Assembly: GCF_001485475.2 (NCBI RefSeq)
Contig: NZ_DF977003.1
Coordinates: forward strand, 372,001 to 436,000
Length of the DNA stretch: 64,000 nucleotides
Direction of reading: 5' to 3'
From: Tepidanaerobacter syntrophicus
GTDB taxonomy: Bacteria > Bacillota > Thermosediminibacteria > Thermosediminibacterales > Tepidanaerobacteraceae
The position numbers and the translations under genes are program-made. Below are positions 1 through 64,000 of this stretch, one piece after another. Positions within the stretch are counted from its first letter, which is position 1, and every line of letters begins with the position of its first letter. Under the pieces are notes generated by a model. It was not told the origin of the DNA and ran no database searches. It saw only the letters and a program-made list of their open reading frames with translations.

Positions 1-272
1 CAGTTGGCATGAAATCATATGATGAAGTTGCAGAAAATATTGCTATATTTGAAAGAAGGCCCATTGAGCCTTCGGTCGAGGAAAGATTAAGTAGCCAAAA
101 AAGAGAGCTTTTAATTGAAGACTGGTGCGCAGGTTGCGGAGAATGTGCAAGGCACTGCCGATATGGCGCGCTGGAAGTTAAAGGCGGCAGATCTATGGTT
201 AATCCCAATAAATGCATCTTATGCGGTTATTGTGCAGGCTACTGTCCGGAGTTTTGTATAAAGATAGTTTAA
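1..272 (+). CDS. 4Fe-4S ferredoxin-like C-terminal part of a larger oxidoreductase (5' cut by window)
   Basis: The frame is open to the left edge, so the ATG at 9 is probably internal and the gene begins outside the window. The visible 87 residues end in two ferredoxin-type clusters, CAGCGECARHC and CILCGYCAGYC, each with a distal Cys followed by the usual 2x[4Fe-4S] spacing. The residues before them (GMKSYDEVAENI) resemble the end of the barrel in dihydroorotate/dihydropyrimidine dehydrogenase (PreA-like) proteins. An electron-transfer role follows from the Cys motifs; the PreA link is an inference. ruvX follows after 15 bp. Confidence 0.6.
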   Translation, partial: VGMKSYDEVAENIAIFERRPIEPSVEERLSSQKRELLIEDWCAGCGECARHCRYGALEVKGGRSMVNPNKCILCGYCAGYCPEFCIKIV

Positions 273-287
273 TTAAGGAGTATTTGA

Positions 288-719
288 ATGCGCATTTTAT
301 GTTTAGACGTGGGCGAAAAAAGAATAGGAGTTGCGGTATCGGACGAACTAGGCATAACCGCCCAGGGCTTAGGCACCGTTGAAAGAAAACAAAATAGCAA
401 AGACGAAGATATAGAGGAAATACGAAAAATCGTTGAAAAATACAATGTTGATAAAATAATATTAGGTCTTCCAAAAAATATGGACGGGACTTTAGGACAA
501 AGCGGTAAGATGGTTGAAGACTATGCTAAAAAACTACAAAGTTGTTTGAATATAGATTTAGGATTTTGGGACGAAAGATTGAGCACTGTTTCAGCTGAAC
601 GAGTTTTGATAGATGCAGATATCTCCAGAAAAAAAAGAAAGAGCGTAATTGATAAACTATCTGCAGTAATAATCTTGCAAAGCTATTTAGATTATAAATC
701 AAGAGTTGACACAATGTAA
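288..719 (+). CDS. ruvX: RuvX/YqgF-family Holliday junction resolvase-like nuclease
   Basis: The 143-aa protein has the RNase H-like fold markers of the YqgF family: LCLDVGEKRIGVAVSD near the N-terminus (first catalytic Asp), GLPKNMDGTLG in the middle and WDERLSTVSAE near residue 100 with the second acidic site. Length is typical. In this family the protein processes Holliday junctions and/or the 5' end of pre-16S rRNA. The start is an ATG 8 bases after AAGGAG. It is followed by a DUF1292 gene, the usual clostridial neighbour. Confidence 0.93.
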   Translation: MRILCLDVGEKRIGVAVSDELGITAQGLGTVERKQNSKDEDIEEIRKIVEKYNVDKIILGLPKNMDGTLGQSGKMVEDYAKKLQSCLNIDLGFWDERLSTVSAERVLIDADISRKKRKSVIDKLSAVIILQSYLDYKSRVDTM

Positions 720-770
720 TAATTACTATAAAATATTCCTAATTCAATTGAATTGGAGTGGAGAAACTTT

Positions 771-1082
771 ATGGAAGAGTTTGAAACAATAACCTTGCTG
801 GATGAAAATGGAGAGGAAACTGTATTTGAGATATTAGGAGTTATAAATGTCGAGGATACAGATTATGCAATTCTGTCCCCTTTAATCGAAGACGAAGAAG
901 ATGAAGAAGAGGGCGAAGCATACATCTTCAGAATCGATGTGGATGAAGAGGGTAATGAGGTCCTTTTTGAGGTAGAAGACGACGAAGAATTTGAAATGGT
1001 AAGGGATGCATGGGAAATGCTGTGCATGGATGAATTGGAATCCCTTGACGAAGATGACGATTTTGATGGAGAAGATGAGTAG
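771..1082 (+). CDS. DUF1292 family acidic protein (YrzB-like)
   Basis: This 103-aa protein is extremely acidic, with runs such as DEEDEEEGE and a C-terminal EDDDFDGEDE tail. It carries the DUF1292 pattern TLLDENGEETVFEILGVI followed by YAILSPL. The ATG at 771 is chosen over an in-frame upstream start at 753 because the GGAGTGGAG ribosome site lies between the two. The family has no established biochemical function; it habitually sits after ruvX in Firmicutes, as here. A strong promoter for the next unit starts 20 bp after its stop. Confidence 0.85.
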   Translation: MEEFETITLLDENGEETVFEILGVINVEDTDYAILSPLIEDEEDEEEGEAYIFRIDVDEEGNEVLFEVEDDEEFEMVRDAWEMLCMDELESLDEDDDFDGEDE

Positions 1083-1102
1083 GTTTAATTTTTGATACTG
1101 TC

Positions 1103-1131
1103 TTGACAAACTTATCTAGCTGTTTTATAAT
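1103..1131 (+). promoter_or_regulatory. Consensus sigma-A promoter for the T-box/serA transcript
   Basis: TTGACA at 1103-1108 and TATAAT at 1126-1131 are separated by exactly 17 bases, a perfect consensus. Transcription would start near 1138 at the head of the T-box leader. Confidence 0.9.
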
Positions 1132-1139
1132 ATTCTAAA

Positions 1140-1360
1140 ATTTAGTTAGTAAAAACTATGAAGGGGAAAATTAAAGATATTTTCTATAGAGAGTCAGTGG
1201 ATGGTGCAAACTGACAGAAGATCTTTATTTCCGCCCCGGAGTTGTTGGCGATGAGCCAAACCGGTTTTAACCGTTAGATTTATAGAGGGTTGCATATTTT
1301 GGGAAACTGAAATAGGGTGGCAACGCGGTAATTTCCGCCCCTTGTACTGGGCGGTTTTTT
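1140..1360 (+). promoter_or_regulatory. T-box leader upstream of serA (tRNA-sensing)
   Basis: The leader has the stem I features GAGAGTC (1190s) and an apical GGATGGTGCAAA loop. The T-box core AGGGTGGCAACGCGG lies at 1314-1328. An intrinsic terminator follows: CCGCCC (1335-1340), an 8-nt loop, GGGCGG (1349-1354), then T6. A T-box binds uncharged tRNA and then favours antitermination. Folding by eye pairs TTTTCT with AGAAGA below the kink-turn and GGAAA with TTTCC at the base. This leaves a UCU (Ser) triplet on the 3' strand of the presumed specifier loop. A serine tRNA would fit serA control, but that specifier reading is tentative. Confidence 0.92.
1335..1360 (+). terminator. Intrinsic terminator of the T-box leader
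   Basis: A 6-bp GC stem, CCGCCC/GGGCGG, with an 8-nt loop is followed by six T. The 5' arm overlaps the region that would pair with the T-box bulge in the antiterminator, as expected for a regulated terminator. Confidence 0.9.
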
Positions 1361-1409
1361 TATTATATATTAATTTGGACTATTTTATATATTTAAGGAG
1401 AGGTGCACG

Positions 1410-1529
1410 GTGGTGATGAATTTTTTTATTAATGTGCTGGCAGCACTCGAGTCAGCATTGAATAATGAGAATTTATTTGGAGCAGGAATAGCTGCGGCAG
1501 AAAGAATTTTTGCAAAAGGGGAGATATAA
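1410..1529 (+). CDS. Small ORF (37-39 aa) between the T-box and serA
   Basis: In-frame starts GTG 1410, GTG 1413 and ATG 1416 follow an AAGGAGAGG ribosome site. The frame runs to TAA at 1527-1529, and the serA ATG begins at the very next base. From the ATG it encodes 37 residues beginning MNFFINVLAALESALNN, with an amphipathic-helix look (AALESAL, GIAAAERIF). The serA ribosome site (GGGGAG) lies inside its last codons, so translational coupling is likely. I do not recognise a family. It could be a small SerA partner, a coupling peptide or the remnant of a larger gene. Confidence 0.6.
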   Translation: MVMNFFINVLAALESALNNENLFGAGIAAAERIFAKGEI

Positions 1530-3101
1530 ATGAGGGTTTTAGTAAGCGATGATCTTGCTCAAGAGGGAATCGACATATTAAAAAAAGAATTTGATGTAGA
1601 TGTTAAGACAAAATTAAGCGAAGAAGAATTAATGGAAATAATTCCTAATTATGATGCACTTGTTGTCCGCAGTGCGACTAAAGTTACAAAAAATATTATA
1701 GAAAAAAGCAATCTGAAGGTTATCGGAAGAGCGGGTGTTGGTGTTGACAACATAGATGTTGATGCTGCAACGCATAAAGGAATTTTGGTAGTTAATGCTC
1801 CTGAAGGAAATACAATAGCGGCCAGCGAACACACTATTGCACTTCTCATGTCTGTTGCACGAAATATACCCGCTGCTGTTATGAGCCTTAAAAATAAAAA
1901 ATGGGACAGAAAAAGTTTTGTTGGAATAGAGGTTAGAGGAAAAACCCTTGGAATTGTAGGCCTTGGGAGAATTGGCAAAGATGTAGCAGCTAAAGCTATT
2001 GGCCTTGGAATGAATATTCTGGCATATGATCCTTATATAATAAACAATACTCTTGAAAATACCCATATTAAAGTAACCGACTTTGAAACAGTGCTAAAAA
2101 ATTCGGATTTTATAACATTCCATGTTCCTTTGACAAAGGCTACTTATCATATGATTGATAAAGACCAGATCTCAATAATGAAAGATAAGGTTATTTTAAT
2201 TAATTGTGCTCGAGGAGGTATTATCAACGAAGAAGCCCTTTACGAAGCACTTGTTTCAGGAAAAGTGGGGGCGTGCGCTTTGGATGTGTTTGAGCATGAA
2301 CCACCCCTTGAAAGCCCGCTTATTGATTTACCTAATGTAGTAGCAACCCCTCACCTTGGAGCATCTACCGCTGAAGCTCAGATTAATGTAGCTATAGAAG
2401 TGGCGAATGACATAATTCGTGCGCTAAAAGGGGAATTAGTTAAAAATGCCGTTAACATGATAACTGTTAGACCTGAAGAATATCACGAAATAAAGCCCTT
2501 TATAGAACTGGCGGAGAAAATGGGTTCACTTTATACGCAACTAAAAAACGGTCGTATAAGCGAAGTAGAAATGATATATTCCGGAAAAGTAACAAAATTT
2601 GATGTAAAACCAATAACAGTTGCCGCGATAAAAGGCATTCTGACAAATATGCTAGAATTTCCACCTAATTTAGTAAATGCATATTTGCTTGCGAAAGAAC
2701 GGGGTATAAAAATTAGCGAGAAAAAAGTTAGCGAAGATCAAGATGCCCCAGGAACAATAACTTTGCAAGTGACTACCGATAAAGGAAAGAGCAGTATTTC
2801 GGGAACAGTTTTTGAAAAAGACGAAATTAGAATAACAGCTATAGATGATTATAAGATAGATCTTATTCCTCGCGGATATGCTCTAATGTCGTTTCACAAA
2901 GACAGACCCGGTATTGTGGGACAGGTAGGAAGCCTCCTGGGCAACAATGATATTAACATAGCCTATATGCAGCTGGGCCGAAAATCTTTTAGAGGAGAAG
3001 CGCTAATGGTGCTTGGAATCGACGAAGAAGTTCCTGAGCATGTTTTAAATGAAATAAGAAAAATCGAAGATGTGTCTGATGCTCTATTTATAAAGTTCTA
3101 A
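1530..3101 (+). CDS. serA: D-3-phosphoglycerate dehydrogenase
   Basis: SerA oxidises 3-phosphoglycerate to 3-phosphohydroxypyruvate with NAD+, the first step of serine synthesis. The 523-aa protein has the full long-type architecture. The nucleotide-binding motif GLGRIG is at 144-149, the catalytic region NCARGGI places Arg at 228, and PHLGAST places the catalytic His at 275. An intervening (ASB-like) domain follows to about 440, then a C-terminal ACT domain beginning near FHKDRPGIVGQVG. The ACT domain suggests feedback by serine. It is transcribed behind a T-box leader and coupled to a 37-aa ORF. serC and serB are not in the window. Confidence 0.96.
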   Translation: MRVLVSDDLAQEGIDILKKEFDVDVKTKLSEEELMEIIPNYDALVVRSATKVTKNIIEKSNLKVIGRAGVGVDNIDVDAATHKGILVVNAPEGNTIAASEHTIALLMSVARNIPAAVMSLKNKKWDRKSFVGIEVRGKTLGIVGLGRIGKDVAAKAIGLGMNILAYDPYIINNTLENTHIKVTDFETVLKNSDFITFHVPLTKATYHMIDKDQISIMKDKVILINCARGGIINEEALYEALVSGKVGACALDVFEHEPPLESPLIDLPNVVATPHLGASTAEAQINVAIEVANDIIRALKGELVKNAVNMITVRPEEYHEIKPFIELAEKMGSLYTQLKNGRISEVEMIYSGKVTKFDVKPITVAAIKGILTNMLEFPPNLVNAYLLAKERGIKISEKKVSEDQDAPGTITLQVTTDKGKSSISGTVFEKDEIRITAIDDYKIDLIPRGYALMSFHKDRPGIVGQVGSLLGNNDINIAYMQLGRKSFRGEALMVLGIDEEVPEHVLNEIRKIEDVSDALFIKF

Positions 3102-3105
3102 TTCC

Positions 3106-3134
3106 TTGACAATAATTGCTGTTTGCAATATACT
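3106..3134 (+). promoter_or_regulatory. Sigma-A promoter for fur
   Basis: TTGACA at 3106-3111 and TATACT at 3129-3134 have a 17-base spacer. The promoter begins 5 bases after the serA stop, so fur has its own transcript, and it rules out translation starts upstream of about 3141. Confidence 0.85.
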
Positions 3135-3170
3135 ATGAGCGAAGCAGCATATATGCCGGGAGTGGGTATT

Positions 3171-3632
3171 TTGTTGACAGAAGAAGAAAGAAAATACAGG
3201 ATAAGTGTTATCGAGGATAGATTAAAAGAGAAAGACCTTAAATTAACTCCCCAAAGAAGAGTGGTTCTAGATGTCCTTCTCGATAATCAGTCCAAGCACC
3301 TTAGTGCAGAAGAAGTTTTTGAATTTGTAAGAAAAAAATTTCCAGATATTGGATTAGCTACGGTGTACAGAACTTTACAACTTTTTGATGACTTTGGCGT
3401 TATCAAAAAGTTAGATTTTAATGATGGATGTTATCGGTATGAGTTAAGTGAAGACCAGCGGCATCAACATCATCATCTTATTTGTATAAAATGTGGAAAA
3501 ATTTACGAATTTGATGATGATCTATTAGAGGACCTTGAAAAAAGAATTTATAAGAATAACTCCTTCAAAGTAATAGATCATGCCGTTAAGTTTTTTGGAT
3601 ATTGTAAGGATTGCCTTAAAGATTTGACATAA
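3171..3632 (+). CDS. fur: Fur-family metal-responsive transcriptional repressor
   Basis: The protein (about 153 aa) has an N-terminal winged helix (KLTPQRRVVLDVLL, then LATVYRTLQLFDDFGVI as recognition helix) and a C-terminal metal/dimer domain. The latter has RHQHHHLICIKCGK and a second Cys pair, YCKDC, giving a Cys4 structural zinc site plus His-rich regulatory sites. A TTG at 3171 (or 3174) fits the GGGAG site at 3158-3162. In-frame starts at 3123 and 3135 fall inside the promoter. Whether it senses Fe, Zn or peroxide cannot be settled here; the sequence looks more Fur-like than PerR-like to me. Confidence 0.87.
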   Translation: MLTEEERKYRISVIEDRLKEKDLKLTPQRRVVLDVLLDNQSKHLSAEEVFEFVRKKFPDIGLATVYRTLQLFDDFGVIKKLDFNDGCYRYELSEDQRHQHHHLICIKCGKIYEFDDDLLEDLEKRIYKNNSFKVIDHAVKFFGYCKDCLKDLT

Positions 3633-3637
3633 ATCAA

Positions 3638-3677
3638 CAAACAACAAACCAGCCTTTATAGGCTGGTTTGTTGTTTG
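3638..3677. terminator. Bidirectional terminator between fur and the hemerythrin gene
   Basis: A perfect 17-bp stem (CAAACAACAAACCAGCC with its complement) encloses a 6-nt loop, between the ends of two convergent genes. Confidence 0.8.
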
Positions 3678-3689
3678 TAACATATTTGT

Positions 3690-4091
3690 TTATCGATTTG
3701 AAGATTGTGTAATAAGTTTATCCGCACCTAGGATATGGTCGCTTATCCAGTTAATTATAAAATCTAGTAGCTCTAGGATATATTGATTTTGGTTCTCGTC
3801 TATGCTGTCAAGGTTTACTGCGTTAAGTTTTTCTACGAAACTGTCATGAGCTGCCTTTTGCAAAGGATAGCCTTTATAACCGATGCTGAGCATGTAATTT
3901 TCTTCTGACTGAAAATGATAAATAGCATAATCTCTTAGCTCTGCCAGTATTTGTATTATTTGATCAAATTTGTCATAGCAAAAATCATTTTTTAAAAGAT
4001 TATAAGCTTCATTGGCTATCTCGAATAATTTTTGATGCTGCTTATCAATTTGTTCTACGCCTATCTTGTAGTCATCCTTCCACTTAATCAA
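3690..4091 (-). CDS. Bacteriohemerythrin (hemerythrin-like oxygen-binding protein)
   Basis: This single-domain protein of 133 aa has the hemerythrin di-iron ligands in order: IDKQHQKLFEI near residue 20, YHFQSEENYM near 65-70, AAHDSFVEKL near 80 and WISDHILGAD near 120. The pattern H-HxxxE-HxxxH-HxxxxD is essentially complete. Such proteins bind O2 at a di-iron centre, and in anaerobes are thought to sequester oxygen. The start is TTG at 4091, 8 bases after a GGAGGTG site. It is a one-gene unit convergent with fur. Confidence 0.9.
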   Translation of the reverse strand: MIKWKDDYKIGVEQIDKQHQKLFEIANEAYNLLKNDFCYDKFDQIIQILAELRDYAIYHFQSEENYMLSIGYKGYPLQKAAHDSFVEKLNAVNLDSIDENQNQYILELLDFIINWISDHILGADKLITQSSNR

Positions 4092-4212
4092 AACAATTCA
4101 CCTCCGAGAATGTCTTATTTATCATGTCCTATATTACCATATTTATGCATTTATGTATATTTTTAAAGCTGAAGGTTATTTATTTGCTTCTAGATTTTTT
4201 CGATATAAATAA

Positions 4213-4259
4213 AATGAACAGGCGGGTATATAAAATCTTTTTATTTCCGCCTGTTCATT
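4213..4259 (-). terminator. Terminator hairpin after the P-type ATPase gene
   Basis: A 13-bp perfect stem (AATGAACAGGCGG and its complement) with a 21-nt loop lies just past the stop of the minus-strand ATPase. On that strand it runs into TTTATTTAT. Confidence 0.7.
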
Positions 4260-4282
4260 CAAATTATAAAGTATATCTTAAA

Positions 4283-6988
4283 TTATTTTTGGAGTCTTGC
4301 AAGAAATAGTTTAGTTATCTCAGCGGCAATAAAGGGCAGTATACCAAACAATACTATAATATCCCAGTCATAAAAAGATAATTTTACTGTATCAAATATC
4401 TCTCTTAATGCAGGTATATACAAAACTGCTATCAAGAGCAGGAAAGATAAAAGTGTACCGCCAACCATATATAAGTTACTAAAAAATCCTATTTTGTAAA
4501 TAAGAAGTTCTTCCGAACGAGAAGTATATGCCCTTAGAAGCTCGCTGAAAATTAATGTCGCGAAGGCGAATGTCCTGGCAACTCGAAGATCAGAAGTAGA
4601 GTTCAATGAAAATACAAATACTCCAAGAACGGCAATAGTCATAAACGTGCTTTGAACAGCAATTTGCCAATTCATTTTTTTGTCAAGTATCGGTTCATTA
4701 GGATTACGCGGCGGTTTTTTCATGATGCCTGGTTCCTTGGCTTCCATACCAAGTGCTAATGCGGGGAAAGCATCAGTCAGCAGGTTTAGCCAGAGTAACT
4801 GGATTGGTTTTAGCGGCACAGGCAAGCCGGCTAGCATTGCAACAAATATGATTAGTATTTCCGCTATATTACAGGATAAAAGGAAGAATATAAATTTGCG
4901 TATATTTGCATATATTGTCCTTCCTTCTTCTACAGCAGCAACTATACTGGCGAAATTATCATCTGTTAAAATCATATCTGCAGCTTCTTTAGCTACATCC
5001 GTTCCGGTAATGCCCATAGCGATTCCTATATCCGCTCTTTTAAGTGCAGGAGCGTCATTGACACCATCACCTGTCATTGCGACAATATGACCATTGTTTT
5101 TTATGGCATCTACTATTCTAAGCTTATGAACTGGGGATACCCTTGCATAAACCGACACATTGTTAGCAACAGATACCAATTCTTCATCAGTCATCTTATC
5201 TAGATCAAGACCAGTAAGAGCTTGAGAATTCTCGTCGATCATACCTAGTTCTTTTGCGATTGCTTCGGCAGTATCCTTATAGTCTCCTGTAATCATTACA
5301 GGTTTTATACCAGCTTGTTTACAAATTTTTATTGCATCTTTTGCTTCAGGCCTTGCAGGATCAATCATGCCGACAAGACCTACAAAAATCATATCTTTTT
5401 CAACTTCTGCTGGATCAGGGTGCGATGGTATAGAATCTACCGGTTTAAAGGCAAAGCCTAAAACTCTAAGAGCCTGAGAAGCCATGCCGTGGTTTGCTTC
5501 TAATATTGTTTTGCGGTCTTCGTCGGTTATATCAAAAACTTGATTATTCTTTAGAATTCTATTTGACAAGCTCAGCATTATATCCGGTGCGCCTTTTGTA
5601 AAAGCAAAATAGCTATTATTGTATAGATGGAAAGTAGTCATTCGCTTGCGATCGGAATCAAAAGGTATTTCTTGAAGCCTTGGTGTCAAAGCATTCAGCT
5701 CTTCAGCTGAAAGACCCGCCTTTTCAGCTGCTACTATTAAGCAGCCTTCGGTAGGATCCCCCATGATGCGCCAGCTTTTTTCGGTATTTGAGCCGCTTTC
5801 TTCTAACTTTGCGTCATTGCACAATGCGCTGATAGTTAGAAGCATCTTTAAGTCAGAATCAGATAAAGGATCGTATTTTTGATCGTCTAGATAAAACTCA
5901 CCTATGGGTTTATATCCCTCACCTGTAATCGAATAAAACTTGCCATTTACAAATACCTTTCTTGCTGTCATTTCGTTTTGCGTAAGTGTCCCGGTTTTAT
6001 CGGAACAAATAACAGTAGTGCTCCCCAAAGTTTCGACTGCATGCAGTTTTTTTATGATAGCATGTCTTTTAACCATTCTTTGCATTCCAAGAGCAAGAAC
6101 TATCGTAACTATTGCAGGTAAACCTTCGGGTATGGCAGCTACTGCAAGACTCACTGCTGTCATGAACATATCAAGAAGCGGATTACCTTCAAAAATACCC
6201 AAGACGAAAACTATACCACATATTACGAGACAGGCGATCCCTAAAACCTTTCCGAGATCATCTAGTTTTTTCTGCAAAGGTGTTTCCTCTTCTTCATAAG
6301 ACTCAAGCATCTTGGCAATTAGCCCTATTTCTGTGTTCATACCTGTTTCTATAACTATTCCCTTGCCTCTGCCATATGTTACCACTGTGCCCATAAATGC
6401 TGAATTATTTCTATCGCCTAATGGAACTTCTCCGCCTAGGACAACTTCAGCATTTTTCTCCGAAGGAACTGATTCACCGGTAAGAGAAGCTTCATCGATT
6501 TTTAAGTTTATGCTTTCGATAAGTCTTAAATCTGCAGGCACATAATTTCCTGCCTCTAGTATAACTATGTCACCTGGAACTAGTTCTCTTGCAGGAATTT
6601 CAACAACCTTGCCGTCTCTTATAACCTTTGCCTCAGGAGCTGCCATTTTTTTTAAGGCTTCCAAAGCTTTACTAGCTCTTGCTTCCTGGACAACACCTAA
6701 AATTGCGTTTAGAATAACTATTAAAATTATTACGATTGCATCAGTTGTCTCCCCTACAACAGCAGAAACAAGGCTTGCACCAATAAGGATTAGGACAAGA
6801 AAGTCTTTAAACTGTTCAAGCAGCATTTGCCAAATAGTTTCGCCTTTTTTGCCAACAAGCTCGTTGTATCCCACTTCATCTAGGCGCTTTTTTGCCTCTT
6901 CTGAGGAGAGACCGCTTTTTAGATCAGTATTTAGCTTACTTGATATTTCCTCCTTTTTTAGAGAATACCAATTAGTTTTTTCGGCCAA
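4283..6988 (-). CDS. P-type cation-transporting ATPase (Ca2+-ATPase / PMR1-SERCA-like)
   Basis: The 901-aa membrane pump has complete P2-type architecture: an N-terminal cation-ATPase domain (1-70) and the first transmembrane pair. The TGES motif follows at 170-173, then the PEGLP ion-site helix at 287-291. Next are the phosphorylation motif DKTGTLT with Asp330, an N domain, MTGDGVNDAPALK, and a C-terminal block of six helices. Family members export Ca2+ and in some bacteria Mn2+. The leader holds a yybP-ykoY manganese riboswitch, so Mn2+ export or Mn-linked control is likely. Start is TTG after GGAGG. Confidence 0.94.
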   Translation of the reverse strand: MAEKTNWYSLKKEEISSKLNTDLKSGLSSEEAKKRLDEVGYNELVGKKGETIWQMLLEQFKDFLVLILIGASLVSAVVGETTDAIVIILIVILNAILGVVQEARASKALEALKKMAAPEAKVIRDGKVVEIPARELVPGDIVILEAGNYVPADLRLIESINLKIDEASLTGESVPSEKNAEVVLGGEVPLGDRNNSAFMGTVVTYGRGKGIVIETGMNTEIGLIAKMLESYEEEETPLQKKLDDLGKVLGIACLVICGIVFVLGIFEGNPLLDMFMTAVSLAVAAIPEGLPAIVTIVLALGMQRMVKRHAIIKKLHAVETLGSTTVICSDKTGTLTQNEMTARKVFVNGKFYSITGEGYKPIGEFYLDDQKYDPLSDSDLKMLLTISALCNDAKLEESGSNTEKSWRIMGDPTEGCLIVAAEKAGLSAEELNALTPRLQEIPFDSDRKRMTTFHLYNNSYFAFTKGAPDIMLSLSNRILKNNQVFDITDEDRKTILEANHGMASQALRVLGFAFKPVDSIPSHPDPAEVEKDMIFVGLVGMIDPARPEAKDAIKICKQAGIKPVMITGDYKDTAEAIAKELGMIDENSQALTGLDLDKMTDEELVSVANNVSVYARVSPVHKLRIVDAIKNNGHIVAMTGDGVNDAPALKRADIGIAMGITGTDVAKEAADMILTDDNFASIVAAVEEGRTIYANIRKFIFFLLSCNIAEILIIFVAMLAGLPVPLKPIQLLWLNLLTDAFPALALGMEAKEPGIMKKPPRNPNEPILDKKMNWQIAVQSTFMTIAVLGVFVFSLNSTSDLRVARTFAFATLIFSELLRAYTSRSEELLIYKIGFFSNLYMVGGTLLSFLLLIAVLYIPALREIFDTVKLSFYDWDIIVLFGILPFIAAEITKLFLARLQK

Positions 6989-7114
6989 AATAAAATCCTC
7001 CTTCTACTATTATTAGTTTATGTAATATTTTAATACTGATATAATAATTGCCAAAGTTAAATTACCTTTTAAAAGATCGCCGTCCTTTACTTATGAATTT
7101 TCATAGCTGTAAAT

Positions 7115-7256
7115 AAAAAAGACCCTTACTGCAATCGATTATCGAATAATAGTTGATTGCGTCAAAGGTCTTGTCTTTTCAGAAAAAACTGAAATGATAA
7201 AAGCCAGGCATAAATGCCGTGCTGGTGACTTTCATCAAACGACTACTCCCCCTTAA
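7115..7256 (-). promoter_or_regulatory. yybP-ykoY (Mn2+) riboswitch with terminator, controlling the P-type ATPase
   Basis: Read on the minus strand, 7254-7243 is AAGGGGGAGTAG, matching the conserved start of the yybP-ykoY aptamer. The aptamer ends at 7173-7160 with CAAGACCTTTGACG, matching its conserved 3' strand. After this a terminator forms: GACC-TTT-GCAATC pairs with GATTGC-AAGGGTC and is followed by a T run at 7120-7111. The terminator shares the aptamer's 3' strand, so Mn2+ binding should release it and switch the gene on. The riboswitch class is established as Mn2+-sensing and often precedes P-type ATPases. Confidence 0.9.
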
Positions 7257-7426
7257 CGGAGTATGATGATTTCTATATATACTGTTATGATTTATTCGTA
7301 AATAATGATATAATAAAATCTACCTAGTGTCAACTCAAATCATATTGACCTCATTTAAAACTAACGTTAAACTAAGTCAAGGAGGCAAAGCCAAAACAAC
7401 TCAAATAGAAAGGGCGATACATCAAA

Positions 7427-7984
7427 ATGCTTTGGTTTGCAATACTTATATTCTTAATTGCAGCAATCGTTTTTTGGCTTGTATTTCAGCAACGAAAAAA
7501 CAGCCAAACAAATCCTTCTGCGTATTTAATTTCAAGAGCAGCGCTTATAGCTGCTATTTACGCACTGGTTACTTACGTTTTTGAACCGATAAGTTATGGT
7601 CCTGTTCAAGTTAGGATCTCTGAGGCGCTTACACTATTGCCTCTTATGGATCCGGCAGCTGTTCCCGGTCTTTTTGTAGGCTGTTTGATTGCAAATATAT
7701 TAGGCGGTTTAGGTTTATGGGATATCTGTCTTGGCAGCTTGATTACCTTTTTAGCCGCTTATATCACAAGCAAAATGCCAAACCCCTTTTTAGGAGCGGT
7801 TCCGCCTATAGTCCTGAATGCTTTAGGAGTAGCTTTTTACCTTTCCAAAATTTATAGCGTTCCCTATATTGCAACAGCTCTATATATTGGCCTAGGCGAG
7901 CTTATATCCGTTGCCGGAATAGGTATACCACTATTTTATTTGATACAGCGCACGAATTTAAGGAAAATCTTCAACAAAAAATAA
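7427..7984 (+). CDS. queT: QueT-family transporter (queuosine precursor ECF substrate-binding component)
   Basis: This 185-aa integral membrane protein has about six hydrophobic segments. Its QueT-family core is ALIAAIYALVTYVFEP, then YGPVQVRISEALTLLPL and GLFVGCLIANILGG. QueT proteins are S-components of energy-coupling-factor transporters that take up queuosine precursors. An unusual extra N-terminal helix (residues 1-20) precedes the core. ATG 7427 has only a weak AAAGGGC site; a strong AAGGAGG at 7378-7384 has no start codon at normal distance. The ECF ATPase genes are not in the window. Confidence 0.85.
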   Translation: MLWFAILIFLIAAIVFWLVFQQRKNSQTNPSAYLISRAALIAAIYALVTYVFEPISYGPVQVRISEALTLLPLMDPAAVPGLFVGCLIANILGGLGLWDICLGSLITFLAAYITSKMPNPFLGAVPPIVLNALGVAFYLSKIYSVPYIATALYIGLGELISVAGIGIPLFYLIQRTNLRKIFNKK

Positions 7985-8000
7985 AGAGGTGCAAAAATAT

Positions 8001-9077
8001 TTGAGATATAAATTAAAATATTCAGGCCAAAGCCTGATAAAATATATTAAATCAAATAAAGCCCAAGCATTGTTTTTAATAGCAATCTTTTTAGTTTTGA
8101 TTATAGCAATTTGGTTTAAAATTTCACTTTCTCCAAAAGACCCATCAAATAAGGCAGCCGTCGAATTCGAGGTAAAGAAAGGTGAAACAGCACAAGAACT
8201 AGCACTAAACTTGCAAAGTAAAGGCTTAATAAAGAATGATACAATTTTTATTCTTTATGCGAAAATAAAGGGGCTGGATATAAAGATAAAAAGTGGAAGA
8301 TATTATTTAAGTCCCTCTATGACCGTCGGGGAAATCTTAAATAAGTTAATAGATGAAAAAAATTCAATTAATGATGTTCGAGTTACAATTCCTGAGGGAA
8401 GCACTTTAAAAGACATTGCCAACATATTAAAAGATAAGGGCTTGATTAATGATACAGCTGAATTTATCAGCTATGCTAAGGCGCAAAATTTTAAGGATAA
8501 GTACGACTTTCTTAAAGATTTTCCACAAGATGCTACTCTGGAAGGATTTCTATTTCCTGACACCTATTTTTTGCCTAAGGACAGAAGCGTGGAGTTTTAT
8601 ATCGATGTGTTTTTAAAGCAATTTGAGAAAATATATAAAACTGAATTGTCTGGAATATTAGAAGAAAAATATCCTAAGTATAGCATATACCAAATAGTTA
8701 CATTAGCATCTATAGTAGAAAAAGAAGCAAAACTTGAAAGTGAAAGGCCGATAATTGCAGCAGTATTTTACAACCGACTTGAAAAGGGGATGCCCTTGCA
8801 GTCTTGCGCAACAATAGAGTTTTTGTTAGATGAACACAAGGAGAAGCTTTCCTTTGACGACCTTAAGATAAATTCGCCATACAACACTTATAAAAATACA
8901 GGCTTGCCTCCTGGACCAATAGGAGCACCTGGACTTTCATCGCTACTTGCAACAATTTCTCCTGCAAATGTTGATTATCTTTACTTTGTAGCAAAAGGCG
9001 ACGGTTCGCATATATTTACTAAAACATATGCAGATCATTTAAACGCTCAAGAGAAGATTGAAAGTAGCAATAACTAA
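8001..9077 (+). CDS. mltG: Endolytic murein transglycosylase MltG (YceG)
   Basis: MltG cleaves nascent peptidoglycan strands at the membrane, terminating glycan elongation. The protein has a basic N-terminus, one transmembrane helix (about 30-50), LysM-like repeats, and the YceG catalytic domain. The catalytic Glu is in LASIVEKEAKLE, and the family signatures PLQSCATIEFLL, NTGLPPGPIGAPG and ATISPANVDYLYFV follow. TTG 8001 is preferred because the AGAGGTG site at 7986-7991 overlaps an in-frame GTG at 7989. Confidence 0.93.
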   Translation: MRYKLKYSGQSLIKYIKSNKAQALFLIAIFLVLIIAIWFKISLSPKDPSNKAAVEFEVKKGETAQELALNLQSKGLIKNDTIFILYAKIKGLDIKIKSGRYYLSPSMTVGEILNKLIDEKNSINDVRVTIPEGSTLKDIANILKDKGLINDTAEFISYAKAQNFKDKYDFLKDFPQDATLEGFLFPDTYFLPKDRSVEFYIDVFLKQFEKIYKTELSGILEEKYPKYSIYQIVTLASIVEKEAKLESERPIIAAVFYNRLEKGMPLQSCATIEFLLDEHKEKLSFDDLKINSPYNTYKNTGLPPGPIGAPGLSSLLATISPANVDYLYFVAKGDGSHIFTKTYADHLNAQEKIESSNN

Positions 9078-9104
9078 ACATAAATTTTTTTATGAGGAAT
9101 GATT

Positions 9105-9623
9105 ATGCTAGAGCTATTTTGCCCTGATCTTTATATCGAAAATATCTATAAATTAGATTTAAACTATTTAAAGAAAAAAAATATCAGAGGAATACTTATA
9201 GACATTGACAATACTCTACTTCCGTGGAATTCAGCAGATATTGACAATAAGCTGATAAATTGGGTGAATTTATGTAAAGAAGAGGGATTCCTTCTATGCA
9301 TTATTTCTAACAATACTGCAAGCCGCATAAGAGTGTGTGCGAATAAGCTGGGGATTCCCGCAGTATCAGGCCACTATAAGCCGCTTAAAAGAGCTTTTAA
9401 GGAAGGCTTGAATATACTAGGTACTAAGCCGGAAGAAACGGCAGCTATTGGCGATCAAATATTTACCGATATTTTAGGCGCAAAACGCAGTGGGCTATTT
9501 GCAATTTTAGTAAAGCCGATAGGCGATAAGGAATTTTTTGGAACTAAGATTATCCGAAAATTTGAAGGCCTAATCTTAAAATATATGGAAAGGAAGAATC
9601 TGATTTTTCTTAATCGGTATTAA
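9105..9623 (+). CDS. YqeG-family HAD IIIA-type phosphatase
   Basis: The protein (about 172 aa) has HAD motif I as LIDIDNTLLPW (two Asp), motif II ISNN and motif III/IV IGDQIFTDILGAKR, matching the YqeG/GEP4 branch of HAD phosphatases. Eukaryotic GEP4 dephosphorylates phosphatidylglycerophosphate; the bacterial substrate is less certain. ATG 9105 is favoured over ATG 9099 because of the TGAGGAA site. In many Firmicutes yqeG precedes aroE; here it is followed by pilus genes. Confidence 0.88.
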   Translation: MLELFCPDLYIENIYKLDLNYLKKKNIRGILIDIDNTLLPWNSADIDNKLINWVNLCKEEGFLLCIISNNTASRIRVCANKLGIPAVSGHYKPLKRAFKEGLNILGTKPEETAAIGDQIFTDILGAKRSGLFAILVKPIGDKEFFGTKIIRKFEGLILKYMERKNLIFLNRY

Positions 9624-9648
9624 TATAAATTAGAGGAGCGAGGCTGTA

Positions 9649-11289
9649 GTGACGGGTGGAAAAAGACTCGAGGATTTTTTATCAGAAAAGGGTTATATTA
9701 CGACAGCCGAATTGAAAAAGATTAAAAAAATACAACTTTCGAACGGCAAAAGATTAAGTGAAGTAATCGCAGATGAAGATTTGATTTCCGAGGGAAAATT
9801 AGCTGAAATTTTAGCAATTGCTACAGGGATACCGCAAGTGAGCTTAAGCAGGCTTTATATCAGTCAAAATGTAATTGACTTGGTGCCTGAAGATATTGCC
9901 AGAAAACATACTATCTTACCTATTGAAAAAGATGGCAACTCTTTAGTAATAGCAGTAAGTGACCCTTACAATATATTTGCCGTAGATGATGTAAAATTTG
10001 CCAGCGGCTGCGATATTAGAATTGTTATAGCATCAAAAACTGAAATACAAAAAGCCATAGATACTTATTACAAATCATATTCTAATTTTAAAATCAAAGA
10101 AACAGCACATACCAAAAAAGAGCTAAAGGATGCTGAAAAAGTTCCTGTTGTAAAACTGGTAGATACCATAATATACCAAGCAGTCAAAAAGAACGCCAGC
10201 GATATTCATATTGAACCTCAAGAAAAGAATGTTCGTATAAGATATAGAGTTGACGGAGAGCTTGTTTCAGTAATGTTCTTTGATAAAATCTTACTGCAAT
10301 CAGTGATAGCAAGAATTAAGATAATGGCAAAGCTTGACATTACAAAAAAGAGGATTCCCCAAGATGGAAGCTTTAATTTAGAAATAGACGACAATCTGAT
10401 TGATATAAGGGTATCCACTATTCCTACAACAAAAGGCGAGAAAGCTGTTCTTAGAATATTAAATCGCGACAAGTTTTTGCGAAATATAGATCAGCTTGGA
10501 TTTAGCGATAGACAAAAAGAGCAGATTTACAGAATGTTGAGTTTTCCTTATGGCATGATTCTAGTATGCGGACCTACCGGGTGCGGTAAAACTACAACTC
10601 TTTATTCTATGATAAATTATTTAAATAAGCCAAATCAAAATATAGTTACATTGGAAGATCCGGTAGAATATGCACTTTCCGGCATCAACCAAATACAGAT
10701 TAATCCTAAAAGCGGAATAACCTTTGCCACAGGTTTGAGAGCTATTCTAAGGCAAGACCCAAATATCATCATGGTCGGAGAGATAAGAGATAAAGAAACG
10801 GCGGATATTGCAGTTAGAGCAGCACTCACCGGCCACCTTGTTTTTTCTACGTTACATACAAATAATGCATTAGGAGCTATTACCAGACTTTTAGATATGG
10901 GGGTAGAATCTTATCTTCTGGCTTCATGCCTTGTAGGAGTTATTTCGCAGCGATTAGTTCGCAAAATTTGTCCCATATGCAAAGAAAAGTTCAAGGCATC
11001 AAAATATGAAGCATCTTATCTGGATATAAATGATAATAAAGAGCATTACATCTTTAAGGGAAAAGAATGCGAGGCTTGTAATTTTACGGGTTATAAAGGC
11101 CGGACAGTAGTCGGAGAGATTTTTGAAGTTTCATCTCCTTATCGGGAACTCATATCAAAAAGGGCAACTTTGAAAGAAATTGAAAGTTTATTATATGCTA
11201 ATGGCTATGATTCAATGGAATCTAGCGCAGCATCATTAGTTAAAAATGGTATTACCACGCTCGAAGAAATGATGCGTGTTGTCTTTTGA
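9649..11289 (+). CDS. Type II secretion/type IV pilus assembly ATPase (GspE/PilB)
   Basis: This 546-aa cytoplasmic motor ATPase powers pseudopilus or pilus extension. It has an N-terminal MshEN domain (1-140), then the GspE core. Walker A GPTGCGKT is at 308-315, the Asp box is NIVTLEDPVEY, and Walker B is PNIIMVGEIRD with Glu378. The His box STLHTNNALGAI follows. A tetracysteine zinc site is formed by CPICKE and CEACNFTGYKGR. The GTG start follows GAGGAGCGAGG. It heads the pilus operon and overlaps gspF's upstream region. Confidence 0.94.
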   Translation: MTGGKRLEDFLSEKGYITTAELKKIKKIQLSNGKRLSEVIADEDLISEGKLAEILAIATGIPQVSLSRLYISQNVIDLVPEDIARKHTILPIEKDGNSLVIAVSDPYNIFAVDDVKFASGCDIRIVIASKTEIQKAIDTYYKSYSNFKIKETAHTKKELKDAEKVPVVKLVDTIIYQAVKKNASDIHIEPQEKNVRIRYRVDGELVSVMFFDKILLQSVIARIKIMAKLDITKKRIPQDGSFNLEIDDNLIDIRVSTIPTTKGEKAVLRILNRDKFLRNIDQLGFSDRQKEQIYRMLSFPYGMILVCGPTGCGKTTTLYSMINYLNKPNQNIVTLEDPVEYALSGINQIQINPKSGITFATGLRAILRQDPNIIMVGEIRDKETADIAVRAALTGHLVFSTLHTNNALGAITRLLDMGVESYLLASCLVGVISQRLVRKICPICKEKFKASKYEASYLDINDNKEHYIFKGKECEACNFTGYKGRTVVGEIFEVSSPYRELISKRATLKEIESLLYANGYDSMESSAASLVKNGITTLEEMMRVVF

Positions 11290-11305
11290 TAAAGGATGGA
11301 TAATA

Positions 11306-12511
11306 ATGTCACTTTACTATTATAAAGGCAAAAATTTTGCCGGCAGCAAGACAATTGGCATGGTAGAGGCAGAAAGCGATTACGCAGTTGCAAAAAAGAT
11401 AAAAAACGACGGTTACATACCTGTTAAGATTAAAAGCATAGACAAAAACAGTTTTATATATATTTTAGCAGCTCTTTTTAATAGAATAACTTTTTTTGAA
11501 CTTGCAATATTTTGCAGACACCTTGCAATTATGCTCGATTCAGGTGTTAGTATTGTAGAAAGCCTTAGCTCTATAGCAAAACAGACAAAAAATAGTAAAT
11601 TGCACAAGATTATTATGAATATAAGCCGACAAGTAGAGCGCGGCAGCTCCCTTTCTGACTCCTGCAAAAACTACCCATATGCATTTTCTGATGTTTTCAT
11701 TTCCGCTATTGAAGCCGGGGAGATATCAGGAAATTTAAGCGAGGCGTTACAGTTATTATCTGAATATTATTCAAGTAATTCAAAGCAAAGTGAGAAAATA
11801 AAAAACGCACTGACATACCCTGCAATATTAGGCGTTGCATCAATCGGGACAATCATTTTCCTATCAACCAAAGTTTTGCCGGTCTACGCTAACATATTTT
11901 CATCGGCCGGAGTGCAACTACCTAGAGTTACTCGGATTCTTATATCGGTAAGTTCAAATATGGTAGAATTTTGCTTGGGCATCCTTATTTTTTTATCTTC
12001 AATATTTTTTATTACTCTGCAATCCAAGAAGTCGTTTTCTATTGCATGCCGTATAGATGAATTAAAACTTTCAATTCCTTTGATAGGTAAGCTCATAAAA
12101 AACGAAACCTCTGCGCAGGTAATAAAGCTGCTAAATATTTTGGTATCTAGTGGAATACCTATTTTAAAAGCACTGGAAATTTCAATGGGCACTGTAAAGA
12201 ATCAGTTTATTAAAAAAGAGCTATATGCCGTATGGGAGGGGCTGAAACAAGGGAAAAATTTAGCCGGTCTCATGCCTGATAATATTTTTTCTCCCCTGGC
12301 ATTAGAAATGATATTTATAGGGGAGGAATCAGGGAATCTTGCAGAAATGCTAGATAAAGCAGCCTCTTTTTACGAAGAGGAAGTTAAGATCCTTTCCGAC
12401 AAGATAACTGTCCTTATTGAACCTGTAATGATAATATTTATGACGATTTTAGTCTCATTTATAGTGATTTCGGTTGTAATTCCCATGTTTGATGTTTACA
12501 ATTTATTTTAA
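11306..12511 (+). CDS. Type II secretion/type IV pilus inner-membrane platform protein (GspF/PilC)
   Basis: The 401-aa protein has two copies of the T2SSF domain: FFELAIFCRHLAIMLDSGVS near 65-85 and SAQVIKLLNILVSSGIP near 270. Three membrane helices follow the usual pattern, the last at the C-terminus. It forms the platform coupled to the GspE motor. ATG 11306 follows AAAGGATGG; the longer frame from 11276 would overlap gspE and is less likely. Confidence 0.92.
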   Translation: MSLYYYKGKNFAGSKTIGMVEAESDYAVAKKIKNDGYIPVKIKSIDKNSFIYILAALFNRITFFELAIFCRHLAIMLDSGVSIVESLSSIAKQTKNSKLHKIIMNISRQVERGSSLSDSCKNYPYAFSDVFISAIEAGEISGNLSEALQLLSEYYSSNSKQSEKIKNALTYPAILGVASIGTIIFLSTKVLPVYANIFSSAGVQLPRVTRILISVSSNMVEFCLGILIFLSSIFFITLQSKKSFSIACRIDELKLSIPLIGKLIKNETSAQVIKLLNILVSSGIPILKALEISMGTVKNQFIKKELYAVWEGLKQGKNLAGLMPDNIFSPLALEMIFIGEESGNLAEMLDKAASFYEEEVKILSDKITVLIEPVMIIFMTILVSFIVISVVIPMFDVYNLF

Positions 12512-12536
12512 AGGGGGGGTTTTAAACGAATTACAA

Positions 12537-13001
12537 ATGATATATGACTATAAAGATTGCAGAGGATATACTTTAATTGAATTAGTTGTTGTCATATCAT
12601 TACTCGGATTATTGGCCGGTATAGCACTTCCTGATTTTAAGAAAAACGCCGCAAATTCTGATCTTAAAACAGCTGCTTTTGAACTTGCAGAAAACATTCG
12701 CCTAGCACAGCAAAAATCTATGGTCGAAGGCATACCATATAAAATAGTAATAGACCTGGAACGTGGAGATAATTATCAAATACTTGCCGGCAAATACGGT
12801 AAATTTGTAAAACTACCGAAAAATGTAATTTTTAGCTGGACCAGCTATACAAATGTCGGCAAAACTATAATATTTGGCCCATCGGGAGCGCCTAATCAAG
12901 GAGGCACCATAGCACTGACAAATGGAGATGATACAATTTATGTAATAGTTTCTGTAGCAACAGGGAGGGTGAGAATTGATAAAATACCTCCAAGAATCTA
13001 A
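12537..13001 (+). CDS. Type II secretion-like prepilin (GspG/GspH-like)
   Basis: A class III prepilin signal, CRGYTLIELVVVISLLGLLA, is present near the N-terminus; prepilin peptidase would cut after Gly and leave an N-methylated Tyr with Glu at +5. The rest (about 120 aa) is a soluble GspH-like domain with AENIRLAQQKSMVEGIPY and a FGPSGAPNQGGTI turn. The AAAGGGGGGG site at 12511-12520 lies 16 bases from the ATG, longer than usual, so translation may be weak or coupled to gspF. Confidence 0.85.
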   Translation: MIYDYKDCRGYTLIELVVVISLLGLLAGIALPDFKKNAANSDLKTAAFELAENIRLAQQKSMVEGIPYKIVIDLERGDNYQILAGKYGKFVKLPKNVIFSWTSYTNVGKTIIFGPSGAPNQGGTIALTNGDDTIYVIVSVATGRVRIDKIPPRI

Positions 13002-13356
13002 CGAAAAAGGTTCGACGCTTATCGAAATAATAGTTGCTGTAACACTACTTTCTTTGATGACAATTCCATTTTGCGGACTTTTTTCTCAAAGCGTAAAATC
13101 AAATAGAAGAACAGAGGAGATGATGCTGGCCACGGCTTTGGCGCAAGATACAATAGAGGAGTTAAAATCGTTTTCTTTTGAGGAACTGCTTAAAAAACTT
13201 ACGTATCAACAAAAAGACATTGTAAAATTAGATAATTATAGTTTTGCACGAAGCATAAAATATCTGGTAAAAAATGAAAATCTGTTGATGATAACTGTAA
13301 CAATAAAGGGAGATAACCAGGAGGTAGAAGTTGCAACATATCGGGGAAAATACTGA
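12976..13356 (+). CDS. Prepilin-type pseudopilin (GspI/PilV-like)
   Basis: The 126-aa protein has the prepilin motif EKGSTLIEIIVAVTLLSLMT with cleavage expected after Gly and Glu at +5. A short body follows with the GspI-type AQDTIEELKSFSFEELL. TTG 12976 follows GGAGGGTG and overlaps the preceding gene by 26 bp, showing coupled translation. It is the second of three minor pilins. Confidence 0.83.
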   Translation: MIKYLQESNEKGSTLIEIIVAVTLLSLMTIPFCGLFSQSVKSNRRTEEMMLATALAQDTIEELKSFSFEELLKKLTYQQKDIVKLDNYSFARSIKYLVKNENLLMITVTIKGDNQEVEVATYRGKY

Positions 13357-13792
13357 CAGCAGAGATGGTTTTACTCTTATTGAACTTATTCTTTCTTTAG
13401 GACTTTTAAGCCTTGTGCTTACCACGGCTTTTATGCTTTACAGCAGCGGACAAAAGTCCTACGATAGCGAAAATGCCAAGATTTTTGACAGTCAAAATAT
13501 CAGACAAGCCTTTTTGTGGCTTTCAACTACCGTAAAGCAGGCCAAAACCATTGAGTCACTATCGGAAAATGAGATAAAAATAATAAGCGGCAGTGGCGAG
13601 AAAATTATATATTACTTTAGTAATGGAGTGCTTTATCGAAAAAAGAACAATGGAGTAAATCCTGTGGCTGAATTAGGCCAAGTAAGTTTTAGTCGATCAG
13701 GAAAACATTCTGTAGAAATTTTTTTAAAAGCGAAAAACAGCAATTCTGTGTTAACAACAAAACTTACGCCTTTTGGCTTATGGGTAAATTAA
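13331..13792 (+). CDS. Prepilin-type pseudopilin (GspJ/PilW-like)
   Basis: The 153-aa protein has the prepilin signal RDGFTLIELILSLGLLSLVL (cleavage after Gly, Glu at +5). A GspJ-like body follows with QNIRQAFLWLSTTVKQA and KIIYYFSNGVLYRKK. TTG 13331 follows AGGAGGTAG and overlaps the preceding gene by 26 bp. Three consecutive overlapping minor pilins fit a GspH-I-J tip complex; no larger major pilin gene is visible here. Confidence 0.83.
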   Translation: MQHIGENTDSRDGFTLIELILSLGLLSLVLTTAFMLYSSGQKSYDSENAKIFDSQNIRQAFLWLSTTVKQAKTIESLSENEIKIISGSGEKIIYYFSNGVLYRKKNNGVNPVAELGQVSFSRSGKHSVEIFLKAKNSNSVLTTKLTPFGLWVN

Positions 13793-13840
13793 AAAGTTCT
13801 TAAAAAGTAATCTTATTCTAGTATAAGGGGTATTGATAAA

Positions 13841-14122
13841 ATGGAGCAAAATAGCGAATTCAAGTTAAAAAACTATATGGAAGATATCGTTGCTTTACTT
13901 TTAGAAGAGCTTATGAGAGATAGGGATATTTGCAAGTGCGAGCATTGCCGTCTTGATATTATGGCCATTGCGTTAAATAATTTGCCGACAAAGTATGTGG
14001 TAACTAAGAAAGGCGAAGTATATGCCAAAACAGATCTTTTAAATAGGCAATACCGCACTGATGTTATTATACAGCTGCTAAAAGCAATGGATATTGTTTC
14101 CAGGAACCCACATCATGAGTAA
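13841..14122 (+). CDS. ComFB-family late competence development protein
   Basis: The 93-aa protein matches ComFB: LKNYMEDIVALLLEELM near the N-terminus, then CKCEHCRLDIMAIALNNLPTKY and GEVYAKTDLLNRQY. The Cys residues (CKCEHC) suggest a metal site. ComFB lies in the late competence operon of Bacillus but its role is not settled; in cyanobacteria related domains bind cyclic dinucleotides and control pili. Placement inside this pilus operon fits a regulatory role. Confidence 0.85.
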   Translation: MEQNSEFKLKNYMEDIVALLLEELMRDRDICKCEHCRLDIMAIALNNLPTKYVVTKKGEVYAKTDLLNRQYRTDVIIQLLKAMDIVSRNPHHE

Positions 14123-14134
14123 GGAGTTTTATCA

Positions 14135-15067
14135 ATGCTGCAAAGTTCGCTACATACAGGAATAGACATTGGAGCAAAAGATATAAAAATTGCAAATGTA
14201 ACAATAAACAGAAGATCATATTTCGTCAAGAACTTTTATAAAATAGAAAATCCGATTGGCAAACTAATTCCGGAAACTCCATTGGAAAAGAGCATTATGA
14301 ATAAATGCTTTATAGAAATAAAAGACATATTTTCCGGAAAAATTATTATTGGAATTTCGAGTAAGTATGCTCTCTTTCGGCAGATTCAATTGCCGCGCCT
14401 TAGTAAGAGAGAATTAAAAGAGGCTATATTTTGGGAAACTCAAGAGTTTTTGGCAACTTTTGGCATGAAATTTATCAGCGATTATGAGGTTTTATACCAC
14501 GGCAAAAATACTTGCAGTATATTAATAGCAGCAGTGCCGGAAGGCATAGCAAAAAATTATGCCAAGATTGCTTTAGACGCCGGTATTTTTCCAAATTCCC
14601 TAGATGTATATCCTCTTGCAAATGCTTGTGTAATTCAGGTTCAAAAAAATTATGACCCAATTGCTATAATTGATTTGGATTTTGATTATAGCGAAATAAC
14701 GATTTTAAATGACGGGGAAATTATTCTAGTAAGAAACCTTGATTTTTTTAATATAAACGAAGCTGATAAGCAAGCTGATTGGGAAAACATAGATTCTTTT
14801 CCTATGTCATATAAAAATTTTATAATTGAAATCTCAAGGACTTTCGAATTTTATATGCGAAATGGCGGGCAAAAAATTGAAAAAATAGTTATTGCGGGAG
14901 AAGGAAGCAAATCAAAGTACTGTAAGGCCGTACTTGAAAAACACTTTCATGTTGAAGTTTTTATGGGAGCGGAATTTGCAGTAGACCATATTTCCGCAAA
15001 CATAAAGTTAAATTCTGATATATTAGATTATTTCAGTGCAATCGGTCTTGCGTTAAGAGGTAGGTAA
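14135..15067 (+). CDS. pilM: Type IV pilus assembly protein PilM
   Basis: The 310-aa protein has the actin/FtsA-like fold of PilM: TGIDIGAKDIKIANV as phosphate-1 motif, RQIQLPRLSKRELKEAIFWE, and SLDVYPLANA. The later AIIDLDFDYSEITILNDGE is phosphate 2 and IVIAGEGSKSKY is the adenosine motif. PilM is cytoplasmic and binds the N-terminus of PilN to link the PilNO complex to the motor. It is followed 1 base later by pilN. Confidence 0.9.
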   Translation: MLQSSLHTGIDIGAKDIKIANVTINRRSYFVKNFYKIENPIGKLIPETPLEKSIMNKCFIEIKDIFSGKIIIGISSKYALFRQIQLPRLSKRELKEAIFWETQEFLATFGMKFISDYEVLYHGKNTCSILIAAVPEGIAKNYAKIALDAGIFPNSLDVYPLANACVIQVQKNYDPIAIIDLDFDYSEITILNDGEIILVRNLDFFNINEADKQADWENIDSFPMSYKNFIIEISRTFEFYMRNGGQKIEKIVIAGEGSKSKYCKAVLEKHFHVEVFMGAEFAVDHISANIKLNSDILDYFSAIGLALRGR

Positions 15068-15068
15068 A

Positions 15069-15605
15069 ATGCACAAGTTAAATCTTATGCCATCAGAAAT
15101 GTTAACAAAAATGTCTAGAAAAACTCGCCGCCCAATTTTTGTTTTCGGAGCATGCATTTTTATTTTATTGTTCCTGTCTTCTACCGTTCTCATAAATAGA
15201 TCTAACGATTTGCTCAAAGAGGAAATTAGAAGTGTTCATAAAGACATCCTGGAGATTAAAAAAACTGGAGAATTTGAACTTACGCCAGAGGATTTAAATA
15301 AAAGACAAAATGCATACAAAGATTTGTCTAAAACCAAAATATATTATGCCCGCAAAATAGATGAGCTTGTAAAAGTGGTACCTGATAGTGTTTCCATAAT
15401 TTCCTTAAAAGCCGGTGAAGACAGATTGCTCAACTTCTATTGCCATGCTGTTGATAACGCATCTGTGGCAGAAGCTATGGAGAATTTCGCAAATGCCGAA
15501 GATGTTTCAGATATTCAATTAGGATTTGTTCGCCGCCAGGAAGCGAAAAGCGAATTTACGGCAAATTATGATTTTGAATTACTTGTAGAACTTGCTAAGG
15601 ATTGA
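15069..15605 (+). CDS. pilN: PilN-like fimbrial assembly protein
   Basis: The 178-aa protein starts with a short cytoplasmic tail containing LNLMPSEM, the PilM-binding type motif (usually INLLP). One transmembrane helix (about 22-43) follows, then a coiled coil (LLKEEIRSVHKDILEIKK) and a ferredoxin-like periplasmic fold. This is the PilN architecture. Neighbouring pilM and pilO support the call. Confidence 0.85.
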   Translation: MHKLNLMPSEMLTKMSRKTRRPIFVFGACIFILLFLSSTVLINRSNDLLKEEIRSVHKDILEIKKTGEFELTPEDLNKRQNAYKDLSKTKIYYARKIDELVKVVPDSVSIISLKAGEDRLLNFYCHAVDNASVAEAMENFANAEDVSDIQLGFVRRQEAKSEFTANYDFELLVELAKD

Positions 15606-15606
15606 T

Positions 15607-16161
15607 TTGCAATTGAAATTTAAATTTTTAAGTTTAAAGAAATATCTTAAAAGATCTGAAGACAACCTGGTAGTTTTGACAACCATTTGCCTTCTTGTAT
15701 GTGCATTTTATTTTGTGCTATATCCGAAATTGATAAGGAATCGAGACTTAAAATCACAACTGGAAGAAGCTTTAAACACTAAAACAGAGTACATTAATAT
15801 CTATGAAAACGATGCACACTTAGCTCAAAAAGCTGAAAAATGCATCCCTAAAAATAAGGAGATTCCTAAGTTTCTCAAGGACATCGAAAGATGGAGCAAC
15901 GATAAGCAGGTAAAGATAGTTTCGATTTACCCAGACCAGACAAGAATAGAACACATAGGGAATTCCGAAATAAATGTTATTCCTATAGAAATTAGCGCCG
16001 AAGGCATTTACGAGGTTTTGCTGGAATTTTTAGATGAGATGGAGAACTATTCTAGATTCTTAAAGGTTGAAGAATTAAGCTTGGAGGCTATTGATAGTCT
16101 GCCGCTTGATTCATTTACATTATGCAAACTTACCGCAAGAATAAGCCTTTATTATCTTTGA
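15607..16161 (+). CDS. pilO: PilO-like inner-membrane alignment protein
   Basis: The protein (about 184 aa) has one N-terminal transmembrane helix (LVVLTTICLLVCAFYFVLYP), a coiled coil and a PilO-type C-terminal fold (IPKFLKDIERWSNDKQVKIV, VLLEFLDEMENYSRFLKVEE). TTG 15607, just after the pilN stop and 5 bases after AAGGA, is preferred; a TTG at 15592 inside pilN is possible. It closes the pilus operon. Prepilin peptidase, retraction ATPase and major pilin are not in the window. Confidence 0.82.
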   Translation: MQLKFKFLSLKKYLKRSEDNLVVLTTICLLVCAFYFVLYPKLIRNRDLKSQLEEALNTKTEYINIYENDAHLAQKAEKCIPKNKEIPKFLKDIERWSNDKQVKIVSIYPDQTRIEHIGNSEINVIPIEISAEGIYEVLLEFLDEMENYSRFLKVEELSLEAIDSLPLDSFTLCKLTARISLYYL

Positions 16162-16297
16162 ATATAACTTAAAACCTATATTCAAACAAACTAAAATATG
16201 ATATATTATTAAATGACAAAGTCACAGATATGATTCTTGTTATGCTGCAAAAGCTAATTTGCAAAATGTGCTATAGTCAAAAGTGGAGGTGCTTTAC

Positions 16298-16855
16298 TTG
16301 ATATCAACTAATGATTTAAGAACCGGTGTTACTGTAGAGATTGACGGAGAAGTGTATACAGTAGTAGATTTTCAACATGTAAAACCAGGAAAAGGCGCTG
16401 CTTTCGTCAGGACAAAAATCAAAAATGTTAAGACGGGACAAGTCTTTGAAAAAACTTTTAGAGCAGGCGAAAAACTTAACCGAGCTATAATAGAAAGAAA
16501 AAATATGCAGTATTTGTATTCCGAAGGCGATGTATATCACTTTATGGATACAAAAACCTTTGAGCAGGTTCCGCTTACAAAGGACCAATTAGGTGATGCG
16601 GTTAATTATTTAAAGGAAAATATGGAGGTTGTTGTAACTTTTTATGACGGAGCTCCTATAGGAGTTGAAATGCCAACTTTTGTTGAGCTTACGGTCACTC
16701 AGACAGAACCTGGGTTCAAAGGAGATACAGCAACAGGCGGTTCTAAGCCTGCAACCCTTGAAACTGGAGCAGTAGTCCAGGTGCCGCTTTTTATTGAGAT
16801 CGGCGATGTTGTAAGGATAGATACGAGAACAGGAGAATACTTAAGTAGAGTATAA
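16298..16855 (+). CDS. efp: Translation elongation factor P
   Basis: EF-P relieves ribosome stalling at polyproline stretches. The 185-aa protein has the three beta-barrel domains: the KOW-like start [18 protein letters not shown], the tip loop [14 protein letters not shown] with the Lys that is modified in other species, and the C-terminal [20 protein letters not shown] 16298 gives the usual EF-P N-terminus and follows GTGGAGGTG. The modification genes epmA/ymfI are not seen here. Confidence 0.95.
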
Positions 16856-16876
16856 AAATGAATAGGAGGAATTAAC

Positions 16877-17272
16877 ATGCGTGATGTCAGCTTAAAAGTA
16901 TCTTATTTAAAAGGACTGGTAGATGGTCTTGATATTGAGGATGCAAAAACAAAAAGAGCCATAACAGAAATAATAAATGTAATGAGCGATATAGCAGAAG
17001 CAGTTGATGATCTAGAAGTGATGATGGAAGATACTCAAGAATATATGGAGAGTATTGATGAAGATCTTGGCGAGTTAGAGTCAGAAGTATACGGTGATGA
17101 TGAAGATTACGACGATTATGAGGATGACGAGGACTACGAATTCGATGATGAAGGGTTTATCGAAGTCGATTGTCCAAATTGCCACGAAGTAGTATATATA
17201 GATAAAGATTTTATAGAAGACAATAAAGCAGAATGCCCGAATTGCAACGCAGTAATAGATATAGAGCAGTAA
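16877..17272 (+). CDS. CD1247 N-terminal domain protein with C-terminal zinc ribbon
   Basis: The 131-aa protein has an N-terminal helical domain (VSYLKGLVDGLDIEDAKTKR) typical of a clostridial family named after C. difficile CD1247. A very acidic linker (about 65-100, mainly D, E and Y) follows, then a zinc ribbon with CPNC and CPNC pairs 18 residues apart. It regularly follows efp in Clostridia, as here (21-bp gap, AGGAGG site). Function is unknown. Confidence 0.8.
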   Translation: MRDVSLKVSYLKGLVDGLDIEDAKTKRAITEIINVMSDIAEAVDDLEVMMEDTQEYMESIDEDLGELESEVYGDDEDYDDYEDDEDYEFDDEGFIEVDCPNCHEVVYIDKDFIEDNKAECPNCNAVIDIEQ

Positions 17273-17283
17273 TTTGACCCTCT

Positions 17284-17330
17284 TTAGCAATTTATCTCCC
17301 ATCTTTTATAAGTGGGAGATAAATTGCTAA
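17284..17330. repeat. Perfect 18-bp inverted repeat (palindrome) after the CD1247 gene
   Basis: TTAGCAATTTATCTCCCA (17284-17301) is exactly complementary to 17313-17330 with an 11-nt loop. There is no T run after it, so it is a poor intrinsic terminator for the + strand. It may be a folded end of the IS605-like relic that follows. Confidence 0.7.
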
Positions 17331-17490
17331 TAACCATGGCGATAGCCAAACCATAGCTAAAAATTATTATTGGGGTAGGGACTACCCTTAGAGCTTGGGT
17401 AAACTTGGCAGGCTACTGTTATTGACCAAGAAGCTCCCACTTCAACGAATGAATGAATAAGTGGTGAATAGTTCACAAGCAAAAGTTTAT
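17331..17490 (+). ncRNA. Structured RNA, IS200/IS605 right-end / omega-RNA-like relic without tnpB
   Basis: The stretch folds into several nested stems: GGGTAG/CTACCC near 17375-17392, GAGCTT/AAGCTC (17392-17435) with inner GG-T/ACC pairs, then CCACTT/AAGTGG near 17436-17465. It ends in TTCAC. A scaffold with a final short hairpin closing in TTCAC is how many clostridial IS605 elements and their TnpB guide RNAs end. No transposase or tnpB frame is present, so this looks like a non-autonomous or decayed element. The assignment rests on memory of such ends; another class of small RNA is possible. Confidence 0.4.
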
Positions 17491-17514
17491 AAAAAGAGGG
17501 ATACCCCTCTTTTT
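17491..17514 (+). terminator. Intrinsic terminator after the structured RNA
   Basis: The hairpin AAAAAGAGGG/CCCTCTTTTT has a 4-nt loop and ends in T5, upstream of the asp23 promoter. Confidence 0.75.
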
Positions 17515-17538
17515 ATGCTAATATGCATTACATGGGAG

Positions 17539-17567
17539 TTGTATTAAAATAACCAGCTTGTTATAAT
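17539..17567 (+). promoter_or_regulatory. Probable sigma-A promoter for the asp23 operon
   Basis: TTGTAT (17539-17544) and TATAAT (17562-17567) have a 17-base spacer, 40 bp ahead of the Asp23-family start. Confidence 0.7.
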
Positions 17568-17607
17568 AACTTTGAAATGCAAAATCATTTTGAAAGGGGA
17601 GTTTGCG

Positions 17608-17994
17608 ATGAGTGCAGATCAGAATTTTGACAGCGAAAAAGGTTCTATAAAAATTTCCGATGATGTAATTAGTGTTATAGCCGGCCTTGCTGCTACAGAA
17701 GTAGAAGGAGTAGCAGGTATGAGCGGCGGTGTTGTAGGAGATATTACTGAAATTTTAGGACGTAAGAATTTGTCAAAAGGTGTAAAAGTCGCGGTAAACG
17801 ATAAAAATGTTACTGTTGATTTGTATATTATCGTGGATTATGGCGTAAGGATACCTGAGGTTGCATGGAATATTCAAGAAAATGTTAAAAAGGCTATTGA
17901 AAATATGACTGGATTGTCTGTGACAGATGTAAATATTCATGTGCAAGGTGTAAGCTTTGGTCTTCCTGCTGAAAAAGAAAATGACAGTAAATAA
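17608..17994 (+). CDS. Asp23/Gls24 family envelope stress protein
   Basis: The 128-aa protein has the Asp23 core: GSIKISDDVISVIAGLAATE, VEGVAGMSGG and VDLYIIVDYGVRIPEVAWNI. It is a soluble protein held at the membrane by AmaP in Staphylococcus, with a cell-envelope stress role. ATG 17608 follows AAAGGGGAG; the frame from 17572 has no site. The next gene encodes an AmaP-like anchor, which supports the assignment. Confidence 0.92.
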   Translation: MSADQNFDSEKGSIKISDDVISVIAGLAATEVEGVAGMSGGVVGDITEILGRKNLSKGVKVAVNDKNVTVDLYIIVDYGVRIPEVAWNIQENVKKAIENMTGLSVTDVNIHVQGVSFGLPAEKENDSK

Positions 17995-18000
17995 TATATG

Positions 18001-18023
18001 CCCCCTGGCAACAATTCAGGGGG
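18001..18023 (+). terminator. Weak hairpin after asp23
   Basis: A 7-bp stem, CCCCCTG/CAGGGGG, with a 9-nt loop is followed by only TT. It could attenuate read-through from asp23 into amaP. Confidence 0.4.
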
Positions 18024-18050
18024 TTAACTTAAATTAGGGAGGTTTTATGC

Positions 18051-18590
18051 ATGAATTTTTTTGATAGATTTTTACTTGCTATTTATTCCTTGGTTTTTTC
18101 TCTAGTTTCTATAGCCGTAATTATGTTTTCCTTAAAAACAATAAGATTCGAATATGCAATTGCGGGTTTAACTCTTTTATATGGACGAACCGAAGCGTTG
18201 GCAACAGGCATTGTTTTACTTCTAATTGGAATAAGATTTTTGTTTTACAGCCTAAAATCAAATAAAAAAGTTCGAGAAACGATAATAAAAAGTGATGAAT
18301 TAGGAAAAATTGCTATTACGCTTGACGCAGTAGAAAGCTTAGTTCTTAAAGTTATTAAAGATAATGAGAATATAAAGGATTCAACTATAATTGTAAAAAG
18401 ACAAGACAAGGGCGTATCAATAATATTGAAACTTGTTGTAAATTATGATGTTGTAATACCTGATATAGCTGCAGAACTTCAAAATACTATTAAAAACTAT
18501 ATAGAAACTACTGCGGGTGTTCCGGTAAGTGATATCCAGATAAATATAACTAATATTTCTAATCAGTCCAAACCGAAAGCTTCAAAATGA
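18051..18590 (+). CDS. amaP: AmaP-like alkaline shock membrane anchor protein
   Basis: The 179-aa protein has two N-terminal transmembrane helices (about 5-30 and 45-65) and a C-terminal Asp23-like domain (IAITLDAVESLVLKVI, VVNYDVVIPDIAAEL). This two-part layout is that of AmaP, which anchors Asp23 at the membrane. The start ATG follows AGGGAGG. It lies between asp23 and a DUF2273 gene, the conserved order. Confidence 0.87.
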   Translation: MNFFDRFLLAIYSLVFSLVSIAVIMFSLKTIRFEYAIAGLTLLYGRTEALATGIVLLLIGIRFLFYSLKSNKKVRETIIKSDELGKIAITLDAVESLVLKVIKDNENIKDSTIIVKRQDKGVSIILKLVVNYDVVIPDIAAELQNTIKNYIETTAGVPVSDIQINITNISNQSKPKASK

Positions 18591-18602
18591 GAGGTGATAA
18601 TA

Positions 18603-18821
18603 TTGAACTTCTTGCAAGAATTATGGGCCGAGCATCGCAATGAGATAATCGGTTGCATAATCGGTGTTCTAATTGGTATAATGATACTTGCAGTCGGATT
18701 TTTGAAAACTTTATTTATTGTATTATGCGGTGCTATAGGATATTATGTTGGCAAATATCTAAGTGGCGACAAAGATATTAGGGAAAAAGTAAATAATATT
18801 TTTCATTCCGCAAAAAGATGA
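18603..18821 (+). CDS. DUF2273 small membrane protein
   Basis: The protein (72 aa from TTG 18603) has two hydrophobic segments, IIGCIIGVLIGIMILAVGFL and FIVLCGAIGYYVGKYLSG, the DUF2273 pattern. It is the regular third member of asp23-amaP clusters and probably part of the envelope-stress membrane complex. TTG is chosen over GTG 18594 because the GAGGTGAT site lies between. Confidence 0.85.
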   Translation: MNFLQELWAEHRNEIIGCIIGVLIGIMILAVGFLKTLFIVLCGAIGYYVGKYLSGDKDIREKVNNIFHSAKR

Positions 18822-18834
18822 GGAGTGTACTTTT

Positions 18835-19239
18835 TTGAGTAGGAAAACCGCACGAGAACAAGCTTTTAAAATACTCTTTGCAATTGATGTAGGAGAGAAT
18901 ACAATTGAAGAAGCAATGGAAATTGCTATCCCTTCTTTAAATGATCAAGGACAGAAAAAATTTGTTCTTGATGAGGTCAATGGTGTTTTGAACAATTTGG
19001 AATCTATAGACGAGATTATAAATAAGTATTCCGGCGATTGGAAAGTTAATCGCATGGCTTCTTCGGACAGGAATATTCTAAGGATTGCGATATATGAAAT
19101 TCTCTATAGAGATGACATACCTGCAAGTGTCTCAATAAATGAAGCTGTTGAAATAGCAAAAAAATACAGTGATGAAAAGTCTTATAAATTTATAAATGGC
19201 CTTTTAGGATCGGTAGTCAGAGAATATGAAAGCAAATAA
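18835..19239 (+). CDS. nusB: Transcription antitermination factor NusB
   Basis: This 134-aa all-helical protein has the NusB signatures SRKTAREQAFKILFAID, YSGDWKVNRMASSDRNILRI and IPASVSINEAVEIAKKYSDE. NusB with NusE binds boxA RNA and supports rRNA antitermination. The start is TTG 18835 after GAGGAGTG. It opens the conserved nusB-xseA-xseB-ispA run. Confidence 0.95.
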   Translation: MSRKTAREQAFKILFAIDVGENTIEEAMEIAIPSLNDQGQKKFVLDEVNGVLNNLESIDEIINKYSGDWKVNRMASSDRNILRIAIYEILYRDDIPASVSINEAVEIAKKYSDEKSYKFINGLLGSVVREYESK

Positions 19240-19266
19240 ACCGATTTTGCTTAACGGAGGTTTATC

Positions 19267-20484
19267 TTGAAACCCATTTTTACAGTAAGCGAAGTTACAA
19301 CCATTATAAAAAGTCTTTTTGATTCTAATGAAATTTTGCGACAGGTCTATATCAGAGGAGAGATTTCAAACTTTAAGCATCATGTATCTGGTCATATGTA
19401 TTTTACTTTAAAGGATGAAAAATCTCAAATACGATGTGTGATGTTTAGGGATGCTAATAGGCTCCTTCCTTTTACTCCTGAAAATGGAATGAGGGTAATA
19501 GTCTTAGGCTTTATAAGCGTTTTTGCAAAAAACGGAGAATATCAACTTTATGCAGAAGACTTACAGCCAGACGGAATCGGAGCATTGCATATTGCCTTTG
19601 AAAAGCTTAAAGCTAAATTAGACAAGGAAGGTCTTTTTGGCGCAGAGCGAAAAAGACCCATACCTTTTTTGCCAAAAAAAATAGGAATAGTTACATCACC
19701 TACCGGAGCTGCGATAAGAGACTTGCTTACGGTAATAAAAAGGCGATTCCCTAACGTAGATATCGTTATCGCCCCTACTTTAGTTCAGGGAACCGGAGCC
19801 GCTGATGAGATCTGTGCTGCTATAGACGAATTAAATAAATTAGGTAACATAGATGTGATAATTGTTGGAAGAGGCGGAGGATCCATAGAGGAATTATGGG
19901 CGTTCAATGAAGAAAAAGTAGCAAGGGCAATTGCAAGCTCTGGCATTCCGGTTATTTCAGCGGTAGGCCATGAAACCGATTATACCATAAGCGATTTTGT
20001 TGCAGATAAAAGGGCACCGACTCCATCGGCCGCGGGAGAAATGGCGGTGCCCTCAAAAGCTGTTCTTAAAAATGAAATAAGGCACCTGAATTTGAGATTG
20101 CTTAATGCAATGGCAAGGTATATAGGTACCGAAAGACAAAAACTTGAATATTTAAGCAAACTTCCTGTTTTTAAAAGGCCGCAAACCTATATTATTAATA
20201 ACCGCCTTGCATTAGATGAAATTATAAAAAAACTTCTAAGAGAAATGGATATATATTTATCAGAAAAGAGAGCCCTGCTGAATACCTATACAGATAAGCT
20301 TGAGGTTTTAAGTCCTATTTCTATACTAAAGAGAGGTTACAGTATTTGCATGGATGCTGATTCTAAAAGGATAATAAAAAGCGCAAAAGATGCCAAAGAA
20401 GGAGACATGGTTGTAATATTGTTGTCAGAAGGCAGCCTTGTATGCAATGTAAAGGAATGCAAAGAGGGGAATGAGAATACTTGA
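19267..20484 (+). CDS. xseA: Exodeoxyribonuclease VII large subunit
   Basis: The 405-aa protein has an N-terminal OB fold (VYIRGEISNFKHHVSGHMYF), then the ExoVII catalytic domain (GIVTSPTGAAIRDLLTVIKR, IIVGRGGGSIEELWAFNEE, VISAVGHETDYTISDFVAD). A coiled-coil C-terminal arm follows, with the family end motif LKRGYSI. ExoVII degrades single-stranded DNA from both ends. TTG 19267 follows GGAGG. It overlaps xseB by 4 bp. Confidence 0.96.
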   Translation: MKPIFTVSEVTTIIKSLFDSNEILRQVYIRGEISNFKHHVSGHMYFTLKDEKSQIRCVMFRDANRLLPFTPENGMRVIVLGFISVFAKNGEYQLYAEDLQPDGIGALHIAFEKLKAKLDKEGLFGAERKRPIPFLPKKIGIVTSPTGAAIRDLLTVIKRRFPNVDIVIAPTLVQGTGAADEICAAIDELNKLGNIDVIIVGRGGGSIEELWAFNEEKVARAIASSGIPVISAVGHETDYTISDFVADKRAPTPSAAGEMAVPSKAVLKNEIRHLNLRLLNAMARYIGTERQKLEYLSKLPVFKRPQTYIINNRLALDEIIKKLLREMDIYLSEKRALLNTYTDKLEVLSPISILKRGYSICMDADSKRIIKSAKDAKEGDMVVILLSEGSLVCNVKECKEGNENT

Positions 20485-20723
20485 ATACTGAGTACAAATA
20501 CGAAGATGCGATAGCAAGATTAGAGTATATTGCAGGACAACTAGAGAAAGGTGATCTTACCTTAGAAGAAGCGCTTTCATTTTTTGAGGAAGGTATAAAG
20601 CTTATCAAAATATGCTCAAAAATTTTAGATGAGGCTGAGGGGAAAGTACAAGTTTTAACAAAAGACCTAAATGGCGATTTTGTGATAAAGGATTTTGACG
20701 GAGGCTTAGAAGCAGGTGAATGA
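20481..20723 (+). CDS. xseB: Exodeoxyribonuclease VII small subunit
   Basis: The 80-aa helical protein has the XseB pattern YEDAIARLEYIAGQLEKGD followed by LTLEEALSFFEEGIKLI. Several copies decorate the XseA arm and are required for activity. It starts with TTG overlapping xseA's end (TTGA) and overlaps ispA by 8 bp, so the three are translationally coupled. Confidence 0.95.
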   Translation: MNTEYKYEDAIARLEYIAGQLEKGDLTLEEALSFFEEGIKLIKICSKILDEAEGKVQVLTKDLNGDFVIKDFDGGLEAGE

Positions 20724-21606
20724 TTTTGAAAAAGAAATGAAGCATATGTCTCAGATTATCGACAATGAGCTTATAAACTATCTGCCTCAAAAGGATACGC
20801 TGCCTTTAAAGTTATACAATGCAATGACCTACAGCGTTTTATCGGGAGGAAAAAGACTAAGACCGATTCTGGTAATGAAGTCTGCAGAATTTTTTGGGCT
20901 TTCTTATGAAAAAGTTATTCCAACTGCATGTGGCATTGAAATGATACACTCATATTCACTAATACATGACGATCTTCCTGCCATGGACAATGATGATTTA
21001 AGGCGCGGAAAACCGACATGTCACAAAAAATTTGGAGAGGCTATAGCGCTTTTAGCAGGAGATGCGCTGCTTACGCATGCTTTTTGCGCAATAGCTTCAA
21101 ATTATGGTATAGATGGAATTTTACCTGAGGCAGTGATTGATATAGTGCGTGAAATATCGATTGCAGCCGGAGGATGTGGAATGGTGGGCGGGCAGACTGC
21201 CGACATCGATACAGTAGGGAAGGATATTGACATAGATACACTTTTTTATATAAGCACCCACAAAACAGGAGCATTAATTAGTGTTGCAACATGGGCGGGA
21301 GCCAGGCTTGCCGGTGCTTCTCCAAGAGATCTCTCTTTATTCAAAGATCTGGGAGATAAAATAGGATTAGTCTTTCAGATTGTAGATGATATCTTAGATG
21401 TTAAAGGCGATGAATCTATTTTAGGAAAACCGATAGGAAGTGATTTAAGGAATCATAAAAATACCTTTGTCAGCATATTAGGTCTTGAAGAATCTTTGAG
21501 ACTGGTAAATAAACTTTCGAATGAAGCTAAAGATCTAATATCAGATTATCCTAATAATGAGTTTTTTATGAATTTAATTGAATTTATAGCAAACCGAGAC
21601 CACTAA
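20716..21606 (+). CDS. ispA: Polyprenyl (farnesyl/geranyl) diphosphate synthase
   Basis: The 296-aa protein condenses isopentenyl and allylic diphosphates to farnesyl diphosphate. It has GGKRLRPIL, the first Asp-rich motif in HDDLPAMDNDDLRRGKPT and the second in QIVDDILDVKGDE. The FARM inserts two residues between the first two Asp, as in bacterial FPP synthases. GTG 20716 overlaps xseB. In many relatives dxs follows; here an OLE RNA and oapA follow. Confidence 0.94.
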   Translation: MNDFEKEMKHMSQIIDNELINYLPQKDTLPLKLYNAMTYSVLSGGKRLRPILVMKSAEFFGLSYEKVIPTACGIEMIHSYSLIHDDLPAMDNDDLRRGKPTCHKKFGEAIALLAGDALLTHAFCAIASNYGIDGILPEAVIDIVREISIAAGGCGMVGGQTADIDTVGKDIDIDTLFYISTHKTGALISVATWAGARLAGASPRDLSLFKDLGDKIGLVFQIVDDILDVKGDESILGKPIGSDLRNHKNTFVSILGLEESLRLVNKLSNEAKDLISDYPNNEFFMNLIEFIANRDH

Positions 21607-21623
21607 GGCCTGAACTCCAATTA

Positions 21624-21652
21624 TTGAATTTTAGCGTTTTTTGTGTTATAAT
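21624..21652 (+). promoter_or_regulatory. Sigma-A promoter for OLE RNA
   Basis: TTGAAT (21624-21629) and TATAAT (21647-21652) are 17 bases apart, placing transcription start near 21659, just where the conserved OLE sequence begins. Confidence 0.8.
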
Positions 21653-21654
21653 AA

Positions 21655-22265
21655 ATGTCAAAGCAGGAGCAGGCGGTGCAGTATTCTAGTCAAAACCACT
21701 CCTCTGAAGGCGGGGCTAAAAATCCGTCGAGGGCACATCGATGAAGTTCTTGGTGCTGGCCGCTGACGCCCAGTCGGGGGCTGGTGCTGGGAGTAAGGAG
21801 GATGGGGCGATCTACAATGGCATGTAGGCGTTGACCCTACCTCCGCGGAGACCTAAGTGCGTGGCTCCAAGAAAATACTGAAAGTTACGGCTTAGGGTGT
21901 GAACCTGCATCCGATGAATGTTGGGTGCAGCGTAGCCTGCCTTGAGTGGGATGGGCGGAAAAAGGATGTTACTTGATATGTGGTTTGGCCAAACCGCATA
22001 TCAAATCTTTACCTTTGAAATCCATCCTGCAAAAGAGGCTAGGAGGAGTCAGGTTTTGGTGAGGAAAACTCCTAGACTGTTCCGCAAGGAGATAGACAGG
22101 GGATTACAGTGTGGACTAAGTGGCAATCTAGCCCTGTTTTTGGCAACAAAGCAGCGGTGGACTTAAAGGGGAACCGTCTTTTCGGCAACGATTAGATGTC
22201 TGCCGGGGAAATCCTGCTAGACCTAAGCCACAAAATTTACCCTGCCTATTACCGCCTGCTCACGT
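21655..22265 (+). ncRNA. OLE RNA (ornate, large, extremophilic RNA)
   Basis: A non-coding block of about 610 nt, much richer in G+C than its surroundings, lies between ispA and a membrane protein of the OapA type. Size, position and many internal complementary segments (GGGGGCTGGTGCTGGG, CGGGGCTAAAAATCCGTCGAG, GGTTTGGCCAAACC) fit OLE RNA, which is found next to isoprenoid genes in extremophilic anaerobic Firmicutes. OLE forms a membrane RNP with OapA and other partners and is linked to Mg2+, cold and alcohol stress in Bacillus halodurans. Open frames inside it (such as 21942-22166) have no ribosome sites and are not genes. Confidence 0.9.
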
Positions 22266-22285
22266 ATAAAAATGGAGGTAATTTA

Positions 22286-22912
22286 TTGAACCTCGATTCA
22301 GAAGACAAGAAATCTAAGAAGAATAATGAGAGTTCAAAAACCAGATGGGTATACAGAGCTTGTATGATGGCTTTTGGACTCTCTGTTTTTTTTAGTTTTA
22401 TCTCGGAAATGTTATTAGATAAAGTGAATATAATTGTTTCGCTGATTATTTTGCTTATTATAATTGCTATTGGCATCATTTTTGATATAATTGGGATAGC
22501 TGTTGCTTCAGCAAACGAAGCACCTTTTCATGCTATGGCTGCAGATAAGACTCCCGGCGGCAAAGAAGCGGTGAGACTCGTGAAAAATGCTGATATCGTG
22601 TCAAATTTTTGCAATGATATCGTAGGAGATATTTGTGGGATTATAAGTGGTGCCGCAGGTGCCGCGATAGTAGTGAAAATAGCGGTCCAAGGAGGCAGCA
22701 ATAAGGAAATTATAATCAAAATGATACTTACCGGTTTAATTTCCATGCTGACGGTAGGCGGTAAGGCTGCCGGCAAAAGTATTGCTATAAATAATTCAAA
22801 AACAGTTGTGCAAAATGTAGCACTGTTTTTATATATTCTAAACAACAAGCTACATATTGATATTTTGCCTAAGAGCAACGGAGCTAAGCGAAAAAAGCAG
22901 GAGAGAAATTGA
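22286..22912 (+). CDS. oapA: OLE-associated membrane protein OapA
   Basis: The 208-aa protein has about four membrane segments: a first near WVYRACMMAFGLSVFFSF, a long second through SLIILLIIIAIGIIFDIIG, and two Gly/Ala-rich ones in the C-terminal half. The N-terminus and C-terminus are highly basic, suited to RNA binding. Position directly after OLE RNA and the VASANEAPFHAMAADKTPG segment support OapA. TTG 22286 follows TGGAGG; the longer frame from 22196 would run back into OLE. The stop overlaps tlyA. Confidence 0.88.
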   Translation: MNLDSEDKKSKKNNESSKTRWVYRACMMAFGLSVFFSFISEMLLDKVNIIVSLIILLIIIAIGIIFDIIGIAVASANEAPFHAMAADKTPGGKEAVRLVKNADIVSNFCNDIVGDICGIISGAAGAAIVVKIAVQGGSNKEIIIKMILTGLISMLTVGGKAAGKSIAINNSKTVVQNVALFLYILNNKLHIDILPKSNGAKRKKQERN

Positions 22913-23721
22913 TCATAATGGACCAGAAAAAAGAAAGGCTTGATATTTTATTAGTCAAAAATGGTATATTTGAAAGCAGGGAGAAAGCAAAAGCAGAAAT
23001 AATGTGCGGCAATGTGCTTGTAAACAACAATGTAGTTGATAAACCCGGGACATTAGTTAGCGTAGAAAGCAATATTACGCTAAAACAAAAAATGTGTCCT
23101 TATGTAAGCAGAGGCGGACTGAAGCTGGAAAAAGCATTAGAAGTTTTTGCAGTAAACGTAAGAGACAAGGTTGTTTTAGACGCCGGTGCTTCTACCGGAG
23201 GTTTTACTGATTGCATGTTAAAAAGAGGCGCAAAAAGGATTTATGCCGTAGACGTAGGATATGGTCAGCTTGCTTACAGTCTCAGAGAAGATAATAGGGT
23301 AATTGTTATGGAAAGAAAGAATGTAAGACATTTCACCCTTACAGATGTCGGAGAGCAGGTAGATTTAATTACAGCAGATCTTTCCTTTATTTCCTTATCA
23401 AAGGTATTTAATGTTTTTTATGAACTTTTAAAGCCAGAAGGTGATCTGATAACTTTGATAAAACCTCAATTTGAGGTAAAGCGTGAAGAAGTAGGCAAAC
23501 ATGGTGTGGTAAAAGACGCCAAACTTCACGTAAGAGCTATCTCTGATGTAATTTCAAGTGCTAATCAGTGCGGATTATACGTAATTAATTTAACCTATTC
23601 TCCGATAAAAGGCCCAAAAGGCAATATAGAGTATCTTGCTCATTTTAGGAAAGACAGGACGGATAATTCTATTATTGATATTGAAGCTATAGTCAATAAA
23701 TCTCACAATGAACTGTCATAG
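22909..23721 (+). CDS. tlyA: TlyA-family rRNA 2'-O-methyltransferase (hemolysin A type)
   Basis: The 270-aa protein has an N-terminal S4 RNA-binding domain (ERLDILLVKNGIFESREKAK) and an FtsJ-like methyltransferase domain with SAM motif VVLDAGASTGGFTDCMLKRG, AVDVGYGQL and the DLSFISLSKVF segment. Members methylate 16S and/or 23S rRNA at 2'-OH. TTG 22909 is 5 bases after AGGAG; ATG 22918 is an alternative. In relatives dxs usually sits between ispA/OLE and tlyA; here it does not. Confidence 0.93.
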   Translation: MIIMDQKKERLDILLVKNGIFESREKAKAEIMCGNVLVNNNVVDKPGTLVSVESNITLKQKMCPYVSRGGLKLEKALEVFAVNVRDKVVLDAGASTGGFTDCMLKRGAKRIYAVDVGYGQLAYSLREDNRVIVMERKNVRHFTLTDVGEQVDLITADLSFISLSKVFNVFYELLKPEGDLITLIKPQFEVKREEVGKHGVVKDAKLHVRAISDVISSANQCGLYVINLTYSPIKGPKGNIEYLAHFRKDRTDNSIIDIEAIVNKSHNELS

Positions 23722-23730
23722 GATAAAAAA

Positions 23731-24255
23731 ATGGATTATATTTTTTTGTTAATGGCAGGTACTATATTCGGCGCAATTATAACCGTTAATATTTTAAGAT
23801 TTTTAAAGAACCGCAGCTTGCGGAAAAAGATGGAAAAAGCGCGAAAAAGCGAATTTAAAGCTATTGAATTTGTTGAGAGCAAAGGTTTTGAAATAGTTGA
23901 TTTACAAAGTGAAAGAGAATATATACTTTCTGTCGATGGCAAGCCTCATAAAATTACAGTAAGAGCAGATATGATAATAAAAAAAAGTAATAAGATATAT
24001 ATTGCCGAAGTAAAATCCGGTAAAAAAGTTACATCACCTAAACACAGCGGAACAAGGAGACAGCTGCTAGAGTATTTTATGGTATATAGACCGCATGGGT
24101 TAATTTTAATTGATATGGAAAGAAAAAAGATTCGTACAGTGGAATATTCTATATTGCAAGTAAAAAACAGCGGTCTCTCTTATATAAAGCGCTTAATATT
24201 TTACTTTATTTTGCTTCTTGCAGGTTTTATTATTGGTTTCTTGGCTAGGGGATGA
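23731..24255 (+). CDS. Membrane-bracketed PD-(D/E)XK nuclease-like protein, function unknown
   Basis: The 174-aa protein has an N-terminal transmembrane helix (about 2-22), a basic stretch, a soluble middle and a C-terminal helix (RLIFYFILLLAGFIIGFLA). The middle carries a plausible PD-(D/E)XK core: Asp in VRADMIIKK, then YIAEVKSGKKV (E-x-K), then TRRQLLEYFMVY as the distal helix. A nuclease fold tethered to the membrane is the visible architecture; no substrate can be named. It sits between tlyA and nadK and overlaps nadK by 4 bp. Confidence 0.7.
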   Translation: MDYIFLLMAGTIFGAIITVNILRFLKNRSLRKKMEKARKSEFKAIEFVESKGFEIVDLQSEREYILSVDGKPHKITVRADMIIKKSNKIYIAEVKSGKKVTSPKHSGTRRQLLEYFMVYRPHGLILIDMERKKIRTVEYSILQVKNSGLSYIKRLIFYFILLLAGFIIGFLARG

Positions 24256-25109
24256 TACAATTGACAACACTTGGTTTATATCCTAATGTAAATAAAAAAA
24301 ATTTAACTAAATTGGTAAGTGGATTGATAAATTGGCTTGAGAGTAGAGGCTATTCAGTAGTACTACCCAAGGATATTGCTGATGTTCTGAGCATATCAGA
24401 ACATTCCATAGAAACTGAAGACTTTTTTCAAAGAATCGATATTGCCGTAACCTTAGGAGGGGATGGTACCCTCTTAAATGTTGCAAGGCATGTGGCACCA
24501 TATAAAATACCAATACTGGGAATAAACTTAGGCCATGTGGGCTTTCTAACAGAAATAGAGCTTGCAGATTTATATACTGATCTTGAACGATTCAGCAAAA
24601 ACTCTTACACTATAGATTATCGGATGATGCTAGAGACACAGGTTGTGCGAGACGGAGAAGTGCTGGAAAAATTTCTAGCTTTAAATGATGCGGTAGTGAC
24701 AAAAGGTCCTTTTGCAAGATTGATTCGCCTTAAAACATATGCAAATGAGGAATACATAGATACATATCCGGCAGATGGCCTGATTATTGCAACCCCTACG
24801 GGCTCTACTGCGTATTCTCTTTCGGCCGGCGGGCCGATAATCCACCCAAATATGAATCTGCTGTTGCTTACACCGATTTGTCCCCATACACTTCGCAGCC
24901 GTTCAATCGTAGTATCAGAGAATGATGTTATAAAAGTAAAGCTTCTGGCGGATCATCCGGAAATTATGCTCACCGTCGATGGCCAGCAAGGATACAAGCT
25001 GCTTCCTGGTGATCAAATTATAATAAAAAAGTCGAATTTTTTAACTCGCTTAATCCGTTTGAAGGAAAGAAGTTTTTATGATGTCCTCAGAAAAAAGTTG
25101 AGCGAGTAA
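24252..25109 (+). CDS. nadK: NAD kinase
   Basis: The 285-aa protein phosphorylates NAD to NADP. Family motifs are visible: VTLGGDGTLLNVARH (diacylglycerol kinase-like GGDGT), GINLGHVGFLTE and DGLIIATPTGSTAYSLSAGG. A C-terminal beta-rich domain contains MLTVDGQQGYKL. The start ATG overlaps the stop of the preceding membrane gene. Confidence 0.95.
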   Translation: MIQLTTLGLYPNVNKKNLTKLVSGLINWLESRGYSVVLPKDIADVLSISEHSIETEDFFQRIDIAVTLGGDGTLLNVARHVAPYKIPILGINLGHVGFLTEIELADLYTDLERFSKNSYTIDYRMMLETQVVRDGEVLEKFLALNDAVVTKGPFARLIRLKTYANEEYIDTYPADGLIIATPTGSTAYSLSAGGPIIHPNMNLLLLTPICPHTLRSRSIVVSENDVIKVKLLADHPEIMLTVDGQQGYKLLPGDQIIIKKSNFLTRLIRLKERSFYDVLRKKLSE

Positions 25110-25147
25110 TTACATAAATACCATAAAACATCCACGGAGGTGCATTA

Positions 25148-25597
25148 ATGAAACAAAAAAGGCACTTCAAAATTCGTGAAATTATAAAAGAAAAACCAAT
25201 AGAAACTCAAGAAGAACTAGCAGCTGAATTGAGAAAAGCAGGCTTTGACGTCACCCAGGCAACAGTATCTAGGGATATTAAAGAACTAAAACTTATAAAA
25301 GTTTTAAAAGATAACGGACGTTACTGCTACGCGGAAGCACCTGAAAATATGTCAGTTTCATCGGACAGGTTGCTTAAAATTTTTAAAGAATCCATAACAA
25401 ATTTTGCTTCGGCAGGCAACCTTATAGTAATAAAAACTTCTTCAGGGACTGCTCCGGCTGTGGGAGAAGCTATTGACGGTCTTAATTGGCCTGAAATACT
25501 GGGAACCATAGCTGGAGACAACACCATTTTAGTTATAGCAAAATCTAAAAAGGCTGTTGATGACATTTTAAATAAATTCGAAGAGATTATGAAATAG
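25148..25597 (+). CDS. argR: Arginine repressor ArgR/AhrC
   Basis: The 149-aa protein has an N-terminal winged helix ([38 protein letters not shown]) and a C-terminal arginine-binding/hexamerisation domain with [20 protein letters not shown] and [11 protein letters not shown]. It represses arginine synthesis with arginine as co-repressor. It follows GGAGGTG and lies between nadK and recN, the standard Firmicutes order. Confidence 0.95.
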
Positions 25598-25607
25598 GAG
25601 GCATGAC

Positions 25608-27332
25608 ATGCTCCTTAACCTCTCTATTCGAGACTATGCGTTAATTGATAATTTGTCTATTTCTTTTGGTCCCGGATTAAATATTTTAACTGGAGAAACA
25701 GGTGCGGGGAAATCTATAATTATAGATGCGGTAAATCTTATCATTGGAGAGAGAGCTTCTACGGATTTTATCCGAACCGGAAGTGAAAGCGCAAGTGTAG
25801 AAGCAGTTTTTGATTACAAAAACCCTGCCATTGAAGATATTTTAACAGAATATGGCATAGACGCGGAAGACGATACTCTGATAATCAGCAGAGAGGTAAA
25901 CAAAGAAGGGCGCAGTTTCGCTCGCGTAAATGGCAGGCTTGTTCCTGTTGGCGTGTTAAAAAAAATAGGAAAACTATTAATTGATATTCATGGACAGCAC
26001 GAACATCAAGCACTACTGGATAGTAAAAACCATCTTAATATTTTAGATTCTCTCGGCTCGAAAATTATATCAGACTCCAAGGAAAAAGTAAGCGAACTTT
26101 ATAAAAAGTATCGACAAATAAACAGCAGAATCAGCACACTTGAAAAAAAATATCTGGATTTTTCAAAGCAACAAGAAATACTTAAGTTCGAGATTGACGA
26201 GCTAGATAAGGCTCAACTATTACCTGATGAAGATATATTACTAGAAGAAGAAAAAAAAGTCATCGAAAATGCTGAAAAAATATTTAGTGCTTTAGAATTT
26301 GCTTACACAACTTTGTATCAAAACTATGAAATACCTTCCATAAACGACAATTTGAGCAAAGTTATCGATTCTCTTGAGGATATCAAGGGGTTCTATAAAC
26401 CGATTGAAAATATTTTAGAATCGTTGAAAAATATTTTATATGAGTTAGAAGATATCTCGTTTACAATAAGAGAACTCAAGGATTCAGTAGATTTCGACGC
26501 TGAAAAACTCAATACAATCAATGAAAGATTAGAATTGATAAACAGGCTTAAGTTAAAATATGGGAAAACAATACCGGAGCTGTTAGATTATAAAGCTAAT
26601 GCTATTGCGGAATTAGATAACGTTATAAATACAGAGGATGAAATCAAAGAACTGAAGATTGAATATGAACAGATAAAAAAATCCTTAGCTGAAAACGCCC
26701 TGGAGCTTAGCGAAAAGCGAAAAGTAGTGGCAGAAAAACTAGAGCAAGACATTTTAAAGGAATTAAGCGATTTAGGGATGAAAAATGTCAATTTTAAAGT
26801 CCATATGGGGTTAACCGAGGATCCAAAGGGCATAGAAATTGATGACAAAAAGATTTCTGTGTCAGAAGATGGAATTGATAATGTAGAATTTCTAATCTCC
26901 ACAAATTACGGAGAGCCGTTAAAGCCACTTGCCAAGATTATTTCAGGGGGAGAATCTTCTCGTATTATGTTAGCTTTAAAGAGCATAATAGCAGAAGTTG
27001 ACAATATTTCCTGCATGATTTTTGATGAAATTGATGCGGGAATTGGTGGTAGAACCGCCCAGGCTGTGGGAGAAAAACTTTCTAAGATAAGCAGAACTCA
27101 TCAAATTCTCTGCGTAACTCACTCACCACAGATTGCAAGTTTAGGTGATACTCATTTTCTAATTAAAAAGGAAAGCACAGGAGATACTACGGTTACCAAG
27201 GTTTATAAGATAGATGGAGATAAGCGTGTAGATGAACTGGCTCGAATGCTTGGCGGCGCTAAAATTACAGACAATACTATTGCTCATGCTAAGGAAATGC
27301 TAGCCATGGCTAAAAAGATAAAAGGAAATTAA
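25608..27332 (+). CDS. recN: DNA repair protein RecN
   Basis: The 574-aa SMC-like ATPase has Walker A GETGAGKS near residue 30, long coiled coils from about 150 to 380, and a C-terminal head. The head carries the signature ISGGESSRIMLALKSI, Walker B CMIFDEIDAGIGG and the switch His in CVTHSPQIAS. RecN acts early at double-strand breaks. The NIHGQHEHQALL-type segment (DIHGQHEHQALLDSK) is characteristic. Spore genes spoIVB and spo0A, often next in Clostridia, do not follow. Confidence 0.96.
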   Translation: MLLNLSIRDYALIDNLSISFGPGLNILTGETGAGKSIIIDAVNLIIGERASTDFIRTGSESASVEAVFDYKNPAIEDILTEYGIDAEDDTLIISREVNKEGRSFARVNGRLVPVGVLKKIGKLLIDIHGQHEHQALLDSKNHLNILDSLGSKIISDSKEKVSELYKKYRQINSRISTLEKKYLDFSKQQEILKFEIDELDKAQLLPDEDILLEEEKKVIENAEKIFSALEFAYTTLYQNYEIPSINDNLSKVIDSLEDIKGFYKPIENILESLKNILYELEDISFTIRELKDSVDFDAEKLNTINERLELINRLKLKYGKTIPELLDYKANAIAELDNVINTEDEIKELKIEYEQIKKSLAENALELSEKRKVVAEKLEQDILKELSDLGMKNVNFKVHMGLTEDPKGIEIDDKKISVSEDGIDNVEFLISTNYGEPLKPLAKIISGGESSRIMLALKSIIAEVDNISCMIFDEIDAGIGGRTAQAVGEKLSKISRTHQILCVTHSPQIASLGDTHFLIKKESTGDTTVTKVYKIDGDKRVDELARMLGGAKITDNTIAHAKEMLAMAKKIKGN

Positions 27333-27349
27333 TAAATAGGAGAACAAAA

Positions 27350-27889
27350 ATGGATTTTTATGAAACTACTTTAAACTCAAAAAATATTTTTTCCGGTCGC
27401 TTTATAAAGCTTCGCGTAGATGAGGTTATGCTTCCGAATGGGAGAAAATCTACAAGAGAGATAGTAGAACATCCCGGTGCTGTTGCGATAGTTGCAATAG
27501 ATAACAACAATAATGTACTAATGGTAAGACAGTATAGAAAGGCTATCGAAAAAGTTTTACTAGAAATACCTGCCGGAAAGCTAGAAGAAGGGGAGTCAAA
27601 AGAAGAATGTGCAGTAAGAGAGCTTATGGAGGAAACTGGCTATTTTCCAAAGGCCATTAAATACGTTATAAGTTTTTATACCTCTCCCGGTTTTTCTAAT
27701 GAGATAATTCATCTGTTTTTGGCTACTGACTTGGAAAAGAAAAGTTTAGAAGCCGATTTTGATGAGTATCTTCAAGCAGAAGCCATACCTTTAGAAGAGG
27801 CTGTTGAAAAAATATCTAACGGCCAGATTACCGACGGAAAAACAATTACCGGATTACTCCTTGCAAGATCTATCATTGGTGATAATTAA
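27350..27889 (+). CDS. nudF: NUDIX hydrolase, ADP-ribose pyrophosphatase type
   Basis: The 179-aa protein has the NUDIX box GKLEEGESKEECAVRELMEETGYF (G-x5-E-x7-REUxEExGU), preceded by VRQYRKAIEKVLLEIPAG. This context is typical of ADP-ribose pyrophosphatases (NudF/YqkG), with a downstream FYTSPGFSNEIIHLFLA. It hydrolyses ADP-ribose to AMP and ribose 5-phosphate. Position between recN and xerD is usual in Clostridia. Confidence 0.9.
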   Translation: MDFYETTLNSKNIFSGRFIKLRVDEVMLPNGRKSTREIVEHPGAVAIVAIDNNNNVLMVRQYRKAIEKVLLEIPAGKLEEGESKEECAVRELMEETGYFPKAIKYVISFYTSPGFSNEIIHLFLATDLEKKSLEADFDEYLQAEAIPLEEAVEKISNGQITDGKTITGLLLARSIIGDN

Positions 27890-27890
27890 A

Positions 27891-29078
27891 ATGGAATACT
27901 TTGCAGATTTACATGTCCACATTGGACGAGCAAAAAATAAACCAATTAAGATTACAGCTTCTCGCAGTTTAACTTTACAAAATATTTACGATTATTGTAT
28001 TAACAATAAAGGCATCGATATTGTAGGGGTAGTAGATTGTGCTTCCCCATATGTTCTCGATGAAATAGCTGAGCAGGTAGAGTGTGGTCTGCTGACTATT
28101 TTGCCTGGCGGAGGTTTAAGATATAAAAACAAGCTTACAGTTATTTTGGGAGCAGAAATTGAAACTACTGAAAAACAAGGTGCGGCGCACAGCATTGCTT
28201 TTTTCCCATATTATGAACAAATCAAAGAATTTTCAAAGGTTCTTTCCAAATACATTACAAATATAACTTTAAGTTGCCAAAAAGCGAAACTTTCAGCAGA
28301 TAATCTAGCTGAAATTGTATACGAACTTGGCGGCAAGCTAATCCCAGCTCACGCTTTTACGCCATTTAAAAGTTTTTATGGTAGCTGTTATGACAGGCTT
28401 TCTCTAGCTTTTGAAAAACATTTCAATAGCATTGCAGCAGTAGAATTGGGGCTGAGTGCGGACACAGATTTTGCCGATACTATAGATGAACTATCAGAAA
28501 AAACCTTTATAACAAATTCAGATGCCCATTCTTTAGAAAAAATAGCACGAGAATACAACAAGCTTAACTTACAATTTCCCGATTTTGAAAACATTTTTTC
28601 TGCAATTAATCGATTAAATGATAATGCTATAATAGCAAATTACGGCCTGAATCCAAAACTGGGCAAGTATCACCGCACTTTTTGCAAAAAATGCAACTAT
28701 ATTGCATCAGAAGAACCACCTATAATAATATGTCCGAAATGCGGCAGCAAAGAAGTAACGCTGGGCGTTTTGGATAGAATAAATATGATATCTGATTTTA
28801 AAAATGCAATACATCCTGCTCATAGACCACCTTACTATTATCAGATTCCGCTAGAGTTTATTCCCGGAATAGGGGTAAAAACCATAAAAGAACTGGTTGC
28901 AAAGTTCGGGACAGAAATAAACGTATTACAAAATGCAAGTTTTAATCAATTAGCTCAAGTTATTGGGGAAGTCAGAGCAAACAGTATAATAGCTGCGCGA
29001 AACCAAAACCTTATTCTAAGAGCGGGTGGTGGTGGCTTGTATGGTAAAGTTGAGGCGACAATATGGAAAACCTTTTAA
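27891..29078 (+). CDS. Endonuclease Q-family PHP domain protein
   Basis: The 395-aa protein has a PHP metal-dependent hydrolase domain (FADLHVHIGRA, IVGVVDCASPY, LGAEIETTE, LIPAHAFTPF, TNSDAHSLEKI). A zinc ribbon follows (CKKCNY and CPKCGSKE), then a C-terminal helix-hairpin-helix-like segment (EFIPGIGVKTIKELVAKFG). Archaeal and some bacterial EndoQ enzymes cut DNA 5' to deaminated bases. ATG 27891 begins the PHP motif at once; the overlapping upstream frame is inside nudF. DNA repair fits nearby recN, but activity is inferred. Confidence 0.85.
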   Translation: MEYFADLHVHIGRAKNKPIKITASRSLTLQNIYDYCINNKGIDIVGVVDCASPYVLDEIAEQVECGLLTILPGGGLRYKNKLTVILGAEIETTEKQGAAHSIAFFPYYEQIKEFSKVLSKYITNITLSCQKAKLSADNLAEIVYELGGKLIPAHAFTPFKSFYGSCYDRLSLAFEKHFNSIAAVELGLSADTDFADTIDELSEKTFITNSDAHSLEKIAREYNKLNLQFPDFENIFSAINRLNDNAIIANYGLNPKLGKYHRTFCKKCNYIASEEPPIIICPKCGSKEVTLGVLDRINMISDFKNAIHPAHRPPYYYQIPLEFIPGIGVKTIKELVAKFGTEINVLQNASFNQLAQVIGEVRANSIIAARNQNLILRAGGGGLYGKVEATIWKTF

Positions 29079-29950
29079 ACGATTTTCTCGAGTATTTATC
29101 AGTTGAGAGAGGCCTTGCTAAAAATACAATATCTGCATATAATCAAGACCTGAAAGGCTACATAAGCTATTTAAGAAAAGCGAATATTGAAAGCATTCAA
29201 GAGACACAACAATCAAATATCGTATCATATTTACTTTTAATGCAAAAAGATGGCAAGGCCGGTAGCACTATATCTAGAACCTGTGCTGCTATAAAATCAT
29301 TTTACAAGTTTTTGTTTAGAGAGCACATTATTAGCAGTAACCCTGCTGATAATTTAAATACTCCGAAACTCGAGCACAGACTGCCTAAAGTGTTAAGTGC
29401 GGAAGAAATTAAGACATTATTTTGCCAGCCTGATATGTCAAATCCGTTAGGCATAAGGGATAGAAGTATGCTCGAACTTTTGTACGCGACAGGCATGAGA
29501 ATCTCAGAACTACTTTCGCTGTCGACAGATAGTATAAATTTAGAAACCGGTTTTTTACGCTGCATAGGAAAAGGATCTAAAGAACGAATAGTGCCAATAA
29601 ATTCCTCTGCTATAAAATATTTAAAACTTTATCTTAATGATGCAAGAGAAAAAATATTAAATGGCAGGGAAAGCAAAGTATTATACTTAAACCGTTTAGG
29701 TAAACCCATGACTCGTCAGGGTTTTTGGAAAATATTAAAAAAATATTCTAAAAAGGCCGGCATAACAAAAAAGATAACTCCTCATTTATTTAGGCATTCT
29801 TTTGCTACTCATTTACTTGAAAATGGAGCTGACCTGCGTTCTGTCCAAGAAATGCTGGGTCATGCTGATATATCTACGACACAAGTATATACTCACATAA
29901 CACGAAATAAAATTAAAGAAGTATATGACAAAACTCATCCGAGGGCGTAG
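29063..29950 (+). CDS. xerD: Site-specific tyrosine recombinase XerD
   Basis: The 295-aa enzyme resolves chromosome dimers at dif with XerC. It has the N-terminal SAM-like core-binding domain (1-90) and the catalytic domain with Arg146 (ATGMRISELL), Lys170 (GKGSKER), His241 and Arg244 (HLFRHSFATH), His267 (LGHADIS) and nucleophile Tyr276. The start overlaps the end of the PHP gene by 16 bp. Confidence 0.93.
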   Translation: MENLLNDFLEYLSVERGLAKNTISAYNQDLKGYISYLRKANIESIQETQQSNIVSYLLLMQKDGKAGSTISRTCAAIKSFYKFLFREHIISSNPADNLNTPKLEHRLPKVLSAEEIKTLFCQPDMSNPLGIRDRSMLELLYATGMRISELLSLSTDSINLETGFLRCIGKGSKERIVPINSSAIKYLKLYLNDAREKILNGRESKVLYLNRLGKPMTRQGFWKILKKYSKKAGITKKITPHLFRHSFATHLLENGADLRSVQEMLGHADISTTQVYTHITRNKIKEVYDKTHPRA

Positions 29951-30030
29951 TATAAGCTATTACTTTGAAGCTGATTAAAATTAAACCAAAAATTGCATTT
30001 AGCTTTTTGCGATTCGATTTAAAAAAGTCC

Positions 30031-30059
30031 TTGACACTTATACTTACTTATGGTATAGT
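30031..30059 (+). promoter_or_regulatory. Sigma-A promoter for lysA
   Basis: TTGACA (30031-30036) and TATAGT (30054-30059) have a 17-base spacer, about 35 bp before the lysine riboswitch. Confidence 0.85.
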
Positions 30060-30097
30060 TATAAAAAATTAAATATGTACCTCATCTCAGAAAGAGT

Positions 30098-30281
30098 TGA
30101 GGTAGAGGTGCGATAGGTCAAGAGTAAATTTGTGGAGACTTGGGAAAGTCAATTAAACAAATCGAAAGGGACCATCGCCGAAGTGTGGTTTCCCCAAAGC
30201 CACGCTGGGCTTATGCCGAATAGGTATAAGACTGTCACCAAAGTTTTAATTTAACTAAGATTTTGGTGAAGCGCTACTTCA
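30098..30281 (+). promoter_or_regulatory. Lysine riboswitch (L-box)
   Basis: The aptamer shows the class signature in order: AGAGGTGCG, TCAAGAGTA, GAAAGGGACC, ATCGCCGAAG, GCTGGGCTTATGCCGAATAG, and the closing GCGCTACTTC pairing back to GAGGTAGAGGTGC. Lysine binding stabilises the aptamer and favours the downstream terminator, lowering lysA expression. Confidence 0.96.
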
Positions 30282-30312
30282 GGAAGAGAGAGGTATTTGC
30301 CTAAAAAACTAA

Positions 30313-30342
30313 AACAGTCGGCAAATATCCCGGCTGTTTTTT
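30313..30342 (+). terminator. Lysine-riboswitch terminator
   Basis: The stem AACAGTCGG/CCGGCTGTT (one G-U) has a 7-8-nt loop and a following T run. It lies 20 bp before the lysA start. Confidence 0.88.
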
Positions 30343-30364
30343 GTATTAAAAAGGAGGAAATCCT

Positions 30365-31699
30365 ATGTATCATGGACCGTGCAAGATTAATGAACTTGGT
30401 CATTTGGAAATAGGTGGGTGCGATGCTGTAGAACTTGCAAAAGAATTTGGAACACCCTTATATGTTATGGACGAAGAATGTATACGTGAAAATTGCCGTT
30501 TATATAAGGAAAATTTAAATAGTTTATATAAAAACAGTGATGTGATATATGCCGGAAAAGCTTTTCTTACTGTTGAAATGTGTAAATTAATAGAAGAAGA
30601 AGGATTAAGCTTAGATGTGGTATCCGGTGGCGAACTTTACATGGCACTTCAAGCCGATTTTCCTGCAAAAAGAATATACTTCCATGGGAATAATAAATCC
30701 TATGATGAACTCGAGATGGCAGTAAGGCATGGGGTAGGACATATAATAGTAGATAATTTCTATGAGTTGGAGCTGCTAAGAGATATTACCAGTAAACTTT
30801 CAGGCAGAAAAGTAAAAATACTTCTTCGCCTCACGCCCGGAATCGAGGCACATACTCATGATTATATAAAGACAGGTCAAATTGATTCCAAATTTGGCTT
30901 TGGTTTAGAAAATGGACATGCTTTTATGGCCATAGAAAATGCACTAAGCATTAAAAATGTAAAATTGATGGGATTCCACTGCCATATAGGCTCACAAATA
31001 TTTGAAAAAGAGCCCTTTAGAGAAGCAGCTGATATAATGGTGCATTTTGCAAAGATGGTTGAAGAAAAATATGGATTTAAGACCCAAGAAATAGATTTTG
31101 GCGGTGGATTCGGTGTAAGATACACAGAAGAAGATAAGCCTTTAGAAGTAAGAGACTATCTTGAAACTCTTGTTGAATCGGTTATAGAATCCTGTGAAAA
31201 ATATAATCTATCCGCACCTAAGATATTAATAGAACCGGGAAGAGCGATAGTTGGAGAAGCCGGCGTCACTTTATATACTATAGGCGCCATAAAGAATATC
31301 CCAGGAATTAGAAAATATGTCAGTGTAGATGGCGGAATGAGTGATAATATACGACCTGCCCTTTATAATGCAAAGTACTCAGCTGCTATTGCAAATAAAG
31401 CAAAATGGCCGGCCGAGGAAACTGTTTCTATTGCCGGAAAATGTTGCGAATCTGGCGACATGTTAATTTGGGACATAGATTTGCCTAAAATTGCTCCCGG
31501 CGATATATTAGCTGTCTTTACAACAGGTGCATATCACTATTCTATGGCAAGCAATTATAATATGCTGCCAAGACCTGCTGTAATTTTTGTAAGGAACAAA
31601 ACAGCGCGGCTGGTTGTGCGCAGACAAACATATGAGGATTTACTAAGTTATGATATTTCGCTGCCTAGCGCAGCTAAAGCGTTTTCTGCAAGTGTTTAG
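30365..31699 (+). CDS. lysA: Diaminopimelate decarboxylase
   Basis: LysA converts meso-diaminopimelate to lysine. The 444-aa fold-type III PLP enzyme has the cofactor lysine in IYAGKAFLT (Lys65). The phosphate-binding GFHCHIGSQI and FGGGFGVRY lie within the barrel, and EPGRAIVGEAG follows. The C-terminal CCESGDML has the Cys/Glu substrate residues. It is a single-gene unit under a lysine riboswitch. Confidence 0.96.
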   Translation: MYHGPCKINELGHLEIGGCDAVELAKEFGTPLYVMDEECIRENCRLYKENLNSLYKNSDVIYAGKAFLTVEMCKLIEEEGLSLDVVSGGELYMALQADFPAKRIYFHGNNKSYDELEMAVRHGVGHIIVDNFYELELLRDITSKLSGRKVKILLRLTPGIEAHTHDYIKTGQIDSKFGFGLENGHAFMAIENALSIKNVKLMGFHCHIGSQIFEKEPFREAADIMVHFAKMVEEKYGFKTQEIDFGGGFGVRYTEEDKPLEVRDYLETLVESVIESCEKYNLSAPKILIEPGRAIVGEAGVTLYTIGAIKNIPGIRKYVSVDGGMSDNIRPALYNAKYSAAIANKAKWPAEETVSIAGKCCESGDMLIWDIDLPKIAPGDILAVFTTGAYHYSMASNYNMLPRPAVIFVRNKTARLVVRRQTYEDLLSYDISLPSAAKAFSASV

Positions 31700-31716
31700 A
31701 TAAATTATCGATTCTT

Positions 31717-31743
31717 AAAAAGTGTGCTCATGCACACTTTTTT
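31717..31743 (+). terminator. Intrinsic terminator of lysA
   Basis: The hairpin AAAAAGTGTGC/GCACACTTTTT has a 4-nt loop and continues in T. Confidence 0.9.
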
Positions 31744-31854
31744 CGTTTACCTGTTTTTCTTGCTTTTATCTTTATATTTTTTTATAATTAGGTTTAAGGC
31801 TCGCAACTTATATTTTAAATATATCGTAGGCTACTACAATATATTTTATCTTAA

Positions 31855-31884
31855 TTGCAGTAGCAGTATATTGTTTGATATAAT
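31855..31884 (+). promoter_or_regulatory. Probable promoter for the M50 protease gene
   Basis: TTGCAG (31855-31860) and TATAAT (31879-31884) have an 18-base spacer, 38 bp ahead of the start. The rest of the 31744-31922 gap shows no other feature I can support. Confidence 0.55.
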
Positions 31885-31922
31885 GTGTCTAAAGCAATAA
31901 AATATAATAAGAAAGGCGATAA

Positions 31923-32555
31923 TTGATTGTTATGACAAATTTTTTAGGACCCGAGATGCTACTTAGAATTCCAGCTTTATTGCTTGCAATAACTTTTCAT
32001 GAATATGCCCATGCAAGAGTCTCGTACTCTTTAGGTGATCCGACGCCTAAATGGCAGGGAAGACTATCACTAAACCCGCTGGCTCACTTAGATCCGATAG
32101 GCCTCTTAATGTTATGGCTTTTTAAATTTGGGTGGGCTAAGCCTGTTGAGATAAATCCTAATTATTATAAGGAACCTAAAAAAGGCATGATGTTAGTTTC
32201 TGTAGCAGGTCCAATTGCAAATCTCTTATTGGCGTTTGCCAGTATGGTGATACTAAAATTGGATATCCTTCATAATGGCATTCTGGAAAATTTCATTTAT
32301 ATCTTGTTTATTTATAATCTTACGCTTGCTGTTTTTAATATAATTCCAATCCCACCCTTGGACGGTTCAAAGATACTTATGGGAGTATTGCCGGCGAAAT
32401 ACGCATATGAGTTTTCACAAATAGAAAGTTATGGCCCCTTTATCTTAATCATCCTAATATATCTTAACTTGTTAGACGTAATTTTAAATCCTTTAATGAT
32501 ATTTGTAAGCAATGGTCTGTCTATTTTATCAGACCTAATACTATTGCGGTTTTAG
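31923..32555 (+). CDS. Site-2 protease family (M50) membrane zinc metalloprotease
   Basis: The 210-aa polytopic membrane protein has the zinc motif HEYAH (HExxH) in its first helix and the third ligand Asp in IPPLDGSKIL near residue 145. Conserved LSLNPLAHLDPIG lies in between. It is the short YwhC-like S2P type lacking PDZ and CBS domains. Such proteases cut membrane substrates, but this branch has no defined target. Start is TTG 31923 or ATG 31932. It commonly precedes trpS-scpA-scpB in Clostridia, as here. Confidence 0.9.
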   Translation: MIVMTNFLGPEMLLRIPALLLAITFHEYAHARVSYSLGDPTPKWQGRLSLNPLAHLDPIGLLMLWLFKFGWAKPVEINPNYYKEPKKGMMLVSVAGPIANLLLAFASMVILKLDILHNGILENFIYILFIYNLTLAVFNIIPIPPLDGSKILMGVLPAKYAYEFSQIESYGPFILIILIYLNLLDVILNPLMIFVSNGLSILSDLILLRF

Positions 32556-32586
32556 TAGTTAAATTCCAAATCAGGAGGCATATTTT

Positions 32587-33573
32587 ATGGATAAAAATGT
32601 AGTGATGAGTGGGATGAGACCTACCGGGCGCTTACACATAGGAAATATGATGGGTGCCCTTACTAATTGGGTAAAATTGCAGAATGAATATGATTGCTTT
32701 TTTGTTGTCGTAGATTGGCATGCGCTTACTACTGAGTATAAAAATACACAGGATATAAAGGAAAACATCCGGCAGATGGTAATCGACTGGATAAGCGTCG
32801 GCCTTGACCCTGAAAAATGTAATATTTTTGTTCAATCCCAAGTAAAACAACATGCTGAACTACACCTTTTGCTCTCTATGATAACACCGCTGTCTTGGCT
32901 GGAAAGATGTCCGACCTATAAAGAGCAGTTAAAGCAACTGGAAACCCGAGAAATAAATACTTATGGGTTCTTAGGATATCCTGTGCTTATGGCAACAGAC
33001 ATTTTAATTTACAAAGCAAATAAGGTGCCCGTTGGAAAGGACCAGGAAGCACATGTTGAATTATGCCGGGAAATTGCACGAAGGTTCAATTACCTTTATG
33101 AGCCGGTGTTTCCTGAACCCGAGGCGCTTTATACTGAATTTATGGTGCTTCCCGGTATAGACGGTAGAAAAATGAGTAAGAGTTATGACAATTATATAGA
33201 AATCTCTGCAAGTCCTGATGTAATAAGAGAAAAGGTCAAAATGATGATTACTGACCCTGCAAGGATTCGCAAAAATGACCCGGGTCATCCGGATGTCTGC
33301 AATGTATTTGCATTTCATACAGTATTTAATGAACCTGCAAAAGTACAAGAGCTGAAGGAAGCTTGCCAAAAGGGGCAAATCGGATGCGTAGAATGCAAGA
33401 AGAACTTGGCCGACTTAATGGTTGCCAGGATGGAGCCGATCCATCAAAAGAGAAAAATGTTGGAGCAGAACCCTAAAATAATTGATGAAATTTTAAATAC
33501 AGGGGCAAAAAATGCACGAGTAGTAGCTGAAAAAACCTTGGAAGAAGTCAGAGATGCTATGAAAATGCTATAA
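32587..33573 (+). CDS. trpS: Tryptophanyl-tRNA synthetase
   Basis: The 328-aa class I synthetase has the HIGN nucleotide motif (RLHIGNMMGAL, residues 17-20) and KMSKS (GRKMSKSYDNYI near 195), with VVVDWHALTTEY between. It charges tRNA-Trp; the matching tRNA-Trp(CCA) gene is at 60.7 kb. It follows AGGAGG. I see no T-box in front of it. Confidence 0.96.
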   Translation: MDKNVVMSGMRPTGRLHIGNMMGALTNWVKLQNEYDCFFVVVDWHALTTEYKNTQDIKENIRQMVIDWISVGLDPEKCNIFVQSQVKQHAELHLLLSMITPLSWLERCPTYKEQLKQLETREINTYGFLGYPVLMATDILIYKANKVPVGKDQEAHVELCREIARRFNYLYEPVFPEPEALYTEFMVLPGIDGRKMSKSYDNYIEISASPDVIREKVKMMITDPARIRKNDPGHPDVCNVFAFHTVFNEPAKVQELKEACQKGQIGCVECKKNLADLMVARMEPIHQKRKMLEQNPKIIDEILNTGAKNARVVAEKTLEEVRDAMKML

Positions 33574-33592
33574 AATTTAATAGGTGGAGACT

Positions 33593-34360
33593 ATGGCTTT
33601 AAATGTTAAAACAGAAGTTTTTGAAGGGCCATTTGATGTTCTTTTTCATTTGATAGAAAAAAATAGAATAGATATTTACGATATACCTATAGCAGATTTA
33701 ACTGAGCAATATTTAGAGTTTATAAAGGATATGGATAGGGACAAGCTTGATTCGGCCAGCGAATTTTTGGTAATGGCAGCAACGCTTCTCAGTATTAAAT
33801 CAAAAATGATTCTACCATTACAGACTCAAAATAAAGGCATCGATGCGATAAGTGCCGATGAGGCGGCCGAATCAGCTGACCCAAGGGAAGATTTAGTCAA
33901 CAGGCTAGTTGAATACAAACAGTTTAAGGAGATATCGGCTGCCTTAAAATCTGCAGAAAAAGAACAAAGGCTTGTAATGAAAAAATCTCCGGAAGATTTA
34001 TCGCCTATCTTTAAGGATAATTTTTCAATGCCTGATATTAGTTTAAATGAATTAAAATCAAAATTCCTTTTAGTTGCTCAAAAAAACAAACGCGGCGAGG
34101 AAAAGATTACAAGAATATCAAAAGACCCACTGCCTGTTTCGCGCAAAATATCAGAAATCTACAGAATTCTAAAACGTGTAAAATCTAGAATATATTTTGA
34201 TGCCTCATTTTACAAAAATGCAGCAAAGACTGAAATCGTAGTAACGTTCTTGGCTATTTTAGAGTTAGTAAGAATGAACCGTATTTTAGCTATTCAAAAT
34301 AGGCAATTCGACAAAGTTGTTGTAAGATACAGGGAGGATAAAACTAATGAATATCGATGA
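33593..34360 (+). CDS. scpA: Segregation and condensation protein A
   Basis: The kleisin of the SMC-ScpAB condensin has about 255 aa here. The N-terminal domain has FEGPFDVLFHLIEKNRIDIYDI and the neck-binding helix; the C-terminal winged helix has VVTFLAILELVRMNRI, which binds the SMC cap. ATG 33593 gives the standard MALNVKTEVFEGP start after AGGTGG. It overlaps scpB by 14 bp. Confidence 0.95.
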   Translation: MALNVKTEVFEGPFDVLFHLIEKNRIDIYDIPIADLTEQYLEFIKDMDRDKLDSASEFLVMAATLLSIKSKMILPLQTQNKGIDAISADEAAESADPREDLVNRLVEYKQFKEISAALKSAEKEQRLVMKKSPEDLSPIFKDNFSMPDISLNELKSKFLLVAQKNKRGEEKITRISKDPLPVSRKISEIYRILKRVKSRIYFDASFYKNAAKTEIVVTFLAILELVRMNRILAIQNRQFDKVVVRYREDKTNEYR

Positions 34361-34892
34361 AGCCATGGGCATAATCGAAGGTATCTTATTTGCTTCAGGA
34401 GATCCTGTGAGCATGAAAGACATAGTCAAAGCGACAGATCTGACTGAAGAGGATATAATGAAATGCGTCAATCGCTTAGAGCAAATTTATAGCAAATCCT
34501 CTCATGGCATTACAATTTCTAAGGTTGGCGAAAACTTAAGACTTACAACAAAGCCAGAGATATTTCCATATTTAGAGGCTGTATTTGCGCCAAAAGCAAA
34601 GGCTCAGCTTTCTGAAGCAGCACTGGAGACTCTGGCTATTATAATGTTTAAGCAGCCTATAACACGAGCTGAAATAGAAGCTATAAGAGGTGTAAATACA
34701 GAAAAGGCTCTTGTAACCTTACAGGAGCGGAACCTTATATTTGAAAAAGATAGACTAAATGTTCCGGGAAGACCTATACTCTACGCAACAACTGATTATT
34801 GCATGGAGTACTTTGGCTTGGAAAGTATAGATGATGTAAAAAAAGCAGTTGAAAATACTTTGCAAAAAAAAAGAATAAAAAATTTAATTTAA
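34347..34892 (+). CDS. scpB: Segregation and condensation protein B
   Basis: The 181-aa protein has two winged-helix domains, with AMGIIEGILFASGDPVSMKD at the N-terminus and the ScpB signature EAALETLAIIMFKQPITRAE then IEAIRGVNTEKALVTL. A dimer binds the middle of ScpA. Translation is coupled to scpA. The unusual 35-43 kb block begins 79 bp later. Confidence 0.95.
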   Translation: MNIDEAMGIIEGILFASGDPVSMKDIVKATDLTEEDIMKCVNRLEQIYSKSSHGITISKVGENLRLTTKPEIFPYLEAVFAPKAKAQLSEAALETLAIIMFKQPITRAEIEAIRGVNTEKALVTLQERNLIFEKDRLNVPGRPILYATTDYCMEYFGLESIDDVKKAVENTLQKKRIKNLI

Positions 34893-34971
34893 AAGAAGGA
34901 TTTTCCGAAATAATGTCGAATCTATATAATATAGAATAGCTCATCAATGATGAGGAGGTTAAAATTAAAAA

Positions 34972-35394
34972 ATGGGAGATCCTTATAAGGATAAAATGTT
35001 TAAGTCAAATCCATATGCCAAGAAAAAACCCTTAAAGGGAAATCTTGTTGTGGTGCTAGACGGAAAATATGAAAACCGCGGCCTAAATCTTATTCAACAG
35101 CCATCAAGATGTCTTGCCGCAAATGACGTGCATGAAATGATTTTAACAGATGAAGACAAGAAACCCGGAGAAGTAGTAAATAAAATTGCATACATAGGTT
35201 TTTTTGCCGTTAAGGAAAGTGCAGTCATTGTTGCAGGTGACGAAGTTAAAATTAACGGAGAGATCATCGGGAAGATTGCAGGATTTGATGAGACGCACAT
35301 GCCTAACCATTACAATATCGTAATATATGGCAAGGATCGCATTTCCGGAAATGAAAGAAATCTTAACCTTGATGATGAAGTTATCATTGGTTAG
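34972..35394 (+). CDS. Unrecognised 140-aa protein, first gene of the PLP/flavoprotein operon
   Basis: I do not recognise the family. The first 30 residues are basic and probably extended (YKDKMFKSNPYAKKKPLKG). Then follow beta-rich segments: GNLVVVLDGKYENRGLNLI, a middle IAYIGFFAVKESAVIVAGDE and KINGEIIGKIAGFDETHMPNHYN. The C-terminus is acidic. No signal peptide, membrane helix or Cys motif is seen, so it is a small soluble protein, perhaps a subunit or metabolite-binding partner of the enzymes downstream. It follows AGGAGG. A TATAAT at 34925-34930 may belong to its promoter, though the -35 is weak. Confidence 0.75.
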   Translation: MGDPYKDKMFKSNPYAKKKPLKGNLVVVLDGKYENRGLNLIQQPSRCLAANDVHEMILTDEDKKPGEVVNKIAYIGFFAVKESAVIVAGDEVKINGEIIGKIAGFDETHMPNHYNIVIYGKDRISGNERNLNLDDEVIIG

Positions 35395-35437
35395 TTTTTA
35401 ACAACATTGTTTTAATCTTTGAAAGGAGGTGTATTGA

Positions 35438-35896
35438 ATGTCTTTTGAAAAAAAATTGCAGGAAATGGGAATTACCTTACCTGAGCCACCGAAACCCGTA
35501 GCAGCATATGTTCCCGGCGTTAAAGTCGACAAATATATTTATACTGCCGGCCAGATACCTTTTGTAGGCGGCGAACTGAAGTACAAGGGCAAAGCTGGTA
35601 AAGAGGTATCGGTTGAAGAAGCTTATGAAGCGGCAAAGATATGTGCATTAAACTGCCTAAGTATTGTTAAGTCTTTGGCAGGCAGCCTTGATAATGTGGA
35701 AAAAGTAGTTAAAGTAGTTGGGTTTGTAAATAGTGCAGATGGATTCAACCAGCAGCCAAAAGTTATAAACGGTGCTTCTGAATTGATAGGCGAGATTTTC
35801 GGAGAAGCAGGAGCTCATGCTCGTTCAGCTGTTGGCGTAAATCAGCTCCCTATGGATGCTACTTGCGAAGTTGAGCTTATAGTAAAGTTAAAATAA
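35438..35896 (+). CDS. RidA family protein (imine deaminase-like)
   Basis: The 152-aa protein shows the RidA/YjgF fold: KYIYTAGQIPFVGGELKYKG, YEAAKICALNCLSIVKSLAG, VVKVVGFVNSADGF. The C-terminal RSAVGVNQLPMDATCEVELI includes the conserved substrate Arg. RidA hydrolyses reactive enamine/imine intermediates released by PLP enzymes. A PLP enzyme gene follows 18 bp later, so detoxifying or completing its reaction is a reasonable role. It is longer at the N-terminus than classical RidA (about 125 aa), like the LF-type subgroup. Strong AAAGGAGG site. Confidence 0.88.
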   Translation: MSFEKKLQEMGITLPEPPKPVAAYVPGVKVDKYIYTAGQIPFVGGELKYKGKAGKEVSVEEAYEAAKICALNCLSIVKSLAGSLDNVEKVVKVVGFVNSADGFNQQPKVINGASELIGEIFGEAGAHARSAVGVNQLPMDATCEVELIVKLK

Positions 35897-35914
35897 TTTT
35901 TAGGAGGATTTAGA

Positions 35915-37381
35915 ATGGCTAAATTTACAAAGAAATTTGAGATGTATAAATCTTTACAGGCAAATATCCAAAATATTTACGCCGATGCTAGAAAAGCAGC
36001 TGACGAAATAGGCATTCCTGCAGAACTAAGAGGAAAGTTTGGGCTTACAGGTGCTGTTTCAGGATGCCCCAGTCCTTTGACAAAAAAAGTAAGAGAAGCA
36101 ATGGACAAAGGTGCAACCGAAGTTATTCCTTTGGCTACATTGGTAGATCAAATAAGAGGCTTAGTTAAAGATGTATATGGTGATGATTATGACGCAGCGC
36201 CTATAAATACTTGTGAAGCCGGACTGTGGGTTACATTTGACGCATTATTTACTACTCCTATGCAAGGCCGCGGCGATGGTTATCAAGCCCGCTACATCAT
36301 TCCTTATGAGAAACATTTACACCACCATGGTGGATACGGAAGACCTTTCCCCGGCAGATTTAAAGATATTTTAGCAGACAGAGGCGCAACCGCCGGTGAA
36401 CTAGGCTTTTACGGAAAAAGACAAAATAATCTAAGTGTATACATCGCACCTTTGGTAGGTGCAGATTACTCAGTGCATGGCATTAAGTATCATCCCGCAA
36501 TTCAGCTTACAAAGGTTGATCCTGAAGCTTCCGCTAAGAAGATTAAGACGATAGCTGAAAGACAGGCTTCAATGCTTACAGGTATCACATCTCTTGCATA
36601 TGATACTCCGGGCTATGGATATGGCGTAAAAGATAGCGACGGTGTGCCTGTGCTCCAGAAGCGTTTGGCAGAGATAGCCAAAGATTTTGATGTGCCATAT
36701 GTAGTCGATAATGCATGGGGAGTTCCGTTTATTGGTCATGATATCAGAAAGAGCGGCGCTGATGTAATTATCTACAGTATGGATAAGGCAAGCGAATCAC
36801 CAACAGGCGGCCTTATCATAGGTAAGGAAGAGTTTATGGTACCTATTCGCAGAGCTCTTGGTATGCACGGTGACAGATATGGAACCACAGCATCATATGG
36901 CAAAGCAGCATATGTTACAAATGATCCTGGCAAAGAAGCAATGTTGGGCATGATAGCTGCACTAAAAGAAATAATAGATAATCCGGACGAGCTAAAGAAA
37001 CCGGTAGACGATATGTACAAGATAGTTAAAGAAGAATTTGACCAGATACATCCTAAGATTCGTAAAGGCTTAATAATATCAAAATCCTACAATTCAAGAG
37101 CAATTGAAGTCAACTACGAAAATACTTGGAATGACGGCGAGCTTGGACTGCCGATATTCTCAATAGAAGATATGTATGCCGGCACTCAACTGCTGCAGAC
37201 AGGTCTTTCTCAGATGGGCGTAATTCCTACAGTTGCATATGATGCCAATATAATGATTTCTCCCGGCCTTGGAACAACCGATGAGAAGGGTCAAATTATT
37301 GAGAGCAACTTCAGATATGCTGTAAAAGCCCAGGTTAAGCTCATGGAGATCGTTGCAAAATACAGCGGTTTCATCGACTAA
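35915..37381 (+). CDS. PLP-dependent enzyme of fold type I (SelA/SepCysS-like), substrate unknown
   Basis: The 488-aa protein has fold-type I landmarks. VVDNAWG places the PLP ring-binding Asp at 265, and IIYSMDKASESPTGG places the likely Schiff-base Lys at 291. A Gly/His-rich active-site loop, EKHLHHHGGYGRPFPGR, lies near 132-149. The N-terminal GAVSGCPSPLTKKVREAMDKG recalls the tetramer-forming arm of SelA-like and group II lyase/aminotransferase proteins. It is not a close match to any standard aminotransferase I know. Flanking RidA and FAD genes suggest amino acid elimination or oxidation; the substrate is unknown. Confidence 0.8.
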   Translation: MAKFTKKFEMYKSLQANIQNIYADARKAADEIGIPAELRGKFGLTGAVSGCPSPLTKKVREAMDKGATEVIPLATLVDQIRGLVKDVYGDDYDAAPINTCEAGLWVTFDALFTTPMQGRGDGYQARYIIPYEKHLHHHGGYGRPFPGRFKDILADRGATAGELGFYGKRQNNLSVYIAPLVGADYSVHGIKYHPAIQLTKVDPEASAKKIKTIAERQASMLTGITSLAYDTPGYGYGVKDSDGVPVLQKRLAEIAKDFDVPYVVDNAWGVPFIGHDIRKSGADVIIYSMDKASESPTGGLIIGKEEFMVPIRRALGMHGDRYGTTASYGKAAYVTNDPGKEAMLGMIAALKEIIDNPDELKKPVDDMYKIVKEEFDQIHPKIRKGLIISKSYNSRAIEVNYENTWNDGELGLPIFSIEDMYAGTQLLQTGLSQMGVIPTVAYDANIMISPGLGTTDEKGQIIESNFRYAVKAQVKLMEIVAKYSGFID

Positions 37382-37401
37382 TTTAAAAAGAAGTAAAACT
37401 T

Positions 37402-37435
37402 TAAAGGTAATGCTAAATTTTTAGCATTACCTTTA
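37402..37435 (+). other. Intercistronic 15-bp hairpin between the PLP and FAD enzyme genes
   Basis: TAAAGGTAATGCTAA is perfectly complementary to 37421-37435 around a 4-nt ATTT loop. The T stretch lies 15 bases further on, so it is not a classical terminator. It could stabilise the upstream mRNA or partly terminate. Confidence 0.6.
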
Positions 37436-37476
37436 AAGGCTAAATAATTTTTTATAAATAAGGGAGGTTTGTAAGT

Positions 37477-38760
37477 ATGCCAAAAGTAGTTGTTATTGGT
37501 GGTGGCTGGTCTGGTTCAGGTGCTGCTTTGGCAGCAAAAAAAGCAGGTGCTGATGTAGTGCTTCTTGAAAGAGCTGATATGCTCTTAGGCACTGGCCTTG
37601 TGGGCGGAATCATGAGAAATAATGGAAGATATACAGCAGCTGAAGAAATGATAGCAATGGGCGGCGGCGAACTGTTCCAGTTGATGGACAAGGTTTCTCG
37701 ACATAGAAATATTGAGTTTCCGGGACACAAGCATGCATCTTTATATGATGTGGCATTAGCCGAACCTGCGGTAAAGAAAGCGCTAATAGATGCCGGTATT
37801 GAAGTTCATACCGAAAGCAGGGTAACTGATGTAGAAGCTGACGGCAACAAAATTTTAGCTGTTGTAACTGATGATGGAAGAAAATATGAAGGCGATGTTT
37901 TTGTTGAGTGTACAGGTACTGCCGGTCCTCAAGTAAACTGCACAAAATACGGCAATGGCTGTGCCATGTGCATATACAGGTGCCATAGCTACGGAGGAAG
38001 AGTCAGTGTTGCAGCTAAAATGGGCGTAAAGGAAATGATGGCAAAGAAGGCCGACGGCACATATGGTGCAATGAGCGGATCGTGTAAACTCTTAAAAGAG
38101 TCGCTTTCAAAGGAGATCGTCGACAAGTTAAATAGTACAGGCGTTGCAGTTATACCGGTACCGGAACATGCTAGAGAAGATGCAAAAATCCTTACAAAAA
38201 AGGCATGCCAGCAATATGCACTCAATGAATATGTAGAAAATGTAATTTTACTTGACACAGGCCATGCAAAACTAATGACACCTTTCTTCCCCCTTGATAA
38301 CTTACGGCAAATTCCCGGCTTTGAAAATGCTCGCTACGAGGATCCATATGCAGGAAACCTGGGAAATTCAATAAGATATATGGCAATGTCGCCCAGAGAT
38401 AATCATCTAAAGACAGAAGGCGTAGAAAATCTCTTCTGCGGCGGAGAAAAAGCAGGACCATTAGTAGGCCATACAGAAGCTATTTGCACAGGCACTTTAG
38501 CAGGAGCTAACGCAGTTCGTTGGGCAGTAGGCAAGGAGTTGCTGGAGATCCCGACAGAACTTGCCGTAGGTGATGCCATAGCTTATGTTAAGGAACAAAT
38601 GAAGACTGAGGAAGGCATATCCAAGAAATATACTTTTTCAGGCTCTGTGTATTTTGAACGGATGAAACAACTGGGTTCTTATACAATAGATATAGATGCA
38701 ATTAAAGATAGGGTAGAAAAAGCAGGAATGACAAATATTTTCAATCAAAAGATCATATAA
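37477..38760 (+). CDS. FAD-dependent oxidoreductase (GidA/FumR-like fold), substrate unknown
   Basis: The 427-aa flavoprotein has an N-terminal dinucleotide motif VVVIGGGWSGSGAALAAKKA (GGGWSG at 8-13), an acidic strand end at VVLLERA and GGIMRNNGRY. The second FAD contact is VFVECTGTAGPQ, and a C-terminal FCGGEKAGPLVGHTEAICTG closes the FAD site. A Cys cluster, CTKYGNGCAMCIYRC, lies near 155-170, unusual for this fold and possibly catalytic or metal-binding. It ends the first operon (terminator at 38796). An amino acid or imine oxidation is plausible from context only. Confidence 0.82.
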   Translation: MPKVVVIGGGWSGSGAALAAKKAGADVVLLERADMLLGTGLVGGIMRNNGRYTAAEEMIAMGGGELFQLMDKVSRHRNIEFPGHKHASLYDVALAEPAVKKALIDAGIEVHTESRVTDVEADGNKILAVVTDDGRKYEGDVFVECTGTAGPQVNCTKYGNGCAMCIYRCHSYGGRVSVAAKMGVKEMMAKKADGTYGAMSGSCKLLKESLSKEIVDKLNSTGVAVIPVPEHAREDAKILTKKACQQYALNEYVENVILLDTGHAKLMTPFFPLDNLRQIPGFENARYEDPYAGNLGNSIRYMAMSPRDNHLKTEGVENLFCGGEKAGPLVGHTEAICTGTLAGANAVRWAVGKELLEIPTELAVGDAIAYVKEQMKTEEGISKKYTFSGSVYFERMKQLGSYTIDIDAIKDRVEKAGMTNIFNQKII

Positions 38761-38795
38761 AGCTTATAAACCATTATCAACGTTTACTCAACACT

Positions 38796-38823
38796 AAAGG
38801 AGTCATTTTGCATGACTCCTTTA
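38796..38823 (+). terminator. Intrinsic terminator of the PLP/FAD operon
   Basis: The hairpin AAAGGAGTCAT/ATGACTCCTTT has a 5-nt loop and ends in TTATTTT, separating the first operon from the regulator. Confidence 0.8.
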
Positions 38824-38920
38824 TTTTAAAGAATTTGTATTAAATGTAGAAATTAAAGATAAGTAGTGTTATGCTAATAGAAGTAAATTTAATTTTTGCA
38901 AAAGCAAGCGGAGGGTTAAA

Positions 38921-39682
38921 ATGCTACACGAAAAGCAGCGATTGCTGTTTTTTATATTAAAAATTATCGATAATTCAAAAGAAACTCCAGTAGGGTCAGG
39001 CTATATACGCAATATGCTAAAATTGCAAGGGTTTGACGTAAGTGAAGCCACTATCGGCAGAATGCTAAAAGAAATGGACTTTGAAGGATATACTGAAAAG
39101 ATTGGATTTAAGGGACGCAATTTAACGCCAAAAGGCAAGGAAAAGCTAGAGGAACTCGAACACGAAAATACAATCAACCGATATGGGAAAGAGTTAATGA
39201 AAGCGATAAAAGGAACAGGCAAACAAGAACTTATTGATATGCTTATTGCGCGAAAGGCGATAGAAAGTCAGCTTGCAAAGCTTGCTGCAATGTATGCTAC
39301 CTATGATGAAATTGAAAAAATGAAAAAGGTTATTGAAAGGCAGCGCGTTCACGTAGAAGAAGGAGTTTCTATAGCTGAAGATGATGTGGAATTTCATAAA
39401 CTTATAGCCAAGGCTGCAAGAAATAAAGTTTTGGATGCCGCGATGGATCTCATAAGACAGCACGGCCAGCTTTCACCTATGTTAGAGTATATAAGAAAAG
39501 AAGTAAAAGGTTCGGTGCTTTTAGAGCATGAAAATATTTTTAAGGCTATTGCCGCAAGAAAACCTGCTCAAGCAGAAAAAGCTATGATACGCCATATTGA
39601 AAGACTTGAAAATGATGTTAGAAAGTACTGGGAAAATTTTTATGAGGAAAATAGTCAAACCGGTAATAGCGATATCGTTTAG
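38921..39682 (+). CDS. Transcriptional regulator: winged helix plus FCD ligand domain
   Basis: The 253-aa protein has a winged helix at residues 1-78 (RLLFFILKIIDNSKETPVGS, DVSEATIGRMLKEMDFEGY, GRNLTPKGKEKLEEL). This looks like the NrpR/RNase R-type HTH rather than a normal GntR helix. Residues 90-240 are an FCD domain: LIARKAIESQLAKLAA, then the metal set Asp/His in DVEFHKLIAKAA, His in LLEHENIFKAI and His in RHIERLE. FCD domains bind carboxylates or amino acids with a metal. It lies between two operons and probably controls one or both. Confidence 0.85.
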   Translation: MLHEKQRLLFFILKIIDNSKETPVGSGYIRNMLKLQGFDVSEATIGRMLKEMDFEGYTEKIGFKGRNLTPKGKEKLEELEHENTINRYGKELMKAIKGTGKQELIDMLIARKAIESQLAKLAAMYATYDEIEKMKKVIERQRVHVEEGVSIAEDDVEFHKLIAKAARNKVLDAAMDLIRQHGQLSPMLEYIRKEVKGSVLLEHENIFKAIAARKPAQAEKAMIRHIERLENDVRKYWENFYEENSQTGNSDIV

Positions 39683-39706
39683 TAAAAGACGATTAGGAGG
39701 GTTAAA

Positions 39707-39940
39707 ATGCCTGATGTTTTAAAAAAAGTTATGGATGCTGTTGATATAGAAACTTATTTAGTATGCAAAGATGAAGATGAGGCAGAAAAACTAACCTTTA
39801 CTTTAATGGAGCAATTGGGCTTTAAAGATGTATCAATTGTTTTTCTTCAACACCAGGGACCGGGAGCAAGGGTTAGGGCACGGGGATATGTTTATAAGCC
39901 CGGTGACCGCTATGGATGGCTTTCGGATGAGACTTGTTAG
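39707..39940 (+). CDS. Stand-alone aminomutase (OAM/KamE-type) dimerisation-domain protein
   Basis: The 77-aa protein reads as one alpha/beta domain: EDEAEKLTFTLMEQLGFKDV, then SIVFLQHQGPGARVRARGYV. From memory this aligns with the N-terminal dimerisation domain of lysine 5,6-aminomutase beta subunit KamE, which has a helix ending in KKMGFENP followed by a VxHxQxLGxG strand-turn. In KamE and OraE that domain is fused to the B12 domain; here it is a separate gene 15 bp before the B12 mutase. It probably acts as the small subunit. Family assignment is by recalled similarity. It follows AGGAGG. Confidence 0.65.
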   Translation: MPDVLKKVMDAVDIETYLVCKDEDEAEKLTFTLMEQLGFKDVSIVFLQHQGPGARVRARGYVYKPGDRYGWLSDETC

Positions 39941-39955
39941 GGAGGGCAAATCAAC

Positions 39956-41779
39956 ATGGAAAATGAATTTGTAAAAAAGAAAGTACTTTTAGCACCCCTT
40001 GATCCAGTGCACGATATTGGCCTTAAGATGATAAAAAGAGGATTAGAGAAAAGAGGCCATGAAACTATACTTTTGCCACCAGATTATTCTGCTGAAGAAA
40101 TAATAAAGACGATAATAGATAAAAATGTTGATGTAGTTCTTGTCAGCCGCACAATTGGTTACGGCGTTGCGGAAATATTAGGAAAATTCATTGACTTAGC
40201 TGAAGCTGCAGGAATCAGAGATAAAGTGCGCATAGGCATAGGTGGCATGGCGATACGACCGGAACTTGCTGCAGAACTTGGATTTGATGCCGGCTTTGGT
40301 CCCGGTACCACAGTTGAAGAAGCTATTGCTTTTGTGGAAGGAAGGGAATATGTTCCGGCAGAAGGAAAAAATGCAAAGGTTAAAAAAGATATAACAAAAG
40401 GATATGACTATGAATTCCACAATAAACGTATTGAGAAATTACTTGACTCAATTGTAGATGCCATCCTTTCTTATGTAAGCGATAAAACCAGTCCCGCCGT
40501 TTTAAGGGCGCAAATTAGAAGGCAAATGTTAGAATCTAGCGATGAGAGTGAAATACAGAGTCTCAGAAAGGATTACGCAGCTTTGTGCGATGATACGATA
40601 AAATCCTTTTATGAGGCCGGAAAATATCGCCAAAAAACTCGCCCCATGACAGAAGATGAGATAAATTCACTTACAAGATATGTGGATTCGGTAAACGAAC
40701 GGATGAAACCTCTTAATTTGCAGCACACCGGAAAAAATCCCGTAGTTTTTATTCAATATGGCACAGGGTGTCCCTTCATGGATATTGCTCATATTAAGTC
40801 ATGTGAAGCATGGGGAGCTGATGGAGCAGTCCATTTTGACCCGTCTTGGGGAGCTAGAGCCGAGGGATTTTTGGAAGGCTATATAACTCATGAAGAAGAT
40901 GGTTCTGTAATAACATATGAGAACCTTAAAAGCATAAAAAATTCGCTGCTGCCAAGCACACTTTGGCAAGTAAGGGCTCACCGAGGCTTAAATACCCCCG
41001 AAACTGTCCTGCTCGCGGGCAAAATTGGCGCTGATCTTACAAAAATAAACATCGCCTACGGATCCCTTGGAGGAGGCACTGACCCTGAACGTTTAACAGT
41101 AGATGCAGTAGAAGCCATCAAGTATGCGGCTGAGTTTAATATGCCCTTTGATGTTGTAACAAACGAAGAATTATGTGGCGTTCCGGCTTACAAAGCCTTT
41201 GCAGGAATGCTTATAGTATCAAAATTAGGTCTTAGGCTTGGGGGAAAGCCTATTTTACAGCCACTGTTTTGCTATTCGCCGGAAGTTATGATAAGTGGCC
41301 AAATGGAAGACAACTATGTAGACTTTAATGCCGCAAAAATTTATTGTCTCAGAAATATCGTTAATGCCCCTATATGGTGCGGCGCTCCCATAGGATTTTT
41401 GACTCAAACCGAAGATCGAGTTCAATCATCCTTAATGACTGCACTTCACGCATCTCTTGCTTCTTCACTAGGCGTTGACGGAATTTCCATAGCATCGTCT
41501 GACGAAGCATTTTCAGGAGGACCGATTACTGCTCCAGCGAGAATAGACACGCTAAGGGCTACTCAAGCATCTTTTAGATTCTTCGGTCAATCCAATATTA
41601 TTCCTACAGATAACGCTAAGAAATGGGCGGCAGATATCGAAGAAGGTATAGAAAAAACATTGGAACTTGTGGAAAAAAATGGCAACTTTGTTGATGCTTT
41701 GTATAAAGGACTACTAGGAAGCCGCGAAGACGGAGCATATCCCGGCAGAGCCGGAAGAAATTCTGTAACAAAAAAATAA
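39956..41779 (+). CDS. B12-binding domain plus TIM-barrel mutase, aminomutase-like, substrate unknown
   Basis: The 607-aa protein has an N-terminal cobalamin-binding Rossmann domain (8-125): LLAPLDPVHDIGLKMI with the cobalt-ligand-type His19, VDVVLVSRTIGYGVAEIL, RIGIGGMAI and ELGFDAGFGPGTTVEEA. The last part closely recalls KamE. A helical linker (about 135-240) leads to a TIM barrel from about 250: FIQYGTGCPFMDIAHIKSCE, TKINIAYGSLGGGTDP, GISIASSDEAFSGGP. The canonical DxHxxG Asp is shifted (DPVHxxG). The lysine loop that anchors PLP in KamE (about 11 residues after the His) seems absent. Domain order differs from OraE. Probably a coenzyme B12 isomerase. Confidence 0.8.
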   Translation: MENEFVKKKVLLAPLDPVHDIGLKMIKRGLEKRGHETILLPPDYSAEEIIKTIIDKNVDVVLVSRTIGYGVAEILGKFIDLAEAAGIRDKVRIGIGGMAIRPELAAELGFDAGFGPGTTVEEAIAFVEGREYVPAEGKNAKVKKDITKGYDYEFHNKRIEKLLDSIVDAILSYVSDKTSPAVLRAQIRRQMLESSDESEIQSLRKDYAALCDDTIKSFYEAGKYRQKTRPMTEDEINSLTRYVDSVNERMKPLNLQHTGKNPVVFIQYGTGCPFMDIAHIKSCEAWGADGAVHFDPSWGARAEGFLEGYITHEEDGSVITYENLKSIKNSLLPSTLWQVRAHRGLNTPETVLLAGKIGADLTKINIAYGSLGGGTDPERLTVDAVEAIKYAAEFNMPFDVVTNEELCGVPAYKAFAGMLIVSKLGLRLGGKPILQPLFCYSPEVMISGQMEDNYVDFNAAKIYCLRNIVNAPIWCGAPIGFLTQTEDRVQSSLMTALHASLASSLGVDGISIASSDEAFSGGPITAPARIDTLRATQASFRFFGQSNIIPTDNAKKWAADIEEGIEKTLELVEKNGNFVDALYKGLLGSREDGAYPGRAGRNSVTKK

Positions 41780-41807
41780 TGGTCAAACCACCGGGGGTTA
41801 TCTGATA

Positions 41808-42896
41808 ATGAGTGTAACAATAGGAATAGCCGGAACTGCAAAAAATACCGGAAAAACAACAACTACAGCGGCGATATTGAACGAGCTTTATAATCAAAAA
41901 ATAAGTGTCGGGCTAACTAGTATCGGATATGACGGCGAGGAAATTGACAACATTACGAGGCTGCCAAAGCCTCGCCTGTTCGTAAAGAAAGATACTGTTG
42001 TTGCTACTGCTAAAAAATGTCTCCAAGCAGGAAGCGCCGGCTATGACATACTAGAAGTCACTGACATCTTGACTCCCTTGGGAAAGGTATGCATTGTAAA
42101 AATTACCGCAGAGGGCATGGTGGTTATCGCAGGCCCAAACAAAGGCACCCAATTAAACTATATTAAATATAGAATGATAAATGATTTAAAATGTGAAGTT
42201 GTGCTAGTTGACGGGGCATTAAATCGGCTGGCCCCAATGACCGAAACCGACGGTATCATTATTGCAACCGGCGCTTCACGAACCACTAATATTGACGATC
42301 TGGTTGATGAAACAAAAGCACTTGCGGAATTATTTAATCTACCTGCTGTATCCAAAGACGAGAGCAAATATCTTTCAAACTTAGACAAAATAGCTCTTAT
42401 CTTCGACTTTAACAAAGAGCCTGTTCTATTGAAGTATGGTTCGCTTTTTGACAGTAAAATAGCAAGAGATATCTGCAAAAAAACAAAAGAAGAAAACAGA
42501 ACCGTAAAAATAATTTTTGTACCTGCGCTGATATCGGAAGCAGCTTTAAAAAATCTAAATAAATGTATGTCAGAATCGTGGAATGGCAAAGGTTTAATAT
42601 TAAAAGATTCTATAAAACTTATAATTGGCGGAAATCCGGAATCCATATTAATGGAAATAAACAAAATAGAAGCTGAGGGCGGAAACGTCAAAATATTAAA
42701 AACTATACCATTGCTAGCTATAACAGTAAATCCCTTTTATCCTAAATATTATTCGGCAAGCTGCACCTATGAAGCTGACTATATAAATAGGGAAAAGCTT
42801 TTAAAAAGTATGAGGGCATGTATTAATGTTCCTGTAATTGACATAGAATCAGACGGGCCACTGCCCTTGCTTGAAAATATAATAAGCCGCATTTAA
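41808..42896 (+). CDS. P-loop protein, possible B12-mutase reactivation factor (KamB-like)
   Basis: The 362-aa protein starts with IGIAGTAKNTGKTTTTAAIL, a P-loop of the KNTGKTT type. It continues with CEVVLVDGALNRLAPM (Walker B-like Asp) and IIATGASRTTNIDDLVDETK. These segments resemble, from memory, KamB-type proteins of lysine/ornithine fermentation clusters, which are thought to help reactivate inactivated B12 aminomutases. Its position directly after the mutase gene supports that. The second half (190-362) is unrecognised alpha/beta sequence. A MutS-like partner (KamC) is not found nearby. Function is inferred. Confidence 0.7.
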   Translation: MSVTIGIAGTAKNTGKTTTTAAILNELYNQKISVGLTSIGYDGEEIDNITRLPKPRLFVKKDTVVATAKKCLQAGSAGYDILEVTDILTPLGKVCIVKITAEGMVVIAGPNKGTQLNYIKYRMINDLKCEVVLVDGALNRLAPMTETDGIIIATGASRTTNIDDLVDETKALAELFNLPAVSKDESKYLSNLDKIALIFDFNKEPVLLKYGSLFDSKIARDICKKTKEENRTVKIIFVPALISEAALKNLNKCMSESWNGKGLILKDSIKLIIGGNPESILMEINKIEAEGGNVKILKTIPLLAITVNPFYPKYYSASCTYEADYINREKLLKSMRACINVPVIDIESDGPLPLLENIISRI

Positions 42897-42932
42897 GTTA
42901 AAAAGTTTAATTCAGCACAGGGAGGATAAATT

Positions 42933-43604
42933 ATGGAAACTGTATCAATTATAGGCGTAGGTCGTATGGGCAGCCTTTTAGCTCATAAAATATCTTATGA
43001 TTATAATTTAATTTTAATTGACAAAGACTTGAGAAAGTGCGGACTGTTAGCGCAAGAAATAGGCGCTCTAGCAACCGGAGAATATTCAATGCTAAAGCTT
43101 TCGGATTATATAATCACAGCTCTTCCTGCTAGTATAATACCGAATGTTTTAGAGGACATCAAGCCTTATCTTTCCGAAAATCAAATACTAATAAACATTT
43201 CTACCGATACAGAAAAGGATACCTTTAAACCAATACAAGGATTATGTAAACTTGCATCTGCAAAAATAATAGGTCATGCATTAAACATAGCTACAACAGG
43301 TGAACTGCCCTTGGTCTTAATAGATGCAGATGACGAGAATGTGCGCCAAAAAACCGCGGAAATTTTTGCGCACCTTGGATGCACTTGCTACGGAAGTGAG
43401 AAAACAGTAAAACTAATCAACAATATCGCAAGCGAAGAAGGAATAAAGGCCGCACTAACTATCGAAGCGCGCCTTAAAGAATTAAACATTCCTCCTGAAT
43501 ATATAAGTTTTGCAATAAGAAACGTAGCTTGTGGAACGATGAACGCGTATGCATTAGGGGAAGCCGGTCCTTTTGTCCAAAAAATTATAGAAAAGCTTAA
43601 ATAA
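42933..43604 (+). CDS. NAD(P)-binding reductase-like protein (ProC/F420 oxidoreductase-like)
   Basis: The 223-aa protein has a Rossmann start TVSIIGVGRMGSLLAH (GxGxMG at 8-13), LILIDKDLRKCG, then YIITALPASIIPNVLEDIKP and ILINISTDTEKD. This is the layout of pyrroline-5-carboxylate reductase and related imine or 3-hydroxyacid dehydrogenases. The C-terminal helices (INNIASEEGIKAALTIEA) are shorter than in ProC (about 270 aa). It ends the mutase operon before a long hairpin. Reduction of an imine or keto product of the pathway is a reasonable guess. Confidence 0.75.
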   Translation: METVSIIGVGRMGSLLAHKISYDYNLILIDKDLRKCGLLAQEIGALATGEYSMLKLSDYIITALPASIIPNVLEDIKPYLSENQILINISTDTEKDTFKPIQGLCKLASAKIIGHALNIATTGELPLVLIDADDENVRQKTAEIFAHLGCTCYGSEKTVKLINNIASEEGIKAALTIEARLKELNIPPEYISFAIRNVACGTMNAYALGEAGPFVQKIIEKLK

Positions 43605-43629
43605 ACTACTCCCGACACTATCCTTAGTA

Positions 43630-43677
43630 AATACCGAAAGAAGTGATTGTTGATTTTAATCATTTCTTTCGGTATTC
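43630..43677 (+). terminator. Long hairpin after the mutase operon
   Basis: A 19-bp stem with one G-U pair (AATACCGAAAGAAGTGATT with 43658-43676) encloses a 9-nt loop. It has no long T run but divides the mutase operon from rluB. Confidence 0.6.
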
Positions 43678-43716
43678 TAAATGTACATACATTATTTACA
43701 AAGGAGCTGTCATCTA

Positions 43717-44430
43717 TTGCAAGTCAGGCTGCAAAAATATTTATCACAGGCAGGGATTGCCTCAAGAAGAGCGTGCGAAAAGTTAATTCTAGACGGCAGA
43801 GTAACTGTTAACGGAAAAATTATAAGAGAACTTGGGACAAAAATCGATCCCGAAGTCGATAAAGTCAGGGTAGATGGAAAAGCATGCCGTCTCGAAAGTA
43901 GATTTATCTATATTGCTATGAACAAGCCTGAGGGAGTGATTACTACTGTAAAAGATACCCATGGCAGGCCCACTATTCTCGATTTGCTGCCAAAATTTCC
44001 CGAAAGGATTTTTCCGGTAGGTCGCTTAGACAAGGATACAAAGGGTTTGATACTGCTTACAAATGATGGTCAAGCAGCATATAAAATTACTCATCCAAAA
44101 TTTAATATAACAAAGACATACATTGCTCGTATTAAAGGCATTATCGATAATAAAAAAGTTACCACATTGGAAAAGGGCATTAAATTGGAGGATGGAATTA
44201 CAGCCCCGGCAAAAATTGATATATTAGATGTTTCAAGAGATTCAACTATTGTAAAAATAAAAATACACGAAGGTAAAAAGCGGCAAATAAGACGCATGTT
44301 CGAATCAGTAGGGCATCCGGTGTTAGAGCTTACAAGAACGCATATTGGTAATATATCGCTTTGCGGCCTGCAGCCCGGAAAGTGGCGATATTTATCTCAA
44401 GATGAGATAAATTATATTAAAAATTTATAG
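43717..44430 (+). CDS. rluB: Ribosomal large subunit pseudouridine synthase (RluB/RsuA family)
   Basis: The protein (237 aa) has an N-terminal S4 domain (RLQKYLSQAGIASRRACEKL) and the RsuA-family catalytic motif VGRLDKDTKGLILLTNDG with the nucleophilic Asp. It then has KTYIARIKG and KIHEGKKRQIRRMFESVGHPV. It converts uridine to pseudouridine in rRNA (23S for RluB). TTG 43717, 10 bases after AAGGAG, gives the usual N-terminus; the frame from 43681 is longer but lacks a site. Confidence 0.92.
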   Translation: MQVRLQKYLSQAGIASRRACEKLILDGRVTVNGKIIRELGTKIDPEVDKVRVDGKACRLESRFIYIAMNKPEGVITTVKDTHGRPTILDLLPKFPERIFPVGRLDKDTKGLILLTNDGQAAYKITHPKFNITKTYIARIKGIIDNKKVTTLEKGIKLEDGITAPAKIDILDVSRDSTIVKIKIHEGKKRQIRRMFESVGHPVLELTRTHIGNISLCGLQPGKWRYLSQDEINYIKNL

Positions 44431-44448
44431 AAGGGCAAGGTGAGATTT

Positions 44449-44916
44449 TTGATTATAATTAGAAAAGCCTTACCAAGCGAGATAGGTCTTATTCAGAATA
44501 GGTTAATCCATGATGCCAAAGAGTCAAATGTTCAGCTCTTAAAGGTAGACGATATTGAAGATGCAATGATTATTGAAGTAGATGATTTAATCGCAGGTTA
44601 TGGTATACTGGACATATACGGTGATAAAGCACTTCTAAGATTTGTCTATATTTTTCCGGAACATCGGGGCGACGGTTTAGGTGACGGCCTTGTAAGAGCA
44701 TTGATAAATTATGCTGACAGGAGGGGTGTTAAGAAAATTTACCTTTGCGGCAGTGAAGATACAGATTATTTTACGCGTTTTGGTTTTAAGCACGTATGCT
44801 GTACTAAATCTGATTGCCCCATAAACAATAATATTGATTTTAAAACAGCAGCTAATTGCTGTACAATGGAACTGGATGTAGAGGAATTTTTTAATACGCC
44901 TCAATGCCGTTTTTAA
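44449..44916 (+). CDS. GNAT-family N-acetyltransferase with C-terminal Cys residues
   Basis: The protein (about 155 aa) has the GNAT fold: LIAGYGILDIYGDKALLRFV, the acetyl-CoA motif FPEHRGDGLGDGLVRALI (R/Q-x-x-G-x-G/A type), and YFTRFGFKHV. The acceptor is unknown. The end is Cys-rich (HVCCTKSDCP, NCCTME), unusual for the family and perhaps a redox or metal site. TTG 44449 follows AAGGTGAGA; a GTG at 44440 overlaps that site. Confidence 0.8.
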   Translation: MIIIRKALPSEIGLIQNRLIHDAKESNVQLLKVDDIEDAMIIEVDDLIAGYGILDIYGDKALLRFVYIFPEHRGDGLGDGLVRALINYADRRGVKKIYLCGSEDTDYFTRFGFKHVCCTKSDCPINNNIDFKTAANCCTMELDVEEFFNTPQCRF

Positions 44917-44930
44917 TGAAAAGAAATTAT

Positions 44931-44959
44931 TTGAGTATTGTTTTTTTATTTGATATAAT
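44931..44959 (+). promoter_or_regulatory. Probable promoter for speE-speB
   Basis: TTGAGT (44931-44936) and TATAAT (44954-44959) are 17 bases apart, 50 bp before the speE start. Confidence 0.65.
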
Positions 44960-45009
44960 TTTTTCAATAGAAACTCGTAACGTATAATGCTATCAAAGGA
45001 GTGAAAAGT

Positions 45010-45843
45010 TTGGAGCTTTGGTTTTCTGAATATCAGACAAAAAATGTAAAACTTTCTTTTAGAGTGAAAGATTTAGTTTATACCAAACAAAGTAAATATC
45101 AATATATATCTGTTTTTGATACTGAGGATTTTGGAAGGGTATTAATGCTTGATGATACTGTAATGCTTACAACCAGAGATGAGTTTATGTATCATGAAAT
45201 GATTTCTCACGTTCCACTTTTAACACATCAAAATGCGTCTAAAGTCTTGGTTATAGGCGGAGGAGACGGCGGCACCGTAAGGGAAGTTTTAAAACACCCG
45301 GTAAAAGAGGTGCACCTTGTGGAAATAGATGAAGAGGTTGTTGAAACTTCAAAAAAATATTTTCCCACTATAAGCTGCGGATTATCCGATGAAAGAGTGA
45401 AAATCTTTTATGAGGACGGTATCGAATTTGTTAAAAACCACAAAGGCTACGATATTGTTATTATAGATTCCACCGATCCGGTAGGTCCTGCCGTAGGCCT
45501 ATTTTCGGCGCAATTTTATAAAGATGTCTCCAATGCTTTAAGCGAAGATGGAATTATGGCTGCTCAAACAGAAACGCCGGTCTTGTTTCCTGAACTTGTT
45601 AAAAGGATTTATGACGGAATATCTTCGGCTTTTACCTTTACAAACCCATATACAGCAGTGGTGCCCACATATCCCGGAGCATTTTGGACGTTTACAATGG
45701 GCTCTAAGAGCATAGATCCTTTATCTAGAGAGATTATTCCCGAAACAAATTTTGATACAAAATATTATAATCCTAAACTTCACAAAGCGTACTTTACATT
45801 ACCACCGTTTTTAGAAGATATAATTTTACCTGTCGAGGAGTGA
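45010..45843 (+). CDS. speE: Spermidine synthase
   Basis: SpeE transfers aminopropyl from decarboxylated AdoMet to putrescine. The protein (277 aa) has an N-terminal beta domain (LWFSEYQTKNVKLSFRVKD), then the methyltransferase-like fold with LVIGGGDGGTVREVLKHP, the acceptor-binding EIDEEVVETSKKYF and the catalytic IIDSTDPVGPAVGLF. TTG 45010 after AAAGGAGTG yields the typical LELWF start. It is followed by speB, and speD is 9 kb away, so the window encodes most of spermidine synthesis. Confidence 0.95.
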   Translation: MELWFSEYQTKNVKLSFRVKDLVYTKQSKYQYISVFDTEDFGRVLMLDDTVMLTTRDEFMYHEMISHVPLLTHQNASKVLVIGGGDGGTVREVLKHPVKEVHLVEIDEEVVETSKKYFPTISCGLSDERVKIFYEDGIEFVKNHKGYDIVIIDSTDPVGPAVGLFSAQFYKDVSNALSEDGIMAAQTETPVLFPELVKRIYDGISSAFTFTNPYTAVVPTYPGAFWTFTMGSKSIDPLSREIIPETNFDTKYYNPKLHKAYFTLPPFLEDIILPVEE

Positions 45844-45851
45844 GCCATATT

Positions 45852-46715
45852 TTGAAAGAACTAGATTTCGTATCCGGACATAATGGGTTTTTAGGGGCAA
45901 AAGAAGACTATGATAGAGCAAAAATAGTAATTATAGGCGCTCCTATGGACTTTACGGTAAGTTTTAGGCCAGGGACAAGATTTGGACCGGAAAGAATACG
46001 AAGTGTTTCTTACGGCCTTGAAACTTATAGTGTTTATGCCGATGATGCCCTGGATGATAAAAGCTTTTGCGATATAGGAGATATTGAGCTGCCCTTTGGT
46101 AATGTCAAAAAGAGCCTAGATATGATAGAAGAAGCTGCAAATAAAATATTAAACGATGGAAAGATCCCGTTTTTTTTGGGAGGAGAGCACCTTGTAACTT
46201 ATCCGATAGTCAAAAAAGTCGCAGAAAAATATCCTGATCTTGTAGTCCTGCACTTTGATGCTCACGCAGACTTAAGGGATACTTTTTTCGGCGAGAAGTT
46301 ATCTCATGCCACTGTTTTACGCAGAGTATCTGAACAAGTCAAAAATAAGCATATTTTTCAATTTGGCATAAGATCAGGTGTAAAGGAAGAATTTTTGTAT
46401 GCCCAGCAGCATACAAACATGTATCCGTTAGAAGTTAAAACTCCATTTCTACAGGTTTTAGATTCCTTAAAAGGAAAGCCGGTATATATAACTCTTGATA
46501 TAGATGCGGTAGATCCTGCGTTTGCCCCCGGAACAGGAACACCCGAACCCGGCGGGTGCACTTCTTGCGATATCCTTGAAGTAGTTGCAAGTTTTGGCAA
46601 ATTAAATGTAGTAGGAATTGACTTGGTAGAAGTTTCTCCTGCCAGCGATCTATCTGATAGAACAGCGCTTTTAGCGGCAAAAATAGTAAGAGAAACAATA
46701 ATAGGTATAGGATAA
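45852..46715 (+). CDS. speB: Agmatinase
   Basis: The protein (about 287 aa) hydrolyses agmatine to putrescine and urea with a di-manganese centre. Metal motifs are seen in order: GGEHLVTYPIVK (first His), VLHFDAHADLRDTF (D-x-H-x-D) and ITLDIDAVDPAFAPGTGTPE (D-x-D). TTG 45852 is 10 bases after GAGGAG; a GTG at 45840 overlapping speE is an alternative. Use of agmatine implies an arginine decarboxylase elsewhere. Confidence 0.93.
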   Translation: MKELDFVSGHNGFLGAKEDYDRAKIVIIGAPMDFTVSFRPGTRFGPERIRSVSYGLETYSVYADDALDDKSFCDIGDIELPFGNVKKSLDMIEEAANKILNDGKIPFFLGGEHLVTYPIVKKVAEKYPDLVVLHFDAHADLRDTFFGEKLSHATVLRRVSEQVKNKHIFQFGIRSGVKEEFLYAQQHTNMYPLEVKTPFLQVLDSLKGKPVYITLDIDAVDPAFAPGTGTPEPGGCTSCDILEVVASFGKLNVVGIDLVEVSPASDLSDRTALLAAKIVRETIIGIG

Positions 46716-46721
46716 AGATCT

Positions 46722-47990
46722 ATGAAGTCTTCTGAACAGATACTTAAAGTTGAAAATCTTGGTTTTAAATACAATGAAAAAGAAATCCTCAAAGACATAT
46801 GCTTTACTTTGGAAGTTGGCGATTTCGTAGGTATTTTAGGCCCAAACGGCTGCGGTAAAACAACCTTGCTTAAAAATATTAACCGCTGGTTAAAGCCTGA
46901 TACAGGAAATATATATGTTAATGGGGAAAGTATCTATAGAGTAACAATTAAGGATTTGGCAAAGCGAGTAGCTACCGTTCCTCAAGACACTTATTTGGAT
47001 GTAGCTTTTACAGTTGAGCAAATAGTGCTAATGGGAAGGAATCCCCATCTAAAAAATTTTGAATCAGAGCAAAAAGAAGATATAGCTATCGTAGAAGATG
47101 CCATGAAGTCCATGGACATATTGCACCTAAGAGATAAGCCTGTACATCAATTAAGCGGCGGTGAAAGGCAAAGAGTTCTGATTGCAAGAGCACTTGCCCA
47201 GCAGCCATCTCTTCTGCTTTTAGACGAACCTACATCCCATCTTGATATTAACTATCAATGGGAATTATTAGGCCTTTTAAAGGATTTATGCCTCAAAAAG
47301 AGTTTGACGATATTAGTTGTGCTCCATGATATAAATTTGGCGTCAATGTTTTGCAACAAGATAATTTTGCTAAAGGATCATAAGATATTTAAAATGGGAG
47401 ATTTAAATGAAGTCCTAAATGAAGACAATATTAAAGCAGTCTTTGACATGGATGTAAGAGTTGTTACTCCTAAAGGCAATCCTAAACCTGTAGTTATTTT
47501 TTTGAATACGTCAGATGAGAATGAGGCGATATTTGCAAAAAAACCTAAGCCTTTTCATAAGCTTCATGTAATATGCGGCGGAGGAGAAGGCGAGGAATTA
47601 CTGAGTTATCTGGGACAACGTGGGTATGAAGTATCCGTAGGAGTTCTAAATAAAGGAGATAGTGATTGGGAAACAGCTCGCCGCTTAGGCTTTGATATTG
47701 TTGAGGAGATACCTTTTTCACCAATAAGCGATGAAAATGCGGCAAAAAACATCTCTTATATAGAGAAAGCCGATGCGGTGATTTTAGCAAATATTCCCTT
47801 CGGTCTAGGCAATTTAAAAAATATTATGTGTCTTGAAGGCTTCATAGGTCGAAAAGATATTTACATTTTAGAAGAAAACGATATAAACGAAAGAGATTAC
47901 ACCAATGGAGCAGCAGTCAAGATTTACAACAAAATCAAAGACAAAGCAGTTGTTTTTAAATCAATGCAGGAGCTTAAAGAAATAATATAA
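46722..47990 (+). CDS. ABC transporter ATPase (FecE/BtuD type) with extra C-terminal domain
   Basis: The 422-aa protein has an ABC ATPase at 1-260: Walker A GPNGCGKTTLL, Q-loop TVPQDTYL, signature QLSGGERQRV, Walker B LLLLDEPTSHLD and the switch His in VVLHDINLA. This is the iron-siderophore/cobalamin importer type. Residues 265-422 form an additional alpha/beta domain (HKLHVICGGGEGEELLSYLG, AVILANIPFGLGNLKNIMC) of unknown role. No permease or binding protein is adjacent, so it is an orphan. In a B12-using organism a corrinoid link is possible. Confidence 0.85.
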   Translation: MKSSEQILKVENLGFKYNEKEILKDICFTLEVGDFVGILGPNGCGKTTLLKNINRWLKPDTGNIYVNGESIYRVTIKDLAKRVATVPQDTYLDVAFTVEQIVLMGRNPHLKNFESEQKEDIAIVEDAMKSMDILHLRDKPVHQLSGGERQRVLIARALAQQPSLLLLDEPTSHLDINYQWELLGLLKDLCLKKSLTILVVLHDINLASMFCNKIILLKDHKIFKMGDLNEVLNEDNIKAVFDMDVRVVTPKGNPKPVVIFLNTSDENEAIFAKKPKPFHKLHVICGGGEGEELLSYLGQRGYEVSVGVLNKGDSDWETARRLGFDIVEEIPFSPISDENAAKNISYIEKADAVILANIPFGLGNLKNIMCLEGFIGRKDIYILEENDINERDYTNGAAVKIYNKIKDKAVVFKSMQELKEII

Positions 47991-48015
47991 AACGATAATA
48001 ATTGGAGGCCTGCAG

Positions 48016-48477
48016 ATGGTGAAAGTAAAATTGGGCGAAGATATAATTCAAAGCAAGATACGTTTTAAGGTCAGATTTGACTTTAAGGCGGACAATAAGC
48101 CGCGAAAGTTTTTCTTTGGCGGCAAATCCTTAGAGCAGGCAGCCCAAGACGCTAGAGAAGAACAAATAGCATTACTAAAAAACATACCGGTTCAAGGGGT
48201 TTATTTTTTAGATTATGATATATCGCTAGAACCTTATGTCATATATGATGATTTATTAGGTGAGAAAGTGGCTTATGCTCCTGCAGAAATCACATTAAAC
48301 GCCGATTCTATTGAAGATATAATACGCTTTGTGATGCGAGAAGAATTCAGAAAGCTTGAGATTTTAGAACCTCCTCAAATGCTTATTACTAGTAATGATT
48401 TAGAGAAGATACTCTTTAAGATGAATGAAGAACTTAGAAATCGTTTGATGATTTTAGATAGAAAAATAAAGCGATAA
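48016..48477 (+). CDS. Hypothetical 153-aa protein
   Basis: I do not recognise it. It has a beta-rich N-terminus (IQSKIRFKVRFDFKADNKP, KFFFGGKSLEQAAQDAREEQ), a middle ISLEPYVIYDDLLGEKVAYA and a helical, charged C-terminus (LEKILFKMNEELRNRLMILD). It has no membrane segment, Cys motif or signal peptide. It follows TTGGAGG and precedes a flavoprotein by 17 bp, so it is probably co-transcribed. Confidence 0.7.
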   Translation: MVKVKLGEDIIQSKIRFKVRFDFKADNKPRKFFFGGKSLEQAAQDAREEQIALLKNIPVQGVYFLDYDISLEPYVIYDDLLGEKVAYAPAEITLNADSIEDIIRFVMREEFRKLEILEPPQMLITSNDLEKILFKMNEELRNRLMILDRKIKR

Positions 48478-48494
48478 GGTAATGAGATGATTTT

Positions 48495-49730
48495 ATGAGC
48501 AGAACAATAGTTGCAGTCATTGGCGGCGGAGCAGCAGGCTTAATGGCCTCTTTACAGGCCGCCCTTTATGGTGCAGATGTCTACCTATTTGAAAAAAACC
48601 CAAATCTTGGAAGAAAAATATTAATTTCAGGTAAGGGCAGATGTAATTTTACCAATGAGAAAATGATGGAAAATTTTCTGGAGTGCTTTCCCGGCAATGG
48701 TAAATTTCTTTTTAGTTCCCTTTCTGCTTTTTCAAATACTGATTTAGTAACTTTTTTCGAAAAAATAGGTGTAAAATCGAAAGTAGAACGGGGAGGCAGA
48801 ATATTTCCAAAGTCCGATAAATCATCAGATATCGTACAAGCGCTTCAAAAAGCAGTTTTAGAAGCCGGTGTTCATATTTGTTATAAAACCTGTGTCAAAG
48901 ATTTAATCATCAAAAATAACCAAATTAAAGGTATAATAATTAACGATAAAAAAGAGTTTTACTGTGACAGCGTTATAATAGCAACAGGTGGCATGTCTTA
49001 TCCTGCTACGGGCTCTACGGGAGATGGCTATAAATTTGCAAAAAAGGCAGGTCACAGTATTGTAGAGCTTAAACCTTCCCTTGTGCCCCTTATAACTAAA
49101 GAAAAATGGGTAAAGGACCTTCAGGGCCTTAGCCTGAAAAACGTTTCTGCAACAGTCTATGTCAGCGGAAAAAAAGTTGCGTCAGAATTTGGAGAAATGC
49201 TTTTTACTCATTTTGGCATTTCAGGCCCGATAATTTTAACCTTAAGTAGATATGTTGTAGATAATTTAGAAAATACTCCAATAGTGTCTATAGACTTAAA
49301 ACCTGCCCTTAGTGAGGAGGAACTTGACGAAAGACTTCTTAGGGATTTTGAACGATATAAAAATAAATTGTTTAAGAACTCTCTTAATGATTTACTTCCG
49401 AAAAAATTGATTCCCGTATTTATAAATTATTCGGAGATAGATCCTGAAAAACCGGTAAATCAGCTTACTCAAGGCGAAAGAGTGAAAATAAGACAGAGCC
49501 TGAAAAACTTTGCAGTGACCGTAGTTGGCTGTAGAGAAAAAGAAGCAATTGTCACCAGAGGCGGAGTATGCGTAAAAGAGATAAATCCAAAAACCATGGA
49601 ATCCAAGTTAATTAAAGGATTATTTTTTGCCGGCGAAGTAATAGATGTAGATGGAGTTACAGGAGGGTATAATCTGCAGGCGGCTTTTTCTACCGGCTTC
49701 GTTGCGGGTAAAAGTTCGGCAAGCCCTTAA
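48495..49730 (+). CDS. NAD(P)/FAD-dependent oxidoreductase, HI0933/YhiN family
   Basis: The 411-aa flavoprotein has VIGGGAAGLMASLQAALYGA, the family mark FEKNPNLGRKILISGKGRCN, FPKSDKSSDIVQAL and SVIIATGGMSYPATGSTGDG. Near the end is VTRGGVCVKEINPKTMES, then GLFFAGEVIDVDGVTGGYN. The physiological substrate of this family is unknown. It precedes cmk, the usual clostridial arrangement. Confidence 0.92.
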   Translation: MSRTIVAVIGGGAAGLMASLQAALYGADVYLFEKNPNLGRKILISGKGRCNFTNEKMMENFLECFPGNGKFLFSSLSAFSNTDLVTFFEKIGVKSKVERGGRIFPKSDKSSDIVQALQKAVLEAGVHICYKTCVKDLIIKNNQIKGIIINDKKEFYCDSVIIATGGMSYPATGSTGDGYKFAKKAGHSIVELKPSLVPLITKEKWVKDLQGLSLKNVSATVYVSGKKVASEFGEMLFTHFGISGPIILTLSRYVVDNLENTPIVSIDLKPALSEEELDERLLRDFERYKNKLFKNSLNDLLPKKLIPVFINYSEIDPEKPVNQLTQGERVKIRQSLKNFAVTVVGCREKEAIVTRGGVCVKEINPKTMESKLIKGLFFAGEVIDVDGVTGGYNLQAAFSTGFVAGKSSASP

Positions 49731-49745
49731 AAGGAGGTAAAATAC

Positions 49746-50405
49746 TTGAACTTTAATATAGCTATAGATGGTCCTGCAGGGGCCGGTAAAAGCACAACAG
49801 CTAGAATAGTCGCAGATAAGCTTAAAATGACTTATGTTGATACCGGCGCAATGTACAGAGCTATAACATTGCTTACTATCAGACATAACAAAACAAATCC
49901 GGAAGACGTTATAAAATTGGCATCTGAAGCGAAGATTGATTTTAAGGAAAATCGCATATATCTTAACGGTGAAGACGTTACAGATGAAATCAGAAACCTT
50001 GCCGTAACAGAAAAAGTATCAAAAATAGCGGCGATACCTGAGGTAAGAGCTGCATTAACGAAACTTCAACGCCAAATAGCAAAAAATGGTGGAGTTGTGA
50101 TGGACGGCCGGGATATCGGCACTACTGTCCTGCCTGATGCAAAGTATAAGTTTTATTTAACTGCTTCAGTTAAGGAGCGGGCTTGCAGGCGTTACAACGA
50201 ACTTATTTCGAAGGGATATAAAGTAACTTTCAAACAAGTAGAAAAAGATATCATAGATAGAGATTACCAGGACAAGAAAAGGGATTTTTCTCCCATGGCT
50301 ATAGCGGATGATGCAATAATCATTGATACTACAGGTAAAACCATAGATGAAGTTGTAGATGAGATAATAGGCTGTATAAAAAAGGGGGAGGGCAGTGTTC
50401 TATAA
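49746..50405 (+). CDS. cmk: Cytidylate kinase
   Basis: The 219-aa kinase phosphorylates CMP and dCMP. It has the P-loop IAIDGPAGAGKSTTARI, YVDTGAMYRAITL, DGRDIGTTVLPDAKYKFYLT and DRDYQDKKRDFSPM. TTG 49746 follows AAAAGGAGG. Its last codons overlap plsC. In Clostridia cmk-plsC-ispH-rpsA is a conserved run, seen intact here. Confidence 0.95.
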   Translation: MNFNIAIDGPAGAGKSTTARIVADKLKMTYVDTGAMYRAITLLTIRHNKTNPEDVIKLASEAKIDFKENRIYLNGEDVTDEIRNLAVTEKVSKIAAIPEVRAALTKLQRQIAKNGGVVMDGRDIGTTVLPDAKYKFYLTASVKERACRRYNELISKGYKVTFKQVEKDIIDRDYQDKKRDFSPMAIADDAIIIDTTGKTIDEVVDEIIGCIKKGEGSVL

Positions 50406-50988
50406 TGTTGTAAAATTTATCTGCAATATTGTTATCCATATTATATTTAAAATTCGTGTTATAGGTGGTGCGGATTTTCCTGAAAGAGGCCCGGTAATAA
50501 TATATTCTAATCATAAAAGCATGTGGGATCCTATAATTATAGGCTGCCTTGTAAAAAGACCAGTTGTTTTTATGGCAAAAGAAGAATTATTTAGAATTCC
50601 CGTTTTGGGATTTATCATAAAAAACCTCCACGCATTTCCTGTAAAGCGTGGAATACCTGATAGAAAGGCTATTAAAAAAGCGCTGGAGGTATTAAACAAT
50701 AATCAAGTTTTAGGAATTTTTCCAGAAGGTACAAGAAGCAAAGACGGGAAACTTCAGGAGCCTGAGCCGGGACTTGCTCTCCTTGCTTCAAAGGCAAAAG
50801 ATGTAACTCTGGTTCCGGTTGCTATAAGGGGAAATTATAAATTTTTTTCTCATATAGACGTGATATTCGGCGAGCCTAAAAAATTTAGCGAATATCATCA
50901 AGAAGACACTAAATTAAATTCGGAAAAACTAAAGGAAATAAGTTCTGCTCTTTTTGAAGAAGTATCGAATTTGATGAATGTTAAATAA
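50395..50988 (+). CDS. plsC: 1-acylglycerol-3-phosphate O-acyltransferase
   Basis: The 197-aa membrane-associated enzyme makes phosphatidic acid. It has an N-terminal hydrophobic segment, the catalytic motif IIYSNHKSMWDPIII (NHxxxxD), and FPEGTRSKDGKLQEPEPG (FPEGTRS) that binds the glycerol phosphate. GTG 50395 overlaps cmk by 11 bp. Confidence 0.94.
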   Translation: MFYNVVKFICNIVIHIIFKIRVIGGADFPERGPVIIYSNHKSMWDPIIIGCLVKRPVVFMAKEELFRIPVLGFIIKNLHAFPVKRGIPDRKAIKKALEVLNNNQVLGIFPEGTRSKDGKLQEPEPGLALLASKAKDVTLVPVAIRGNYKFFSHIDVIFGEPKKFSEYHQEDTKLNSEKLKEISSALFEEVSNLMNVK

Positions 50989-51090
50989 TGATTTCTAATT
51001 ATAATTTAATGAATAAGCAGGAATTAAGACCTTGCTTATCGAATTTAAGACCTAGAGTCTTTGTAATAAATTTTAGGAAGTGAAGGGAAA

Positions 51091-53127
51091 TTGATTGTAA
51101 GTGTTGCAGACTATGCAGGGTTTTGCTTTGGCGTAAAAAGAGCCGTAGAAAAAGTTGAGGAGTTAATAGATAATGGCGAAAAAGCTTATATGTTAGGGCC
51201 TTTAATTCACAACTCTCAAGTAATCGAAAGATTTAAAAAAGCCGGGATAAATGTTGCGGATCTTGAAGATATTAAAGAAGGAAACGTAATAATCAGGACC
51301 CATGGTGTAGAACCAAGTTTAATAGCTCAACTAAATTCATTAAATTTGAACATAATTGATTGCACATGCCCTAATGTAAAAAGGGTTCATAAAGCTGTGC
51401 AAAATTTTTCCGATAAGGGATATTTTACAATTATAATCGGTGAACACAACCATCCTGAGGTTGAGGGAATCAGGGGTTGGTGTGGTAAAGACGTAAAAAT
51501 CATAGAAAACGTTGAAGAAGCTAAAAACTTTTATACGAACAAAAAAGTAGGGATAGTTGTTCAAACTACCCAAACAGAAGAAAATGTAGAGAAAATTATG
51601 GAAATCCTTGGCAAGCGGCTAGACATAGCATCTTTTGAAAATACCAGATGTGCAGCGACTCAGCAAAGACAAAAAGCAGCGTCTGAGTTAGCTAAGAAAG
51701 TTGATATAATGCTAGTTGTGGGAGACAAACAAAGTGCAAATACTAAAAATTTAGTTAAAGTTTGCCAGAAAGCAGGAGCCAGGGTTTACCATATTCAAAC
51801 AGCGGCAGATATTCGCAAAGACTGGTTTACTGCCGCAGATAAAGTTGGCATAACCGCAGGTGCTTCTACGCCTGATTGGATTATAAAGGAGGTTATCTTT
51901 AGAATGGATGAATTAAATAAAGAACTTAACAATCAAGAAAATCAAAATGAATTGGCAAAACAAGAGGAAGGTGAAGCAGTTAATTACGACAATACCTTTA
52001 CTGATTTAAAGGAAGGAGATATAGTAGAGGGAACTGTTGTAAAAGTAGATAATAATGAAGTACTGGTAAATATCGGCTATAAGTCTGATGGAATTATACC
52101 TGTAAGCGAACTTTCGAATTCAGCCTTTGAGTCTGCCGAAGATGTTGTAAAAGTAGGAGATAAAATTAAAGCCCTTGTATTAAAACTTGAGGATAATGAG
52201 GGCAATATTATTCTTTCAAAGAAAAAGGCAGATGAAGTAATTGGCTGGGACGAACTAGAAGAAATATATAATAATCAAGGCGAAGTTGAAGGAACAGTAA
52301 CTGAAGTAGTAAAAGGCGGTGTTTTGGTAGATGTGAAGGGTGTCAAAGGCTTTATTCCGGCTTCACATTTAGATTTAAGATATGTACCTGATTTGAACGC
52401 ATTTTTAGGCCAAAAATTAAATCTAAATATTATTGAGCTAGACAGAAATAAAAATCGCCTAGTACTATCTCATAAGCATGTTCTAGAAAAAGAAAGAGAT
52501 GCCCTAAGAGAAGAAACATGGGCAAATATCCAAGAAGGCCAAGTTATAAAGGGAGTAGTGAAAAGATTAACTGATTTTGGCGCCTTTGTTGATATTGGAG
52601 GCGTGGACGGACTTATTCATATTTCAGATTTATCATGGCAAAGGGTAAATCACCCTTCCGATATCGTAAAAGAGGGACAAGAAGTTGAAGTAGTTGTGCT
52701 GAAAGTCGATAAAGACCGCCAGCGTATTTCTCTAGGCTTAAAGCAGGCACTGTCTGATCCCTGGGAGGATATTGAAAAGAAATACAAAGTAGGTTCTGTT
52801 ATAGAAGGTAGAATTGCTAAATTAGTAAACTTTGGCGCATTTGTAGAAGTTGAACCAGGTGTTGAAGGCCTCGTTCATATATCTCAAATATCTAACCAGC
52901 ACGTTAATAAGCCGGAAGATGTTTTAAAAGAAGGGGATATAGTTAAAGTTAAAATCCTTGAAATCGATCCCGAGAAAAAGCGCATGAGCCTTAGTATTAA
53001 AGAGGCTGAAAATGAGCTAAATAAAGAAGAAAGCAAGCAGAGCTTTGAAAAACCCAAAGATAATGGTATAACAGGCATAACAATTGGAGAAATGGTAGGA
53101 GACATTTTTGAGAATAAAAAAGAATAA
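51091..53127 (+). CDS. ispH: Bifunctional HMB-PP reductase (IspH) / ribosomal protein S1 fusion
   Basis: Residues 1-280 are IspH, the last MEP-pathway enzyme, making IPP and DMAPP. Its [4Fe-4S] Cys ligands are in YAGFCFGVKRAVEK (Cys12), IDCTCPNVKRVH and FENTRCAATQQRQ. An acidic linker (about 275-300) leads to four S1 domains: EGDIVEGTVVKVDNNEVLVN, GEVEGTVTEVVKGGVLVDV, GQVIKGVVKRLTDFGAFVDI and GSVIEGRIAKLVNFGAFVEV. The fusion is a known clostridial gene form linking isoprenoid synthesis to translation. Start is TTG 51091. Confidence 0.96.
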   Translation: MIVSVADYAGFCFGVKRAVEKVEELIDNGEKAYMLGPLIHNSQVIERFKKAGINVADLEDIKEGNVIIRTHGVEPSLIAQLNSLNLNIIDCTCPNVKRVHKAVQNFSDKGYFTIIIGEHNHPEVEGIRGWCGKDVKIIENVEEAKNFYTNKKVGIVVQTTQTEENVEKIMEILGKRLDIASFENTRCAATQQRQKAASELAKKVDIMLVVGDKQSANTKNLVKVCQKAGARVYHIQTAADIRKDWFTAADKVGITAGASTPDWIIKEVIFRMDELNKELNNQENQNELAKQEEGEAVNYDNTFTDLKEGDIVEGTVVKVDNNEVLVNIGYKSDGIIPVSELSNSAFESAEDVVKVGDKIKALVLKLEDNEGNIILSKKKADEVIGWDELEEIYNNQGEVEGTVTEVVKGGVLVDVKGVKGFIPASHLDLRYVPDLNAFLGQKLNLNIIELDRNKNRLVLSHKHVLEKERDALREETWANIQEGQVIKGVVKRLTDFGAFVDIGGVDGLIHISDLSWQRVNHPSDIVKEGQEVEVVVLKVDKDRQRISLGLKQALSDPWEDIEKKYKVGSVIEGRIAKLVNFGAFVEVEPGVEGLVHISQISNQHVNKPEDVLKEGDIVKVKILEIDPEKKRMSLSIKEAENELNKEESKQSFEKPKDNGITGITIGEMVGDIFENKKE

Positions 53128-53141
53128 CCACTGAAGCTTTT

Positions 53142-53174
53142 AAAAATTTGGGGCAAAAAAGCCCCAAATTTTTT
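53142..53174 (+). terminator. Intrinsic terminator after ispH-rpsA
   Basis: The hairpin AAAAATTTGGGGC/GCCCCAAATTTTT has a 6-nt A loop and ends in T6. Confidence 0.9.
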
Positions 53175-53224
53175 GCTACAAGCATGGCGAAGAATCTTAA
53201 ATTGGAGTTAGGGGTTTGGATATA

Positions 53225-54271
53225 ATGGACGAACATAAAAGGAAACAAAGAAAAGACGAGCATATAAAATACGGCATGCTGCTAGAAAAAAAATTAAAGC
53301 GCAATGCATTTGATGATATAACCATTTTGCACAATTGTTTGTCTGAAGTGGATATGGAAAGTATTGATATTTCTACAAAACTACAGAGCATAAATTTAGA
53401 AAATCCGATAATCATAAATGCAATAACAGGTGGAACAAGCCAAGGAAAAATTATTAATGGCAAACTTGCAGGTATTGCAAAAAAATTAAAGGTTGCAATG
53501 GCTGTGGGCTCTCAAAAGATTGCCTTAAATAATAAAGATGCTGTAGACAGCTTTAAAATAGTAAGAAAAATAAACCCAGATGGTGTTGTATTTGCAAATC
53601 TAAGTGCCGATTCTTCTGTCGAGGAAGCAAAATCAGCCATTGAAATGATAAAAGCTGATGCTATACAGCTGCATTTAAACGTGCCTCAAGAAGTTGTAAT
53701 GAAGGAAGGCCAAAAGAAATTTACAGGTTTAATAGATAATATAGCAAATTTAGTCCAAAACATAGATATTCCGATTATAGTAAAAGAAGTTGGTTTTGGA
53801 ATAGCCAAGGAAGAGGCACTTATTCTGGCTGAAAGTGGCGTAAAAATTATAGATGTAAGTGGAAAAGGTGGAACAAACTTTATTGAGATAGAAGGCAGGA
53901 GAGGCAAATCTCAAGCATCATATCATCTTAGAAACTGGGGAATACCGACTCCGATAAGTTTAATAGAGACAATTGACGCCACACAAGATAAAGTTGATGT
54001 AATTTCATCAGGGGGTCTTAAAAACGGTGTAGATGCTGCAAAATCTTTGGCACTGGGAGCTAAAGCGGTAGGGTTTGCAGGATATTTTCTTCATATTCTA
54101 TTAAGTAAAGGTTCGCTAGCTTTGGAAAAATATATAATAGAAATACAAAAAGAGATAAAATACGTTATGGCAATGTCAGGAGCAAGGAATTTAGAAGAGC
54201 TAAAGCAAAGACCTGTAATTATCAACGGGAAAACATATCATTGGTTAAAATACCGAGGAATAAAAACTTAA
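53225..54271 (+). CDS. fni: Type 2 (FMN-dependent) isopentenyl-diphosphate isomerase
   Basis: The protein (about 348 aa) interconverts IPP and DMAPP. It has the type 2 N-terminus RKQRKDEHIKYG, then LENPIIINAITGGTSQGKII, QLHLNVPQEVVMKEG, KEVGFGIAKEEA, DVSGKGGTNFIEIE and SSGGLKNGVDAAKSLALGA, which together form the FMN barrel. It lies directly after ispH. IspH already makes both isomers, so the isomerase balances them. ATG 53225 is used; TTG 53216 is an alternative. Confidence 0.94.
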   Translation: MDEHKRKQRKDEHIKYGMLLEKKLKRNAFDDITILHNCLSEVDMESIDISTKLQSINLENPIIINAITGGTSQGKIINGKLAGIAKKLKVAMAVGSQKIALNNKDAVDSFKIVRKINPDGVVFANLSADSSVEEAKSAIEMIKADAIQLHLNVPQEVVMKEGQKKFTGLIDNIANLVQNIDIPIIVKEVGFGIAKEEALILAESGVKIIDVSGKGGTNFIEIEGRRGKSQASYHLRNWGIPTPISLIETIDATQDKVDVISSGGLKNGVDAAKSLALGAKAVGFAGYFLHILLSKGSLALEKYIIEIQKEIKYVMAMSGARNLEELKQRPVIINGKTYHWLKYRGIKT

Positions 54272-54323
54272 CTGCAGATAAACCAGTATTTCATCAATTA
54301 CCAAAGGATTTTAGCTGATTCTA

Positions 54324-54351
54324 TTGACAAAATGCGATAATCTGCTACAAT
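54324..54351 (+). promoter_or_regulatory. Sigma-A promoter for speD
   Basis: TTGACA (54324-54329) and TACAAT (54346-54351) have a 16-base spacer, 54 bp before speD. Confidence 0.75.
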
Positions 54352-54404
54352 TTAATTTGATTGTTATTTAAAAATAATAATTTAGAGGGGGTATTGATGG
54401 AAAA

Positions 54405-54779
54405 ATGAAAAACTTAGGCCGCCATGTATTGGCGGAAGTCTACGATTGCGATCCAAATATTCTAAACGATGCTGAAGAAATTGAAGAAATTTTAGTTAAA
54501 GCAGCTTTAGAAGCAGGAGCAGAGGTAAGAGAGGTTGCGTTTCACAAGTTTAGCCCCCAAGGGGTTAGCGGTGTGGTTATAATTTCTGAATCTCACCTCA
54601 CCATCCATACCTGGCCCGAATTTGGATATGCTGCGGTTGATGTTTTCACATGTGGTGAACGAGTAAATCCATGGGATGCTTGCAATTATATTGCAGACAA
54701 ACTTTGTGCAAAGCATATGGATGCTACTGAAATCAAAAGAGGTTTATTTGATGCGCCTGTAAAGGCGATAAATTTTTAA
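54405..54779 (+). CDS. speD: S-adenosylmethionine decarboxylase proenzyme
   Basis: The 124-aa proenzyme self-cleaves to a pyruvoyl enzyme that supplies aminopropyl groups to SpeE. The cleavage site [13 protein letters not shown] places the pyruvoyl-forming Ser at 63, with His68 and Cys83 (VDVFTCGE) at the same positions as in the Thermotoga enzyme. It is the short prokaryotic class 1b. A terminator follows at 54842. The gene stands apart from speE-speB. Confidence 0.95.
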
Positions 54780-54841
54780 AGGTAGGAGATATTTTGAGTA
54801 TTAAAAAATCTCTAGATTTTTCTTTCGTGTATGTCTAGCAG

Positions 54842-54875
54842 AAAAAATGCGTGAGCAGTAAGGCGCGCATTTTTT
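54842..54875 (+). terminator. Intrinsic terminator after speD
   Basis: AAAAAATGCG pairs with CGCATTTTTT around a loop of about 14 nt and runs into T. Confidence 0.8.
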
Positions 54876-54910
54876 CTATTTATAAACAAAAAAATTAAAA
54901 CTTGCTTGAT

Positions 54911-54939
54911 TTTACATATCAGGAAGATATTGCTATAAT
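54911..54939 (+). promoter_or_regulatory. Probable promoter for cheR
   Basis: TTTACA (54911-54916) and TATAAT (54934-54939) have a 17-base spacer, 43 bp before the TTG start. Confidence 0.7.
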
Positions 54940-54981
54940 TATTACAACACATTTCGATTAGAGGGCAGAGGAGGATTTTCG

Positions 54982-55770
54982 TTGGATTATGAAGAATTTT
55001 CAGCACAAATAAAAAAAATATGCAATATTGACCTGTCTAATTATAAAGAAAAACAGATGAAACGAAGAATAGATTCGCTTAAGAAAAGAAACGGACATGA
55101 TAATTACGAATCGTATTTGAAACAGTTAATACATAGCAAGGAACACTTAAGAGAATTTTTGAATTACATAACAATCAATGTATCGGAATTTTTTAGAAAC
55201 CCTGCTCAGTGGGAGGTTTTGGAAAAGGAAATAATTCCTGAGCTTATATCAGGTAAAAGTACATTAAAAATATGGAGTTCAGCATGCTCTACAGGAGAAG
55301 AGCCTTATTCACTTGCTATGATGCTGGATAAAATGAACTTGCTTAATAGAGCTGTAATCATAGCAAGCGATATTGATAAAGAAGCTATAGAAGATGCAAA
55401 AGAGGGAATCTATACACCGAAACAAGTAGCCAATGTCCCCAAACAAATGTTAGATACATATTTTACAAAAGAAGGCAATAATTATGTTATAAAAGATAAA
55501 ATCAAAAAATCAGTGGATTTTAAGATAATCAATTTATTAAATGATCCATTTCCTTCTAAATGCGATTTAATATTGTGCAGAAATGTGATGATATATTTTA
55601 CAGAAGAAGCAAAAGAGAAACTATATAAGAAATTCTATGATGCCCTTTCGGATGATGGGATATTTTTTGTAGGAAGCACAGAGCAGATAATAATGCCTCA
55701 AAAGTATGGATTTACAAGTCGTAGGCACTTCTTCTACCAAAAGATTATTGCCGGCAAGACAAATAATTGA
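54982..55770 (+). CDS. cheR: Chemoreceptor methyltransferase CheR
   Basis: The 262-aa SAM-dependent enzyme methylates glutamates of chemoreceptors. It has the N-terminal helical CheR domain (1-75, with LKKRNGHDNYESYLKQL) and a Rossmann domain containing VSEFFRNPAQWEVLEKEI, IWSSACSTGEEPYSLAMML and CDLILCRNVMIYFTEEAKEK. TTG 54982 follows GAGGAGG. No other chemotaxis genes are nearby. Single-gene units like this are common in Clostridia. Confidence 0.94.
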   Translation: MDYEEFSAQIKKICNIDLSNYKEKQMKRRIDSLKKRNGHDNYESYLKQLIHSKEHLREFLNYITINVSEFFRNPAQWEVLEKEIIPELISGKSTLKIWSSACSTGEEPYSLAMMLDKMNLLNRAVIIASDIDKEAIEDAKEGIYTPKQVANVPKQMLDTYFTKEGNNYVIKDKIKKSVDFKIINLLNDPFPSKCDLILCRNVMIYFTEEAKEKLYKKFYDALSDDGIFFVGSTEQIIMPQKYGFTSRRHFFYQKIIAGKTNN

Positions 55771-55857
55771 TTATATAAATTTGGTATAAATAACGCGCAA
55801 TCAAATAGTTTGCCGCGATTTTGTTAAAAAATCCTGCAAAAAGCACCCTACAAAGTC

Positions 55858-55886
55858 TTGACGATATAAAAAAAATAATGTATACT
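55858..55886 (+). promoter_or_regulatory. Promoter of the tRNA cluster
   Basis: TTGACG (55858-55863) and TATACT (55881-55886) are 17 bases apart, 13 bp before the first tRNA. Confidence 0.8.
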
Positions 55887-55899
55887 AATAATTGCGTCT

Positions 55900-55976
55900 G
55901 GGCCCATAGCTCAGTTGGTCAGAGCAACCGGCTCATAACCGGTCGGTCCTAGGTTCGAGTCCTAGTGGGCCCACCA
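55900..55976 (+). tRNA. tRNA with CAT anticodon (Met elongator or Ile2)
   Basis: This 77-nt cloverleaf has a 7-bp acceptor GGGCCCA/TGGGCCC, anticodon arm ACCGG-CTCATAA-CCGGT, T loop TTCGAGT, and encoded CCA. It lacks the GGG/CCC anticodon-stem pairs of initiator tRNA. Anticodon CAT may be Met, or Ile2 if lysidine-modified; sequence alone does not decide. Confidence 0.93.
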
Positions 55977-55979
55977 TTT

Positions 55980-56055
55980 GCCGACGTAGCTCAGTTGGTA
56001 GAGCAGCTGATTTGTAATCAGCAGGTCGCGGGTTCGAGTCCCATCGTCGGCTCCA
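55980..56055 (+). tRNA. tRNA-Thr(TGT)
   Basis: A 76-nt cloverleaf has acceptor GCCGACG/CGTCGGC, anticodon arm CTGAT-TTGTAAT-style with TGT, TTCGAGT loop and encoded CCA. Confidence 0.95.
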
Positions 56056-56073
56056 GATATCTATTTTACCTAT

Positions 56074-56158
56074 GGAGAGGTTCCCGAGTGGCTAAAGGGG
56101 GCAGACTGTAAATCTGCTGGCAGTGCCTTCGGTGGTTCGAATCCACCCCTCTCCACCA
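56074..56158 (+). tRNA. tRNA-Tyr(GTA)
   Basis: This 85-nt class II tRNA has a long variable arm (TGGCAGTGCCTTCGG region), acceptor GGAGAGG/CCTCTCC, anticodon arm GCAGA-CTGTAAA-TCTGC and encoded CCA. Confidence 0.96.
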
Positions 56159-56166
56159 TAATTTAA

Positions 56167-56242
56167 GGGCCATTAGCTCAGTTGGCAGAGCACCTGACTC
56201 TTAATCAGGGTGTCCCGGGTTCGAGTCCCTGATGGCCCACCA
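56167..56242 (+). tRNA. tRNA-Lys(CTT)
   Basis: A 76-nt cloverleaf has acceptor GGGCCAT/ATGGCCC, anticodon arm CCTGA-CTCTTAA-TCAGG giving CTT, TTCGAGT loop and encoded CCA. Confidence 0.95.
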
Positions 56243-56342
56243 TGTTAAAGACTACTATAGCCCTTTAAACAAGGGTTTTTATTATTTTAATAAATCATCT
56301 TTGGTTACTAAAGCAAATTAAGAAGCAGGTTATAACCTGCTT

Positions 56343-57989
56343 TTATTTTTTAAGTAATTTTACAGCCTTTACAATAGGTGGAATTACCTGGTTTTTTCTC
56401 GACATGATACCTGGCAGATAAAAGATGTTTTCATTAATATCAATTGAAAAGGCTTTTTCGATTACGTTTTTGTAATCTGAAACCCATAAAATTTCAGAGC
56501 CCTCCTTGATTATGTTCGTTAGCATCAAAAGTAAAATATCATATCCGCCTTTTTCTTTTAAATCTTTCATAAATGAAAGTATTTCATTCTTAAGTTCGCC
56601 TATATCACTCATTACATTTATTTGACCTACGCCTATTTTAAATTCATCTACATGAAATTCCTTAAAGTCTGTAAAAAATATTTTTTCAGGACTTTTATCA
56701 AGTAGTTCCGTTCCTTCTTTAAACATTCTACCGGCAAAATCTTCGATATCAATTTCTGCTATGGCGGCCAGATTTAAGGCGGCCTTCTTGTCCCTTGGGG
56801 TGCAGGTAGGAGATTTGAATACCAGTGTATCAGATAATATAGCTGCACACATAATTCCGGCTATTTCCGGCGGCGGCGTTATTTTGGCATTTTGATAAGT
56901 TTCGTATATGATAGTAGATGTACAACCTACCGGCTGATTTTTAAAAAGTATCGGTTTATCAGTAACAATTCCGCCAAGACGGTGATGGTCTATTATCTCC
57001 AAAATAGCAGCTTCGTTAATGCCCTCAACTGTTTGGGAAAATTCATTATGGTCAACGAGTATTACATTTTTGGCTTCATATTCTAATATATGTCTTCTAG
57101 AGATAAGGCCTAACACAGTGCCGTATTTGTCTAGTATGGGGAAATTTCGATATTTATATTTAGACATTGTATTCGTTATCTCGTGTATATATTCTTCCTC
57201 GCCAAAAGAAACTATATCTGCAGATTTCATAATGTATGATAGCGGAATACTTTGGCTTATACACTTTACGGCATCAAAGGCATCGTAGGGAGTTGATATA
57301 AGGTTTACTTGATGTTCTTTAGCAAGATTTAGAGTTTCATTGTCGGGTTTTGCTCCTCCAACGATGATAAGTGTGCCTACATTGTTTTTTATAGCGGCTT
57401 TTTGTATGTGCGGCCTATCTCCGACTATTATTGTATCCCCGGATTTTATTCTCTTTACAACTTCTTCTAAAGACATGGTGGCAACTATTATATTGCCCCC
57501 TAAGGTGTCGTTGCCTTTATTTATTACTTCTCCAGAGAGAACGCTTACAGCGTTTTTAAGAGGTATACTGTATTTTTCTATATTATTCATTTGTGAAAGA
57601 TAAACTTTTGCAAGATCACCGAGGGTGGCAAGACCGATAAATTTATCACTATCATCTACAACACATATCGTTCTTATTCCGGAGTCTTGGATAAGCTGCC
57701 ATGCGGCCAGCATTGGCCAAGCCATGTTAGCGCATAGTGGTTTTTCATAATCTATGTCTTTTATTTGAGTATATACATTTTCGATGTAGATAGGTTCTTC
57801 TGTGTTAAAGTAGTTTAAAACAAATTCGGTTTCCCTATTTATAGGGCCTAGTTTGCAAGGGATAGCGTTGATGCCATCATATTCTCTCTTGAAATATGAA
57901 TACGCAATGGCAGAGCATATAGAATCTGTATCCGGATTTTTATGACCTATTACATATACCGGATTTTTAGAAGACTGGTTTTGCCGCAT
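56343..57989 (-). CDS. ppaC: Manganese-dependent inorganic pyrophosphatase with CBS and DRTGG domains
   Basis: The protein (548 aa) is a DHH family II pyrophosphatase. It has VIGHKNPDTDSICSAIAY (first metal site), DHHRLGG as the DHH motif, a later DHHA2 domain with FKEFHVDEFKIGVGQIN, and a C-terminal IPPIVKAV. Residues about 75-305 hold an inserted regulatory module of two CBS halves around a DRTGG domain; such modules bind AMP/ATP or diadenosine polyphosphates and tune the activity. ATG 57989 follows AGAAGGGTG; the GTG at 57998 overlaps that site. It is a single-gene unit. Confidence 0.92.
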   Translation of the reverse strand: MRQNQSSKNPVYVIGHKNPDTDSICSAIAYSYFKREYDGINAIPCKLGPINRETEFVLNYFNTEEPIYIENVYTQIKDIDYEKPLCANMAWPMLAAWQLIQDSGIRTICVVDDSDKFIGLATLGDLAKVYLSQMNNIEKYSIPLKNAVSVLSGEVINKGNDTLGGNIIVATMSLEEVVKRIKSGDTIIVGDRPHIQKAAIKNNVGTLIIVGGAKPDNETLNLAKEHQVNLISTPYDAFDAVKCISQSIPLSYIMKSADIVSFGEEEYIHEITNTMSKYKYRNFPILDKYGTVLGLISRRHILEYEAKNVILVDHNEFSQTVEGINEAAILEIIDHHRLGGIVTDKPILFKNQPVGCTSTIIYETYQNAKITPPPEIAGIMCAAILSDTLVFKSPTCTPRDKKAALNLAAIAEIDIEDFAGRMFKEGTELLDKSPEKIFFTDFKEFHVDEFKIGVGQINVMSDIGELKNEILSFMKDLKEKGGYDILLLMLTNIIKEGSEILWVSDYKNVIEKAFSIDINENIFYLPGIMSRKNQVIPPIVKAVKLLKK

Positions 57990-58067
57990 AAGTATCACCC
58001 TTCTTATTCATTTTATTATTATCAATTATCGGCCTACATATGGCTATGATACGCCAAGAGCATTATC

Positions 58068-58096
58068 TTGACAATTAATAGAATATCAGATATACT
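58068..58096 (+). promoter_or_regulatory. Consensus sigma-A promoter for the surE leader
   Basis: TTGACA (58068-58073) and TATACT (58091-58096) are 17 bases apart. Transcription start near 58103 leaves a leader of about 224 nt before surE. Confidence 0.88.
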
Positions 58097-58102
58097 AGGT
58101 AA

Positions 58103-58293
58103 AATAAAGATAGATGGAAGCAATAACTAATATTATTTAGGAAATCTGCCGGAAATTCTATCTATTTCAATATAGGGATGAAAGGCAAAACTGTTTTAAA
58201 ACCAACAATAAATTATGAATCTCGGTATTTTAATGCCGAATAGTTAACTTAGGCAGTCGATTAATTTCAATAGGTCGAAAAACTGCCTTTTTT
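58103..58293 (+). promoter_or_regulatory. Unrecognised structured leader with intrinsic terminator upstream of surE
   Basis: The leader begins with a hairpin whose base pairs AGATAGA (58108-58114) with TCTATCT (58157-58163). A segment GGGATGAAAGGCAAAACTG and a small hairpin CGGTATTTTAATGCCG follow. It ends in a terminator, AGGCAGT-CGA/TCG-ACTGCCT, then T6 (58251-58293). A strong promoter plus a terminator ahead of the gene is how riboswitches and attenuators look. I could not match it to a riboswitch class I know. Confidence 0.6.
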
Positions 58294-58326
58294 GTATTAA
58301 TTTTTTAAGTTGGGAGTGCTTAGAGT

Positions 58327-59127
58327 TTGAATATACTAATTACGAATGACGACGGCATTAATTCCATAGGATTAAGAACCCTTGCTGAAGAAATATCTAA
58401 AATAGCCAATATAGCGGTAGTAGCCCCTGATAGAGAGCGAAGCGCTATTAGTCATGCAATAACAATGCACAAACCGTTGCGAGCTGATAGGGTTATAATT
58501 CCTGATACAGGGATTTCGGGGTGGAAAATCAATGGCACGCCTGCCGACTGTGTGAAACTAGCTCTTGAGGCTTTGCTTGATTTTACACCTGACCTTGTTT
58601 TATCGGGCATAAACAGCGGACCTAATCTTGCAACAGATGTTATATATTCAGGGACGGTTTCTGCTGCAAGCGAAGCTGCAATGTCGGGTATACCTGCGAT
58701 AGCATTATCAATTGCAGGACATGAACTAGATGATTTTTGTTTTATAAGCGCAGCAAGCATCGCAAGTAAATTGCTATTACAAATCATAAACCAGAATCTG
58801 CCCGAAAACATGTTACTGAATATCAATATACCGCCAGCAGATCCAAGCATTATAAAGGGTATAGCAATAACACGGCTTGGCAATATAAGGTATGTAAATA
58901 GCTTTGACCGGCGCATCGACCCAAGAGGCAAGGCTTACTATTGGTTAAGCGGCCAACCTGTTGACAATACGAACGATAAAGGTTCAGATGTTTGGGCTGT
59001 TAAAAATAATTACGTATCAGTTACCCCGCTGCATGTGGATCTTACAAAATATGAAGCAATTGATACTATAGAAAGCTGGAATCTGGAGATAGCTGATGAA
59101 AATGGAGTAGGGAGGGGTAATGAGTAA
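58327..59127 (+). CDS. surE: 5'/3'-nucleotidase SurE
   Basis: The 266-aa metal-dependent phosphatase hydrolyses nucleoside monophosphates. Motifs are clear: ILITNDDGINSIGLRTLAEE (metal Asp8, Asp9), VVAPDRERSAISHAIT, INGTPADCVKLAL and LVLSGINSGPNLATDVIYSG. TTG 58327 follows TTGGGAGTG. It is expressed behind a terminated leader, which suggests control by attenuation. It overlaps the next gene by 8 bp. Confidence 0.95.
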   Translation: MNILITNDDGINSIGLRTLAEEISKIANIAVVAPDRERSAISHAITMHKPLRADRVIIPDTGISGWKINGTPADCVKLALEALLDFTPDLVLSGINSGPNLATDVIYSGTVSAASEAAMSGIPAIALSIAGHELDDFCFISAASIASKLLLQIINQNLPENMLLNINIPPADPSIIKGIAITRLGNIRYVNSFDRRIDPRGKAYYWLSGQPVDNTNDKGSDVWAVKNNYVSVTPLHVDLTKYEAIDTIESWNLEIADENGVGRGNE

Positions 59128-59317
59128 AATGAGTGAAAGCAGTGATATAAAAAAAGAAGCAAGTAAACTTGAGCTAATCGCAAAAAAAGAAGTGGTATAC
59201 AGCGATGAATTATATAAAGTAGTAGATTTTTTAAATAAGAATCTAAAAAACAAAAAGGTTATTATAGGTATTTCTAAAAACGGTGATATGGCTACAATAT
59301 CAATTTATGAAACATGA
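59120..59317 (+). CDS. YpmA/DUF4264-like small protein
   Basis: The 65-aa soluble protein ends in a compact alpha/beta unit: SDELYKVVDFLNKNLKNKKV, then IIGISKNGDMATISIYET. This resembles the Bacillus YpmA family (VDLYKIVDLLNRNLK and a terminal TIYRT), recalled from memory. The function is unknown. It overlaps surE (AGGGAGGGGTAATGAG site inside surE). In Bacillus ypmA is near aspB, and here an aminotransferase gene follows. Confidence 0.75.
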   Translation: MSKMSESSDIKKEASKLELIAKKEVVYSDELYKVVDFLNKNLKNKKVIIGISKNGDMATISIYET

Positions 59318-59410
59318 TAATTAAATTTTTTTTAGAATCCTAGAAGGAAATTGCATTTTTTTGAAGAATATAAGAGAAATACTTAAAAGTTTGTAGAGGG
59401 GGTAACGCAT

Positions 59411-60607
59411 TTGATTATTTCACAAAAAGCCCAGGGCATAAGTCCATCTCCAACTCTTGCCGTGGATGCAAAGGCAAAGCAAATGAAAAAAGAAGGCCAT
59501 AATATCATAGGATTTGGAGCAGGAGAGCCAGATTTTGATACACCGGAATTTATTAAGACTGCGGCAGTATCGGCTATTAATAGCGGTTTTACAAAATATA
59601 CGCCGGTTGGGGGTATTGAGGAACTCAAGTCAGCGGTATCAAATTATTTCAAAGATGAAATCGGAGTAAGTTATGCCACAGATCAAATATTGGTGTCAAA
59701 CGGTGCAAAGCACAGCGTCTATAATGCTTTATACTGTCTTTTGAACCCAGGAGATGAGGTTTTAATTCCGGCTCCTTATTGGGTAAGCTATCCAGAAATG
59801 GTGAGATTGTGTGAAGGAGTTCCTGTTTTTGTACCAACATCTGAAAATAATAATTTTATCCTTAATTCGGAAATTTTAGAAAAATATATAACTGACAAAA
59901 CTAAAGTCCTTATTATAAACAGTCCTAATAATCCATGTGGAAATATTTATCCTGAAGAAAATATAAAACAAATAGCAGAAATCGCGGCGAAGCATAATAT
60001 TTTTGTTATATCAGATGAAATATATGACAAATTGATATATGATGGATTAAAACACACGAGCATTGCAGCAGTCAAAGATATGGCCGATAGAACTATAGTT
60101 ATAAACGGAGTGTCAAAAACCTTTGCAATGACAGGGTGGAGGATAGGATTTGCTGCGGGGCCTAAACAGCTTATAAAAGCCATGGAAAATTTCCAAAGTC
60201 ACGCTACGTCCAATCCAAATTCAATTGCCCAAAAAGCAAGCGTTGAAGCTTTAACAAATCCCCTAAGGCACGAAACAATTGCAAAAATGGTTAAAGAATT
60301 TTCAGATAGAAGAATATATATGGTTAATAAAATTAATCAAATCAACAATTTATCTTGCAATATGCCTAATGGAGCATTTTACGTATTTGTAAACATCTCA
60401 AAAACCTTTGGGAAAGAATGTCAAGGCAAGATAATTCAGAATTCTACAGATTTCAGTGAAGTATTGCTGGAAAAATATGAAGTAGCTATTGTCCCAGGGG
60501 TGGCATTTGGAGCAGATGAATATATAAGATTATCGTATGCCACATCTATGGAGAATATCAAGGAAGGCCTTGATAGGCTTGAGAGTTTCGTCAATATAAT
60601 CAAATAA
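59411..60607 (+). CDS. Pyridoxal phosphate-dependent aminotransferase (aspartate aminotransferase type)
   Basis: The 398-aa fold-type I aminotransferase has SPSPTLAVDAKAKQM-like SPTLAVDAKAK, GFGAGEPDFDTPEFI, FTKYTPVGGIEELKSAV, NSPNNPCGNIYPEENIKQI and VISDEIYDKLIYDG. It then has the PLP lysine in NGVSKTFAMTGWRIGF and a C-terminal RLSYATSMENI with the carboxylate-binding Arg. It belongs to the AspB/AspC-like Ib group that uses aspartate or related acids. TTG 59411 follows GAGGGGG. Confidence 0.92.
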   Translation: MIISQKAQGISPSPTLAVDAKAKQMKKEGHNIIGFGAGEPDFDTPEFIKTAAVSAINSGFTKYTPVGGIEELKSAVSNYFKDEIGVSYATDQILVSNGAKHSVYNALYCLLNPGDEVLIPAPYWVSYPEMVRLCEGVPVFVPTSENNNFILNSEILEKYITDKTKVLIINSPNNPCGNIYPEENIKQIAEIAAKHNIFVISDEIYDKLIYDGLKHTSIAAVKDMADRTIVINGVSKTFAMTGWRIGFAAGPKQLIKAMENFQSHATSNPNSIAQKASVEALTNPLRHETIAKMVKEFSDRRIYMVNKINQINNLSCNMPNGAFYVFVNISKTFGKECQGKIIQNSTDFSEVLLEKYEVAIVPGVAFGADEYIRLSYATSMENIKEGLDRLESFVNIIK

Positions 60608-60652
60608 ACTTGTTTAACAGACAAATAGAACAAATACCAAAGGCATATTCCT

Positions 60653-60681
60653 TTGACATTACAAAAAAATTATTGTATAAT
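60653..60681 (+). promoter_or_regulatory. Consensus promoter of tRNA-Trp
   Basis: TTGACA (60653-60658) and TATAAT (60676-60681) have a 17-base spacer and lie 14 bp before the tRNA. Confidence 0.9.
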
Positions 60682-60695
60682 AAAAATTGTCACCG

Positions 60696-60771
60696 AGGGG
60701 AGTAGCTCAATTGGTAGAGTAGCGGTCTCCAAAACCGTTGGTTGCGGGTTCGAGTCCTGTCTCCCCTGCCA
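60696..60771 (+). tRNA. tRNA-Trp(CCA)
   Basis: A 76-nt cloverleaf has acceptor AGGGGAG/CTCCCCT, anticodon loop CTCCAAA giving CCA, TTCGAGT loop and encoded 3' CCA. Confidence 0.96.
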
Positions 60772-60830
60772 TTTTAAAACTAAATATTTATTAAAAATGT
60801 GTATAATGTCCTTTACATTCAAACAAACAT

Positions 60831-60878
60831 AAAATAATTTGCCTCTTTTAATAACCACAAAAAGAGGCAAATTATTTT
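60831..60878. terminator. Perfect 19-bp hairpin after tRNA-Trp
   Basis: AAAATAATTTGCCTCTTTT is exactly complementary to 60860-60878 with a 10-nt loop. It is probably a terminator for the tRNA. From here to the lexA start at 61146 I see only AT-rich sequence with a possible TATAAT at 61074 and no gene. Confidence 0.7.
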
Positions 60879-61145
60879 CTACATCTTTACTAGCTTATAA
60901 GCTCCTGGCCTTATCTGACTTGCGTTTTGCACTTTTTGATAAATTTTATCTCAAGTTTACATAAGATATATTATCGGACGTTGTATTTAATTAATTATTC
61001 CTCCTCCCTCCTCTATTATGAGATAAAGCTTCATTAAAACCGCTAAATTTGCGTTTACAGCCTTTTTATATGGTATAATAAATGTTAATATACTTAATAT
61101 ACGCAAACTTTTAAGTAAACTTTTTTTGGAGTGATTTTTAAAATC

Positions 61146-61772
61146 ATGTGGGATGATCTAACTGCACGGCAAAAACAAATACTTGATTATATATGTAGCT
61201 ATTCGAGTTTAAAGGGTTACCCTCCCTCCGTTCGTGAAATATGCAAAGCTACTAATTTGAAATCCACTGCTACAGTCCATGGCTACCTTACTCAACTAGA
61301 GAAAAAAGGTTATATTAAGCGTGAAATGCAAAAACCAAGGGCTATTGAAGTTACAGATGCAAATTCTCCATATACATCTGTAAGCAACAATAATGTAGTT
61401 AAAATACCCCTTGTTGGAAAAGTCACAGCAGGTCTGCCTATTCTCGCTCAAGAAAATATTGAGGAGTTTTTTGCTTTCCCTAAAGAAATGATACCAACTA
61501 GCGATGATAATGTATTTATGCTACTTGTAAAAGGCGATAGCATGATAGGCGTCGGAATTTTAGACGGCGATTATGTTATAGTGCAATCAACAACTACTGC
61601 GGAAAACGGTGATATTGTAGTTGCTCTTATTGAAGATGAAGCAACTATAAAAAGGTTTTATAAAGAAGAGAATCATTTTAGACTTCAACCTGAAAATCCT
61701 TTTATGGAACCTATAATAGTAAGCAGTCTTCGCATATTAGGTAAAGTAATAGGCCTTTATAGAAAGTTTTAG
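61146..61772 (+). CDS. lexA: SOS repressor LexA
   Basis: The 208-aa repressor has an N-terminal winged helix (LTARQKQILDYICSYSSLKG, STATVHGYLTQLEKKGYI) and an S24 peptidase domain. The self-cleavage site is Ala95-Gly96 (GKVTAGLPIL). The catalytic Ser132 is in KGDSMIGVG and Lys169 in DEATIKRFY. It represses SOS genes until RecA-driven cleavage. ATG 61146 is used because the GGAGTG site overlaps the in-frame GTG 61131. I found no convincing LexA box upstream by eye. Confidence 0.95.
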   Translation: MWDDLTARQKQILDYICSYSSLKGYPPSVREICKATNLKSTATVHGYLTQLEKKGYIKREMQKPRAIEVTDANSPYTSVSNNNVVKIPLVGKVTAGLPILAQENIEEFFAFPKEMIPTSDDNVFMLLVKGDSMIGVGILDGDYVIVQSTTTAENGDIVVALIEDEATIKRFYKEENHFRLQPENPFMEPIIVSSLRILGKVIGLYRKF

Positions 61773-61787
61773 CAGTGATTTTGGTTT

Positions 61788-63065
61788 TTAAAGATTTCTC
61801 AAAGCTTGAAGACCGCTTAAAATTCCAAGTTTTGCCTGAAAAAAGTTTATACCTCCTTGAACATACACGATATAAGGTTCCTCAAGAGGAGCATCAGCGC
61901 TAAACTCAATCGAAGAACCTTGTATAAAACTTCCCCCTGCCATAATTACCTTATGATTATATCCCGGCATTTCAGATGGCTCAGGTTTTACGTGAGAGTC
62001 TACAGGACCTACTTTTTGTATCCCCTGACAAAAATTAATCAATTTGTCCTTACTACCTAACTCAATAGCAGTTACGATATCGGTTCGCTTATCGCTGTAT
62101 TTTGGATAAACCTTAAATCCCATATCTTCCATGATTTTAGAGGTAAAAACTGCACTTTTTACAGCTTCTCCTACTACCATTGGTGCGTAAAAAATCCCTT
62201 GGGCTATCAGACGATTTGCAAAAATAGATGGACCGCAATTTTTATTAAGTCCGGGAGCCGCCAGTCGATAAAAGCACTGCTTTATAAGCTCACTTTTTCC
62301 TACTACATATCCTCCGGTAGGCGCTATTCCGCCGCCAAGATTTTTTATCAGCGAGCCGGCACATAAATCAGCTCCTACTTCTATCGGCTCTCGCGTCTCT
62401 ACAAGTTCCCCGTAGCAGTTATCAACAAAGCAAATTATATCGCTTTTCAAATCTTTAATATAAGAGATAAGCTCTTGAATAGTATCTATACTTAAAGATG
62501 GCCTTAAACTGTAGCCCCTGGATCGCTGAATCAGTACCATTTTAGTTTTTGATGTTATACAATCTTTAATTGCTTCAAAATCAGGTTTACCGTCTTTTAA
62601 GTCTACTTCCCTATACCCTATCCGATAGTCCGCTAAAGAGCCGCAATTTTTTCCATAAACTATACTTCCAAGAGTATCATACGGCGCACCTGTTGCGCTT
62701 AAAAGCTCATCATCAGGTCTTAATATCCCTAAAAGGCATAAAGTTATTGCATGGGTGCCGGATATTATTTGAGGTCTTACAAGAGCATCTTCGGCCCTGA
62801 AAATGCTTTTAAAAATCTCTTCTATGGCTTCCCTTCCCATATCATTGTATCCATACCCCGTCGAATCTGTAAGGTGATAATCGCTAAGCGAAGACTTGCG
62901 CATAGCATCTAAAACCTTTATTTGGTTAAATTCAACCTTTTCTTCAATTGCTGCAAATATCGGAGTAATCTCTTCTTCTATTTTTCTTGTTTTTTCAATA
63001 ATATCAGCATCTATTCCATAATTTTCCATTGCAATTTTATCTGCTTCATTAAATACATGTTTCAC
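61788..63065 (-). CDS. Methionine gamma-lyase family PLP protein (YnbB/aluminium-resistance type)
   Basis: The protein (about 425 aa) is a fold-type I PLP enzyme of the Met_gamma_lyase (PF06838-like) family. It has TDSTGYGYNDMGREAIEEIF, RPQIISGTHAITLCLLGILR, VLIQRSRGYSLRPSLSIDTI, CFVDNCYGELVETREPIEVG and the PLP Lys in AGSLIKNLGGGIAPTGGYVV. The true substrate is unclear despite the family name. GTG 63065, 9 bases after AAAGGGGA, is chosen over the 27-residue longer frame. It lies after hfq, the known miaA-hfq-ynbB order, convergent with lexA. Confidence 0.9.
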   Translation of the reverse strand: MKHVFNEADKIAMENYGIDADIIEKTRKIEEEITPIFAAIEEKVEFNQIKVLDAMRKSSLSDYHLTDSTGYGYNDMGREAIEEIFKSIFRAEDALVRPQIISGTHAITLCLLGILRPDDELLSATGAPYDTLGSIVYGKNCGSLADYRIGYREVDLKDGKPDFEAIKDCITSKTKMVLIQRSRGYSLRPSLSIDTIQELISYIKDLKSDIICFVDNCYGELVETREPIEVGADLCAGSLIKNLGGGIAPTGGYVVGKSELIKQCFYRLAAPGLNKNCGPSIFANRLIAQGIFYAPMVVGEAVKSAVFTSKIMEDMGFKVYPKYSDKRTDIVTAIELGSKDKLINFCQGIQKVGPVDSHVKPEPSEMPGYNHKVIMAGGSFIQGSSIEFSADAPLEEPYIVYVQGGINFFQAKLGILSGLQALRNL

Positions 63066-63177
63066 CTTATTATATTCCCCTTTATAAAAAGTATGCAAAA
63101 GAATAAGTATTGCAAACCGCAAGGCAAGATTGCAATACTTATCCAATAGTTATCTTACTCAACACTCGTTTTTAGAT

Positions 63178-63432
63178 CTAGCTTTCTTTTTCCTGCTCTA
63201 TCAGCTGATTTAGATTAATATTTACCGTTTTTGAAGGTGCTATAGTTGAAACTGCATGTTTATAGACTAATTGTTGCTTATTGTCGGATTCTAACACAAT
63301 TGTAAAATTATCAAAACCTCTTACTACACCCTTTAACTGAAAGCCATTTACTAGATATATGGTTATTGGGATATTGTCCTTTCGAATTTGATTTAGAAAA
63401 TTGTCTTGAAGATTTATTTGAGCTTTTGCCAT
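63178..63432 (-). CDS. hfq: RNA chaperone Hfq
   Basis: The 84-aa Sm-like protein has [20 protein letters not shown], the Sm1 [20 protein letters not shown] and the Sm2 [16 protein letters not shown] with the YKHA/I motif. It forms a hexameric ring that pairs small RNAs with mRNAs. ATG 63432 follows GAAAGGAGAAC. It is downstream of miaA, as in most bacteria. Confidence 0.96.
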
Positions 63433-63486
63433 TTTCGTTCTCCTTTCGCATCGATTGCAATTATTTTTTTACTTGTATTTAATATT

Positions 63487-64000
63487 CTAGGTATTTCTCG
63501 TTTTTCCTTCAATACTTTCAATTATCTTTGCTGCGATCTTTTCTTTCCCCTGTTCTAATATATCAAGCCAAATAATGTTTTGATCACGTAAAAACCATGT
63601 GTACTGCCGTTTTGCATAGCGCCTTGTATCTCTTGCAATCAAATCTATTGCCTCATCTAAAGTAAGTCTTCCTTCTAAATACTGGATAACCTGACGGTAA
63701 CCTAAACCTTGCATTGATTTTAGATTTTTATCATAACCCATTTCTAAAAGTTTTTCTACTTCATCAATAAAGCCCTTTTCTATCATAGAAACTACTCTTT
63801 TGTTTATTCGCCTATAAAGTTCATCTCTGGGCATTGTAAGGCCGAATATAAGTAAATCATAAGGGCTTTTTCCCATTTTCGTCATTTTTACATAATATGA
63901 AAAGGGCTTTCCGGTAGTTTTGCACACCTCTAATGCCCTTATAATTCGTCTTAAATTGTTAGGATGAATTTTTGCTGCAGCTTCAGGATCAATTTGTACA
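63487..64000 (-). CDS. miaA: tRNA dimethylallyltransferase, C-terminal part (5' end beyond window)
   Basis: The frame is open to the right edge, so the first part of the gene with the P-loop is missing. The visible C-terminal residues include PEAAAKIHPNNLRRIIRALE, TGKPFSYY, LDEAIDLIARDTRRYAKRQY and TWFLRDQNIIWLD, all MiaA signatures. MiaA adds an isopentenyl group from DMAPP to A37 of tRNAs reading UNN codons, using isoprenoid made by the IspH/Fni enzymes encoded earlier. It precedes hfq. Confidence 0.94.
   Translation of the reverse strand, partial: VQIDPEAAAKIHPNNLRRIIRALEVCKTTGKPFSYYVKMTKMGKSPYDLLIFGLTMPRDELYRRINKRVVSMIEKGFIDEVEKLLEMGYDKNLKSMQGLGYRQVIQYLEGRLTLDEAIDLIARDTRRYAKRQYTWFLRDQNIIWLDILEQGKEKIAAKIIESIEGKTRNT

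Follow-up and report, generated by a model that had tools for sequence, protein, structure and literature searches.

The locus described here encodes a B12-dependent mutase together with a PLP enzyme, a DUF6917 protein and a KamB-type reactivase, a gene set that recurs in other genomes of the phylum. On balance, we favor the view that these genes serve a dedicated, probably catabolic pathway built around a PLP-independent third lineage of the fold of lysine 5,6-aminomutase (KamDE) and D-ornithine 4,5-aminomutase (OraSE). The more specific proposal, that a PLP-independent adenosylcobalamin mutase performs an undescribed radical rearrangement and supplies a new route of anaerobic degradation, in which a new PLP enzyme and a new family of small proteins, DUF6917, take part, we put at about an even chance. 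To our knowledge, adenosylcobalamin mutases fall into few types. For the aminomutases of this fold, PLP has been held to be indispensable to migration of the amino group; if the proposal is true, a natural lineage with the radical machinery but without the PLP site would illustrate how enzymes of this kind come to alter their chemistry.

The genes lie in the window, the whole stretch of 64,000 nucleotides analyzed (on contig 9 of a 2.4-Mb genome). The named loci closest to this one are those of Tepidanaerobacter and related records, which points to a Tepidanaerobacter-type source. An ORF check of the window confirmed nine same-strand ORFs at 34972-43604, separated by gaps of 15-95 bases; only the regulator gene, the first of the second gene group, lies farther from its neighbor, 160 bases after the FAD gene:

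34972..35394, + strand: DUF6917 protein, 140 aa; core (PF21891, E 1e-49)
35438..35896, + strand: RidA/YjgF-family imine/enamine deaminase, 152 aa; frequent, not universal (PF14588, 1.6e-24; PF01042, 6e-16)
35915..37381, + strand: divergent fold-type I PLP enzyme, 488 aa; core (weak but consistent SelA/DgaE/SepSecS matches)
37477..38760, + strand: FAD oxidoreductase, GidA-like Rossmann, 427 aa; common accessory (GIDA/FAD_oxidored: PF01134, 3e-35; PF12831, 2e-18)
38921..39682, + strand: FCD-family transcriptional regulator, 253 aa (PF07729, 1e-21)
39707..39940, + strand: 77-aa protein, probable separate dimerization-domain subunit, like the KamE N-terminal domain (hhalign)
39956..41779, + strand: 607-aa mutase, B12 domain, linker and TIM barrel (PF02310, 8e-17; model; hhalign)
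41808..42896, + strand: KamB-type P-loop reactivase, 362 aa; core (NF052386, 242.2 bits)
42933..43604, + strand: NAD(P)-binding reductase-like protein, 223 aa; local, non-core (PF03807/PF03446)

This layout agrees with an earlier note on the same DNA, which had described nine genes in two adjacent operons, and domain searches bore out its assignments of the RidA protein, the fold-type I PLP enzyme, the FAD oxidoreductase and the regulator. The 140-aa protein that it had called unknown does have a family name, DUF6917, although the family has no known function. The FCD-family protein is likely the local regulator of the cluster. Promoter and terminator scans returned matches at chance level only, and a riboswitch search of the locus for a clue to the substrate found none, as was also the case for eight relatives. 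A lysine riboswitch is present elsewhere in the window, upstream of a lysA-like gene. The searched passages of the Tepidanaerobacter acetatoxydans genome paper do not discuss the locus.

The 607-aa protein consists of a B12 domain (residues ~1-130) followed by a helical linker and a TIM barrel (~255-607). An AlphaFold2 model built from 29 relatives had a mean pLDDT of 83.8, with values below 50 for loops 296-302 and 480-487, both of which are probably close to the active site. Using Foldseek and VIA-align, residues 153-607 could be placed onto the alpha subunit of lysine 5,6-aminomutase (8t0v_A; E 2e-15, VIA Z 31.0 over 394 residues at 4.0 Å); the VIA Z score was lower for glutamate mutase E, at 25.8, and lower still for ornithine aminomutase, at 23.8. 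Profile comparison with hhalign aligned residues 160-607 with KamD residues 16-503 (prob 90.6). By these comparisons the barrel is a remote homologue of KamD, so that the statement in the earlier note that the cluster lacks kamD is true of canonical kamD only. The B12 domain matched KamE (hhalign prob 99, 30-36% identity), and the 77-aa protein, for which we found no Pfam or NCBIfam match, aligned with the dimer region of KamE (hhalign prob 88, E 3e-6) and only weakly with the counterpart region of OraE. Taken together, the barrel, B12 and dimer-domain matches indicate that the components of KamDE recur here in rearranged form, with the dimer domain standing alone and the B12 domain fused to the barrel. 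The dimerization domain and the B12 plus TIM-barrel mutase proposed in the earlier note thus both have support (for the latter, PF02310 at 8e-17 and VIA Z 31).

We then compared the residues that bind PLP. In lysine 5,6-aminomutase, PLP forms an aldimine with Lys144 of KamE, its pyridine nitrogen contacts Ser238, Tyr263 stacks on it, and its phosphate is held by Arg184, Arg268, Ser189 and the backbone of residues 187-189 (PMC3958899). In a joint MAFFT alignment of the barrels of 29 family, 17 KamD and 9 OraE sequences, Arg184 was replaced by Asp in 29/29 family members, and replacement was equally complete for Ser189 (Ala), Arg268 (Gly/Ala) and Ser238 (Arg); Gln188 (Gly/Ala) and Tyr236 (Ala) were changed as well. 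The four residues R184, S189, R268 and S238 were conserved in 26/26 KamD/OraE sequences. The sole aligned PLP contact kept in the family was the stacking Tyr263, retained as Tyr368. The insertion that bears the aldimine lysine (K144 in KamE, K629 in OraE) is absent from the B12 domain of the mutase, as it is from methylmalonyl-CoA mutase and MetH-type domains; as a control, an OraE-KamE alignment by the same method placed the aldimine lysine correctly. The closest lysine, Lys27, is variable: 55 sequences have K at this position, 17 have R, 2 have N and 1 has Q.

The radical-generating residues are conserved. The base-off/His-on B12 motif D16-x-x-H19-x-x-G22 (window numbering) was invariant in 75/75 sequences with residues at these positions, and Glu517, which matches Glu338 of ornithine aminomutase near the adenosyl ribose, was Glu in 55/55 aligned sequences. 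Two arginines, Arg340 and Arg343, were also invariant in the mutase family. In ornithine aminomutase, loss of Glu338 cripples the enzyme (PMC4413051).

The simplest reading of these alignments is that the mutase would be an active radical enzyme that works without PLP, and it probably represents a third, PLP-independent lineage of the KamDE/OraSE fold. Radical aminomutases known to have this fold depend on PLP in the barrel. Since most of the residues that hold it are gone from all family members examined, a 1,2-amino shift by known chemistry appears unlikely, and the earlier proposal of an amino acid (amino-shifting) mutase is doubtful. With the vitamin B6 site lost, the mutase probably runs a different degradation reaction from the lysine and ornithine aminomutases.

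It is unlikely, in our estimate, that the enzyme is still a PLP-dependent radical aminomutase in which rearranged residues bind PLP and an amino shift on a new amino acid is followed by ornithine-like oxidation and cleavage, with the FAD enzyme and RidA replacing the dehydrogenase and the PLP enzyme and DUF6917 replacing OrtAB. The nearest fold is indeed that of lysine 5,6-aminomutase, the stacking tyrosine is kept, the reactivase is of KamB type, and the gene logic parallels that of this genome's ornithine cluster, where OrtA and OrtB stand beside OraSE. Moreover, the gap in the Arg184 region was placed differently by hhalign and MAFFT and the poorly modeled loops are probably near the active site, so another residue (e.g., Arg/Lys301) could hold a phosphate. 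However, the aldimine lysine with its insertion, Arg184, Gln188/Ser189, Ser238 and Arg268 are replaced in every aligned family member, DUF6917 gave an hhalign prob of only 0.35 percent against OrtA, and the similarity of the PLP enzyme is to SelA/DgaE proteins of fold type I.

Seen against known systems, the mutase resembles lysine 5,6-aminomutase (KamD/KamE, PDB 1xrs, 8t0v) in its barrel fold, helical N-terminal region, dimer-domain homologue, KamB-type reactivase, stacking tyrosine and catalytic glutamate, but here the B12 domain precedes the barrel in one protein, the dimer domain stands by itself as the 77-aa protein, the PLP lysine and most PLP contacts are lost and the partner genes are others. 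With D-ornithine 4,5-aminomutase (OraS/OraE, PDB 3kow) it shares the fold, the Glu338 equivalent and an analogous pathway logic of a PLP enzyme with a small partner, whereas the PLP site is lost from the 607-aa protein and DUF6917 has no detectable homology to OrtA. Glutamate mutase (GlmS/GlmE) is PLP-independent. Like it, the 607-aa protein has a B12 domain without the lysine-bearing insertion, a similar barrel fold (Z 25.8) and, by eye, a short QVR-H-TP resemblance in one strand. Membership of the glutamate mutase family was nonetheless rejected, as the 607-aa protein has no Pfam match to PF06368 (Met_asp_mut_E) and no profile similarity to it (hhalign prob ~1 percent).

The P-loop protein scored above the NCBIfam KamB cut-off (NF052386, 242.2 bits vs 210), in line with the mutase reactivator proposed in the earlier note, and NCBIfam-based naming would call it KamB. 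Its partner here is not lysine 5,6-aminomutase: PF09043 has a single match in this genome, the OraE encoded on a different contig, and there is no canonical KamD. OraE belongs to a canonical ornithine cluster of OrtA-, OrtB-, OraS- and OraE-type genes, which also includes a 460-aa gene that is reactivase-like in appearance. A separate glutamate mutase E (GlmE) gene is found in the same genome.

The reactivase name and the remote KamD homology of the barrel are what might be expected if an ordinary lysine 5,6- or ornithine 4,5-aminomutase system had been mis-split into unusual genes. We regard this as highly improbable: the Pfam search gave no PF09043 match in the 607-aa protein, the genome is without canonical KamD, and the complete ornithine pathway, OraE included, lies at another locus. 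In a tree of B12 domains, KamE and OraE grouped together with the 607-aa family outside (support 91), and the PLP site is lost. Its domains, this tree and the lost PLP site set the mutase apart from an ordinary KamDE or OraSE enzyme, and on these grounds we reject that identity. The earlier note's proposal of an undescribed B12-mutase system is supported: the set is conserved, distinct from KamDE/OraSE and apparently uncharacterized.

We next looked at the occurrence of the genes across genomes. The mutase was present in 22/26 genomes of the same class and in 39/398 sampled genomes of the same phylum. A KamD-family match in one genome (G067) was a false positive from a chemoreceptor-like protein. 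The PLP enzyme, DUF6917 and the KamB-type gene were each found in 39/39 mutase genomes; outside these, the PLP enzyme occurred in 2 further genomes of the 398 and DUF6917 in 1. The hypergeometric P for co-occurrence was ~1e-52, a value that overstates the number of independent events because the genomes are related and shared ancestry is uncorrected. The KamB-type gene of mutase genomes was sometimes on another contig. KamB-type genes also occurred in 63 genomes without a 607-aa-type mutase, and those that were checked adjoin kamD; four mutase genomes that also carry canonical KamD (G099, G103, G135 and G138) have a second, more distant KamB copy.

The genes are linked far above chance. In 38 named loci, taken with flanks of up to 10 kb and in some cases from short contigs, the most frequent of the genes that accompany the mutase is the 77-aa gene (36 loci), followed by the PLP gene (34), KamB (33), DUF6917 (29), the regulator (28), the FAD gene (24) and RidA (about 21). 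The 77-aa gene adjoins the mutase gene in nearly all loci. Linkage is maintained from Tepidanaerobacter to Heliobacterium, Desulfotomaculum, halophiles and one Treponema. Of the nine genes, whose co-occurrence the earlier note had proposed to check, the mutase, PLP enzyme, DUF6917 and reactivase always occur together in the sample (39/39), but RidA (about 21/38) is not universal, and neither is the NAD(P)-binding protein, which has its domain match and yet is not a core member, being encoded in 8/38 named loci, exclusively those of close relatives. The smallest locus, from Treponema (L076), has DUF6917, the PLP enzyme, the 77-aa protein, the mutase and the reactivase, and that of Desulfotomaculum copahuensis (L071) has these five genes plus the regulator. 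A permease gene is found in nine other loci and is missing from the window locus; the permease has no credible Pfam or NCBIfam family match. A gene for a PyrK-like protein is added in seven loci. The further carriers outside the mutase genomes are two: G398, a split or mutase-less copy, has DUF6917, RidA, FAD enzyme and permease genes and, at a contig end, a fragment of the PLP enzyme, while the mutase was not detected, and a heliobacterium-like remnant (G074) has retained the PLP gene alone.

The partner proteins give some indication of the chemistry. DUF6917 has invariant His54, Glu55, Asp106, His109, Asn112 and His113 and was modeled as a small all-beta protein (pLDDT 94.9). A fold search of the PDB gave a best E of 0.9 and hence no assignment, which is not proof of a new fold. 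There is a likeness by eye to OrtA, the small subunit of 2-amino-4-oxopentanoate thiolase, despite the very low hhalign probability, and OrtA has no PDB entry; we found no open-access paper naming DUF6917. In Thermosediminibacter litoriperuensis (L080), DUF6917 and RidA form a single ORF, which suggests that the two proteins act jointly. RidA scores above the cut-off of both PF14588 and PF01042 and has the conserved motif HAR...LP...E with an invariant R in HAR. The PLP enzyme has invariant Asp265 and Lys291, the latter being the predicted PLP lysine, around which it aligns with DgaE and other SelA-like enzymes; at 488 aa, it differs from these in falling far below every curated cut-off. This alignment suggests elimination or replacement chemistry, without proving it. 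The FAD enzyme has, besides its FAD domain, a C-x6-C-x2-C-x3-C motif that is invariant in aligned members and is possibly an Fe-S site.

We suggest the following mechanism. The enzyme would consist of the 607-aa protein and the 77-aa dimer-domain protein, with adenosylcobalamin bound base-off/His-on via His19. Once substrate binds, the B12 domain would close on the barrel and Glu517 would aid breakage of the Co-C bond, yielding the 5'-deoxyadenosyl radical with which rearrangement begins. The substrate may be held directly, e.g., by Arg340 and Arg343, so that its rearrangement would need no PLP, and the KamB-type ATPase would swap out damaged cofactor. The PLP enzyme and DUF6917 would process the mutase product or prepare its substrate; an ammonia-releasing elimination by the PLP enzyme is plausible, after which RidA would hydrolyze the resulting enamine or imine. 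In lineages possessing the FAD enzyme, it would remove electrons. The minimal Treponema and Desulfotomaculum copahuensis loci have neither RidA nor the FAD enzyme, so the proposed later steps would not be universal.

Most likely, the system degrades an amino-acid-like substrate, using the mutase with its own PLP enzyme and DUF6917. A biosynthetic cluster, in which the mutase makes an unusual amino acid (e.g., a precursor of a compatible solute or modified metabolite) that the PLP enzyme, RidA and FAD enzyme finish, seems to us rather improbable. It would fit with the neighbor survey of the named loci, where no CoA-transferase, thiolase or kinase recurred beside the loci, and with the several carriers that are halophiles or thermophiles, judged from their names. 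On the other hand, the FCD-family regulator and the operon permease of nine loci point to uptake and use, and no ligase, NRPS or acetyltransferase recurred as part of the operon in the named loci. For the degradative pathway that we prefer, a recurring gene set without CoA-dependent steps implies that the product may enter central metabolism directly.

The carriers are syntrophic, thermophilic and halophilic anaerobes, and the system may explain part of their amino-acid turnover. Current family models would label this compact gene set as a lysine aminomutase reactivase, a hypothetical protein and a generic PLP enzyme. Two genomes have extra copies of the DUF6917 and PLP genes, with TPP enzymes, a gene resembling aspartate dehydrogenase and tricarboxylate-type transport in the vicinity; coming from single genomes, this is no more than a lead.

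At locus L051 in the comparison set, and likewise at some other loci, a second paralogue of the FAD enzyme adjoins a PyrK-like FAD/NAD protein (PRK05802), and this adjacency suggests that the PyrK-like protein is an electron-transfer partner. A permease is present at nine loci (L072, for example), and we found no credible Pfam or NCBIfam family for it. Two genomes carry extra DUF6917/PLP copies, and in Thermosediminibacter litoriperuensis (L080) DUF6917 and RidA are joined.

L051:13716-16001, second FAD-enzyme paralogue and its PyrK-like neighbour
L072:8208-9581, permease
L177:5998-10330, L181:7426-13959 and L179:6249-7527, extra DUF6917/PLP copies
L080:5140-6048, DUF6917 plus RidA in one open frame of 303 codons
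L173:3337-5067 (contig 7 of the window's own genome), minus strand, 577-aa protein

In single genomes, the extra copies neighbour TPP enzymes resembling acetolactate synthase, transport components of the TctA/TctC type or a gene similar to aspartate dehydrogenase.

The 577-aa protein is possibly a further undescribed B12 enzyme. It has a weak B12-binding domain, beyond which other families were not found, and its gene adjoins an opine-dehydrogenase-like gene.

Three further features lie in the window.

37399-37438, inverted repeat of 18 pairs
30095-30284, plus strand, lysine riboswitch
21657-22271, plus strand, OLE RNA (Rfam RF01071, 520 bits)

The inverted repeat, which falls in the gap from the PLP gene to the FAD gene and came out as terminator-like on the minus strand in the scan, is possibly an attenuation or processing site. 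The riboswitch, immediately 5′ of a lysA-like decarboxylase gene (30365-31699), is unconnected with the B12-mutase locus. OLE RNA, known from extremophilic Firmicutes, is a large structured RNA.

Follow-up and report, generated by a model that had tools for sequence, protein, structure and literature searches.

In the 64,000-nt stretch of Tepidanaerobacter syntrophicus DNA analysed here (the window; contig NZ_DF977003.1, positions 372,001–436,000), a 77-aa ORF stands directly before the gene for the 607-aa large subunit of a B12-dependent mutase, raising the question of what this small protein is, and to what kind of enzyme it belongs. The ORF lies at 39707–39940 (+ strand), starts with ATG, stops with TAG, contains MEQLGFKDVSIVFLQHQGPG, and is preceded by a ribosome-binding site, AGGAGG, read in the sequence at 39695–39700 (+ strand). 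A gap of 15 nt (39941–39955) leads to the ATG of the 607-aa ORF (39956–41779, + strand), which has a ribosome-binding-type GGAGGG of its own. An earlier note on this DNA had taken the small ORF for the N-terminal dimerisation domain of KamE, encoded as a separate gene 15 bp before the mutase gene.

38 loci encoding homologues of the 607-aa protein were compared. Each of the 37 that include DNA upstream has, immediately before the mutase homologue, a homologue of the small protein (72–88 aa, 49–83% identity), and in most of them the two genes are closely spaced or overlap. The ORF coordinates and the comparison both bear out the separate small gene ahead of the mutase. Across 29 sequences the small family has 15 invariant residues, and dN/dS, where dS was measurable, is about 0.02–0.13; judged from these sequences the gene is under strong purifying selection, and a chance or decayed ORF was ruled out by conservation together with dN/dS. 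In a phylum sample of 299 genomes, used for co-occurrence and for the PF16554 counts given below, the small gene was found in 27 genomes (29 copies), the mutase in 28, and both in 27. The exception, G044 (L180, G044:C143), carries a mutase homologue of 52% identity beside an isochorismatase-like gene, and the small gene was not found near it or elsewhere in this 78%-complete genome. Two genomes, G062 and G103, carry two small–large pairs each (L100, L163, L181, L095, L165, L182). No natural fusion of the small and large genes was found among the loci compared.

The neighbouring genes, all on the + strand, encode a DUF6917 protein (34972–35394; PF21891, 1e-49), a RidA/YjgF protein of the enamine/imine deaminase family (35438–35896; PF14588, 1.6e-24), a SelA/SepSecS-like PLP enzyme assigned by family match (35915–37381), a GIDA-like FAD-dependent oxidoreductase (37477–38760; PF01134, 3e-35), and, directly upstream of the small gene, a transcription regulator with winged-helix and FCD domains (38921–39682; PF08461, PF07729). 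Downstream of the mutase gene lies a KamB-type reactivase (41808–42896; NCBIfam NF052386, E 6.8e-72, 242 bits with a curated cut-off of 210), which fits an AdoCbl enzyme in need of cofactor repair. This operon set (window 34972–42896; L001–L038) recurs, in varying order, in Bacillota and in one Treponema, with the DUF6917, RidA, FAD oxidoreductase and regulator genes as conserved members or neighbours; the SelA-like PLP enzyme accompanies the mutase most constantly of all, at 34 loci. At L015–L018 only the regulator, small gene, mutase and PLP enzyme of the set are kept. Read from sequence, the eight genes look like an undescribed pathway, and a literature search returned no paper on DUF6917 and nothing on the operon. 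The FAD oxidoreductase has a conspicuous cysteine motif, CAMCIYRC. A 462-aa predicted membrane protein, without a Pfam or NCBIfam match, is encoded near the operon at L033 (13241–14629) and at eight other loci, and is possibly a transporter of the substrate.

In the 607-aa protein the B12-binding Rossmann domain comes first (about residues 8–131, window 39977–40348, + strand; PF02310, 8e-17), with a 99.1% profile match to KamE. It is followed by a KamD-like helical region and TIM barrel (residues 154–607, corresponding to KamD 9–501; window 40415–41776, + strand), assigned by VIA, Foldseek and profile alignment. The fold was taken from a model in which the two genes were translated as one chain, in frame through the stop, which was read as Q and served as a linker only. 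By VIA, residues 154–607 match KamD at Z 31–32 (1xrs_A, 8t0v_A, 9q1a_C), with glutamate mutase next at Z 26, and Foldseek likewise ranked 1xrs_A first, while the profile alignment to KamD reached 77.5%, a weak match in sequence. The GlmE sequence profile matched the 607-aa protein at only 1.2% by hhalign, and kinship with glutamate mutase by sequence was not found with this method. A weak Pfam OAM_alpha match (E 0.2; window 40421–40555, residues 156–200) falls where KamD has its helical region, and fits the reading of the 607-aa protein as a permuted KamD. Since the Rossmann domain corresponds to KamE and residues 154–607 to KamD, all pieces of KamD and KamE are present, and their order as predicted from profiles and models, a dimer domain on its own followed by Rossmann–helices–barrel in one chain, amounts to the KamDE scaffold split and rearranged by permutation.

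The residues that bind cofactor in KamDE were then located in 27 relatives of the 607-aa protein. In KamDE, the cobalamin ligand is His133, and PLP is contacted by Lys144, Ser238, Tyr263, Asn299, Arg184, Arg268, Ser189, Gly187, Gln188 and Tyr236 (PMC3958899). The L120 KamD sequence follows the 1xrs numbering; L120 KamE has an offset of 14. His133 corresponds to H19, in the motif DPVHDIG, and is invariant (27/27). In place of KamE K144 all 27 relatives have Leu30. This lysine of the Rossmann domain, K629 in OraE, holds PLP as an aldimine. Within the barrel, R184 is replaced by Asp295, G187–S189 fall in a deletion, Y236 is replaced by Ala341, S238 by Arg343 and R268 by Gly or Ala; N299 falls outside the alignment, and Y263 is retained as Y368. 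Stretches shared with KamD (EGF, GL..PE) border the changed positions. KamD E411, a putative ribose-contact Glu, is aligned to D508, not to the nearby invariant E517; with a match to KamD this weak across the barrel (77.5%), equivalences of single residues carry some risk. As a control, the same mapping was applied to nine KamD PLP-site residues in OraE, and recovered identical residues in 10 of 10 sequences.

With the PLP lysine and pocket missing in 27/27 relatives and the OraE control positive, the use of PLP in the manner of KamDE is not supported for the 607-aa protein, nor is the label "aminomutase" that the earlier note had given to the partner; the name is best avoided unless PLP or activity is demonstrated. 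For this to be a genuine aminomutase using both PLP and B12, and having the dimer domain as its separate small subunit, the PLP lysine would have to have moved, for example to the invariant K363 of the barrel, a residue that might bind PLP by a different arrangement. Such an enzyme would be consistent with KamD as the nearest barrel by fold, with the KamB family of the reactivase, and with the retained tyrosine, but we consider it doubtful, as the equivalents of K144, R184, G187–S189, S238, Y236 and R268 are missing throughout, and this same mapping finds all the barrel positions retained in OraE. The preferred reading takes the mutase as an AdoCbl radical enzyme on a KamDE-type scaffold in which PLP would not be anchored in the known manner.

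For the 77-aa protein, searches with the single sequence against Pfam, NCBIfam, PADLOC and PDB sequences gave nothing useful; Pfam assigned it to no family even at E up to 1, and it stays below the PF16554 gathering cut-off. The relationship is visible only through the family profile and the fold. The family profile, run on the 299 genomes, gave 15 sub-threshold matches (E 0.003–0.1), of which seven lie in KamE, in frame on dimerisation domains located independently by PF16554, and all with an identical offset of +2 computed from the match coordinates. Of the eight other weak matches, five were inspected: two ABC transporter ATPases, a cell-surface protein, and two near-identical G+C-rich frames, all put down to chance. 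Profile–profile comparison by hhalign gave 94.5% for the KamE dimer domains, and 54% for those of OraE; the score with KamE was 42.2, against a maximum of 20.5 among 150 column-shuffled profiles. When tiles along KamD, OraE, KamE, GlmE and the mutase were compared with the 77-aa profile, the best ones coincided with the dimer domain of KamE and with that of OraE, and a 78-column GlmE tile reached 67%, which was taken as the noise level.

An AlphaFold2 model of the 77-aa protein (pLDDT 85) has a beta-alpha-beta-beta fold, with predicted strands at residues 11–19, 42–50 and 53–61, a helix at 23–36, and a short C-terminal helix at 70–75. In a Foldseek search of 350,542 PDB chains, eight of the nine best matches were lysine 5,6- or ornithine 4,5-aminomutase (KamE/OraE) chains at a probability of 1.00, though at E-values of only 0.02–0.06, and the six best VIA alignments were all to KamE/OraE. 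Residues 33–84 of 1xrs_B superpose on model residues 11–61 at 1.6 Å, and the register agrees across the weak profile matches, the profile–profile alignment and the superposition. Profiles and predicted fold together make the 77-aa protein a homologue of the PF16554 dimerisation domains of aminomutases (KamE residues ~33–84). The likeness to the KamE N-terminal domain proposed in the earlier note held up, both in the structural similarity to KamE 1–90 on which the note had made it depend and in the profile–profile comparison it had called for. Its statement that known aminomutases have this domain fused to the B12 domain was likewise confirmed in the 299 genomes: apart from one fragment of 22 positions, the PF16554 matches all lie in frames of at least 205 aa, so a free-standing dimer domain is unusual. 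At all loci compared here, it is a separate gene rather than fused to the B12 domain.

Shared fold and ancestry would also be compatible with a regulator or assembly factor of the mutase or the reactivase, rather than a structural subunit. The conserved residues of the 77-aa family (D10, D13, E15, R55, R57, R59, W71) differ from those conserved in KamE domains, and the mutase homologue of G044 occurs without the small gene; against this, the small gene adjoins the mutase gene in 37/37 loci with mostly tight or overlapping spacing, and the homologous domains are integral enzyme parts in known members, making such a role unlikely. A mere resemblance in fold to an unrelated dodecin-like or ferredoxin-like protein is very unlikely, since although the beta-alpha-beta-beta fold is widespread, with dodecins next after the aminomutases in VIA (Z ~5) and dodecins and other proteins of this fold at Z 4.5–5.3, the KamE profile matches keep a constant register alongside the hhalign value of 94.5%, both structural methods rank aminomutases at the top, and the neighbouring mutase gene is also related to KamDE.

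Three known systems were compared with this locus. The KamD/KamE lysine 5,6-aminomutase (PDB 1xrs, 8t0v, 9q1a) consists of the same three pieces, namely a dimer domain, a Rossmann B12 domain with axial His, and helices plus TIM barrel, and has a KamB-family reactivase close by, as here. Its order, however, is helices–barrel in one chain and dimer–Rossmann in the other, its PLP lysine and pocket are present, and the dimer domain of the present locus, unlike its own, is below Pfam recognition. The D-ornithine 4,5-aminomutase OraS/OraE (PDB 3kow–3kp1) has dimer, Rossmann and barrel pieces, and a small separate protein accompanying a large one, but OraS is the helical alpha piece rather than the dimer domain, the order is helices in one chain and barrel–dimer–Rossmann in the other, and the PLP residues lost from the 607-aa protein are retained. 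Glutamate mutase GlmE/GlmS (PDB 1cb7, 6h9e) is a PLP-free AdoCbl radical enzyme with the second-best barrel by VIA, but it is without a dimer domain, its B12 subunit is separate, and its sequence profiles barely match the 607-aa protein. The genome that carries the 77-aa gene also encodes an OraE of the usual kind, its dimer domain fused (L058/L130, G000:C7:297400-300400), and a glutamate mutase E subunit (L143, G000:C6).

Given its constant adjacency to a rearranged B12 mutase without the PLP residues, the 77-aa protein is probably part of a radical enzyme that anaerobic bacteria possess and that is as yet uncharacterised. Our main reading, to which we assign a probability of roughly 0.75, is that it is the small subunit of an AdoCbl-dependent radical enzyme built on a split, permuted KamDE scaffold, with PLP not anchored in the known manner. 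Here the B12 domain is joined ahead of the KamD-like part, and the dimer domain has a gene to itself. By analogy with the fused domain of KamDE and OraE, the small subunits may pair and bridge two large subunits, giving an alpha2beta2 assembly, and the B12 domain may swing over the barrel; a mobile B12 domain and AdoCbl radical chemistry are described for KamDE and OAM (PMC3958899, PMC4256349). The 5'-deoxyadenosyl radical would then act on a substrate that PLP does not hold as it does in KamDE, the invariant barrel residues R340, H342 and R343 presumably replacing the PLP pocket, and the lysine–PLP tether that holds the resting state in KamDE and OAM would be missing. The KamB-type protein would exchange damaged cofactor, and the SelA-like PLP enzyme, RidA and the FAD enzyme may serve the same pathway. 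The broader proposal, that this is a new class of AdoCbl radical enzyme, with a PLP-free KamDE scaffold and a free-standing dimer subunit, in an unrecognised anaerobic pathway of DUF6917, RidA, PLP enzyme, FAD enzyme, mutase and reactivase, we hold to be slightly favoured.

The locus shows the dimer domain of aminomutases as a separable module, and the KamDE scaffold in a third domain order, with its PLP machinery lost. Current models of KamDE and OAM catalysis couple PLP tethering to the motion of the B12 domain; in this enzyme the two roles would be separated. The locus also draws attention to a B12-dependent operon, uncharacterised but widely conserved among anaerobic Bacillota and present in a Treponema, the chemistry of which is directly testable.

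Follow-up and report, generated by a model that had tools for sequence, protein, structure and literature searches.

Gene content and distribution of the locus

The window analyzed here is a 64,000-nt stretch of the Tepidanaerobacter syntrophicus genome (GCF_001485475.2, NZ_DF977003.1, positions 372,001–436,000, forward strand) that includes the genes and the motif listed in Table 1. The reading frame of the 607-residue mutase-like protein is uninterrupted. Pfam detected PF02310 (B12-binding) alone in this protein, and the remaining ~480 residues produced no match above cut-off. The protein is organized as an N-terminal B12-binding Rossmann domain (residues 7–130), linker or accessory helices (about 153–230), a KamD-type TIM barrel (about 260–545) and a C-terminal tail like that of KamD and OraE.

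Table 1. Positions of the mutase operon genes and the cobalamin motif in the window.
Feature	Position	Strand	Evidence and distribution
DUF6917 protein	34972..35394	+	PF21891 E 1e-49; 35/47 loci
RidA/YjgF-family imine/enamine deaminase-like protein	35438..35896	+	PF14588 86.8 bits; 23/47 loci
Fold-type-I PLP enzyme, 488 aa	35915..37381	+	42/47 loci; local DgaE/SelA/SepSecS-like matches only
GidA-like FAD oxidoreductase	37477..38760	+	PF01134 122 bits; 30/47 loci
FCD-domain transcriptional regulator	38921..39682	+	PF07729 78 bits; 35/47 loci
Separate dimerization subunit, OAM_dimer-like, 77 aa, beta-alpha-beta-beta	39707..39940	+	Foldseek/VIA, HMM
AdoCbl-dependent mutase-like protein, 607 aa	39956..41779	+	PF02310 61.6 bits; AF2 model pLDDT 85; VIA Z 31.9
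Shifted cobalamin motif DPVHDIG, mutase residues 16–22	40001..40021	+	Kept in 65/65 homologues, I/V/M at residue 21
KamB-like reactivase subunit, P-loop, 362 aa	41808..42896	+	NF052386 242 bits, cut-off 210; 41/47 loci

A scan of genome contigs located 38 loci with the mutase gene, and when 299 genomes of the phylum were searched with a profile, 30 full-length mutase loci were recovered from 28 of them, about a tenth. Profile scores fell across a clean gap from 819 to 73 bits, which identifies the mutases as a discrete family. The most divergent member found (L109:7358-9277; 819 bits) retains the cobalamin motif as DPVHDVG, and no recognizable dimerization ORF, PLP enzyme or KamB was present within the stretch fetched for this locus. 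A phage source of the mutase was discounted, as none of the 24 viral stretches that matched a pattern encodes a relative.

Operon partners were counted in 47 loci with rearranged gene orders, through which the operon has been kept. Four loci (L022-L025) are reduced to the regulator, the dimerization subunit, the mutase and the PLP enzyme with nothing else of the operon, and the retention of the 488-residue PLP enzyme in this minimal set marks it as the closest functional partner of the mutase. The PLP lysine of the partner enzyme is likely to be K291 in the sequence SMDKA. In the FAD enzyme, residues C155, C162, C165 and C169 are invariant in the alignment around KYGNGCAMCIYRC and possibly form an Fe-S site, perhaps [4Fe-4S]. 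Several relatives have a paralogue of the FAD enzyme downstream, beside an electron-transfer protein that resembles sulfide and dihydroorotate dehydrogenases. The DUF6917 protein carries a conserved GxDxTHxPNHxN motif, and at L041:3143-4048 the DUF6917 and RidA-family proteins are fused in a single ORF of 302 residues, which suggests that the two act together. KamB is known as the reactivase subunit of lysine 5,6-aminomutase. A search of the genome with PF09043 found one separate OraE and nothing else, and thus the KamB-like reactivase here probably serves the 607-residue mutase. Searches of solved structures with the PLP enzyme, the FAD enzyme and DUF6917 returned superfamily-level matches or none, and a permease that is present in some loci matched neither Pfam nor NCBIfam. 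Taken together, these genes suggest that an amino compound is catabolized by way of imine intermediates. In the open literature that was searched, no description of the 607-residue mutase family, no paper on DUF6917 and no operon of this make-up tied to an aminomutase was found.

Other elements of the window lie outside the operon. A lysine riboswitch (30095-30284) is located 5′ of a diaminopimelate decarboxylase-like (lysA-like) gene (30365-31699); although it is near to the mutase operon, the riboswitch belongs to the lysA-like gene and was set aside as a hint to the mutase substrate. Neither in the window nor in eight further loci was an RNA element detected beside the operon. A full-length OLE RNA (520 bits) is present at 21657-22271. 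Downstream of speE- and speB-like genes, positions 46722-47990 encode an ABC-type cobalamin/iron transporter-like ATPase of 422 residues with a long additional C-terminal domain.

The cobalamin-binding domain and the 77-residue subunit

The presumed lower cobalt ligand of the mutase is H19. In an alignment of 65 full-length homologues, residues D16, P17, V18, H19, D20, G22 and K24 are invariant, which places Pro two residues before the histidine and Asp three residues before it in all 65 proteins. The family therefore departs from the DxHxxG class in which Asp is at the −2 position. The query recovered six further B12-domain loci from the same genome, of which five (L002, L003, L004, L006 and L007) read D-x-H-x-x-G and the sixth (L005) had no match to the pattern; it is found also in two additional B12-domain loci (L050 and L051) and in genuine KamE. 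As these other domains keep the canonical arrangement, the replacement of Asp by Pro is a family-specific trait and not noise. A frameshift or sequence error behind the motif also was dismissed on the strength of the intact ORF and the 65 homologues.

The next conserved glycine after the histidine is at H+15, a canonical length which sequence comparison reveals also in the GlmS-, MMCM- and MetH-type domains of the same genome, whereas in the OraE of this genome the equivalent glycine is at H+19 and the PLP lysine is at H+11. The loop of the mutase is four residues shorter than that of OraE, and the Rossmann-domain lysine that anchors PLP (KamE K144, OraE K629, at H+11) is missing. KamE K144 is listed among the residues that contact PLP (PMC3958899). 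The lysine nearest to this position, K27, is Lys in 44 homologues, Arg in 18 and Asn, Gln or Ala in three. HMMER pairs K27 with the OraE lysine, but the residue was rejected as a PLP anchor because it is not conserved. Elsewhere in the helix that follows the histidine, the only conserved lysine is K24 at H+5, which was rejected in the same role: it is invariant, yet the MMCM-type domain likewise has a lysine here (GAKVV). In other respects the B12 domain is close to that of KamE, as the mutase sequence ELGFDAGFGPG matches ELGYDAGFGPG in KamE, hhalign gave an E-value of 3e-18 and a PDB profile match to KamE had an E-value of 5e-19. The original prediction, made from the sequence of the window, had described the displaced Asp, the KamE-like remainder of the domain and the replacement of the lysine-bearing loop by a shorter helix of the glutamate mutase type. 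The conservation of DPVHDIG in the 65 homologues, the glycine at H+15 and the variability of K27 demonstrate that these observations were correct and hold throughout the family.

The 77-residue ORF, which is unannotated and did not figure in the original prediction, is positioned between the FCD regulator gene and the mutase gene. In profile searches it adjoins the mutase on the 5′ side in every locus for which the DNA reaches that far, and the HMM detected it in 44 of the 47 loci; of the other three, L109 is without it and the DNA of L013 and L042 is cut short. The predicted structure (pLDDT 88) matched best, in both Foldseek and VIA-align, to the dimerization domains of OraE (residues 511–586) and KamE (residues 17–97). 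Foldseek rmsd values were 1.1–2.1 over 50–54 columns, and although the E-values and VIA Z scores (6.7–7.4) are modest for a domain this small, the six best VIA entries all were aminomutases. The PF16554 (OAM_dimer) match was weak (E 0.019 for the L012 copy) and the KamE profile agreed weakly. With the 77-residue ORF as the dimerization domain in its own gene, the predicted structures indicate that the full aminomutase domain set is present in a dimerization/Rossmann-barrel arrangement. The order of B12 domain and then barrel is the reverse of that in OraE (barrel-dimerization-Rossmann), as was recognized from the outset.

The barrel and its candidate active site

The mutase model was most similar to KamD (1xrs_A/9q1a_C), with a VIA Z score of 31.9 over 389–397 residues in the region of residues 153–607 and with coincident C-termini. 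GlmE (Z 25.2; 334 residues) and OraE (Z 25.0) followed for the barrel. In hhalign comparisons the barrel was colinear with KamD over 418 columns (E 2e-5), and E-values were 1e-3 for OraE and 0.01 for GlmE, the last too weak for mapping of single residues. PF09043 did not match the mutase barrel, and the NCBIfam scores for KamE (54.7 bits; equivalog cut-off 280) and OraE (41.7 bits; cut-off 800) both were below threshold. In a maximum-likelihood tree the mutase family formed its own clade (99/99) on long branches outside KamD and OraE, which grouped together weakly (82/51). A barrel of the KamDE/OraSE class, a KamE-type B12 domain and an OAM-type dimerization domain all are found, and the mutase belongs by descent to the KamDE/OraSE class. 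The proposal that the protein is an aminomutase relative therefore is supported by the KamD-type barrel, the KamE profile, the detached dimerization domain and KamB. As the PLP features are absent and both curated cut-offs are missed, the names lysine aminomutase and ornithine aminomutase are not appropriate for the mutase.

In KamD, PLP is contacted by R184, R268 and S189 at the phosphate, S238 at N1, Y263 through stacking, N299 at the phenolic oxygen, and Y236 (PMC3958899). The KamD motifs could be placed once a uniform numbering shift of one was allowed for, and the residue maps from four MAFFT modes were identical. Sequence identity to KamD is ~15–18%, and single-residue matches in the barrel consequently rest on near-gapless stretches from strand to strand. 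R184 corresponds to D295 (65/65 homologues), which adjoins segments of the model with AF2 confidence below 50 (residues 296–299 and 311–317). S189 corresponds to A300 (64/65), Y236 to A341 (64/65), S238 to R343 (65/65) and R268 to G/A373, so that each of the phosphate and N1 contacts is replaced. The counterpart of N299 is E404 or, alternatively, N403, and the residue that would face the phenolic oxygen thus is ambiguous. The stacking tyrosine is kept as Y368 (65/65) and the glycine-turn GQS is WGA in the mutase. OraE residues H182, E81 and R297, the last of which contacts the substrate carboxylate, correspond to K363, Q267 and G480, respectively. In OraE, E338 makes contact with the adenosyl ribose and helps to bring about Co-C homolysis (PMC4413051); its counterpart, E517, is kept in all 65 homologues. 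Nearly all of the KamD contacts to PLP have been lost from the barrel, and the retention of the radical-initiation residue alongside exchanged PLP residues reads as the trace of a changed mode of substrate binding instead of decay. The idea that the enzyme may work without PLP has gained evidence in that the barrel contacts to the phosphate, ring and N1 also are replaced by other invariant residues.

The alternative raised at the same time, that PLP is anchored elsewhere, keeps a minor share of probability because one barrel lysine, K363, is invariant and by position faces the pocket. According to this scheme the protein still would be a PLP- and AdoCbl-dependent aminomutase in which K363 or another barrel lysine acts as imine partner and R340 and R343 hold the phosphate. 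K363, K413 and K461 vary little or not at all among the 65 homologues, K363 aligns with a substrate-contacting pocket residue of OraE, strand 3 bears two invariant arginines, the stacking tyrosine is kept, and, with a PLP enzyme encoded in the operon, shared PLP chemistry is conceivable. However, the phosphate arginines of KamD and OraE have become Asp and Gly/Ala, the phosphate serine Ala and the N1 serine Arg, the glycine-turn is altered, and a tyrosine at the stacking position is no proof of PLP. A new mode of PLP binding therefore is judged unlikely. A corrinoid protein that is not a mutase, akin to methyltransferases such as MetH and MtaC which share HDIG, is far less credible still. HDIG also occurs in corrinoid domains of the methyltransferase type encoded by this genome, family matches to MtgC, MtbC and MtaC are weak, and 1y80 matches the B12 domain, but the KamD-type barrel, the OAM dimerization domain, KamB and the adenosyl-contacting glutamate instead indicate AdoCbl radical chemistry.

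A candidate PLP-free mutase and its relation to known systems

To our knowledge, only two aminomutases that employ both PLP and AdoCbl have been well studied. We consider it probable that the 607-residue protein and its 77-residue partner constitute an AdoCbl mutase of a third lineage in the KamDE/OraSE class which binds its substrate directly without PLP. The architecture would be shuffled relative to OraE, with the dimerization domain in a separate gene and the Rossmann domain and barrel fused in opposite order. H19 would ligate cobalt in the base-off form, and homolysis of AdoCbl would generate the 5′-deoxyadenosyl radical at the mouth of the barrel. The substrate, probably an amino acid, would be held directly by R340, H342, R343, K363, D295, N403, E404 and E405, which are invariant or nearly invariant in the mutase homologues, and would rearrange with no aldimine being formed, like the substrates of glutamate mutase and ethanolamine ammonia-lyase. 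An amino shift, a carbon-fragment shift or an elimination each would fit the proposal. KamB may assist in reactivation of inactivated mutase, and the neighboring PLP enzyme, FAD enzyme and RidA protein may act before or after the mutase in a catabolic pathway.

A narrower form of this explanation, in which the enzyme is a PLP-free carbon-skeleton mutase that performs glutamate mutase chemistry on a KamD-like fold, is possible but doubtful. GlmE and OraE are level behind KamD in the structural comparison (Z 25), the helix and lysine pattern after the histidine are those of carbon-skeleton mutases, and QVR at R340 recalls QVRHGTPD of GlmE in an alignment by eye only. Arg149 of GlmE, within this motif, is a substrate-binding arginine. 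Weighing against this form, the hhalign match to GlmE is weak and leaves QVRHGTPD unaligned, the tree places the mutase with KamD and OraE and not with GlmE, and the genome already has GlmE and GlmS, its GlmE being a different gene from the mutase. PF06368 (Met_asp_mut_E) had no match in the mutase at E-values up to 1.

Returning to the broader reading of direct, PLP-free substrate binding, the balance of evidence leans toward a naturally occurring PLP-independent enzyme of the "dual-vitamin" aminomutase fold which stands at the center of an undescribed catabolic operon and subjects an amino acid substrate to a new AdoCbl radical rearrangement. In the catalytic model for aminomutases, the tether between PLP and lysine keeps the B12 domain open until substrate breaks the tether (PMC4256349). 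A homologue that shares all three domains yet has neither tether nor PLP site offers a natural test of this model, and also of the way in which radical enzymes keep reactivity in check when PLP is absent. The operon, with its DUF6917, RidA-like, FAD and PLP enzymes, points to an undescribed anaerobic pathway.

Compared with known systems, the mutase shares with lysine 5,6-aminomutase, KamDE (PDB 1xrs, 8t0v, 9q1a), the KamD-type barrel, the KamE-type B12 and dimerization domains, KamB and the active-site tyrosine and glutamate. It differs in that the domains are reordered and split otherwise (KamDE being barrel/dimerization-Rossmann), the PLP lysine is absent, contacts to the phosphate, ring and N1 of PLP are exchanged, DPVH replaces DxH and the operon content is distinct. 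Homologous barrel, dimerization and Rossmann domains, a counterpart of E338 and the DAGFG turn are common to the mutase and ornithine 4,5-aminomutase, OraSE (PDB 3kow-3kp1), whereas OraE is a single chain with Lys at H+11, its R297 and H182 are replaced as described above, and the same genome encodes a separate OraE in addition to the mutase. Glutamate mutase (GlmES/MutSE; PDB 1cb7, 6h9e) is a PLP-free AdoCbl mutase which has the same barrel fold (Z 25) and the same length of post-histidine helix in the B12 domain, but the relation in sequence is weak (hhalign E 0.01), GlmES has no OAM-type dimerization domain, its B12 subunit is separate, and glutamate mutase uses a different reactivase, MutL.
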